Origin: Gammaproteobacteria bacterium 45_16_T64
GTDB taxonomy: Bacteria; Pseudomonadota; Gammaproteobacteria; Pseudomonadales; Ketobacteraceae
DNA length: 33,910 nt
Assembly (NCBI GenBank): GCA_002162955.1
Contig: MABD01000044.1
Span: 1 to 33,910 of the forward strand
Direction of reading: 5' to 3'
Shown: one piece after another, positions 1 through 33,910 of the stretch
How positions within the stretch are numbered: the stretch's first letter is position 1
Layout: each line of letters starts with the position of its first letter
Position numbers and translations under genes: made by a program
Notes under the pieces: generated by a model
What the model was told of the DNA's origin: nothing
Seen by the model: only the letters and a program-made list of their open reading frames with translations
The model's database searches: none

Positions 1-277
1 GGGGTTGGTGCGGTCTTATCTTCGAAAGGAAATATCCTGACAATGGATAGAGTATTTGGAACAGCATTAACAGATGTTGCCTGACGTGGTCGGAAGACAA
101 CCTTCGTTACCCTGATAGTAATGGGTTGGTCAATCACAAAGCTAGTTCGAATCAGGTAATTCCCTTTAAGAATAGCCTCAATCTTGTTGGTGAGCTCTTT
201 ATGCTGTACATCATGCAGTTGATCGTTTTTAAGGTGGGCACCCTAAATAATGAGTGCCCACCTGATGTTAATATTGG
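1..277. other. Window-edge stretch, no clear gene
   Basis: No convincing gene is visible here. On the plus strand a frame open from base 1 ends at a TGA at 82-84 and could be the last 27 codons of a gene cut by the window edge, but it shows no recognisable motif. On the minus strand a frame is open from about position 250 to the window edge (about 80 codons). It lacks an ATG near its beginning and has no recognisable family features, so I do not call it. The stretch ends in the hairpin listed separately at 232-263. Confidence 0.3.
232..263. terminator. Hairpin downstream of the Thr-Pro-linker lipoprotein gene
   Basis: A 10-bp perfect inverted repeat (AGGTGGGCAC at 232-241, GTGCCCACCT at 254-263) encloses a 12-nt loop. 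It begins 14 nt past the stop codon of the minus-strand gene at 278-2215, where a terminator is expected. There is no clear run of T after the stem on the minus strand, so intrinsic termination is plausible but not certain. The hairpin may instead mainly stabilise the mRNA 3' end. Confidence 0.5.
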
Positions 278-2215
278 TTAAAAGTCGCCATAAAACAGGA
301 TGGATTGTATGTCGATAATAAATTCATTGTTGACCGTGAACCCTTCATACATACCGTTGTAAGAGCGCTTGCTTGAAAAGTCCAGTGTAACCTCGATTGG
401 TCCGATTATCGCACTGGTGATAAAGGTATTATCGGATAGATCAATTTCTCCGAGCCAGATGGCACCTGCACCTTCAAATACACTCATGAATCGACCACCA
501 GCAGTGGTTGATGGCGGCTCATCAAAGTTTCGCACAAAGCCTAGTATGTCATCGTCAACGAGATTGGTTATTCTGGAATCCAATCCGTTTTCGTCGATAA
601 AATAGTGCTTGTCGTTTGTTGTGATAATTAGCTTTGAATTAAATGCGTGGAAACCGTCGCTATTCCATTTCGGTAAGGTGCTAGTTTCGGAATCGTCGAG
701 TTCCCATGTCGTTGTGTCCAATACGCTGATAGATCTAGCTTCGGAGTCTTCAGTTGATGATATCTGAATCATAAAATCATTAAAGTTAAACCAGCTAGGA
801 GCACTTATTGCAGGTATACGGGCAAGCGTTGTTAGGCTGTTGTCTTCAATATGGTAGAAGAACGTGTAGTATTCGAAAATACCTTCATTTGTAGTCGATC
901 CTCTAAACCTAAGAATATTTTGACCATTAACAACTTCGATGTTTGCACCGCCAATGCTGCTAACGTTTCCATCACCAAGATCCATCAGCGTGCCTTCTTC
1001 TCCTTGGGTGAGTTCGTCAAGAGTGAATCGGAAAATACCTTGATCATTATGGCCAACAATGAGTATGTCTTCAGCAGAGAATGCAGTTGTTGCATCAGAA
1101 GAAATTGATAGTGTTGTTTCTGGATCACCTGAATGATGTATTTTAACACCGTCCTTGTCGGCGATTGGGTAGAAGTGCCCAGCCTGATAGTTACCTAGCT
1201 CTTGGTCGTAGAGCGGGATAAATCCAAGTATACCGTCCTCTTCTGTTTTAAGTGTGACGTGGGAGTGTGCGCGGTAGAAATAATAGGCGTGAGGTGACGC
1301 AGTTGCTGCGTCTGTTGAATTCGCAGTGGGTAGGATTAGATACTGCTCTTCTTCAAAGTTGATACTTTCTTCGGAATAGCAATCATTGGTGCCTTCGTTC
1401 CTAGACCAAATAGCGATAATGTTTTGGACGGTTTTAACACATTGACTGTCTGCTATGGATATCTCTGATATTCTCGTAAACTCACCGGTTGAGAGGTTGA
1501 GACGTCGTAGTTGAGTACCTGACTCTGTATTGACTGAGTAAACATGATAGGCCTGGTCTTGTGAATTCTGCAATGGCTCATTTGTTAGCTGACGGAGAGA
1601 TGCCGATTCCGGAATAATGTCGAACTCTTCTTTGGTTCGAATATCTATTGCAATAGATGGCGTAGTAGGGTGTGCAAAGTAGTTTTGATACTCTGTTGCA
1701 TTTAGATTAACGGGTAGTGGCTCTTCATTAAGTTCTGGTTCCGGAGTCGGAGTTGGAGTTGGAGTCGGAGTCGGAGTTGGAGTTGGAGTCGGAGTCGGAG
1801 TCGCCACGTAAAGTGATTCATACGTGCCATCTAGAAAATCACAGGCATCGGCAGCGTTGATATCTTGTTGCTCTGCAGAAGTGATTGTATCAGCTTCATT
1901 TTTTGACGTTACTAGCGTGATATCACCGGAATAAGCGCTATATTGGCTAAGCGAACAAATGCCCAAAGCCGTGTCTATGTTACAGCTGCCGACAGTAGCA
2001 CCTGATGCGATGAGTTGATCTTTTTCATTTTGTACGTTCGTCGACAGGTTAAGACATCGTGCGCCGCCAACATCCATGCTGTAATTTACAGGTGCTTGCG
2101 GTGGTTGAACTGAGTTATCTGACGAGTCGTCGCTGCCACCACCACCGCCTCCACCACCACAGGCTACAATGAGAAGGCTAAGTGTAATAGTTGCAATGGT
2201 ATTGAAATAATTCAT
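278..2215 (-). CDS. Secreted lipoprotein with Gly-rich tether and Thr-Pro linker
   Basis: The protein has 645 residues and I recognise no function. The N-terminus is a lipoprotein signal: a hydrophobic stretch ending in LIVAC with the lipid-modified Cys at residue 19, followed by seven or eight glycines and an Asp/Ser-rich spacer, as in surface lipoproteins of marine gammaproteobacteria. Residues 45-135 form a small Cys-containing domain. A (Thr-Pro)n linker at about 137-159 then joins it to a large C-terminal domain rich in short beta-like segments (RQLTNEP, TGEFTRIS, LDTTTWELDD). These suggest a beta-propeller, but I cannot identify blades reliably. The start is supported by AAGGAA about 8 nt upstream of the ATG. 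It has its own upstream region and a hairpin downstream, so it is probably monocistronic. Confidence 0.85.
   Translation of the reverse strand: MNYFNTIATITLSLLIVACGGGGGGGGSDDSSDNSVQPPQAPVNYSMDVGGARCLNLSTNVQNEKDQLIASGATVGSCNIDTALGICSLSQYSAYSGDITLVTSKNEADTITSAEQQDINAADACDFLDGTYESLYVATPTPTPTPTPTPTPTPTPTPEPELNEEPLPVNLNATEYQNYFAHPTTPSIAIDIRTKEEFDIIPESASLRQLTNEPLQNSQDQAYHVYSVNTESGTQLRRLNLSTGEFTRISEISIADSQCVKTVQNIIAIWSRNEGTNDCYSEESINFEEEQYLILPTANSTDAATASPHAYYFYRAHSHVTLKTEEDGILGFIPLYDQELGNYQAGHFYPIADKDGVKIHHSGDPETTLSISSDATTAFSAEDILIVGHNDQGIFRFTLDELTQGEEGTLMDLGDGNVSSIGGANIEVVNGQNILRFRGSTTNEGIFEYYTFFYHIEDNSLTTLARIPAISAPSWFNFNDFMIQISSTEDSEARSISVLDTTTWELDDSETSTLPKWNSDGFHAFNSKLIITTNDKHYFIDENGLDSRITNLVDDDILGFVRNFDEPPSTTAGGRFMSVFEGAGAIWLGEIDLSDNTFITSAIIGPIEVTLDFSSKRSYNGMYEGFTVNNEFIIDIQSILFYGDF
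1743..1802. repeat. Hexanucleotide tandem repeat coding for the Thr-Pro linker
   Basis: Ten consecutive units of GGAGTC or GGAGTT on the plus strand encode about ten Thr-Pro dipeptides on the minus strand. In order, the variable last bases read C T T C C T T C C C, so a 24-bp block (C T T C) is duplicated exactly and followed by two more units. This looks like recent block duplication. Each unit is two codons, so copy-number change would alter linker length without shifting the frame. Confidence 0.9.
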
Positions 2216-2552
2216 ATCTTTCCTTGGTGTTAGCGCAGGTAGCTAGCGCTATAAATAAGAACGGTTTTATCGAGGGGGACAGGATGTATGTTCGAGCTAT
2301 CTTCCTTGATAAATGAATTCGTTATGGTCTGTATTTAATTTGGGCGAATATTACTCGTTCTTGGGGTTAACATACAAGGGGAGTTTTCTTATTTTATTCT
2401 TAACTAGGCGACAGTTGCTTCATAAATGTCAGGGTGGTTTTCTATACGGTGACGCATAACGTCCACATTGTGCTCGTTAAAACTGTGTTGACCATAATCA
2501 TCTTATGAAGCAACGGGTGAATATTCAAATGAGTCGCTTTCTAAGAGTGTTA
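2216..2552. other. Intergenic region between two minus-strand genes
   Basis: This 337-base stretch must hold the promoter and ribosome binding site (AAGGAA) of the 278-2215 gene. A small inverted repeat (TAGCGC/GCGCTA) lies near 2229-2252. On the minus strand about 30 codons at 2407-2504, ending in a TAG, read as a protein-like segment (for example MRHRIENHPDIYEATVA). It has no start codon with a ribosome binding site and a stop lies directly upstream, so it is at most a gene relic. Confidence 0.35.
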
Positions 2553-3716
2553 CTACGGATTTAGTTGGTTACCCTGTTGAGTTATATTCGTGCCATTAAT
2601 ATTCTTGATTTGGTTTGCGATATGTGGGGTGTTGAGATAAATGTCGTTATTGATAATGGCTGCGTTATCGGGTGCAAAGTCCACGCCATTGATAAAGACT
2701 CCTGCGATTATATTGTTCAATATATTTGAGCGCCATACGGTTGCATTGTCAGCCAATCCGTCAATAATAACGCCTTGATCGTGGGCGTTGTAAATAGTGA
2801 AGTTTTCTAAACGTATTGCTTTGTGTGCATGTGCCCTCATTGAATCTTGTGCGAATTCGTACCCGACGTCCCCTCCACGAAAAATAATGCCTCTCCAAGC
2901 CTCATTGATGGTGATGTTGCTCATGCTAATTGCGTGACCGGCGGAGACCCTGATAGCCGCGTAATCTTCATTCGAGTTCTCGCTCTTTGGTTGTTTAGTA
3001 AAGTTTTCAATGACGATGTTATTTATTGTGATGTGGTGAGGATGAGTCGTATAGACATCGCCTGCTAACCAACCTTCTCTCATGTTTGTCATTGTATTAT
3101 CTTCAGAGCTGAAATCACCGACAGATCCCCAGTCGATCCCAATACCCACAACCGCCTCTTCAGAACTGTAAATACGAATGTTTTCGATGAGGCCGTGATG
3201 AGCTTCTGAAGCAATTTGTATTCCTGCATGATCGTACGGTTGGTTAATATTGATGTTTGATATGCTCCAATAACCGATGTTAGAAAAATAGCTGGGGTTA
3301 TCGCTGGTGCCGCCGTGTCCGTACGCAGCCCCTACGCTGATTGCGCTGTGCCAGATGGTTTGTAATCCGGAATTTGAACTCTCTATGAGGGAGATGGTTC
3401 CGTTTTTTATTGCTGCATTGCTTGCCAACCGAATGCCGTAGTCATCTCCACCGGTGAGGGACAATTGAATGGTCCCACCGTTTAGATCCAAGGTGACGTG
3501 TTCAGGAACAATGAGACCGTGTGAGCTATCTGTATTCATGTAATTATTTTGTTTTGCGTTACAAATAACACTGTCATCACTTAGCGTATGGGTTCCTCCG
3601 CCGGCATTGGATAAATCAAATAGTGCGTCCTGCAGTAATTCGCAGCCGGGAGGTGTGCTGGCATTAGCGATTGAATGGGTTAATAGAAGTAGATAGATAA
3701 ATAAGAAGTATTTCAT
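2553..3716 (-). CDS. Secreted right-handed beta-helix protein (pectate-lyase-like fold)
   Basis: The protein has 387 residues. It starts with a Sec signal peptide of about 20 residues (MKYFLFIYLLLLTHSIANA, probable cleavage after ANA). From about residue 65 the sequence runs in short rungs typical of right-handed parallel beta-helices: HVTLDLNGGTIQL, AAIKNGTISL, WSISNININ, GLIENIRIYS, HHITINNIVIENF, HAISMSNITINEA, KAIRLENFTIYN and ATVWRSNILNN. The Asn-rich ladder and the opening phrase 'LDLNGGTI' are shared by pectate lyase, polygalacturonase and alginate-epimerase-like proteins. I see no confident catalytic triad, so substrate and activity are unknown. The likely setting is the periplasm or outside the cell, acting on or binding a polysaccharide. 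The ATG at 3716 has only a weak ribosome binding site. Confidence 0.8.
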   Translation of the reverse strand: MKYFLFIYLLLLTHSIANASTPPGCELLQDALFDLSNAGGGTHTLSDDSVICNAKQNNYMNTDSSHGLIVPEHVTLDLNGGTIQLSLTGGDDYGIRLASNAAIKNGTISLIESSNSGLQTIWHSAISVGAAYGHGGTSDNPSYFSNIGYWSISNININQPYDHAGIQIASEAHHGLIENIRIYSSEEAVVGIGIDWGSVGDFSSEDNTMTNMREGWLAGDVYTTHPHHITINNIVIENFTKQPKSENSNEDYAAIRVSAGHAISMSNITINEAWRGIIFRGGDVGYEFAQDSMRAHAHKAIRLENFTIYNAHDQGVIIDGLADNATVWRSNILNNIIAGVFINGVDFAPDNAAIINNDIYLNTPHIANQIKNINGTNITQQGNQLNP

Positions 3717-4105
3717 TGGGTTTTACAATCCTATGTAAATGTATTGATGTGATATTTCCATTGTCGATGAGAATCATAATATATGATTTTTCGCTCTGTG
3801 GTTTGACGGCAGTAGCTAGGACTGAAAAGTGAATATCCAAATGCTCACCTTTATATGCATGAGTGTGTGTGGACATCTGCTGACAGGTAAGTGGCGATTG
3901 GTAAAGTATGTGGTGACAGGGATTCTCTGTGTTATGAAGGCAGAAGAAGTATGTGATGTAAATGACAGTGAATTGATATATTTATCAATTTGGTAGGCTG
4001 TGAAGTAGTACAAATGTTGTTTGTTATTGGGGTGGTTATTGTTATAAAATGGTTCTGCTTAAACGGAAATTACCTAATAACAATACCTATACAAGGATGT
4101 GCTTA
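3717..4105. other. Divergent promoter region between the beta-helix and repeat-lipoprotein genes
   Basis: These 389 bases separate two divergently transcribed genes and should carry both promoters. No convincing gene lies here: the minus-strand open frames lack ribosome binding sites and family features. The one clear structure is the 20-bp inverted repeat at 3971-3990, listed separately. Confidence 0.6.
3971..3990. promoter_or_regulatory. Perfect AT-rich inverted repeat, possible operator
   Basis: AATTGATATATTTATCAATT has perfect 8-bp arms (AATTGATA, TATCAATT) around TATT. It lies 116 bp upstream of the start of the repeat lipoprotein gene at 4106, in a divergent promoter region. The size and symmetry suit a homodimeric regulator. 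No protein is assigned, and an AT-rich palindrome can arise by chance. Confidence 0.4.
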
Positions 4106-6214
4106 ATGGCCAAACTCCGCCTGTTTGTTCTTTTTAATTTTTTTATTCTATTGAGTGGTTGCAATCTTACCGTTGAAAATTCTGGTGGTGGTACCGTTAC
4201 CTCCAGTGATGATCTTATCAATTGCGGTGAAACCTGTGTGGCGAGTTACAGTAACTCATCAAATGTATTTATCACGTTGTCAGCTACGCCAGATGATGGC
4301 TACGTGTTTGACGGTTGGAGTGGTGCTTGTGAAGAGAAAGCCGAGTGTGTTATCAGTATCGGTTCTGTTTCTGGCAACAAAGCGGTAGCGGCCCAGTTTT
4401 CTTTGGGCGTCGTGCAAGAGGTTTCATTGACAGTTGAAGTGACGATCGGTGGTGGCGTTATTTCCGATGATGGCAAGATAGATTGTGGTCAGGTCTGTGA
4501 AGCTAATTATGCAGATTCAACGCTCATTACTTTAGTCGCTGCCCCCACACCTGGATATGTATTTTCAAATTGGCAGGGCGCGTGTGTTGGCCTTACTGAA
4601 TGTGTTGTAGATATATCTTCTAGCGATGGAGATAAAGAGGTATCAGCCGTATTTACTCCTATTATCAAGGCAGTTTCTACTGGTCCGAGTAATACCTGCG
4701 TCTTGGATAATGATGGTGTTACCTGTTGGGGAGCAAATTCGCTGCCAAGTAATGTCATAAATCCAACTGCGATATCTACTAATAACCATTCTTGCTCGGT
4801 TGATAACAGTGGCGTCACTTGTTGGGGACACAATTCCTGGGGGAGGGCGGCAGTGCCTAGTGATTTGTCTAACCCGGTAGCCGTAAGCGCTGGAGAAACC
4901 CATACTTGTGCGATTGATGACAGCGGTGTTCGATGCTGGGGAGACAGCCGTAAAGGCCAAACTTCACCGCCAGAAGCGTTAAATAATCCAAAGGTGATTT
5001 CTGCGAGTTATGATTTTACTTGTGCATTAGATGATAACGGTGTCTCTTGTTGGGGAACTGACACTTCTGGTCAAAGCTCTGCACCAGAAAATGTGGTAAA
5101 TCCAACAGCAATCGCTACGGGTGATGAGCATGGTTGTGTGTTGGATGACAATGGAGTTTCTTGTTGGGGGAGAAATCAATACGGTCAAGGAACCCCACCA
5201 CTAACACTCGTTAACCCTGTGAGTATTACCGCAGGTCGTTATCATACTTGTGCGATCGATGATAGTGGTGTTGTTTGTTGGGGACGAGATCAGTATGGTC
5301 AGAGTATTCCTCCAGTGGACTTAAGCAACCCAATCACTGTGTCGGCTGGTGGTTATCACACCTGCGCGTTAGATGATAATGGTCTTAACTGCTGGGGAAG
5401 GAATGAATCAGGTCAAACTATACCGCCTAGCAGTGTAAAGAGCCCAACCGTTATGGCGCTGGGTGGTTTTCAGAATACTTGTGTAGTACAAAGTGGTGAC
5501 CTTGTGTGCTGGGGAACCAATGAGCTTGTTGCGATGCCTCCTGAAGATTTAATAAACCCTAGTGTTGTCGGTGTGGGCTTTTATCACGCTTGCGCACGTG
5601 ATAATAATGGCGTTACTTGTTGGGGTGATGATGGTGGCGACAAGATTGTAGTGCCAGCAGTCCTAGGAGAGGTTACTAAAATTACTGCGGGTATGTATCA
5701 CACCTGTGCGTTGGATGAAAAGGGTATGACGTGTTGGGGTTATGATTCCTTCGGGAAATTGGACGTGCCTGTACTTAGCAGTCCGATTGATATTTCCGTG
5801 GGGGCAGGTCATAGCTGCGCGTTAGATAATAAGGGCGTAGCTTGTTGGGGGCTTGATGAGGATGGTAGAACCTCTGTGCCGGAAGATTTGAGTAACCCTA
5901 TTGCGATAGCGGGCGGCCACTATCACACATGCGCAATTGATGATAATGGAGTTCAGTGCTGGGGCAGTAATGATTCTGGCCAAAGTACGGTGCCAGCAGG
6001 CCTGGTTAATCCTACAAAGATTGTGGCAAGTTACTACCATACCTGTGCATTGGATGATAACGGTATAGTATGTTGGGGCACAGATAACATAGGTAGAAAA
6101 CTGGATAGTACGCCAACTAACCTTAGCAATCCTTCTGTAATATCGGCATCGGGTTATCACGGATGTGTACTGGATGATGATGGTATGTCTTGTTGGGGCA
6201 GTGAAAACCGCTAA
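4106..6214 (+). CDS. Surface lipoprotein with two InlB-like repeats and 14 RCC1/BLIP-II-like repeats
   Basis: The protein has 702 residues from the ATG at 4106. That start is chosen because AAGGA lies 8 nt upstream and a lipoprotein signal follows at once (FFILLSGC, lipid-modified Cys near residue 19). Residues about 20-190 hold two copies of a bacterial repeat domain of the divergent InlB B-repeat type: GGGTVTS or GGGVISD, then CGETC or CGQVC, GYVFDGW or GYVFSNW, CEEKAEC or CVGLTEC, and a final AAQF or SAVF. From about residue 195 to the end there are 14 repeats of about 36 residues, each around a C-(A/V)-(L/I)-D-(D/N)-x-G-V-x-CWG core and most with a GQ(S/T)xxP loop. RCC1-family and BLIP-II proteins build seven-bladed propellers, so 14 could make two. 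The two Cys per repeat may form disulfides in the oxidising exterior. Its role is probably binding; no enzyme motif is visible. Confidence 0.85.
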   Translation: MAKLRLFVLFNFFILLSGCNLTVENSGGGTVTSSDDLINCGETCVASYSNSSNVFITLSATPDDGYVFDGWSGACEEKAECVISIGSVSGNKAVAAQFSLGVVQEVSLTVEVTIGGGVISDDGKIDCGQVCEANYADSTLITLVAAPTPGYVFSNWQGACVGLTECVVDISSSDGDKEVSAVFTPIIKAVSTGPSNTCVLDNDGVTCWGANSLPSNVINPTAISTNNHSCSVDNSGVTCWGHNSWGRAAVPSDLSNPVAVSAGETHTCAIDDSGVRCWGDSRKGQTSPPEALNNPKVISASYDFTCALDDNGVSCWGTDTSGQSSAPENVVNPTAIATGDEHGCVLDDNGVSCWGRNQYGQGTPPLTLVNPVSITAGRYHTCAIDDSGVVCWGRDQYGQSIPPVDLSNPITVSAGGYHTCALDDNGLNCWGRNESGQTIPPSSVKSPTVMALGGFQNTCVVQSGDLVCWGTNELVAMPPEDLINPSVVGVGFYHACARDNNGVTCWGDDGGDKIVVPAVLGEVTKITAGMYHTCALDEKGMTCWGYDSFGKLDVPVLSSPIDISVGAGHSCALDNKGVACWGLDEDGRTSVPEDLSNPIAIAGGHYHTCAIDDNGVQCWGSNDSGQSTVPAGLVNPTKIVASYYHTCALDDNGIVCWGTDNIGRKLDSTPTNLSNPSVISASGYHGCVLDDDGMSCWGSENR

Positions 6215-6243
6215 TATTAAGTCTGAAAAATCTGTATCTCATT

Positions 6244-6274
6244 ACATCAGGGTTAAGAGACATAACCCTGATGT
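6244..6274. terminator. Intrinsic terminator after the repeat lipoprotein
   Basis: Perfect 12-bp arms (ACATCAGGGTTA at 6244-6255 and TAACCCTGATGT at 6263-6274) enclose a 7-nt loop and are followed by GATTTT. The hairpin begins 29 nt after the stop codon of the plus-strand gene ending at 6214, which makes a good Rho-independent terminator. Confidence 0.75.
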
Positions 6275-6462
6275 GATTTTCGGTTCTTATCACAGCAAAC
6301 ATGACAAGATTGTTGCCTAAATTTGTGAGATGTTTCTTACGTTCATTAGCGATAGGTTCTTCTTTATATCGCGCTTCAATTAAAGGAAAATACAGGCTCC
6401 GGTTTTGTAGTGCCGGCGCAATCACTTCCCCCCTACACGTCATAGCGAGAACACTCAATATA

Positions 6463-8829
6463 ATGATTAGTACAACGAAAAAGAAAGTAGCGTTTTTCAC
6501 GTTGCTCTGTGCTCTATTTACATCCGCGATACATGCCGAGCCACTGGATAAAACTCGGTTCCGAATAGATTCACTGGACGGCAATGGTGAGCAGTTCCTT
6601 GCCGGCGTGTATATGTACCGGGCTGCTGGTGATAAGGGGACCCCCGAGGATGGAGCGGGTTGGGATGAGTTAAGTTTGGACGCTCACTTCCGTTGGTTAT
6701 CGCAGTTAGGCATTAATCTTATTCATACTGATGACATTCGAATGAAAGATCGGTTGGATACAACGACATTTTTACAGTTGGCGGAAAAACACAATCTGAA
6801 AGTAATTTGGCAGATTGGCAATGCCATTGTTGATAAAACGGATGCGGGTCCTACTTTGGTGGATTGGTGTAGTGAGCGCTGTGAGTTTGGTGCTGATTAT
6901 GCCAGTGGCGCCATCAAAAATTACCAAGATACCAATACCAGTATTCTCGCATATAGTGTCGACGAAGAGCCACAGCATGCCCCGACGGGTGGTGATATGT
7001 GTCTTACTCAATATGAGATCCCCTTATCGGGCGGCCTGGAAGGAATTAGGGTTGATGAAATGTGTTTCTTAATGAACTACTACGAGAAAATAATTTATAA
7101 CGTTGTTCAGAGGGGTGGTAGCGAGGAGATTCCACTTTATTTGTTGCACAATGAGACTGCTTCAGCGCAATTTATGAAGGATAACTATACTGGGTATGAA
7201 AGTAATGTACCCCTGCTAACGGGCTCAGATCGTTATTTTATGGCTCGAGACGCTAACTATCTACATAATCCGAATAAAGCGTTGAATCTATTTAATAATC
7301 AGACGCCTAACGATTCAAGTAATAAAGGTATCAGTGTTTTTCGTAAAAATAAACTTGAGCCTCAGGCTTTTATGTCTGTGATATCAGGTAATGCGCAGGT
7401 TATGTATAACGATAACGATGAGCTTGATGTGGAAACCGTTGGTCTTATCTACTATGCACCAAAGTATGCTATGCGGGCGCAAGTTTGGCTTGGTATTGCG
7501 AATGCTAGTCATGGTGTTATGGCGTGGAGTGCCGATGTTTTGGATCAGAAGCCGCTCAAGGATTCGAGAATATACAACATGGCTGGACTGAACAATCGAG
7601 GTCATCGGACTCTATTTGAGTATTCGGAAACTATTCGGGAGCTTCAGAAGTTTGGTTGGATCATTAATCGATTAGAAGACTATGAGGCTGATGCAACGAT
7701 TTTAGATGAGCCCGATAGTATGATCGTTTCTCATGCTGTGGATATTGACGGGGTTTCCGGAGGTAAGCTGTATGTGGTTGTTAATAAGCGAATATCGATA
7801 AATACTAATGCTACCAGTGACGGGTTAGGCCTTGAAATCAATGATGTTGGTGAGTTGAGTGAAGAGAGCTTTCCACCGATTGAAGTGGGTTTGGATATTC
7901 ACATTAGTAGTGTTGGCAGCGGGATTTATGATATAGCAACCGGTACACAGTATCTTGCGGGCGACGTGCTTAATGTTGAACCTGGTGGTGGGGTGATGTT
8001 ATTTAAAGGTACAAAGGAAGCTCTTGATAGCATAAGGCATTTATCGGGAATCACCAGTACTCACAAAATTAGTGGTTCGCTTTCCAGTGATCTAGAGAAT
8101 GGCTACCAAAATAAACGTATCGTTTTTCCTTCTGCTCCTTTAACGGGTAATGGCAGTTATGTGATTGATGGTTTGTTCTCTGAACGGGAATTTGAACTGG
8201 ATCGACAATATCAACTGCATATGTCGGTCAGTGGGGATGGCGGTGCATCTTTTCAGGCGCGAGTATTTGGGTACAAAGACGGTATTCAGGTTACGGCTTC
8301 GGATATTGGTCTTGTTGAAACAGCGCTGACCTCCGAAGTGACAACTATGGTCAGCGACGTTTTTTCAGTGTTGTCGTCGGAAGCAGATACAGCCAGAGTC
8401 TATTTTTATCATCAAAATAAGCAGGGTGAATTGTCAGTTCATGATGCATGGTTGGAGGATGTTTCTGACCAAACGCGGTTTTCTTCCTATTACAAAATAA
8501 ACTATGGTCTCTCCCTAAGCCCAAATAAACGCTATAAAGTTCATGTTGAAGCCAGGGAGCTGGAGGGTGAAGATAGCACTATTGCAGTACGCTATTTGGC
8601 ATTTAACGACCAACATCAAGTGATTGAAGCTAGTGATGTAAATGGTGTTACTTGGGGTGCAGAGCTGACTAAGGAATTTCAGTTTGTGACGACGGAGGAC
8701 TCTATTTTTAATGTTGAACGTTCCGATGTGTCTTATATTCGAATAGCAATATATAGGCCCAACAAGAGTGTTAGCCCAGATAACGAGATTGTATTGAGAA
8801 ACGTATGGGTTGAGGAAGTGTTGGATTAG
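6463..8829 (+). CDS. Secreted glycoside-hydrolase-like protein (TIM-barrel type), family unassigned
   Basis: The protein has 788 residues from the ATG at 6463. That start is chosen because a Sec signal peptide begins there (KKKVAFFTLLCALFTSAIHA, cleavage before EP); upstream in-frame starts would bury it. Residues about 25-330 look like a (beta/alpha)8 hydrolase: FLAGVYMYRA, then WLSQLGINLIHTDDIRM, LAEKHNLKVIWQIG and SILAYSVDEEPQHAP. 'Gly-Ile-Asn' after an early strand and 'D-E-E-P' at the end of a later strand are common in GH families, the Glu often being the acid/base. Later come AMRAQVWLGIANASHGVMAWSADV and, past about residue 430, beta-rich modules. The last about 250 residues may be carbohydrate-binding-like sandwiches. 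I cannot assign a GH family or substrate. A sulfatase relic next door hints at sulfated polysaccharides. The ribosome binding site is weak. Confidence 0.75.
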   Translation: MISTTKKKVAFFTLLCALFTSAIHAEPLDKTRFRIDSLDGNGEQFLAGVYMYRAAGDKGTPEDGAGWDELSLDAHFRWLSQLGINLIHTDDIRMKDRLDTTTFLQLAEKHNLKVIWQIGNAIVDKTDAGPTLVDWCSERCEFGADYASGAIKNYQDTNTSILAYSVDEEPQHAPTGGDMCLTQYEIPLSGGLEGIRVDEMCFLMNYYEKIIYNVVQRGGSEEIPLYLLHNETASAQFMKDNYTGYESNVPLLTGSDRYFMARDANYLHNPNKALNLFNNQTPNDSSNKGISVFRKNKLEPQAFMSVISGNAQVMYNDNDELDVETVGLIYYAPKYAMRAQVWLGIANASHGVMAWSADVLDQKPLKDSRIYNMAGLNNRGHRTLFEYSETIRELQKFGWIINRLEDYEADATILDEPDSMIVSHAVDIDGVSGGKLYVVVNKRISINTNATSDGLGLEINDVGELSEESFPPIEVGLDIHISSVGSGIYDIATGTQYLAGDVLNVEPGGGVMLFKGTKEALDSIRHLSGITSTHKISGSLSSDLENGYQNKRIVFPSAPLTGNGSYVIDGLFSEREFELDRQYQLHMSVSGDGGASFQARVFGYKDGIQVTASDIGLVETALTSEVTTMVSDVFSVLSSEADTARVYFYHQNKQGELSVHDAWLEDVSDQTRFSSYYKINYGLSLSPNKRYKVHVEARELEGEDSTIAVRYLAFNDQHQVIEASDVNGVTWGAELTKEFQFVTTEDSIFNVERSDVSYIRIAIYRPNKSVSPDNEIVLRNVWVEEVLD

Positions 8830-8844
8830 TCCATCTGTCGAAAT

Positions 8845-8864
8845 GCCCACTCGAAAGAGTGGGC
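8845..8864. terminator. Hairpin with GAAA tetraloop after the hydrolase gene
   Basis: GCCCACTC, GAAA, GAGTGGGC: an 8-bp GC-rich perfect stem closed by a GNRA tetraloop, 15 nt past the stop codon of the gene ending at 8829. Only short T stretches follow (TTGTAG), so it may act as a weak terminator or as an mRNA 3'-end stabiliser. Confidence 0.6.
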
Positions 8865-8865
8865 T

Positions 8866-9090
8866 TGTAGTATGGCTCGCATATTTTGATTTGATACCGT
8901 CGATGCTAAATCGCTTTCTGCGAGCTTGAGTTTCTTTAGGGAATGGCTGAGCAATATTGTTTTCTTCACGAGGGTCAGATTCGAGATCATAAAGCCCCAA
9001 TTTCTTATCTATTCGCTTATGGGTGCTTGATGAGGAAACAAGTTGCATGAAGATAATGTCTCGAGAGCTAAAGGTGCCGGAAGATGGTAG
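8866..9090 (-). pseudogene. Relic of a sulfatase C-terminus
   Basis: On the minus strand a frame open from about 9090 downwards contains KLGLYDLESDPREENNIAQ. The pattern L-Y-D-L-x-x-D-P-x-E-x-x-N-(L/I)-A is the characteristic C-terminal signature of type I sulfatases, where it closes the alkaline-phosphatase-like fold. Here it sits alone. A stop lies just upstream at 9091-9093, no N-terminal catalytic part with a C/S-x-P-x-R motif exists in the window, and the frame runs into the terminator hairpin and then antisense into the hydrolase gene. I read this as the surviving tail of a deleted sulfatase gene. The identification rests on one short but specific motif. Confidence 0.6.
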
Positions 9091-9128
9091 TTACCAGCGA
9101 CTTGTCGGTACAACTCGCTGGCAATGAC

Positions 9129-9257
9129 TTATAGCCAGGGTAAAAAACACCCGCCAAAGGTATTGGCTCCGCCTATATTCTTACAGATTTCTTCGTTTGC
9201 ACATCCACTTGCTAGTATGCAAAAAGTAAAAATACAAAGACTATTAACGATTTTCAT
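9129..9257 (-). CDS. Very small lipoprotein (42 residues)
   Basis: The start at 9257 is supported by GGAG 7 nt upstream of the ATG; upstream in-frame starts have no such site. The product is a lipoprotein precursor with the lipobox LASGC (Cys at residue 19) after a short positive and hydrophobic N-terminus. The predicted mature part is only about 24 residues: two more Cys, a GG and a C-terminal aromatic/hydrophobic end (GGCFLPWL). The pattern C-x3-GG-x-x-x-x-GGC could form a disulfide loop. I do not recognise a function. It lies between a sulfatase relic and the start of another transcription unit. Confidence 0.5.
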   Translation of the reverse strand: MKIVNSLCIFTFCILASGCANEEICKNIGGANTFGGCFLPWL

Positions 9258-9481
9258 AGATAACTCCATTTTAATGTGAATCCTAAAAAGCGTGGAGATA
9301 GTAATGATCATTTGTTGATATGACAAGCCCAGAGCATGTGTTTGAGCGTATGTATTGTAAGAATCAATCAAAAAAAGGTCGTTCGATCAAAGGTGTTGTG
9401 GTACGGTGCTCACGATTTTTGTCGTCAGGACGTTGTAGTGTGATGGCAAGTGTTTGTTAAGGACTGCCAGGGAGATATGCA

Positions 9482-11320
9482 GTGGCTATCGTTGCAGCGA
9501 AACTATTAAGTCATCGCTATTTTTTTATATTACTTTTTCTATTGGTTTTGTGTACGCATGTACCATCTCAGTTTTCCAGTTATGTGGCTGATGACTATAT
9601 GCAGGGCTCCATTTTTTCAGGGTCTGATAATTTATACGGGTTAGGGTTTGAAAATACCGACCCAGACGCGACTTTGTTTAGTCGCCTAGAGAACGGTTTT
9701 CATTTTTTTAATCATGCGAAAGGTACGTTGGACAGTCAGCGTAGCTACGGCAATTTACCGTGGTGGTCCGTCGAGAATGCATCTATGCAACCCTTTCGAC
9801 CCGTTGCGGCAATGACTCATTGGATTGATCACAACCTATTAGGTGGTGATATCTATTGGATGCAATGGCATAGCACGTTCTATTTTCTGTTGTTTTCTTT
9901 TTGCGGGTTTGTCCTATACCGCCGTTTGCACGGCGACCCACTGGTATTTGGATTGGCAACGCTGATGTTAGTTTTCGATATGAGTGTAGGCGTCAATTTT
10001 AGCTGGGTCGCGGCACGTAACTCCTATTTTGCGGTGGCATTTGGTGCGATGACATTGCTTTGGTTTATACGGTGGAGAGAAACTGATGAGATAAAGTGGC
10101 TAGGTTTGTCTTTATCTTGCCTCGCTATTGGGTTGTTAACGGCTGAGGCTATGGTGGGTATTTGTGGATACTTGGGTGCCTATGGCTTGTGTATGGACCG
10201 GCGGGGCTGGTTAAAAGGCTGTCTTGCGGTTGTACCGTATTTGCTAATCGTGGTTATCTGGCGAATTGCTTATAATCTTGGTGGGTTTGGGGCTTATGGC
10301 ATTGGTTTATATACTGACCCTGGTCGAGATTTTGTTGGATTTGTTGAGCAGTTGATATCTGTTGTTCCATTAATATACTTTTCTCAACTGACGGGGATTG
10401 ATGGCCTGTCATCTTGGATGGCACTGGATGTTTGGGGAGGGGTTCGTGGTTTAGCTTGGTTGGTATTGGTCGGGATTGGATTTGCTATTCGGCATTTTGT
10501 TTGGTCTAGCCCATTGGCGAAATTTATGTTGCTAGGCTCCATTTTAGCAACGGTGCCACACGCCTCGTTATTGAGTGTAGGGAGTCGAAGTGGAACCTTC
10601 GTCTCTATTGGTTTCTTTTTTGTGTTGGCATTATGGTTGTCTCCTTATCTGGGAAGTGCTCATTCGCGTTTGAAGCGAATGTTAGCGTGGTCGGTCATTG
10701 GTTATCACTTCTTACTGCCGATGTTGTTTTTGGGGGTTATTTCTTGGGGCGTGTTTAACATTAAATATGTTGATGACGGGTATTACTCAAGTATTGAATC
10801 TGAGGTAAGGGAGGATCGCTCATTAGTTGTCGTAAATCCCAAAGCGCCTAACCGATTATTCTATTTACCCTATGAATGGGACTACAAAGGTTACCTATTA
10901 CCACGCAGCGTAAAAGCGCTGGCACCCGGGTTATCTTCTTTTACTTTACACAGGACTGCTGATCGAGAATTTGAGCTGATATCTGCGTCGCCATTAGTGG
11001 TCAATCATCGTGTTGAGATGGTGGATGATGTTGGCAAGGTACCTGTTATGAGTTCTGCGTACCCAATACGATTGTTGGAAGGGTTGGTTACCCATCCTGA
11101 TATTCATTTTGTGAAAGGAGACGTATTCGAACAAAATGGGCTACAGGTCAGGGTGCTTGATACAGATGCAGGTGTCCCAACAAAGGTTAAGTTTACTTTT
11201 GTTGGTGAAGAGCATCCAAATGATATGGTTTGGCAATGGTTTGATTGGGGCACGAAAATGTATAAGCAGCTAGCGGTGCCCATGATAGGAGAAATCATCG
11301 TTTTTGGTGGCCCATTATAG
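9482..11320 (+). CDS. Polytopic inner-membrane protein, GT-C glycosyltransferase-like
   Basis: The protein has 612 residues from a GTG start at 9482, chosen because AGGGAGA lies 6 nt upstream. The first membrane segment is at about residues 13-28. It is followed by an extracytoplasmic ADDYM (Asp37-Asp38), the kind of acidic pair found in the first loop of GT-C transferases that use lipid-linked sugars, and by FRPVAAMTHWIDHNLLG at about 105-121, also typical of such proteins. Further hydrophobic segments cover about 130-147, 153-172, 177-195, 204-226, 240-262, 285-300, 318-335, 345-385 and 398-422. A roughly 180-residue hydrophilic C-terminal domain, probably periplasmic, follows. It probably transfers a sugar or other group to an envelope molecule. 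No donor or acceptor is identified, and membrane-protein resemblance can mislead. Confidence 0.65.
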   Translation: MAIVAAKLLSHRYFFILLFLLVLCTHVPSQFSSYVADDYMQGSIFSGSDNLYGLGFENTDPDATLFSRLENGFHFFNHAKGTLDSQRSYGNLPWWSVENASMQPFRPVAAMTHWIDHNLLGGDIYWMQWHSTFYFLLFSFCGFVLYRRLHGDPLVFGLATLMLVFDMSVGVNFSWVAARNSYFAVAFGAMTLLWFIRWRETDEIKWLGLSLSCLAIGLLTAEAMVGICGYLGAYGLCMDRRGWLKGCLAVVPYLLIVVIWRIAYNLGGFGAYGIGLYTDPGRDFVGFVEQLISVVPLIYFSQLTGIDGLSSWMALDVWGGVRGLAWLVLVGIGFAIRHFVWSSPLAKFMLLGSILATVPHASLLSVGSRSGTFVSIGFFFVLALWLSPYLGSAHSRLKRMLAWSVIGYHFLLPMLFLGVISWGVFNIKYVDDGYYSSIESEVREDRSLVVVNPKAPNRLFYLPYEWDYKGYLLPRSVKALAPGLSSFTLHRTADREFELISASPLVVNHRVEMVDDVGKVPVMSSAYPIRLLEGLVTHPDIHFVKGDVFEQNGLQVRVLDTDAGVPTKVKFTFVGEEHPNDMVWQWFDWGTKMYKQLAVPMIGEIIVFGGPL

Positions 11321-11539
11321 ACCTTTGATCAGGGCATAATGAATGCCATTGTTATTAGCGACGGCCCAATAACCTACGTTTTGTCTATATTCATTTAATT
11401 CGTAAGTCTTGCCGGTTGTAAAAAATCGTGAATTTTGAACCTCTTCACATTTTTGTTTGGAAAAATAAAAACTCCTTGCTAGCGTGATTACTGAGAGCGG
11501 AGATAATTTATTCCAGTAGTCCTTGTCGGAGAGTAAGCC

Positions 11540-12658
11540 ATGAAAATGAAACATCAGAATGTAACGCGCAGTCTTGTTTTATCCTCAGTAGTGGGTGCGA
11601 TGGTCGCATGCGGTGGAGGAGGAGGCAGTAGTTCAAGTTCGTCTGCCAGTGTTGATCAGGCATATGCCGGGCCTGGTTCTAAATGGGACGTTACGTTAAA
11701 CACGGATAATTCATTTTCAATATCTCGAAGAGATAGTGTTGATACTGCCGTTACGTTAACGGTAGAGGGTACTTATGAACGTTTGACGTCGGGGTTTGTT
11801 AAATTGACGGTAGGCTCAAGTGTCGGGGATGATGGTCCATCTCAGGGTGATACGGCGTGGGCATTGGAAGCGCCAGGTTATGCATTTTTCCTTAACCCGA
11901 TCCAAGACGGCAGCAGTCAAATGATCGCGATGGTTACCTCTGGTGCTTGCCCAAGCAGTTCTTTATCGGCTAATTGGGTACTTGTTAAGAAGGCCAGTGA
12001 TTCGTCAGCAAGCAGTACCGATAGCGACTTCTTTGGCACATTTGCGTTCAATGACTCGACGGGAGTGGCATCGTTACCTGAAAAGCGATCGTTAGCGGAT
12101 ACCTCGACAAATCAAGGACCTGAGGCGAACATTGGTAGCGGCTCTTGCAGCGACGGTATTATGACAATTGGCTCTGGTGCGGATGGGGGGGTGATGTACC
12201 TAACTGCTAACGGTGGAGCAATCGTGCATACCAATGTGGATGACGAGGAGGATGCATCGTTTATCTTTGCCTTGCCGCAGACCAGCATTACCGCCGTGGC
12301 AAATTTAGATGGGGATTTCTCTGGGCTATTGTTTGACGACTCTCAGTCCAGTGGCGACGAGATATCTCCAGTTGCATTTAGCTGTGCGAGTGGAACCTGT
12401 ACAGGGAATATAGTGACGAATATCGATACGGGTGAACTGTCTGTTGATGAGGTAACGATAAGTTTAAATGGTACACCGGATGCTATTGATGATGGGCTGA
12501 TTACCGCGACGATCACTAGTGGTTCAGATACAGGGGTACTTGCGTGTATGGCTGATACTGATGTGTTGGATTCGGGGTCGGTAATGGTGAGTTGTGTGGG
12601 GCAGTCGCCAGGTGACAACGCCAAGATGTTTAACGTAATGTTGGTTTCCAAGTCATAG
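11540..12658 (+). CDS. Lipoprotein with Gly/Ser tether, function unknown
   Basis: The protein has 372 residues. GGAGAG lies 7 nt upstream of the ATG at 11540. A lipoprotein signal ends in AMVAC (Cys near residue 24), then GGGGGSSSSSSAS, a flexible surface tether of the same kind as in the 278-2215 lipoprotein. The rest is Ser/Asp/Thr/Gly-rich, acidic and beta-like, with Cys pairs such as SCASGTC and CSDG. It probably folds as one or two beta-sandwich domains with disulfides. No family is recognised. It stands alone between the membrane-protein gene and a terminator. Confidence 0.8.
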   Translation: MKMKHQNVTRSLVLSSVVGAMVACGGGGGSSSSSSASVDQAYAGPGSKWDVTLNTDNSFSISRRDSVDTAVTLTVEGTYERLTSGFVKLTVGSSVGDDGPSQGDTAWALEAPGYAFFLNPIQDGSSQMIAMVTSGACPSSSLSANWVLVKKASDSSASSTDSDFFGTFAFNDSTGVASLPEKRSLADTSTNQGPEANIGSGSCSDGIMTIGSGADGGVMYLTANGGAIVHTNVDDEEDASFIFALPQTSITAVANLDGDFSGLLFDDSQSSGDEISPVAFSCASGTCTGNIVTNIDTGELSVDEVTISLNGTPDAIDDGLITATITSGSDTGVLACMADTDVLDSGSVMVSCVGQSPGDNAKMFNVMLVSKS

Positions 12659-12674
12659 AGGTTAACTCGGAATA

Positions 12675-12704
12675 TATGAAAAGGCAGGTGACTGCCTTTT
12701 CATA
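12675..12704. terminator. Bidirectional intrinsic terminator
   Basis: Perfect 13-bp arms (TATGAAAAGGCAG at 12675-12687, CTGCCTTTTCATA at 12692-12704) enclose GTGA. It lies between the plus-strand lipoprotein gene ending at 12658 and the minus-strand small gene whose stop codon is at 12724. The T-rich side of the stem serves both strands, so it probably ends both converging transcripts. Confidence 0.75.
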
Positions 12705-12723
12705 GTTAGAATAACCGGAGCGA

Positions 12724-12915
12724 TTATTCTGCAGCTTCAGTCGCTTTTTCTTCTTTAACTGCTTCTTCTTTCGTTGCTTCTTCTTGACCTGCTGCTGGAG
12801 CTTCTTTGGTCATCGTTGCGTTGGCATCGGTTGCTGGTGCTTCAGCTGCAAAAGCTTGACCAGAAATCGCTGCAAAAACCATAGTGAATGCTACTGCAAT
12901 CGCTTTAATATTCAT
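12724..12915 (-). CDS. Small exported Ala/Glu/Lys-rich protein
   Basis: The protein has 63 residues. GGAG sits 8 nt before the ATG at 12915 (GGAGATAATTATG on the minus strand). The first 23 residues form a standard Sec signal peptide (cleavage after AFA in GQAFAAEAP). The mature part is about 40 residues of almost only Ala, Glu, Lys, Thr, Pro and Met, with Glu/Lys repeats (KEEAVKEEKATEAAE), and is probably disordered or a charged single helix. Such small acidic periplasmic proteins are common in gammaproteobacteria and mostly uncharacterised. It lies downstream of, and on the same strand as, the ABC exporter, but 217 bases away, so it probably has its own promoter. Confidence 0.7.
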   Translation of the reverse strand: MNIKAIAVAFTMVFAAISGQAFAAEAPATDANATMTKEAPAAGQEEATKEEAVKEEKATEAAE

Positions 12916-13132
12916 AATTATCTCCTCAATGTGGCCAGTCTGTTCTTTATCTGTGCTGGTAAAGAAGGCCGCCAGTTATTGTTTTTGATTATTTATTATT
13001 CTATTTGTCATAGAAGTGTCACAATCAGCGCAAACTTTCGCGTGTTTTTGCATTCGACGCAAGTAAAATTTTACGTCGATTGCAGTTTTGCGAGGCTTAG
13101 CACTTAATCAGTGGAGATCGGCGCATTTGCCT

Positions 13133-14047
13133 TCAATTGGAAAATAGTTGTTCTTCTAAGGTTTTGCCTTTTATTAATTGTCGGTAGTCCCATTGGTTTT
13201 CATCGATGCAACGTAATAATTGTTGATCCAAGAGAGGGGCATTAATTGGGTTGTAATCAATAACGAAATGATTTTTTTGGCTCGGTGTGACGGCGCTTAC
13301 GCCGTTTAGTGTCTTGACGGTATTAACAAACTCGTCCGGAGAGCATTTATCCATGTGCACCGTTAGAAAGGCAAGTTGTGGTTCGGCGCCGTCGCTATTG
13401 GTTAAGTCAACTTGCTGCTGCAAGTGTCCATCATTGAGATGAAGAACGGTTCCACATAGCTGTTCCAGTTCTGCAAGGTTATGAGAGCTAATAATAAAGG
13501 TCGTCTCACCCGCTAACTCGTGCACGATATCCCTAATATTACGAGCGTTGACGGGGTCTAAACCGGCCGTGGGTTCGTCAAGCAGGACAAGATCTGGGTT
13601 TCCAATCAACGCTTGGGCGATTGCGACCCGTTTGCGCATGCCGTGGCTTAACGCGGCGGGCTTTTGTTTGAGTGAATCGCTGAGCTGCATAAGGGACAGG
13701 ACTCTTTCAGCTTCAAGTTTGGATTGTTTTTTACTGAAGCCCTGAAGTTGCGCAAACAACATTAGTTGTCGTTGAATGGAAAATCGAGGGTCGAGTTGGG
13801 CGTCTTGAGGTAACGCGCTAACGCGATTAAAAAGCGCTGACGACCCTGGCTTCTCACCAAAAATTGTCACCTCTCCCTGCGTAGGTCGGATATATCCACA
13901 TAAGATGCTGAAAAGGGTGGTCTTACCGGCCCCATTAGGTCCTACAAGCGCAATAGGGCTTCCCGTTTCAAGTTCAAAAGATAACCCATGTAATACGGTT
14001 TTATCTACGTATTGCTTGACGAGACTTTTACATTGAATAAGTGACAT
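13133..14047 (-). CDS. ABC transporter ATP-binding subunit (ABC-2 exporter type)
   Basis: The protein has 304 residues. All nucleotide-binding motifs are present: Walker A GPNGAGKTT at 36-44, a Q-loop near ALPQDAQ (78-84), a variant signature LSHGM at 133-137 where LSGGQ is usual, Walker B LVLLDEP at 153-159, and the switch His in SSHN at about 187-190. The about 100 residues after the ATPase core are a C-terminal extension as in NosF/CcmA-like exporter ATPases. It overlaps the upstream permease gene by one base (TGATG), so the two are translationally coupled and form one exporter. The substrate is unknown. Confidence 0.9.
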   Translation of the reverse strand: MSLIQCKSLVKQYVDKTVLHGLSFELETGSPIALVGPNGAGKTTLFSILCGYIRPTQGEVTIFGEKPGSSALFNRVSALPQDAQLDPRFSIQRQLMLFAQLQGFSKKQSKLEAERVLSLMQLSDSLKQKPAALSHGMRKRVAIAQALIGNPDLVLLDEPTAGLDPVNARNIRDIVHELAGETTFIISSHNLAELEQLCGTVLHLNDGHLQQQVDLTNSDGAEPQLAFLTVHMDKCSPDEFVNTVKTLNGVSAVTPSQKNHFVIDYNPINAPLLDQQLLRCIDENQWDYRQLIKGKTLEEQLFSN

Positions 14048-14916
14048 CAGATAGCTCCCTTAGCCATCACAAAACGGCCGATGATGAGAAGTACAGCTGT
14101 TTGCAGTAGTGGGATATGGATAAGAGATAGTGTGTCTGCCGGTTGAAGTTGAGTCAGGTCGCTGATCTGGATGCCGGGAATAATGTATTTTACGAAATCA
14201 AAGGCAGGATAATATTCGCTCAGGGCAGTGACCGACCAAAGCACGATTGTCCATAGCAGTACGGCCAGAATGATGGCGAGGATCGGTGATCGTACTGAGG
14301 CGGATAATAATGCCATCATGGCGGTATAGGGCATGAGTACTGCGAGCAAATTGGTTGCAATTAATAGCGTGCAGTAGAAACTCATTGGCCAGGATTCTGC
14401 AGGGTGAGCATAAAGAGCGACCGCCAATGTAGTGAGCAGTGTGCCGACTACCAAAAAGCTTACGATGATGGTTTGTCCAATAAAGCGACCGAGAAAAATA
14501 CTGTCTCTTGAGCAGCGAGTGGTAAGAAAGCGAAGGCCGCCTCTATCCCTATCGGAGGCAGTTTGGTCGGCAGCAAATAACACCGCAAATACAGGGAATA
14601 GATATAACGCGATGCGCCAGTACGCAGAGAATTCCGCGATAGGCCAGGCTAATAATTGACCAAATCCGGATGAGTTGAACATCATTGTGGACATACGAGT
14701 TGACGCATTTTGCTCGATAAAGTTCGCGGCAGTCATGACGAGATTTGTCAGCATGAAATACCATATGACAGCAAAAGTGAATAGGGTAAGGAGGCCTCGT
14801 GCTGTGCCAAATAGCCGTATTAACTCAAATTGAGCAATAATCCATGAAGATCGTAGAAACCCCGTCAATTGATCTGATGGGGGCATATGATTTTGCGTTG
14901 CGGTAAAGGAAGACAA
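14047..14916 (-). CDS. ABC-2 family transporter permease
   Basis: The protein has 289 residues from a TTG start at 14916. That start is preferred because AGAGG lies 8 nt upstream, while the first ATG, ten codons later, has none. Six hydrophobic segments are visible: about 36-60, 95-115, 140-165, 175-200, 205-228 and 265-285. The cytoplasmic motif DRDRGGLRFLTTRCSRDSIF after the second segment is the coupling region typical of ABC-2/NosY-like permeases (E/D-R-x-x-G-x-L-x-x-L-x-x-x-P/x-x-S/R-R). It lies just upstream of, and overlaps by one base, its ATPase gene. This is probably an envelope exporter. The cargo cannot be read from the sequence. Confidence 0.85.
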   Translation of the reverse strand: MSSFTATQNHMPPSDQLTGFLRSSWIIAQFELIRLFGTARGLLTLFTFAVIWYFMLTNLVMTAANFIEQNASTRMSTMMFNSSGFGQLLAWPIAEFSAYWRIALYLFPVFAVLFAADQTASDRDRGGLRFLTTRCSRDSIFLGRFIGQTIIVSFLVVGTLLTTLAVALYAHPAESWPMSFYCTLLIATNLLAVLMPYTAMMALLSASVRSPILAIILAVLLWTIVLWSVTALSEYYPAFDFVKYIIPGIQISDLTQLQPADTLSLIHIPLLQTAVLLIIGRFVMAKGAI

Positions 14917-15119
14917 TGAGTGGGCCTCTTAGCAAAAATTAGAGCCTGCAATTTACAGGGTTAGTCCAGATTTGTATATGGCTGAGGGTGGGGCGAACCT
15001 ATGGCATTCTTATCGAAAGTATCGGTGTATAGTAGATTCAACGTCAGTCGGATTTACTTTTGTGGAAAGGCTGAATATTCTAGAGATATTGATTCAAAGA
15101 ATGCTCAGGGTAGGTTGCT
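14917..15119. promoter_or_regulatory. Divergent promoter region, ABC exporter and MBL-fold hydrolase
   Basis: These 203 bases separate the minus-strand permease start from the plus-strand hydrolase start. They must contain both promoters. I see no strong inverted repeat or clear -35/-10 pair, only GGTAGG just before the ATG at 15120. Confidence 0.4.
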
Positions 15120-16160
15120 ATGAAATATTTATCGTCTCCTCAGTTTATTGCAGGAAAGTTTCGTAATATCGATCGCGTTAACCCTGTTAGTTGGGATAAG
15201 TCTCAGGAAGTCATTAAACGTTATATTCTGGAAAAATCCCGTGAGGCGATGCCTAAAAAAACGATTCCGGTGGAGCGCTTAACCCGGGATATGCTCAAAG
15301 CTGCCCCAGATTACACGCTGTATCGGCTTGGGCATTCAACGGTGTTAATGAAAGTTGAGGGGGAATACTGGATAACAGATCCTGTTTTTTGTCAGCGGGC
15401 CTCGCCAGTGCAATGGGCTGGCCCTAAGCGATTTCATGAGGCGCCGATTTCAGTGGCTGAATTACCAGATCTTAAAGGGGTTATCCTGTCCCACGATCAC
15501 TATGATCACCTGGATAAAGAGACGGTTAAAGCTTTGGCCCGAAAAACTGAGAAATTCTATGCTCCATTGGGTGTAGGGGATCTGTTAACTCACTGGGGGA
15601 TTGCGGTAAACAAAGTGATTCAGGTGGATTGGTGGGACTCTATCACCGTTGGAGATATTGAATTGGTATCAACGCCAGCGCAGCATTTTTCTGGACGTGG
15701 TTTGCACGATAGATTCAGTACATTATGGACCTCCTGGGTCATTATCACCCCAAAAGCTAAGCTTTTTTTCAGTGGCGATGGCGGATACTTCCCTGGTTTT
15801 AAGGAGATAGGTGAGAAGTATGGCCCCTTTGACCTAACGCTGATCGAAACAGGAGCTTATGACCGAAGTTGGTCAGATGTTCACATGTTGCCCGAACATA
15901 CAGTGCAGGCTCACAAGGATCTCCAAGGGAAGTGGTTCTTGCCTATACACAATAGTACCTTTGATTTAGCCCTACATGCTTGGTTCGAACCCTTTGAGCG
16001 GGTGACAGCTTTGTGTTCAGCATCCAACATTGCGATTACGACACCTCGAATAGGACAGCCACTCTCTATCAATAATCCAGAACCGGTGAATTACTGGTGG
16101 AAAGAGGCTATGACAGATAGTGCATTGCACGCGTCTACGCTGGCAATTCCTAGCGCCTAG
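15120..16160 (+). CDS. Metallo-beta-lactamase-fold hydrolase, NAPE-PLD/RomA-like
   Basis: The protein has 346 residues. The zinc motif HxHxDH is SHDHYDHLD with ligands at residues 125-130. Further conserved pieces follow in the right order for the NAPE-phospholipase-D-like branch: ITDPVF before the motif, TPAQHFSGRG, SGDGGY, ETGAYD and LPIHNSTFDLALHAWFEP. In this family the FSGRG and HNSTFDLALHAW-like elements separate NAPE-PLD/RomA proteins from lactonases and RNases. The expected activity is hydrolysis of a phosphodiester or other ester on a lipid-like or small substrate. No signal peptide is visible, so it is probably cytoplasmic or peripheral. It precedes sbcD by 64 bases but need not be co-transcribed. 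The family call is firm; the substrate is unknown. Confidence 0.85.
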   Translation: MKYLSSPQFIAGKFRNIDRVNPVSWDKSQEVIKRYILEKSREAMPKKTIPVERLTRDMLKAAPDYTLYRLGHSTVLMKVEGEYWITDPVFCQRASPVQWAGPKRFHEAPISVAELPDLKGVILSHDHYDHLDKETVKALARKTEKFYAPLGVGDLLTHWGIAVNKVIQVDWWDSITVGDIELVSTPAQHFSGRGLHDRFSTLWTSWVIITPKAKLFFSGDGGYFPGFKEIGEKYGPFDLTLIETGAYDRSWSDVHMLPEHTVQAHKDLQGKWFLPIHNSTFDLALHAWFEPFERVTALCSASNIAITTPRIGQPLSINNPEPVNYWWKEAMTDSALHASTLAIPSA

Positions 16161-16224
16161 TTTTACGAATCATAACTACTTTGTGAGATAATGCGGGTAA
16201 CTGGGGACGTTATAAGGCATTTCT

Positions 16225-17388
16225 GTGCGAATTCTACACACATCTGATTGGCATATTGGCCGTCAATTTCACAATATCTCTTTGCTCGATGACCAGCGTT
16301 TAGTATTGGATCAAATAGTATCCATTGTTAAATCAGAGCGTGTGGACGTCGTGCTGATTGCTGGCGATGTCTATGATCGCGCGATTCCACCAGCAAAAGC
16401 TGTTGCATTATTGGATGATGTACTTTATCAGCTATGTGGTGATCTTGGTGTGCCCGTTATCATGATTGCAGGTAATCATGATAGTGCGGATCGACTTGCC
16501 TTTGGCTCTCGCCAATTGATGGAGTCGGGTCTTCATATTGTCGGCCCTTTATCCAACCAATGGCAACCTGTCACGCTGTCTGATGAGTGGGGGGAGGTGG
16601 CGTTTTATGGCATACCCTATGTTGATCCGGTTATTGTCAATTCGGTATGCGGCATACGCTGTTCAACCCACGATGAGGCTATGGCGTATCTTACGAAAAG
16701 TATACATGAGCACAATGTGGAAGGGCGTCGCACTGTTGTGCTAAGTCATTGCTTTATCGATGGTGGGAGTGCTTGTGATTCTGAGAGGCCGCTAGCGATT
16801 GGCGGAGCGGATAAGGTATCTCCACAACACTTCGAGGGGTTTTGCTATACCGCACTGGGTCACCTTCATGGTAGGCAATATAAAGGCAGCCCTCATATTC
16901 GCTATTCAGGTTCGCCAATGAAGTACTCTTTTTCTGAGGAATCTCACAAGAAAGTCGTGACTATTGTAGATCTTCAGCAGGACGGCTCAGTCGAGTTTGA
17001 AGATATTCCGTTGTATGCTCCACGCAATATGAGAACGATAGAGGGGCCAATGGATGCGCTAATTGACGCGGCAATAAACGATGCGCATTGCGATGATTAT
17101 CTGCTCGTGAAGCTTACTGATACTCGAGCAATTCTTGACCCGATGGGGAAGTTGCGTAAGGCCTACGCTAATGTACTGCATCTTGAGCGTCCCACATTAG
17201 CGGCATCCGGTAGGCGTTATGGTGTTGATAGAGAGTTACTGTTGCCAAATGCGGAGGGGCCTAAGAGAGGAGCGCTTTCAATGTTTGGAGATTTTTATCA
17301 ACAAGTATGTGAAGAAACACTATCAACTGAGCAGAGCACTATCGTTGAGGCAATGCTGGATGAGTGTTTGCATGGGGATGATGTGTAA
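16225..17388 (+). CDS. sbcD: SbcD, nuclease subunit of the SbcCD (Mre11-Rad50 type) complex
   Basis: The protein has 387 residues from a GTG start at 16225, which gives the conserved N-terminus MRILHTSDWHIGR. The Mre11 metal-binding signatures follow in order: D8 and H10 in TSDWH, D48 in AGDVYD, N84-H85-D86 in GNHD, then VVLSHCFIDG and ALGHLHGRQ. With SbcC it forms a manganese-dependent, ATP-gated nuclease that cuts hairpins and DNA ends during replication and repair. The next gene, sbcC, begins 3 bases after this stop codon, as is usual for an sbcDC operon. Length is normal for the family. Confidence 0.95.
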   Translation: MRILHTSDWHIGRQFHNISLLDDQRLVLDQIVSIVKSERVDVVLIAGDVYDRAIPPAKAVALLDDVLYQLCGDLGVPVIMIAGNHDSADRLAFGSRQLMESGLHIVGPLSNQWQPVTLSDEWGEVAFYGIPYVDPVIVNSVCGIRCSTHDEAMAYLTKSIHEHNVEGRRTVVLSHCFIDGGSACDSERPLAIGGADKVSPQHFEGFCYTALGHLHGRQYKGSPHIRYSGSPMKYSFSEESHKKVVTIVDLQQDGSVEFEDIPLYAPRNMRTIEGPMDALIDAAINDAHCDDYLLVKLTDTRAILDPMGKLRKAYANVLHLERPTLAASGRRYGVDRELLLPNAEGPKRGALSMFGDFYQQVCEETLSTEQSTIVEAMLDECLHGDDV

Positions 17389-17391
17389 ACG

Positions 17392-20300
17392 ATGAAACCG
17401 ATTAGTCTTGAAATGAGTGCATTTGGGTCGTTTCCCAACACAGAAGTTATTAATTTTGACCGGTTTGGAGAAGCGCCATTATTTTTGATTAATGGACCGA
17501 CAGGTTCTGGGAAAACGACGATTCTAGACGCAATATGTTTTGCGCTTTATGGCGAGACCACAGGGGAAGAACGAGAAGCTCGGCAAATGCGTTGCGACTT
17601 TTCTGAACCAGCAGCATTGACAGAAGTCATCTTGGAATTTGAATTGGCGAAGTCCCGTTATCGCATACGACGGGTACCTGAACAGTTAAGACCAAAAGCC
17701 AAAGGGGAAGGGACAACGGTACAGGCACCGGAGGCTCAGTTATGGAGCATTGATGAATTTGGTGAGCCCCAAGTTATTGTGTCGAAAAAAGTAAAAGAGG
17801 CGACGCTTGAAATAACCACGTTAACCGGTCTTACCGTAAGTCAATTTCGTCAGGTAATGGTGTTGCCGCAAGGGAAATTTCGACAGTTACTACTTGCTGA
17901 TTCTAAGGATAGAGAGAAAATATTTAGCCAACTATTTCAAACAGGCATGTATAAGACGCTTGAAGATAAATTGAAGGCAAAAGCCAATGCTATTGCAGCA
18001 GATGTTAGTCAGCAACAGCAGCTTCAGCGGGGGGTGCTTGAAGGCGCTAGCGTAGTTGATGATGAAGCCCTGTTGTGTGAGTTAGGAAGTTGCCAAGAGT
18101 CGCTGGCGGCTGAGTTAGATGTCAAGAAGCGATATGAAAAAAATGTGGCTAATCTTGAATTGCAATTGCACCAACAAGAAATATTGAAAGACGCGTTTGA
18201 GCGTTGCGAAAATACGCAGCAAAGCGTGGATGCGCTGTTGCTAAAGAATGATGAAATGGGGATAACGAAAAAGCGTATTGTTGCTTGCGAAAATGCGGCA
18301 GTTATCCAACCCATCTACTTGGAACTAGAAAGAACGAAAAAGGAACTCTCTGCTATCTCAGCGGGTCTAGACAGTATTGATGCGCTAAAACAACAAGCGG
18401 AAACGGAATTACAGCATGCTGAGGTGGAAAGAATAAAAGTGGAGAGTGAGTTGCCTATTCTTGAGGGCAATAAGAAAGATGTTGATTATCTTTGCGGACT
18501 TAAAGATAGGGCTGTTATATATGGCGAATTGCAACGAAATGAAAGCACGGAAATCGCTCGGCTAGAAGGGGTTCGAGAGGCGAAGGAGAAAGCGCTGGCA
18601 GTGGTGGAGGCTGAGGTTGAGTCGCAAAATTTGTTGCTGAGAAGCATATCAGAAGTACAAAAGCGAATAGCAGATAATGATAACCTCCCTGTTCTACAAT
18701 CCGATGGGCAAAAAAAAGTCAGTATAAAACAACAGGCTGATGAAGTGGTAAATGCTGTGTCGGTACAACGATCGCAGCTTTCACTATTGAAAACTGAAGG
18801 CGCTGAACTCAAAAAAAATTACGAACAAGCAGTTACGGATACACAGCGTAAAACAATGTTATGGCATCAGGGCCAAGCGGCTATATTGGCGGCATCTCTT
18901 AGTGATGGAGAGCCATGCATCGTTTGCGGTAGTGAGGAACATCCTCTTCCTGCCCATCAATTGAACGCGGATGTACCTAGTCAAGAAGACCTAGAGTACG
19001 CTAGAAAAATTGAGCACGAGTTTAATCAAGCATTGATGAGCGCGAGGGAAAAATATGCTCAGATGGCTACACGCCTGTCAAGTGACGAAAGGCGTGTGAC
19101 TACGCTTAATGAAGAGCTTGGCGACTCATCTTGCCATTCACTGGTTATGTTGCAGGAACAGTTGAGTCGATTAACAGAAAGCCTAGAACAATGGGGAATG
19201 GACAAGCGAAATCTACAGTCCATGCAGTTACAGCAGGATGGGCGTGAGGATACGCTTAGTAGGGCGCGATTGAACCTTGAAAATGTACGCGAGGAAGAAA
19301 CGCGTATTAATGCATCTTATGCTGCAATAAAAGCACGGTGTGTACAGGCCGCGCAGGAAATACCTGAGGAATACCGTAGTAGCGAATTGTTGTTGAATAG
19401 GATCGATAAACTTCAGCAGGAAGTTGATAAATTTGAAGAGTTCCATGCAAATGTTAGGCGTCGATGGGAGGGCTTTACGTCAAAGTTGCATGGCCTTGTA
19501 TCCCAAAAAAAGGAGAGAGAAGATAGTCGTAGTAGAGCGTTTCAAATTGTCGCTGATACTGAGTCTCGCTGGTCAATGGCATTAGAGAAAAGTGTATTAG
19601 CCAATCAAGAAGAATTTGCAGCCAGTTGTGTTGCACCTGATCAGCTAAGCAGTATGCAACATGCTGTAAAGGCGTTCGAAAATCAACTTGCGCAACAAAA
19701 AGGTGCTTTAGCGGAGCAATTGAGCTATTTGGCAGGGAAAGAACGACCTGAAATTTCTCTGTTAAATGAGGAGATAAAAACCGTTAAGGGTGAGTTGCTG
19801 ACGGTGAATTCGAAATGGCTGACGTTAGATAAGCGTGTTAGTGCATTGCTGTCAGCCCAGCATACATTAGCAAGCATGCGGAAAAAGTCTCGGGAGTTGG
19901 AAGAAGCCTATGGCCTATACGGAACCCTGTCTAATGTGGCTAACGGTCAAACCCATGAAAAAATAAGCCTGCAGCGATTTGTTCTTGGTGTGTTGCTTGA
20001 TGATGTATTGGTAGAAGCAAGTCAGCGTTTACAGTTGATGAGTAAGGGTCGGTATTTATTGCTGAGAAAGTCAGAGAAAGCTAAAGGCAACAAAGCATCA
20101 GGTTTAGAGCTTGTTGTTGATGACGCGTATACGGGAGTTCAGCGGCCAGTGGCGACATTGTCTGGCGGAGAGAGCTTTATGGCAGCGTTATCGTTAGCTT
20201 TAGGATTGTCTGATGTTGTTCAGGCATACTCTGGAGGGGTTCGCTTGGATATGCTGTTTATTGATGAAGGTTTTGGTAGTTTGGATCCAGAGTCTCTAGA

Positions 20301-20457
20301 GTTATCGATTAGAACCTTATTGGATTTGCAGGAAGCAGGGCGTATGGTTGGTGTTATTTCCCATGTGGCTGACCTAAGGGAACAAATTTCCTTACGGCTG
20401 GATGTTATTTCCAGTCATAGAGGAAGTCGTACGGAATTAGCTGGAGTGGTGGTATAA
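17392..20457 (+). CDS. sbcC: SbcC, ATPase subunit of the SbcCD complex
   Basis: The protein has 1021 residues. It has the split ATPase of Rad50/SbcC: Walker A GPTGSGKTT at 35-43 and the Q-loop region QVMVLPQGKFRQLL at the N-terminus; the signature LSGGESF at 923-929 and Walker B LDMLFIDEG with D958-E959 at the C-terminus. Between lie two long coiled-coil arms (heptad-like, Gln/Glu/Leu-rich) meeting at the zinc hook C509-I-V-C512, which dimerises two SbcC molecules through one zinc ion. It is cytoplasmic and works with SbcD, encoded directly upstream. I see no truncation or missing motif. Confidence 0.95.
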   Translation: MKPISLEMSAFGSFPNTEVINFDRFGEAPLFLINGPTGSGKTTILDAICFALYGETTGEEREARQMRCDFSEPAALTEVILEFELAKSRYRIRRVPEQLRPKAKGEGTTVQAPEAQLWSIDEFGEPQVIVSKKVKEATLEITTLTGLTVSQFRQVMVLPQGKFRQLLLADSKDREKIFSQLFQTGMYKTLEDKLKAKANAIAADVSQQQQLQRGVLEGASVVDDEALLCELGSCQESLAAELDVKKRYEKNVANLELQLHQQEILKDAFERCENTQQSVDALLLKNDEMGITKKRIVACENAAVIQPIYLELERTKKELSAISAGLDSIDALKQQAETELQHAEVERIKVESELPILEGNKKDVDYLCGLKDRAVIYGELQRNESTEIARLEGVREAKEKALAVVEAEVESQNLLLRSISEVQKRIADNDNLPVLQSDGQKKVSIKQQADEVVNAVSVQRSQLSLLKTEGAELKKNYEQAVTDTQRKTMLWHQGQAAILAASLSDGEPCIVCGSEEHPLPAHQLNADVPSQEDLEYARKIEHEFNQALMSAREKYAQMATRLSSDERRVTTLNEELGDSSCHSLVMLQEQLSRLTESLEQWGMDKRNLQSMQLQQDGREDTLSRARLNLENVREEETRINASYAAIKARCVQAAQEIPEEYRSSELLLNRIDKLQQEVDKFEEFHANVRRRWEGFTSKLHGLVSQKKEREDSRSRAFQIVADTESRWSMALEKSVLANQEEFAASCVAPDQLSSMQHAVKAFENQLAQQKGALAEQLSYLAGKERPEISLLNEEIKTVKGELLTVNSKWLTLDKRVSALLSAQHTLASMRKKSRELEEAYGLYGTLSNVANGQTHEKISLQRFVLGVLLDDVLVEASQRLQLMSKGRYLLLRKSEKAKGNKASGLELVVDDAYTGVQRPVATLSGGESFMAALSLALGLSDVVQAYSGGVRLDMLFIDEGFGSLDPESLELSIRTLLDLQEAGRMVGVISHVADLREQISLRLDVISSHRGSRTELAGVVV

Positions 20458-20643
20458 CGCCATATAATTTTGTATTATCCAATTTGGAGAGGCGCGTTTA
20501 CTTATGCGTTTCGCACATTTATGAAAATAATAAAAACCATAAAATACGACATGGCCCCGCTAATAGAATTATAAAATCATGGCGAATCAATATGTTGTAT
20601 TTTTTAAGCGCACGACTTGTGTGACTGACCAAGGGATAGAGCC

Positions 20644-21615
20644 ATGAAAAACCTCGCGACACGTTTAGCTGTAACATCGTCTTTGCTATTGTTTTCTGTA
20701 GGGGGCGCGGTAGCGGATACTGGTTTTATTATTTTGGGCGACTCTGGTACCGGGAAGGATGCCCAATATCGCGTGGCTGAATCCATGAAGGCTACGTGTG
20801 AAACGCAGCAATGCGATTTTGCAGTGGGTTTAGGCGATAATATATATGAGGTGGGCCCGTGGAGCGTGACGGATGCCCAGTTTGATAAGAAATTCGAAGC
20901 ACCGTATGCAGAACTGGATTTCCCTTTTTTTATGGTGTTGGGGAATCATGATAACAGTCTGTTGGTGCCGGGTGACGGAGGTCTAAATCTTCGAGGGTAT
21001 CTCGAAGTTTCTTATACTAAGCATAGTGATAAGTGGCAAATGCCAAAGCGTTATTACTCGTTTGAAACCCCTGCTAATGAAGCGTTCTTTATTGGTTACG
21101 ATTCTAATCCGCCGAGTGCTTATCTACCCTCAATTTTCAATCCTTATTTCTGGCCAAATGGCTGGTATATGAAAACACAAAAATCCTGGATCAATAAAGA
21201 ATTGAGTCAAAATGATTCCCCTTGGAAGTTCGCGTTTGCTCATCATCCTTATATTACCAATGGACATCATGAAGCCGATGGATTGATTCAGGGGCGGGGT
21301 CCTTACAATGATTTTGTGGAAGGTACGGTATGTGACAAAGTCGATTTTATTTTTGCGGGTCATGAGCACGCGCTAGAAATACTTGAGCCCGTTGAAAGTT
21401 GTGGTAAGACTTACCACTTGGTGTCTGGGGCGGCGGCGAAGAATACAGGCCATTATCGGGATAATCCCACGCATGCAACAGTTTGGGATAGTTACGAGTC
21501 GAAGTGGGGCTATTTTCACGGCCAAATAACGGCGACTAGCTTTACCGTTACTGCATACTTAGTCGATGAAGCAGGGGTGACTGAGCAAGCCTTCCAACGC
21601 ACGTTCACTAAATAA
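20644..21615 (+). CDS. Secreted purple-acid-phosphatase-like metallophosphatase
   Basis: The protein has 323 residues. AAGGGATAG precedes the ATG at 20644. A Sec signal peptide covers residues 1-24 (cleavage after AVA). All five metal-binding blocks of the purple/tartrate-resistant acid phosphatase group are present in order: LGDSG, GLGDNIYE, LGNHDN, FAHHPYI and FAGHEHALE. The GDNIY block, with its Tyr after GDN, is the feature that gives purple acid phosphatases their iron-tyrosinate colour, and sets the protein apart from cyclic-nucleotide phosphodiesterases. Length matches the small mammalian-type (ACP5-like) enzymes. It probably releases phosphate from organic esters in the periplasm. The PDZ gene begins 13 bases after the stop, so the pair is likely an operon. 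No clear Pho box is seen upstream. Confidence 0.85.
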   Translation: MKNLATRLAVTSSLLLFSVGGAVADTGFIILGDSGTGKDAQYRVAESMKATCETQQCDFAVGLGDNIYEVGPWSVTDAQFDKKFEAPYAELDFPFFMVLGNHDNSLLVPGDGGLNLRGYLEVSYTKHSDKWQMPKRYYSFETPANEAFFIGYDSNPPSAYLPSIFNPYFWPNGWYMKTQKSWINKELSQNDSPWKFAFAHHPYITNGHHEADGLIQGRGPYNDFVEGTVCDKVDFIFAGHEHALEILEPVESCGKTYHLVSGAAAKNTGHYRDNPTHATVWDSYESKWGYFHGQITATSFTVTAYLVDEAGVTEQAFQRTFTK

Positions 21616-21628
21616 TGGTAAGACCATC

Positions 21629-22306
21629 ATGAAAAAAGTAATCGTTATTATTTTTTGCCTTATTCTTGCGATAGGTTGTGGATTGTTTTATTCGTTGGAT
21701 AATCATGTGGTAAAGACACAGAAACAGACCTTGGTTAAAGGAAAGACACAACAAAAAATTGATGATTTCGAGGTCAAGCACCATGCACAATTGACGAAAA
21801 TTATTCAGGACGTCAATTTTTCCGGTGGTGACGACGAAATGCCTGTGCCATCCCCAGATACCAACGAGTATGTTATTGATGGTGGTTTTGTTGTCCATAC
21901 ACCGAATATTTCAGAAGATGACATTCGATCACAGGCTGTCACTGAAAGGTTAGAGTTCACCCTGGGGAACCTTAAGCCAGCGATACTTGATGCCATGATG
22001 AATGAATACCAAGAAAATCACACGTCGGTACTCAGCGATATGGGGGTTGAGGAGCATTGCGATGCAGCGGGTTGTGGTTATCAGATTAAACAAGGGCCCT
22101 TTTTGGATGTGGTGAGCCAAGCAGGTATATCTGAAAATGACACGTTACTAACGTTGAATAATGTGGTTGTTGGGGAAATCAGCAGTTACCAACAATTTAA
22201 GGATATTGTTTTTAGCAATGCGAATGGTATTCAGCTAACAGTGAACTCCAATGGGAATGTTAAGAATATAGAGGTACCGATAATGACTCCTAAGCATGAG
22301 GGCTAG
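21629..22306 (+). CDS. Membrane-anchored protein with C-terminal PDZ-like domain
   Basis: The protein has 225 residues. One hydrophobic segment at 4-22 anchors it; Cys17 in LAIGC is a poor lipobox, so a signal anchor is as likely as a lipoprotein. Residues 25-140 are charged and helical. C144 and C149 form a close pair just before the PDZ-like domain at about 150-216: GYQIKQGP, FLDVVSQAGISENDTLLTLNNVVVG, then FKDIVFS, IQLTVNSNGN and KNIEVPI. 'Q-A-G-I-x-x-x-D-x-L-x-x-(L/I)-N' is the classical PDZ core and resembles the C-terminal domain of GspC. No protease domain is attached. Its place after the phosphatase suggests a shared role in the periplasm, possibly as a chaperone or docking factor, which is inference only. 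Confidence 0.7.
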   Translation: MKKVIVIIFCLILAIGCGLFYSLDNHVVKTQKQTLVKGKTQQKIDDFEVKHHAQLTKIIQDVNFSGGDDEMPVPSPDTNEYVIDGGFVVHTPNISEDDIRSQAVTERLEFTLGNLKPAILDAMMNEYQENHTSVLSDMGVEEHCDAAGCGYQIKQGPFLDVVSQAGISENDTLLTLNNVVVGEISSYQQFKDIVFSNANGIQLTVNSNGNVKNIEVPIMTPKHEG

Positions 22307-22326
22307 TGTGGTAGCCCTCATGCTTA
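22291..22326. terminator. Perfect hairpin containing the PDZ-gene stop codon, between convergent genes
   Basis: Arms of 15 bp (TAAGCATGAGGGCTA at 22291-22305 and TAGCCCTCATGCTTA at 22312-22326) match perfectly around GTGTGG. The stop codon of the plus-strand PDZ gene (22304-22306) is inside the left arm and loop, and the minus-strand stop codon is at 22328-22330. Neither strand has a strong T run after the stem, so it may act as a bidirectional terminator or as a 3'-end protector for both messages. Confidence 0.7.
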
Positions 22327-22327
22327 A

Positions 22328-23518
22328 TTAGATTGAGTAATTCACTACAAAACCACCCCAGATAGGGTCTCTGTTTCCATTGCCATGTTTGATCTCGCTT
22401 GTTTGGCCCCGAATGAAATAGGATAGGTTGGTTTTCTCGTCTAGCCCCCATGTCACGCCAAGCCAGGCTTCGTGAATAATAGTGTTCAGTTCATTTCGTT
22501 CATATGAAACGTCACTTTTACTCCATTGCCCTTGCAGAAAAGCATTGTAGCCTCGTATGTGAGTGCTTATTCCACCGAACACGAACAGATCGTTAGTCCG
22601 ATTAAATGGTGTAACTGTTGATGATTTCTCGGTATATTTTGCGTTGGCCGGATTAAAGGTCCACCAAGGGGTGTTGATACGGCCCCATCGCCCGGTGAAT
22701 CCGATTGACCCTTCTGTTAAGTAACCAATGCTCCCTTGGGTTAGTGCCTTAAATTCATAGCTGTTTTTCTTTCCATTGTGAGCAGATAAGAGTTGCTGCC
22801 TGGATATGCCCAGGCGGAATGTGGGTTCACCACCGTCGGCGATTTGGTGTGACCATCCTTCCCCCTCATCATTTCCAATGGCGCTATGTATGCCATTGTA
22901 TATATCCCCAGCGATAGGTAACCCAAGCACACCCAGGGTGAGTGCTGTGGTGATTGCCGCTCCCTTATCTTGATTGATGTGATGCCGGGTGTTGGAAATG
23001 TAGAATAGGCTAGCATAGGGGCGATCATTAGCGTCTGCGTTACTGTTGCCAACATCTTCAGGTGTAAATGCTGTCGCCCCAAATTCGATGCTGTGTAGTT
23101 GATATTTTCGCTTGCTCGTGTTCGGGGATAGATTGCCAAGGCCAAATAAAGATTCGGCAAGACCAAGGGGCCGGTCTAGAGACCACCAGTAGTCAGTTGC
23201 CCGCCTGCCAGACAAAGTGAGGGCTAAGCCGCCGGTATAGTCTCGGTCAATGCGGTCGGGGGTTAGCAGGTCGTTATCCACATAAAATGCGAAGCCAGAA
23301 TCGTATTTTTCATGGTGACGGTTTGATACCGGGTAACGCGCAAGAATAGGTGAAAACCCCAGGTATTGATTGGCTCTTGATGCAAGCAGTGTACTTTTGT
23401 CTGATTGAAAAGGGGTCACTGAACCATACGTTGAAGAGGACATCCAAGTAACGAGCAAGGACCCTACAAGGTAGCCAAGTAATGTGGGTAGTTTATTCGT
23501 TAAGTTTATGCGTGTCAT
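22328..23518 (-). CDS. lpxR: LpxR-type outer-membrane lipid A 3'-O-deacylase (DUF2219)
   Basis: The protein has 396 residues from the ATG at 23518, supported by AGGAG 8 nt upstream and the signal peptide that follows (about 1-33). The LpxR family hallmarks are present: VDNDLLTPDRIDRDYTGG (N82-D83, T95), FTPEDV at 151-156, NDRPYAS at 164-170 and IHSAIG at 210-215 followed by GWSHQI and EP. In Salmonella LpxR, Asn-Asp near the N-terminus, a Thr and this His form the calcium-dependent active site, and each has a counterpart here. The protein ends in an aromatic strand (GGFVVNYSI), as outer-membrane barrels do. It probably removes the 3'-acyloxyacyl chain of lipid A and so changes outer-membrane properties. 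Two operator-like motifs lie directly upstream. Confidence 0.85.
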   Translation of the reverse strand: MTRINLTNKLPTLLGYLVGSLLVTWMSSSTYGSVTPFQSDKSTLLASRANQYLGFSPILARYPVSNRHHEKYDSGFAFYVDNDLLTPDRIDRDYTGGLALTLSGRRATDYWWSLDRPLGLAESLFGLGNLSPNTSKRKYQLHSIEFGATAFTPEDVGNSNADANDRPYASLFYISNTRHHINQDKGAAITTALTLGVLGLPIAGDIYNGIHSAIGNDEGEGWSHQIADGGEPTFRLGISRQQLLSAHNGKKNSYEFKALTQGSIGYLTEGSIGFTGRWGRINTPWWTFNPANAKYTEKSSTVTPFNRTNDLFVFGGISTHIRGYNAFLQGQWSKSDVSYERNELNTIIHEAWLGVTWGLDEKTNLSYFIRGQTSEIKHGNGNRDPIWGGFVVNYSI

Positions 23519-23534
23519 TTTACTTCTCCTAAGG

Positions 23535-23569
23535 TGACCGGTCGTCTCATATAAGGTGACCAGTCGTCT
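23535..23569. promoter_or_regulatory. Two TetR operator-like motifs in front of the lpxR-like gene
   Basis: TGACCGGTCGTCT (23535-23547) and TGACCAGTCGTCT (23557-23569) are copies of one imperfect palindrome (reverse complement AGACGACTGGTCA). Their starts are 22 bp apart, two helical turns, so two dimers would sit on one face of the DNA. On the minus strand a possible -10 box TTATAT (23549-23554) lies between them; no good -35 box is visible. The ribosome binding site of the lpxR-like gene begins just downstream. A third copy lies at the regulator's own promoter. Confidence 0.75.
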
Positions 23570-23618
23570 TATTTTTCGCTTCAATCAAAAGGACTATATT
23601 TATGGGGGCTATATCAGA

Positions 23619-24227
23619 TTAATTGGGGCAGGGTTCTTGGTCCGCTTTTCCAAATAACACTCTGAGTGCATTTTGGAAAACAGTGAAGGGTCGCTTACTT
23701 TTGGATGTTTTCATCCGCGTAATGGTGCCTTCCCATGCATTGAATAAAAACTCAGCCATCATTTTTGGACATATGTTGGCATTGAGCTCACCTTGCTCAA
23801 TGGCCTCAAGCAGGCACATCTCTAGTTGAGACGTCATCTTGCCCATGAGCTTCTCAACTGTCTCCTGAAACACAGGATTGGCGTCAGAGAGTTCTTGACC
23901 TAAGTTACCCAACAAACAACCTTTTTCGAAATTTGAGGCCTCAAGCTCAAGCGCACCGTCTTGATAGAATTTAGCCAGACGCTCGAGTGGGGGGAGCTGC
24001 TGACACGAAAGTGTCAGTCTGGCGTTCTCACAGCTTGTACTTGACACGTAGTGCAGTGCCTCTAGGCCAAAATGCTCTTTGCTCTCAAAATAGTTATAGA
24101 AGGAACCCTTGGGGATATTCGCGGCGACCGTTATGTCTTTAACACTGGTGCCATTAAACCCTTTGAGTAATATTTCTTCTAAGCCAGCTTCAAGGATGAG
24201 CTGTTGTTTGTCGTCTCGTTTGTTCAT
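23619..24227 (-). CDS. TetR/AcrR-family regulator, NemR/AcuR-like
   Basis: The protein has 202 residues from the ATG at 24227 (MNKRDDKQQL). The N-terminal helix-turn-helix is clear: ILEAGLEEILLKGFNGTSVKDITVAANIPKG is followed by SFYNYFESKEHFG, the usual TetR recognition-helix region. The ligand domain contains EKGCLLGNLGQELSD, which resembles NemR and AcuR, repressors that respond to electrophiles or acrylate through Cys or small ligands; C-G/C-L near this position is of interest. No Shine-Dalgarno sequence precedes the ATG; a TTG further up (24281) has AGGAA, but the promoter found at 24235-24263 fits the ATG better. It lies upstream of, and on the same strand as, the lpxR-like gene and most likely represses it and itself. 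Confidence 0.85.
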   Translation of the reverse strand: MNKRDDKQQLILEAGLEEILLKGFNGTSVKDITVAANIPKGSFYNYFESKEHFGLEALHYVSSTSCENARLTLSCQQLPPLERLAKFYQDGALELEASNFEKGCLLGNLGQELSDANPVFQETVEKLMGKMTSQLEMCLLEAIEQGELNANICPKMMAEFLFNAWEGTITRMKTSKSKRPFTVFQNALRVLFGKADQEPCPN

Positions 24228-24234
24228 GAGGAGT

Positions 24235-24263
24235 ATAATATGACCAGTCGTCTCGTTTTTCAA
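24235..24263 (-). promoter_or_regulatory. tetR promoter with embedded operator, predicted leaderless mRNA
   Basis: On the minus strand TTGAAA (24258-24263), a 17-nt spacer and TATTAT (24235-24240) make a near-consensus sigma-70 promoter. The spacer holds the third copy of the operator-like motif (TGACCAGTCGTCT on the plus strand, 24241-24253). The expected start point is 24228-24227, at or next to the A of the tetR ATG (24227-24225). The transcript would therefore have no leader, which accounts for the missing ribosome binding site. Binding at the motif would block RNA polymerase directly. Confidence 0.7.
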
Positions 24264-24356
24264 CGATTGTATTTGGAACAATCAATTCCTGGGGTGAAAT
24301 GGTATGTGGTAAGAAAAACCGGCTTACTACGGGGGGGTGCGAACTAAGTTTTGCGA

Positions 24357-24596
24357 TTACAGGCAAATGGTTCTATTGCTCTTTTTGGCGCGATTGTCAC
24401 ATTCGCGGCGAACATTGTCACAAATAATGGCGCCGCCGGGTGAAAGGCCTGAGGCGCTCTCGCACATGAAGAACTTATCTTGCAATTCGCTATTGCTAAG
24501 ATCTTTAAATTTACTGTCGCCACAGCCTCCCAACGTGAGTAGCACAAATAACGTTGCCGGAATACTTAGTCGAGCGGCTCGTAGATCTATCATCAT
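24357..24596 (-). CDS. Small Cys-rich lipoprotein
   Basis: The protein has 79 residues from the ATG at 24596, with GGA about 6 nt upstream; the in-frame ATG further up would place the signal too deep. A hydrophobic stretch ends in the lipobox LTLGGC, then GDSKFKDLSNSELQ, a short helical part, and four more Cys (FMCESAS, IICDNVRREC, TICL). The layout of a short lipoprotein with a helical part ending in K/F-x-x-C followed by C-x-N resembles TrbK/EexN-type lipoproteins, but the match is general and I do not assign that role. It diverges from the MOSC gene, with which it shares a promoter region of about 98 bases. Confidence 0.6.
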   Translation of the reverse strand: MMIDLRAARLSIPATLFVLLTLGGCGDSKFKDLSNSELQDKFFMCESASGLSPGGAIICDNVRRECDNRAKKSNRTICL

Positions 24597-24694
24597 AAAA
24601 ATTCCATATTTTGTTATAGTCTCCAATGTTATTGTAGACATAAATGTAATAACCGTTAAGTTTTTGGCAAATTTTACCGTGAAAGGATTGCGTA

Positions 24695-25507
24695 GTGGCA
24701 TATGAAGTTACGGAGCTAAATCGTTACCCAATAAAATCTATGGGTCAGGTTGTATTGTCTGAGGCGATTATTGATCGGTTTGGCATTCAGATGGATAGGC
24801 GCTGGATGGTGGTGGATGAGAAAAATCGATTCCTAACCCAGCGTAAGGTTGCCAAAATGACTGCAATGTCTGTCGTAGAGAAGACATGTATTGCAGGTCA
24901 ATGGGAATTAGAAATTTCAGCGGGAGGCAGCGCGCAAACAGTTTCTTTATCTACCCACTTTTCAGGAGAGACCATTTCTGTTTCTGTGTGGAAAGATCAA
25001 TGTGAAGCTTTAGTTGCTAGCAACGATATTAATCAGTGGCTGAGTGAGAAAATTGGTATAAATTGTCGTTTGGTGTTTATGGCCGATGACTACCATCGCG
25101 AGGTGGATCCAGATTATGCAATGGCTGGGGAAACCGTGAGTTTTGCCGATGGATTCCCGTTGTTACTCACGACGCAGGCCTCACTTGAAAGTTTTAATAC
25201 GCATCTTCAGAGGCCCATTAAAATGGTTCGGTTTCGTCCGAACATCGTCCTGTCCGGGAGTTCGCCTTATGAAGAAGATAAATGGAAGCGAATCAGGGTT
25301 GGAAACATGGAGTTCTCGGTAGTTAAGCCGTGTTCTCGTTGCGTGATGCCAACAATTAACCCTCAAACCTCAGCGAGAGAGCCTGAGGTTTTTAAGGCAC
25401 TAAAGGCTCATCGAGCGGTAGGTCGAGATGTCTTTTTTGGTCAAAACATTATGCCACTAAGCGAGGGAGTTGTCAGAATAGGGGACAAAGTCGAAGTGCT
25501 TGAATGA
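24695..25507 (+). CDS. MOSC-domain protein with N-terminal beta-barrel (YcbX/mARC-like)
   Basis: The protein has 270 residues from a GTG start at 24695, with GAAAGGA 7 nt upstream. The N-terminal MOSC_N barrel is recognised by ELNRYPIKSMGQVVLSEAIIDRFGIQMDRRWMVVD and FLTQRKVAKM. The C-terminal MOSC part shows FRPNIVLSG, an acidic patch after it, and VVKPCSRCVMPTINPQT, where the Cys of SRC-V/M-P-T is the residue expected to bind the sulfur or molybdenum of the molybdenum cofactor. Relatives (YcbX, mARC) reduce N-hydroxylated compounds with a Moco. YcbX carries an extra ferredoxin domain that is absent here, so an electron partner would be separate. It is cytoplasmic and monocistronic, and converges with the CheZ-like gene at a gap of 10 bases. 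Confidence 0.85.
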   Translation: MAYEVTELNRYPIKSMGQVVLSEAIIDRFGIQMDRRWMVVDEKNRFLTQRKVAKMTAMSVVEKTCIAGQWELEISAGGSAQTVSLSTHFSGETISVSVWKDQCEALVASNDINQWLSEKIGINCRLVFMADDYHREVDPDYAMAGETVSFADGFPLLLTTQASLESFNTHLQRPIKMVRFRPNIVLSGSSPYEEDKWKRIRVGNMEFSVVKPCSRCVMPTINPQTSAREPEVFKALKAHRAVGRDVFFGQNIMPLSEGVVRIGDKVEVLE

Positions 25508-25517
25508 AGGTGTTAGT

Positions 25518-26120
25518 TTAGAACAGTTCAATGTCATCATCTGTACCATCATCGAGATCTTTCTGGATATCCATTTGATCAAATTCGTGACGATATAGTT
25601 CTAGAGCCTCCTTAATTGTTGACCCTTTCATAATCAGGTCAAACATTATGCGCTCGCATTCCATTGTGTAGTTGGTTTTTATCTCATCTTGGATAACTAA
25701 CCATTCTTCTGGGTTGTAAAGGCGGCTTGAGTCACTGATAAGGTCGCCGAGGTGAGTCAATGCGTCGTTAACATGCCCCAGTTTTTGGCTTAGGCGGTCA
25801 TAAAATTGAAATGCGACAATTGCCATGCCCATTTCTTTTGAGATCTCACCCGCCATTTCCATTATTTCTGGTTTTGCTTCCTTAAAATCATCGGGGTTCT
25901 CTAGCTTTGAACATGCGACGCCAAGCTTTTGTGCATCATGAGCAATATGCGTAAAAGCATCAGTCAGCTTTGAGACGTCTTTATTGCTGTCATTAAGTGT
26001 TGTTTCAACTTGTGCCATTGCCAAACACAATAGGGAAATCGTTTCCCGCACTTGGCTCCAGTTAAGATCAGGGTTAACTGAACTTGATCCTGGATTGGGT
26101 AATGGATTTGCAGTTACCAC
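25518..26120 (-). CDS. CheZ-like putative response-regulator phosphatase
   Basis: The protein has 200 residues from the GTG at 26120, chosen because AAAGGAG lies 8 nt upstream; the upstream TTG frame start has no such site. It is almost entirely helical and acidic, with no signal peptide. The helix at about 100-125 reads VAFQFYDRLSQKLGHV. D108 and Q112 are spaced D-x3-Q as in CheZ (D143 and Q147 in E. coli), where Asp contacts the Lys/Thr of CheY and Gln positions the attacking water. The C-terminus DDGTDDDIELF is an acidic stretch ending in Phe, like the CheY-binding tail of CheZ (DDLLDSLGF type). I infer it dephosphorylates a CheY-like receiver. Overall similarity to CheZ is weak outside these sites, so the partner may not be CheY. 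Confidence 0.65.
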   Translation of the reverse strand: MVTANPLPNPGSSSVNPDLNWSQVRETISLLCLAMAQVETTLNDSNKDVSKLTDAFTHIAHDAQKLGVACSKLENPDDFKEAKPEIMEMAGEISKEMGMAIVAFQFYDRLSQKLGHVNDALTHLGDLISDSSRLYNPEEWLVIQDEIKTNYTMECERIMFDLIMKGSTIKEALELYRHEFDQMDIQKDLDDGTDDDIELF

Positions 26121-26403
26121 CCAGCGTTCTCCTTTATATATAACCAAATGGAATGACAGGGCCTTGAAATTCCAGCTGACATGGCTGGATGTGACTGCCC
26201 GTTAAATTAATGATAGATCAAGATCTGAAAAAGAAAGGGATATTTACCAAAGTTAAGCGAAGGTCTCTAGGTTAGATAATTCGTTAATTTTTGCTCTAAT
26301 TTAAGAGATAACTCACTGAAATTAGCCTTCTTTAATGTGAAACTGCTATGCTTTCTATAGCGTTGCTAAATCATACGGGTTCCAATTCGCAGAGTGCTTC
26401 TTA

Positions 26404-27123
26404 ATGAGTGTTGAGTATATATTTACGATTGATGAACAAGAACTTCGATACGATGTGCAGTTAGATCGTGAGTTTGACTTTTCTGCCAAGAGGGAAGAGG
26501 CACCAGTCTGGACTCAACTTACCCATCACCAATGCAGTAATTGCCCGTTGACGACCAAAGGGTGTTCTCATTGCCCCGCGGCTATCGACTTAGTACCCGT
26601 GGTGCAGGATTTTCAACAGTTACCTGCGGTAACTCAGGCTAAGGTTAGAGTAGTGACGCAGGATAGGGAATACTACAAGGAGACGTCATTAGAGGAGGGT
26701 GTTCGTTCTTTAATGGGGCTGATTATGGCGACCAGCGCGTGTCCAATTCTCGCGCACCTTAAACCGAATGCGAGAAACCATTTACCATTTGCATCACAGG
26801 ATGAATTTATTCTACGCTCTTCGGCGATTTACCTACTGAAACAATATTTTGCATACCGAGAGGGCAGTCGCCCTGACTGGGACTTGCAAGGTTTAATCAC
26901 GATTAACCAGGAGCTTCAGATACTCAATCAAGCATTCTGGCAGCGGGTGCATGATGCTTGTAAGAGTGACACTAATTTGAAGGCATTGCTAAGCTTCTTC
27001 AATTTGTCGTCGAGTGTGAGCTATTCGTTAGAGTCTCAATTGCAGCAGATTAAGCCGTTGATGCTTAATGATGACGAATCGCCTGCAATGGCAGCCACGA
27101 GTGGTGTTAGTCGTCTATTTTGA
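26404..27123 (+). CDS. Conserved protein with two CxxCP motifs, function unknown
   Basis: The protein has 239 residues and may belong to the family listed as DUF6901; I recall that name from memory rather than from a search. Residues about 42-60 hold CSNCPLTTKGCSHCPAA, two CxxCP motifs 7 residues apart, which form a good zinc or iron-sulfur site. A third Cys-Pro occurs in the predicted helix ATSACPILAHLKPNARNHLPFAS (about 118-140), with conserved-looking His and Arg. The N-terminal 40 residues are beta-like (YIFTIDEQELRYDVQL) and the C-terminal half is helical. There is no signal peptide. The ribosome binding site is weak. It converges with the universal stress gene, with the two coding sequences overlapping by 9 bases (27115-27123). 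Confidence 0.6.
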   Translation: MSVEYIFTIDEQELRYDVQLDREFDFSAKREEAPVWTQLTHHQCSNCPLTTKGCSHCPAAIDLVPVVQDFQQLPAVTQAKVRVVTQDREYYKETSLEEGVRSLMGLIMATSACPILAHLKPNARNHLPFASQDEFILRSSAIYLLKQYFAYREGSRPDWDLQGLITINQELQILNQAFWQRVHDACKSDTNLKALLSFFNLSSSVSYSLESQLQQIKPLMLNDDESPAMAATSGVSRLF

Positions 27124-27558
27124 GATTTTTGGAACCCTAATTGCCAGCACGTCACAGGGTGCATGATGTAAGATAGCGTTGGCGGTAGAGCCTAGCAGAA
27201 GTGATAAGCCATGTTTGTTATGGCTGCCCACCACAATAAGGTCGATAGACTCTTCGTCGGCAACTCTCAGTATTTCCTTTTCGGTTAAGCCTATTTCAAG
27301 AAAGCATTGCGCTTCTGGAATGGACAGCTCCTTGGCAAGTTGATTAAGTCGAAGGTTCGCTTGTTTCTCTAACTCGCGGTGTATATCTCCTAAATCCACA
27401 GGAAACTCGCCAGCGTACGCTATGGAAATGGGCTCAATAACATGAATTACGGATAGCGTGCTTTTATTTTGATCTGCGATACTCCTGGCTCTTTGGACGA
27501 CTTCTATGGTTTCTTCGTTAAAATCGGTGGCGAGTAATACGTGTGTATATGAACTCAT
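27115..27558 (-). CDS. Universal stress protein (UspA superfamily)
   Basis: The protein has 147 residues from the ATG at 27558, with GGAGG 8 nt upstream; an upstream in-frame ATG lacks a site. The single Usp domain is complete: THVLLATDFNEETIEVVQRARSIA at the N-terminus, the core DLIVVGSHNKHGLSLLLGSTANAILHHAPCDVLAIRVP at the C-terminus. The G-x-(H)-x-x-x-x-x-x-x-x-x-G-S pattern belongs to the UspA-like group; whether it binds ATP cannot be told. It is a cytoplasmic homodimer involved in stress survival in relatives. Its stop codon lies inside the last codons of the convergent CxxCP gene. Confidence 0.9.
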   Translation of the reverse strand: MSSYTHVLLATDFNEETIEVVQRARSIADQNKSTLSVIHVIEPISIAYAGEFPVDLGDIHRELEKQANLRLNQLAKELSIPEAQCFLEIGLTEKEILRVADEESIDLIVVGSHNKHGLSLLLGSTANAILHHAPCDVLAIRVPKISK

Positions 27559-27676
27559 CGCTGTGTCCTCCGCAAATCTATTTTGCATCAAGATACCTAT
27601 ACTACGTAAAATAGTGTCTGCTACTCAAAATTCAAGCTTTTTGCTTGGTTAATCGCTAAATGGAAGTGAAGTAATT

Positions 27677-28177
27677 ATGGTATATCTGCTCATTATACTG
27701 GCAATGTTGCTTGTTGTTGGACCTATTTTTTGGGTGCGCCCAAGCCCAAAAGAGCGAAGAATCGCTGAATTTCGAGCCCTGGCAATGCAGAGAGGCGTTA
27801 AGGTTGAACCTGTCTCCCTCGTTACAGATGAATACTATAAAAAGGTATCGGAAAGGAATTTACATGTTGCTGACTATCAATGGGTTCGTTACCGTCGCGT
27901 GAGTAAAGAGGGTAAGGTAGGCCCCGGAATACGGGCTCAGTGGACTCAGAGGAAAGACCGTGAGGGGGTGTTTCTATGGGAGCCTAATCCTATCACTACA
28001 AGCGAGCCCGATAGCGTATCTCAATATCTCGATGAATGGCGCAAAGCGGCAGATATGCGCTTCTTGGGGTTGGAGTTTGGGCCGAGGTCAGTATCACTTG
28101 TGTGGACAGAGGAAGGTACAAAGGACGAATTGATTCAGATACTTACAATGCTTGAAACATTGGATAATGCTCAATAA
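27677..28177 (+). CDS. topA-neighbourhood membrane-anchored protein, function unknown
   Basis: The protein has 166 residues. One membrane segment lies at about 2-20 (LLIILAMLLVVGPIFWV), then SPKERRIAEFRALAMQRGVKV, a positively charged stretch that keeps the rest in the cytoplasm. The C-terminal domain is soluble, mixed alpha/beta, with several conserved-looking Trp (QWVRYRR, FLWEPNP, LVWTEEG). A gene of this type precedes topA in Pseudomonas-like genomes, as far as I recall; automatic annotation sometimes labels it YajC, which the sequence does not support. GAAG lies upstream of the ATG. It is followed by a hairpin that contains its stop codon. Confidence 0.6.
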   Translation: MVYLLIILAMLLVVGPIFWVRPSPKERRIAEFRALAMQRGVKVEPVSLVTDEYYKKVSERNLHVADYQWVRYRRVSKEGKVGPGIRAQWTQRKDREGVFLWEPNPITTSEPDSVSQYLDEWRKAADMRFLGLEFGPRSVSLVWTEEGTKDELIQILTMLETLDNAQ

Positions 28178-28199
28178 TGACTACATTATTGAGCATTAT
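28164..28199. terminator. Perfect 16-bp hairpin between convergent genes
   Basis: Arms ATAATGCTCAATAATG (28164-28179) and CATTATTGAGCATTAT (28184-28199) match perfectly around ACTA. The TAA of the plus-strand gene (28175-28177) lies in the left arm and the minus-strand stop codon is at 28203-28205. It resembles the hairpin at 22291-22326 in place and design. There is no long T run after it. It is a bidirectional terminator or 3'-end protector. Confidence 0.7.
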
Positions 28200-28202
28200 T
28201 CG

Positions 28203-29012
28203 TCAGCCGTTTTCAAGTTGATTTGCCATATCATTGAGTTCTTTGGTGATTTGGCTGCCAAACTTGGTTACCAGATAGGGGACTGTTCGTTCAGTGTAGT
28301 TTAAGAAAGATTTCTCGAGAAACCCCCATTTTGTCTGAATCTTAATGATTCTGTCAGATAGGTCTGATGTGGTTGGTGTGCTGGATTTGAGCTTCTCTAA
28401 GTTTTTGCTAAATCGAGCTGCCAGCGTGTCGATAGTATCAGCATCTTCCTGATCAGACCGACTGACCGCGCCAAATTGTGAGTTAGCACGTTCGATATAC
28501 ATTGCTGTCATGCGCTCCATGGTAATTGTGAGGTCTCGGAGGTCTTGAACCACTGGAGGCACTTTATATCCGGTAGTATTTTTGATTTGCTCGTAACTTA
28601 TGTCCAGGACGCTAATGATGGCGTCACTGGTTCTGAGGTATGAGTCAATCACTTGGAGCTCAGCAAAGCCACTGCGTTTGATGGCGGCGAGGGCGATGCT
28701 TAGGTTCTTGCTAAGAGATTTCCAATTTTTCTTTAAGCTGTTTTTGTCTTCATCCAGGGATAGCTCAGCTAAAAGATTCTCAACCGAAGTTAGGCTATTC
28801 TTGAGGGTGATTACATTTTCGTCAATGAGCTTTCGGTTTGTAGGGTCGCCCTCTGAGCCTTGGTATTTGTGAAATGAGGCGGCTGTTTCGAATACCAACA
28901 GCTTAGTTTCATGAACGGTCTGCAACATTTCTCCAGAAGAATATGCGGCGGTACTCATAAACGTAAATGCAGTGAATATAATAGGAAGGATCAAGTGCAA
29001 TGTTCTTTTCAT
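28203..29012 (-). CDS. Exported all-helical protein, function unknown
   Basis: The protein has 269 residues. AGAGG lies upstream of the ATG at 29012 and a Sec signal peptide covers about 1-26 (LHLILPIIFTAFTFMSTAAYS). The mature protein is almost wholly amphipathic helix with Leu/Lys/Ser heptads (LTSVENLLAELSLDEDKNSLKKNWKSLSKNLSIALAAIKRSG; ERMTAMYIERANSQFGAVSR). It may form an extracytoplasmic helical bundle as in chemoreceptor sensor domains (PilJ-type), but without membrane or signalling parts. I do not assign a function. It is transcribed away from topA. Confidence 0.6.
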   Translation of the reverse strand: MKRTLHLILPIIFTAFTFMSTAAYSSGEMLQTVHETKLLVFETAASFHKYQGSEGDPTNRKLIDENVITLKNSLTSVENLLAELSLDEDKNSLKKNWKSLSKNLSIALAAIKRSGFAELQVIDSYLRTSDAIISVLDISYEQIKNTTGYKVPPVVQDLRDLTITMERMTAMYIERANSQFGAVSRSDQEDADTIDTLAARFSKNLEKLKSSTPTTSDLSDRIIKIQTKWGFLEKSFLNYTERTVPYLVTKFGSQITKELNDMANQLENG

Positions 29013-29435
29013 TAATAGGCCTCTTAGAGTTATTTTGCGCTCGGGGCTATTGGTCAGTCCTTGCTCAGGTCGATGGAGACAGGCTGTTGACCTTAATAAG
29101 TATAGGTTGAATATGATTTTTTGCGCCTATATCCCATTAAGTTACGTGAATGATCTCGATAAAATCTATAAAATCACTTGTAACTTATTGAAACGACAGT
29201 TAAATAGTCTTAACTGAAAGAGTAGCAGAATATCCGCTATAAATAGATGGGGGCTGTGAATTAATTCCTTTTCTAGAAAAATAATTTAAAAGAAAAGCGA
29301 TAATTCCTTGACGGATTGGAAACTTACACATATAAATTTCGAAAATTGTTGTGATTTAACGTGTTTTTCAAGAAGAACGAAATATACCTGACTAAATGGT
29401 AGTATTTACGCCAATGGAGGCGGTAGAAATAATAT
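29013..29435. promoter_or_regulatory. Divergent intergenic region with topA promoter
   Basis: These 423 bases hold both divergent promoters; I see no supported gene in them. A near-consensus sigma-70 promoter for topA is visible on the plus strand: TTGACG (29308-29313), 17-nt spacer, TATAAA (29331-29336), start near 29343. The leader would be about 93 nt. GGAGG at 29416-29420 is 15 nt from the topA ATG, which is longer than usual. An out-of-frame ATG at 29414 opens a 19-codon frame that overlaps the topA start, perhaps by chance. Confidence 0.6.
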
Positions 29436-32150
29436 ATGGGCAAGTCACTGGTAATAGTGGAGTCGCCAGCTAAGGCGAAAACTATCAATAAATATCTTGG
29501 TAATAACTTTATTGTTAAATCAAGTGTGGGTCACGTACGTGACCTCCCAACAAGTGGATCAGGTAAGACCGCGTCTGATCCGAAGGAGCGTGCAAAACAA
29601 GCCGCTAAAACTCGTAAGATGGCCCCTGAAGAGAAGGCTGCTTATAAGAAAGCTAAGGCAAAGACTGCTCTGATCGCTACCATGGGGATCGACCCAGAGA
29701 ATGACTGGGCAGCTCGATATGAGGTGTTGCCAAATAAAGAAAAGGTAGTGGCAGAATTGCGCCGGTTGGCCGATGAGGCCGATGAAATCTATCTCGCGAC
29801 GGATTTGGATAGAGAAGGGGAGGCTATTGCTTGGCACTTGAAAGAAGTCATTGGTGGGGATGATGCACGTTTTAAGCGTGTGGTATTCAATGAAATCACC
29901 AAAACGGCTATTCAAGGAGCTTTTGAAGAGCCTGGTAAGCTAGATTTACACTGTGTTAATGCCCAGCAAGCAAGACGTTTTCTTGATCGCGTGGTGGGCT
30001 ATATGGTGTCCCCCTTGTTGTGGGCGAAAGTCGCACGAGGTCTCTCTGCAGGTCGAGTTCAATCTGTTGCTGTGAGGCTTGTGGTTGATCGAGAAAGGGA
30101 AATTCGAGCCTTCATCCCTGAAGAGTACTGGGATCTGTTTGCCGACACTGAGAGTAAAAACAATGAGGCGTTGAGATTACAGGTCACCAAGGAGTCGGGG
30201 AAAGGGTTTAGACCTACCAATAAAGAACAGACGGACAAAGCGCTGGCGAGCATCGAGAGTAATCCATTGTCTGTAACAGGGCGGGAAGATAAGCCGACGA
30301 AGTCGCGCCCATCTGCCCCATTTACGACTTCAACTCTTCAGCAAGCGGCAAGTACCCGCTTGGGCTTCAGCGTAAAGAAAACGATGATGATGGCGCAGCG
30401 ACTTTACGAAGCTGGTTACATCACCTACATGCGAACGGACTCGACCAATCTCAGTAATGATGCTGTTGAGAGCTGCCGTAGCTTTATTGATAGTGAGTTT
30501 GGCAAACGTTATCTGCCAGAGTCGCCGATAAAATACTCGAGCAAAGAAGGTGCTCAAGAAGCGCATGAAGCTATTCGCCCCACAGAAGTGTCAGTGTTGT
30601 CGGACGAGGTTAAGGGTTTAGACCCTGATGCAAATAGATTATATGATCTCATTCGTCGTCGATTTTTAGCCTGTCAGATGTCACCAGCAGAGTATTTAAG
30701 TTCGAATATTACTGTGACTAGTGGTGATTTTGAATTGCGTACTCGCGGTAGGATTTTGAAATTCCAGGGGCACTTGGCTGCACGTTTGCCCGGCACAGGC
30801 AAAGCGGAGGAAGATGTTATTTTGCCTGACGTTAAGATAGGCGACGTGCTGGAGTTGAAAGCACTTGATCCAAGTCAGCATTTCACGAAGCCTACAGCAC
30901 GTTACACTGAAGCTAGTTTGGTAAAAGAATTAGAAAAACGTGGTATTGGCAGGCCTTCGACTTATGCCTCAATCATTTCAACGATTCAAGATCGTGGCTA
31001 TGCAAAATTAGAAAATCGACGTTTTTATGCTGAAAAAATGGGTGACATTGTCACCGACCGGTTGACGGAAAACTTCGATAATTTAATGGATTTTGGCTTT
31101 ACTGCTAGCATGGAAGAGCGCCTGGATGAAATCGCTGAGGGCAAGCGCGATTGGAAGGGCGTACTAAATAATTTCTACGATGACTTTAAAGGTAAGCTCG
31201 AAATAGCCGGTGGCGAAGATGGAATGAGGGCAAATGATCCGGTAATTACCGAGGATATAGCCTGTCCAAGCTGCTCGCGTCCCATGATGATTCGAACTGG
31301 CACAACCGGGGTTTTTCTAGGTTGTTCTGGTTATGATTTGCCGCCCAAAGAGCGATGCAAGGAAACCATCAATCTGATTCCTGGTGAAGAGTCGGTAGAT
31401 GTTGATGAGGACAATGATGACGCTGAAGTGAATGCGCTTCGTAAAAAGCATCGATGTTCTACATGCAGCACTGCAATGGAAAGTTACCTAATTGATGAGG
31501 AGCGAAAGCTCCATGTTTGTGGTAATAATCCTGACTGCTCCGGTCATGAAATTGAGGCCGGTACCTTTAAGATAAAAGGGTATGATGGGCCTATCGTTGA
31601 TTGTGATAAGTGTTCATCTGACATGCAGCTCAAGAGCGGGCGGTTTGGGAAATACTTTGGTTGCACTAACGAGGAGTGTAAAAATACACGTAAGTTATTA
31701 CGTAGTGGAGAAGTTGCGCCACCTAAAGCTGATCCTGTTCCTATGCCACATTTATTGTGTGAAAAGAACGATGATCATTTCCTTCTTCGCGATGGAGCAT
31801 CAGGTATTTTTCTAGCGGCAAGTAAATTCCCTAAACATAGAGAGACTCGTGCTCCTCTTGTTGAGGAACTGATTACGGTTAAAGATCAGTTGGACCCAAA
31901 GTTCGAATATTTGGTTGCGGCGCCCACAGGGGATCCTGAGGGGAACAAGGCTGTGATTCGCTATAGTCGAAAGACTAAGCAGCAGTATGTAATGACTGAG
32001 TTGGAAGGTAAGGCAACGGGTTGGAAAGCGTTGTTTGTTGATGGCAAGTGGGAACAAACCTTAGCACCCAAGAAAGTCGCTAAAAAGCCGGCAGCAAAGA
32101 AGAAAGCTCCAGCCAAAAAAGCAAAAAAGAAACCGGAAGATAAGAAATAG
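29436..32150 (+). CDS. topA: DNA topoisomerase I (type IA)
   Basis: The protein has 904 residues against 865 in E. coli. The TOPRIM domain starts at once (VIVESPAKA with E9) and has D123, D125 and E127 in [10 protein letters not shown]. The catalytic Tyr is Y331 in YITYMRTDS (Y319 in E. coli). The [11 protein letters not shown] motif is intact. Three zinc-ribbon motifs follow: C610-P-S-C613 with C..C later, C674-S-T-C677 with CGNNPDC, and C723-D-K-C726 with CTNEEC. An additional domain and a Lys/Ala-rich tail ([17 protein letters not shown]) end the protein and probably bind DNA or RNA polymerase. It relaxes negative supercoils. A Lys-rich insertion at about 45-80 is typical of Pseudomonas-like relatives. 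The stop is followed 31 bases later by the convergent chemoreceptor stop. Confidence 0.95.
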
Positions 32151-32181
32151 CCTAGCGTTAATTACGATCTTATTGGGCAAT

Positions 32182-33675
32182 CTACACTTTGAAATGTGTG
32201 AGTTGTTCAATAAGCTCTGCTAGGGCACCGTTCATGCTGTTAACCGATTTCACTGTGTCGTCCGCCGAGCGTGACGATTCCGTTGCTTGGTTGTCGATGG
32301 CTGAAACACTGTCTTTTACATGATTTACCGATGCAGTTTGTTCTAACGTTGTAGTTGAAATCGCTTGAATACGATCACTAATGGCGGTGATAGTCGAGAG
32401 TATCTCTGCCAATCGTTCCCGTAGATGTTGCGCAGTTGACACCGAAGTTTCTGTTACCTGCACGCTCACGCTCATCGATGTTACAGCTTCAGATATACCT
32501 TCCTGAATAGTCCCTAGGACATTTTCGATTTCAATTGCGGCTTCGTGACTTCGTTGAGCTAGTGTGCGTACTTCGTCCGCTACCACTGCAAACCCTCGTC
32601 CTTGTTCGCCAGCGCGAGCGGCTTCTATTGCGGCGTTGAGCGCGAGTAGGTTGGTTTGACCAGCGATTCCTTTGATGACCTCCAAAATCTTTGTAACTCC
32701 ACGACTATGTTCAGCTAATCGTTGGACTACATCGCGGGAACCATTGATTTTTTCGGTGAGCTGATCAAACCCTTCAACGGCTTCGTTAACTAAATCTTGA
32801 CCGCTACGAGCGGCATCATCAGCCTCCTGGGCAGCGGAAGCAGTAAGTTCGGCTTCTCTGGCGACTTCCTCTGCTGCGTCAGCCATTTCTTCCATTGCGA
32901 GAGAAATCTTGCGGGTCTCTTCTTGTTGCTCTTTGATCACCTCGCTGCTTTGTGAGGCCATGCTTTGTACTTTATCTGCGGTTTCTGCCGTACTGTCGGT
33001 GCTATGGCGAACGGTTTTAATCAGGTCGCTAACTTGTTGAACCATCGCATTGAAGTTTTCTACAAGGTGGGATATTTCATCCTGACTCTCTGTGCTGACC
33101 CGTGAAGTCATATTGCCCTTAGCAATTTCCTCTGCAGAGTGTATGAGTTGGTTAACACTGGACTGCATTGAGTAATATAGCCCGTAATAGAGATAGGATA
33201 TGATCAAGATCAGAGCAACTAAGCTGGCGACAAGCATGAACCGGTTGTTTTCTTTTTCATCTAGGCGTTTTTGAACGATGATGCTGAGGTTGTCTAGGAT
33301 GGTCGTCTGGATGTTGTGTAGCGGTAATAAATCGGTGTTAGCCTTATTTAGAAAGGCGTCCCAGCTCATAATGTCGCCATACTCCCCAATGATTTGCTCG
33401 TCTACGCTTAAAATTAAACTGTCGACTCCAGTGCTAATTGCCTCAAAGTGGGTTTTTAGTGGGTGGCTTGGTCGTGCAGACAGGCGTTCTTCAAAGGCGA
33501 CGCTGAGCTTGGTTTTGGCGTCATTGGCGGCTGCAAATGCCCCATCAATTTCGCCGAAGCTTTGGGAATCGAGGGTGCCAATACGTAATGCAAATACACT
33601 GAGGTTTCTCAGTTTGTGCATTGCGGAAGCATTCTTTGAGATAACCTCGAAAAGTAACGTTGCCTGTGTGTCCAC
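32182..33675 (-). CDS. Methyl-accepting chemotaxis protein, C-terminal part of a frameshifted gene
   Basis: The frame gives 497 residues if read from the GTG at 33675, but this is probably not a true start: coding sequence continues upstream in another frame (see 33676-33910). Residues about 1-145 are a helical extracytoplasmic sensor part (four-helix-bundle type), 146-169 a membrane segment ([23 protein letters not shown]), about 170-222 a HAMP domain, and 223-497 the long coiled-coil signalling domain. Its tip [32 protein letters not shown] is the universal chemoreceptor signature that binds CheA and CheW. No CheR-type pentapeptide (NWETF-like) ends the protein. The usual first membrane segment is missing because the gene is cut by the window end. 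Confidence 0.85.
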
Positions 33676-33910
33676 AGGGGGGGGCTTGATCTGTAGTTAT
33701 GCCACTTTTCTTTGCAATTTCAGTGATTAGCGAGTGGACATTTCTCGCAAATAGGCCATAGGCATTTGCGTAATCACGCATCATTACATACTGGCCTCCT
33801 AGGTTTGTGCGTTGTGTCTTGAGCCAGGCTTCTTCTAAGGACTTTAGTCTTTCTTCGGATATTAACGAGGTATTGCTGTTCTTATTATCAGTAATCAGAC
33901 TTTCAAGTTG
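33676..33910 (-). pseudogene. N-terminal part of the chemoreceptor gene in a shifted frame, cut by the window end
   Basis: On the minus strand an open frame enters at the window edge (QLESLITDNKNSNTSLISEE) and runs through MMRDYANAYGLFARNVHSLI to TDQAPP at the eight-base C run (33684-33677 read on this strand). Beyond it this frame leads into CGHTGN and stops at 33545. Removing one C joins TDQAPP directly to [15 protein letters not shown], the chemoreceptor frame. The protein upstream has the same helical, polar character as a chemoreceptor sensor domain. The gene is therefore either truly frameshifted, phase-variable, or affected by a read error in the homopolymer. Confidence 0.7.
33677..33684. 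repeat. Eight-base G/C homopolymer at the chemoreceptor frameshift
   Basis: Eight consecutive G on the plus strand lie exactly at the point where the chemoreceptor reading frame changes. With seven bases the two frames join into one continuous receptor. It is a site prone to slippage in replication and to miscalling in sequencing. Confidence 0.85.

Follow-up and report, generated by a model that had tools for sequence, protein, structure and literature searches.

The locus described here raises the question of whether an LpxR-family gene is switched by a repressor of its own. Within the window (the whole stretch of 33,910 nucleotides that was analysed), two genes lie on the minus strand, with tetR preceding lpxR:

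23619..24227, minus strand: tetR gene (P0002, 202 aa), AcuR/NemR-like TetR, putative dedicated repressor of lpxR
22328..23518, minus strand: lpxR-family gene (P0001, 396 aa), predicted outer-membrane acyl hydrolase of a divergent LpxR subfamily

The extent of 22328-24281 given in the initial annotation was derived from TTG-extended open reading frames and has been revised, the likelier starts being ATG 24227 for tetR and ATG 23518 for lpxR; its description of a NemR/AcuR-like TetR directly upstream of an LpxR-family gene is borne out by the domain matches. The tetR product matches TetR_N (PF00440, 43.7 bits, Pfam cut-off 24) and TetR_C_13 (PF16925, 67.9 bits, Pfam cut-off 27), and with both domains above the cut-offs it is, by profile, a TetR-family protein of the TetR_C_13 (AcuR/NemR-like) sub-family. 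Its top NCBIfam model is AcuR (NF051457, an equivalog; 141.4 bits), a score below the curated cut-off of 247, so that the protein is not classed as AcuR; it may nevertheless work in an AcuR-like manner. Among its solved-structure relatives 3bru ranks first and NemR (4yze) fifth. The lpxR product matches the LpxR family PF09982 (6.4e-38, 130.9 bits, Pfam cut-off 26).

The elements that may connect the two genes are the following, in the order in which they are met on the minus strand:

24258..24263, minus strand: tetR -35 box TTGAAA (TTG here in at least 80% of 25 tetR-proximal sites)
24241..24253, minus strand: tetR operator AGACGACTGGTCA (minus-strand reading), inside the promoter spacer; a copy stands before tetR in 26 of 27 pairs
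24235..24240, minus strand: tetR -10 box TATTAT, followed by 7 nt and then the tetR ATG
23557..23569, minus strand: upstream lpxR operator AGACGACTGGTCA; all 27 pairs have a copy in the stretch that separates tetR from the lpxR coding part
23549..23554, minus strand: candidate lpxR -10 box TTATAT, between both operators, suggested by eye
23535..23547, minus strand: downstream lpxR operator AGACGACCGGTCA, adjoining the ribosome-binding site; two copies are present in 20 of 27 pairs
23526..23530, minus strand: likely lpxR ribosome-binding site AGGAG, read by eye

The motif TGACCRGTCGTCT occurs exactly at 23535-23547, 23557-23569 and 24241-24253, positions that agree with those first reported, two before lpxR and one within the tetR promoter, and no other exact copy is present in the window or the genome. 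It was never found in 100 dinucleotide-preserving shuffles of the window, and allowing up to two mismatches added a single window site, at 2120 (four found against 0.82 expected). All three exact copies in the whole genome (6.49 Mb) are at this locus, the reversed-pattern control giving two. The repeat set and its association with the tetR-lpxR locus are thus confirmed as real.

The copy at 24241 lies wholly within the 17-nt spacer of a minus-strand TTGAAA-N17-TATTAT match. Since the promoter scan yielded four promoter-like sites in the window against 3.3 in shuffles, this match alone proves nothing and the case rests on conservation: a consensus TTGaaa-N17-TATa.T surrounds the operator at the 25 tetR-proximal sites. 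In the window and in this consensus alike, an inverted repeat lies over the -35/-10 promoter of the regulator gene, as is characteristic of an AcuR-type unit. As the ATG follows only 7 nt past the -10 box, the tetR mRNA may be leaderless; 18 of 27 pairs have the ATG 11-14 nt past the motif, and a leaderless message misfits the eight of 26 tetR-proximal sites at which the first in-frame ATG is at least 15 nt away. At lpxR, TTATAT was not among the promoter-scan sites and no clear -35 box was seen by eye; nor was a recognizable conserved one found at the paired loci or by the window promoter scan.

This arrangement recalls that of Rhodobacter sphaeroides, where the cited passages describe an acuR-acuI-dddL operon whose promoter (TTGATT, TATTAT) is overlapped by an inverted-repeat operator and whose acuR message is leaderless (PMC3017554). 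Besides having AcuR as its best NCBIfam model, the window TetR is encoded promoter-proximally and in tandem with its target, and the two systems share an operator over the promoter and GAC...GTC half-sites; a leaderless message, as described for acuR, may be a further common point. They differ in that the target is LpxR (LpxR-like by profile in 27/27 pairs) and not an acuI-like gene for an acrylyl-CoA reductase or a DMSP lyase, in that the window locus has extra operators directly before the target gene, and in a half-site spacing of 5 (or 2) against 6 in AcuR as there described.

If the repeats serve regulation, they should accompany the gene pair elsewhere. Each counted once, 27 distinct tetR-lpxR pairs were found among the matches listed, some of the named loci being from the same genomes as loci of a second, 35-locus set. 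All 27 have a motif copy in the tetR-lpxR interval ahead of the coding part of lpxR, and 26 have one before tetR, the exception being L167; conservation beside homologous pairs, the outcome on which the initial annotation had staked its proposal, is therefore what was found. Among 80 named LpxR-subfamily loci (kept of 92), tetR adjoins lpxR at 20, each of which has the motif, and 59 have neither tetR nor motif, a count that includes L185 and L228, whose less than 150 bp upstream of lpxR cannot show a tetR; at the remaining locus, L232, a TetR bearing its own site is 2.4 kb away. Cellvibrio mixtus and Marinimicrobium agarilyticum are among the isolates with the pair. The canonical-LpxR control loci (L056-L085) cover 1.5 kb on each side. 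The further 35 subfamily loci comprise 13 paired ones, each with the motif, and 22 unpaired ones that carry no copy at up to one mismatch. A TetR of the lpxR-paired clade was absent from the 20 genomes to which these 22 loci belong, the best score being 183 bits against 244-300 in four paired controls. A reverse search that started from TetR (29 TetR loci in 369 genomes of the class, with at most eight candidates scored per genome) gave the same picture: three loci at 250.6-302 bits adjoin an lpxR with operators, the other 26, at up to 189 bits, do not, and two of the hosts are outside the order of the window. That the repeats are a chance product or a functionless leftover is almost certainly wrong, being already refuted by their conservation at paired loci, together with their absence at unpaired ones and from the shuffles; for the three sites as a set, nothing in favour of that reading was found.

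No special role is supported for the exact 22-bp distance between the two lpxR-side copies. A second copy is present in 20 of 27 pairs, at spacings of 22, 35, 36, 29, 32, 110, 67, 22, 22, 79, 68, 29, 33, 28, 25, 33, 22, 83, 85 and 31 bp, and this range of 22 to 110 bp contradicts a helical-phase model of the tandem operators. The proposal of a dedicated switch retains a motif conserved at the pairs, a TetR clade tied to lpxR and operators at both genes. The sole lpxR-side copy of L207, and the second copy in L106 and L116, lie 18-29 bp past the point where the longest lpxR ORF begins; either the true start is later there or the copy is intragenic.

In a tree of 40 TetRs, the lpxR-paired proteins form a single clade (support 100/98), set apart against 13 comparison TetRs only, since these were chosen for bearing this operator. 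In a separate, quick tree with many long branches, L185, entered as 'solo', falls inside a Cellvibrio group of pairs. Distances among TetRs and among LpxRs are correlated (r 0.91 for 27 pairs, 0.81 for 15 thinned pairs), and none of 5000 permutations reached as high a value. These results bear on the suggestion that lpxR belongs to a wider electrophile regulon, in which control is shared with a paralogous NemR-like TetR, encoded in the same genome and binding these operators too. Such a paralogue does exist (G000:C26), flanked by AGACCGGTCGTCT and CGACCGGTCGTCT and adjoined by an Oxidored_FMN (old yellow enzyme) gene. Its sites, however, differ at the outer base, the lpxR-paired TetRs are a clade of their own, and the lpxR operators are missing where the cognate TetR is missing even though G068 and G175 carry a weaker sub-family TetR; we regard shared control as quite unlikely. 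Of 14 paired genomes, 13 have no exact site outside the pair locus. A regulon reaching beyond the pair was rejected for these genomes: the two extra exact sites of the exception, G012, lie within coding regions, and 1-mismatch sites in the window's own genome were fewer (9) than for the reversed-pattern control (20), so that such scattered sites mean nothing by number. From the comparative sequence analysis we read the locus as a TetR unit that is dedicated to an LpxR-family gene and would regulate itself, its promoter resembling that of acuR.

Our working hypothesis, which we hold to be somewhat better than an even proposition, is a two-gene switch in which TetR represses both its own gene and lpxR until a ligand releases it. 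A TetR dimer would bind AGACGACYGGTCA; at the tetR promoter, with the -35/-10 spacer largely taken up by the operator, bound TetR would block RNA polymerase and so limit its own level, the tetR message probably starting at or next to the ATG. Binding at the second operator set, before lpxR, would keep the outer-membrane LpxR-family enzyme repressed. TetR would be released by a small molecule acting at the pocket of the conserved Cys104, with reactive electrophiles and alpha,beta-unsaturated compounds as the likeliest kinds, and the derepressed enzyme would then strip lipid A, or a related envelope lipid, of acyl chains. The directly established parts of this scheme are the gene identities, operators, promoter geometry, conservation, joint presence or absence and co-variation, to which we add by inference the binding of TetR to DNA, repression rather than activation, the ligand and the substrate of the enzyme.

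As to the ligand, the motif is not private to lpxR, an idea ruled out by the same operator class occurring with NemR/AcuR-like TetRs near AcuI, old yellow enzyme, DJ-1, SDR and Fe-ADH genes at 11 of 26 loci (L238, with a 35-bit TetR hit, being left out of the count). It is a class operator, shared by other such TetRs, and it is not over-represented: across 115 genomes, exact matches to AGACGACYGGTCW number 58 and those to its reversal about 132. The window TetR has in common with Escherichia coli NemR (4yze) the stretch PKGSFY.YF.SKE in the DNA-binding part, as well as a cysteine and a lysine: C104 and K173, invariant in all 27 paired TetRs, align with Cys106 and Lys175 of NemR, the 4yze chain being offset by two residues, an offset that also places W165 on Trp167, a residue named for NemR in the cited part of PMC8748444. 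Neither residue marks the lpxR-paired clade, since C104 is common to 13 of 13 comparison TetRs (acuI-linked ones included) and K173 to nine of 13; a later study with a NemR-based sensor saw, in the part cited, no Cys106-Lys175 bond (PMC8748444). By analogy an electrophile ligand is plausible. The alternative, a lipid or acyl ligand that is not reactive (for instance a fatty acid or an acyl-CoA linked to LPS or membrane turnover, perhaps LpxR's own acyl product), would suit a target that is itself a lipid-modifying enzyme, and a fatty acid metabolism regulator (3whb) and Bacillus FadR are among the weaker solved-structure and NCBIfam matches, respectively. With AcuR and NemR as the nearest sub-families, same-operator TetRs adjoining electrophile-clearing enzymes and C104 kept in 27/27, we consider it improbable, if well worth keeping in mind.

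NemR and its Pantoea homologue AltR, according to the cited portions, repress their own promoter and linked genes via an inverted repeat and use a key cysteine (PMC8748444, PMC13178969). The targets given there are reductase or thiosulfinate-tolerance genes and no lipid A enzyme, and the AltR operator, CAATCTAC-N6-GTAGATTG (PMC13178969), is unlike that of the window.

The regulated enzyme has equivalents of the active-site residues N9, D10, T34 and H122 of PF09982 and of Salmonella LpxR (3fid; PMC6260217, in the part cited), namely N82, D83, T95 and H211. These four do not vary across an alignment of 16 members that takes in canonical ones; when 58 subfamily members are aligned, H211 alone stays invariant and the other three are kept in at least 90%. 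In a direct local match the active-site His of 3fid falls on H211, and the N9, D10 and T34 equivalents, falling outside that match, rest on the 16-member alignment. The protein differs from Salmonella LpxR in length (396 aa against 296 residues in the 3fid chain) and in belonging to a divergent subfamily without E128: six residues past the His there is D in the window protein, and D, A or N in relatives. It could accordingly be an LpxR-superfamily acyl hydrolase of the outer membrane with an activity other than lipid A 3'-O-deacylation, as the missing E128, a PF09982 score of 131 bits against about 200-378 for higher-scoring same-order members (among the matches listed) and a phmmer search that, with the LpxR protein alone, matched no solved structure would all allow. 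Yet the 16 members all keep the active-site N, D, T and H, H211 aligns with the catalytic His, and E128 is missing also in some canonical-scoring members (D in L056 and L084), its role being itself questioned in the passages cited (PMC6260217); we judge this reading unlikely, though of some weight. For the divergent subfamily, lipid A deacylation is a putative activity.

The initial annotation held that a dedicated small-molecule-responsive repressor would be new for LpxR. Expression control of lpxR as such is not new, since in Yersinia enterocolitica it is repressed by RovA and PhoPQ (PMC3486919, in the portion cited); a linked cognate repressor would be. Control in Yersinia and Salmonella is described, in the cited portions, as exerted by global regulators or substrate state (PMC3486919, PMC6260217), in Yersinia by RovA, PhoPQ, PmrAB and aminoarabinose on the substrate and not by a linked repressor (PMC3486919). 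Our literature searches found no tetR-lpxR pair of this kind and, among the papers listed for LpxR in five genera, none that deals with an LpxR. The linked repressor is kept in at least two orders and is present or absent jointly with its operators, which suggests that the LpxR-type enzyme is a switched response in its hosts. The bacteria that carry the pair are environmental rather than host-bound. It is tempting to speculate, and we do so with more doubt than conviction, that an old, dedicated cysteine-based repressor ties lipid A deacylation to reactive chemicals, making LPS remodelling an electrophile or oxidant response and this the first cognate ligand-gated LpxR-type switch. The pair makes it testable which chemical prompts LPS alteration, and if the ligand is an electrophile, a repressor of the NemR/AcuR kind would be linked to the outer membrane.

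A conserved third gene was sought at the pair loci and rejected: no other family recurs in more than four of the 27 (40 largest clusters; flank lengths differ), and no such neighbour points to a pathway. LysR genes were observed near some of the unpaired lpxR genes.

The tetR gene of the window and the lpxR-family gene that follows it belong to a real, conserved unit with an AcuR-like promoter. The two genes are as follows:

23619-24227, minus strand, tetR, ATG start
22328-23518, minus strand, lpxR-family gene, ATG start, PF09982 LpxR match

On the minus strand tetR comes first, 100 bp from lpxR. The initial annotation had placed a TetR gene directly upstream of an LpxR-family gene, and domain matches bear out both identities: the regulator carries TetR_N and TetR_C_13, and the lpxR product scores 131 bits against PF09982. 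The top NCBIfam model for the regulator is AcuR, at 141 bits and thus below the cut-off of 247; the closest solved structure is 3bru, with NemR (4yze) in fifth place. A 17-nt inverted repeat (23646-23680; 82% complementary, 1 nt between arms) lies within the 3' end of tetR. A short ORF upstream of tetR (24357-24701, minus strand; no Pfam match) occupies the same place as small ORFs with a lipoprotein-like cysteine at L011-L013 (L numbers denote loci fetched around lpxR or tetR genes).

The presumed operator, TGACCRGTCGTCT (AGACGACYGGTCA in gene sense), occurs exactly at 24241, 23557 and 23535, as originally reported, and there is no other exact copy in the window or in the 6.49-Mb genome, in which the reversed-pattern control has 2. 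No exact copy arose in 100 dinucleotide shuffles of the window, and allowing 2 mismatches adds one window site. Across 14 paired genomes the exact copies all lie at the tetR-lpxR locus, bar two in one genome (G012), both within coding regions; among the 40 largest clusters, no third family recurs at more than four of the 27 pair loci. The TetR thus looks like a single-target regulator.

The search of related genomes yielded 27 pairs (each counted once, window included), and the motif is conserved beside all of them. The first LpxR-side set comprised 76 loci: 35 of the window-type divergent subfamily, 40 of other LpxR and one TetR paralogue locus. An adjacent tetR was found at 13/35 subfamily loci, all 13 with the motif; the 22 without one had no motif at ≤1 mismatch (one at 2 in L055), and the 40 other LpxR loci had neither tetR nor motif at ≤1 mismatch (one each at 2 in L059 and L084). 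Among the best 80 of 92 named subfamily loci, tetR lay next to lpxR in 20, each carrying the motif, 59 had neither (two of these, L185 and L228, being short of upstream sequence), and L232 had a TetR 2.4 kb off bearing its own site. All 27 pairs have the motif between tetR and the coding part of lpxR (the L207 copy being 29 bp inside the longest ORF), 20 of them twice, and 26 have it in front of tetR, the exception being L167. Named hosts of the pair include Cellvibrio, Marinimicrobium, Saccharophagus, Agaribacterium, Marinagarivorans, Aliikangiella and Kangiellaceae; adjacent tetR is absent at the lpxR loci of Alcanivorax, Alloalcanivorax, Marinobacter and Steroidobacter. At L233 (5542-6495) and in a cluster of 13 unpaired loci, the neighbourhood of the unpaired lpxR includes a LysR-type ORF, and L015 holds an ORF resembling it. 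One contig assigned to a Rhodopirellula sp. MED697 MAG (L223, NZGD01000267.1) is probably misbinned rather than a source of a planctomycete gene, because its LpxR nests in Marinobacter with almost zero branch length.

Searching in reverse, with a paired-TetR profile over 369 genomes of the class (E 1e-38 or better), gave 29 TetR loci. Three, at 250.6-302 bits and including the window, stand beside lpxR with operators present; none of the other 26, at ≤189 bits, does. The 22 unpaired loci come from 20 genomes, where the top TetR reached 183 bits; four paired controls gave 244-300. The regulator is therefore missing from those 20 genomes rather than relocated. A tree of 40 TetRs places the 27 paired ones in a single clade (100/98), the other 13 having been picked for bearing this operator class. 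Distances among the TetRs correlate with those among their LpxR partners (r 0.91, n=27; r 0.81, n=15 after thinning to ≤55% LpxR identity), with 0/5000 permutations as high. On a quick LpxR tree, which does not separate gain from loss, the paired/unpaired label changes 7 times, at least 4 of them forced by starred branches and one possibly due to the short L185 locus. From joint presence and absence, the clade, the reverse search and the distance correlation, it follows that the motif comes and goes with this regulator, whose distribution it tracks.

Twenty-five tetR-proximal sites give the consensus TTGaaaaata-AGACGACcGGTCA-TATa.T, the operator forming the last 13 bases of the 17-base -35/-10 spacer; the window promoter reads TTGAAA-N17-TATTAT. 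The tetR ATG lies 11-14 nt past the motif in 18/27 pairs, near the expected transcription start, and the remaining 8 pairs with a tetR-proximal site have their first in-frame ATG 15-86 nt away. According to one report, Rhodobacter acuR has TTGATT and TATTAT boxes and, by 5' RACE, a leaderless mRNA; its operator is TAATAGAC-N6-GTCTATTA, mutation of which abolishes repression, and acrylate causes release (PMC3017554). The window tetR resembles that arrangement in having an operator over the promoter and an ATG near the expected start, but its half-sites are 5 apart (GAC-N5-GTC), or 2 if read GACYGGTC, rather than 6. Ahead of lpxR, the operator is followed by a -10-like box, and no conserved -35 box was found among the 27 pairs. 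Terminator-like hairpins with T tracts precede the first lpxR operator in 7/27 pairs (L195, L201, L205, L207, L113, L182 and L101), against 0.25 in base shuffles, so that lpxR probably has its own promoter in those pairs; the window has no such hairpin between tetR and the lpxR operator. L117 and L101 have one between two lpxR operators. The 22-bp operator spacing noted initially is not a design rule, since it occurs in four of the twenty two-copy pairs (two from one genus) and the other sixteen range over 25-110 bp. Overall, the TetR very probably represses lpxR through these putative operators. Among the papers listed, we found no description of the pair in the open-licence literature on LpxR/DUF2219, TetR repressors and lipid A modification; a study of Yersinia Hfq that names LpxR mentions TetR solely in a reference. 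The pair may be in print elsewhere.

As for the enzyme, an alignment of 16 members, canonical ones included, shows no variation at N82, D83, T95 or H211; across 58 subfamily members the same holds for H211, and the other three are kept in at least 90%. The 16-member profile has 3fid as its sole solved-structure match, H211 aligning with the 3fid histidine six residues before a glutamate, the spacing of H122 and E128 in Salmonella LpxR (PMC6260217). The E128 equivalent is not kept. The lpxR product is probably a functional acyl hydrolase of the outer membrane, and its family makes lipid A a fairly likely substrate.

The operator class is not private to lpxR: AGACGACYGGTCW has 58 exact sites in 115 genomes of the order, against about 132 for the reversed pattern, so that location is informative and number is not. 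A TetR of the sub-family lies within 1.5 kb at 11/26 newly fetched loci, and at 0/40 non-subfamily LpxR loci; at the 15 without a nearby TetR the site is inside an open reading frame in 13. Near the 11 are three AcuI-type acrylyl-CoA reductases (one a fragment below the AcuI cut-off), four old yellow enzymes, one DJ-1/PfpI protein, two short-chain dehydrogenases and one Fe-ADH. The 26 weaker TetR loci have the operator at ≤1 mismatch in 18 (1.4 kb off at L271), an uncorrected raw count. The window's own genome has a NemR-like TetR and an Oxidored_FMN gene with AGACCGGTCGTCT and CGACCGGTCGTCT:

G000:C26:248632-249308, second NemR-like TetR (L050), [AC]GACCGGTCGTCT, almost identical to the lpxR operator, on both sides, old yellow enzyme gene adjoining

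Cross-talk of this regulator with the lpxR operators is possible. C104 and K173, invariant in 27/27 paired TetRs, align with NemR Cys106 and Lys175, whose roles are described in a report (PMC8748444) that found no Cys-Lys bond in a NemR-based sensor. Given this, and the presence of C104 in 13/13 and K173 in 9/13 comparison TetRs, the residue pair should not be over-read. An electrophile, as initially proposed, is our best guess at the ligand, a tentative one and not a result; the likelihoods attached here to repression, substrate and ligand are matters of judgement. At L288 (G636:C1:1011564-1012127, in another searched genome) a NemR/AcuR-like TetR of another branch is accompanied by a rhodanese gene with the same operator around it in two exact copies, and the ligand there is perhaps sulfur-reactive.
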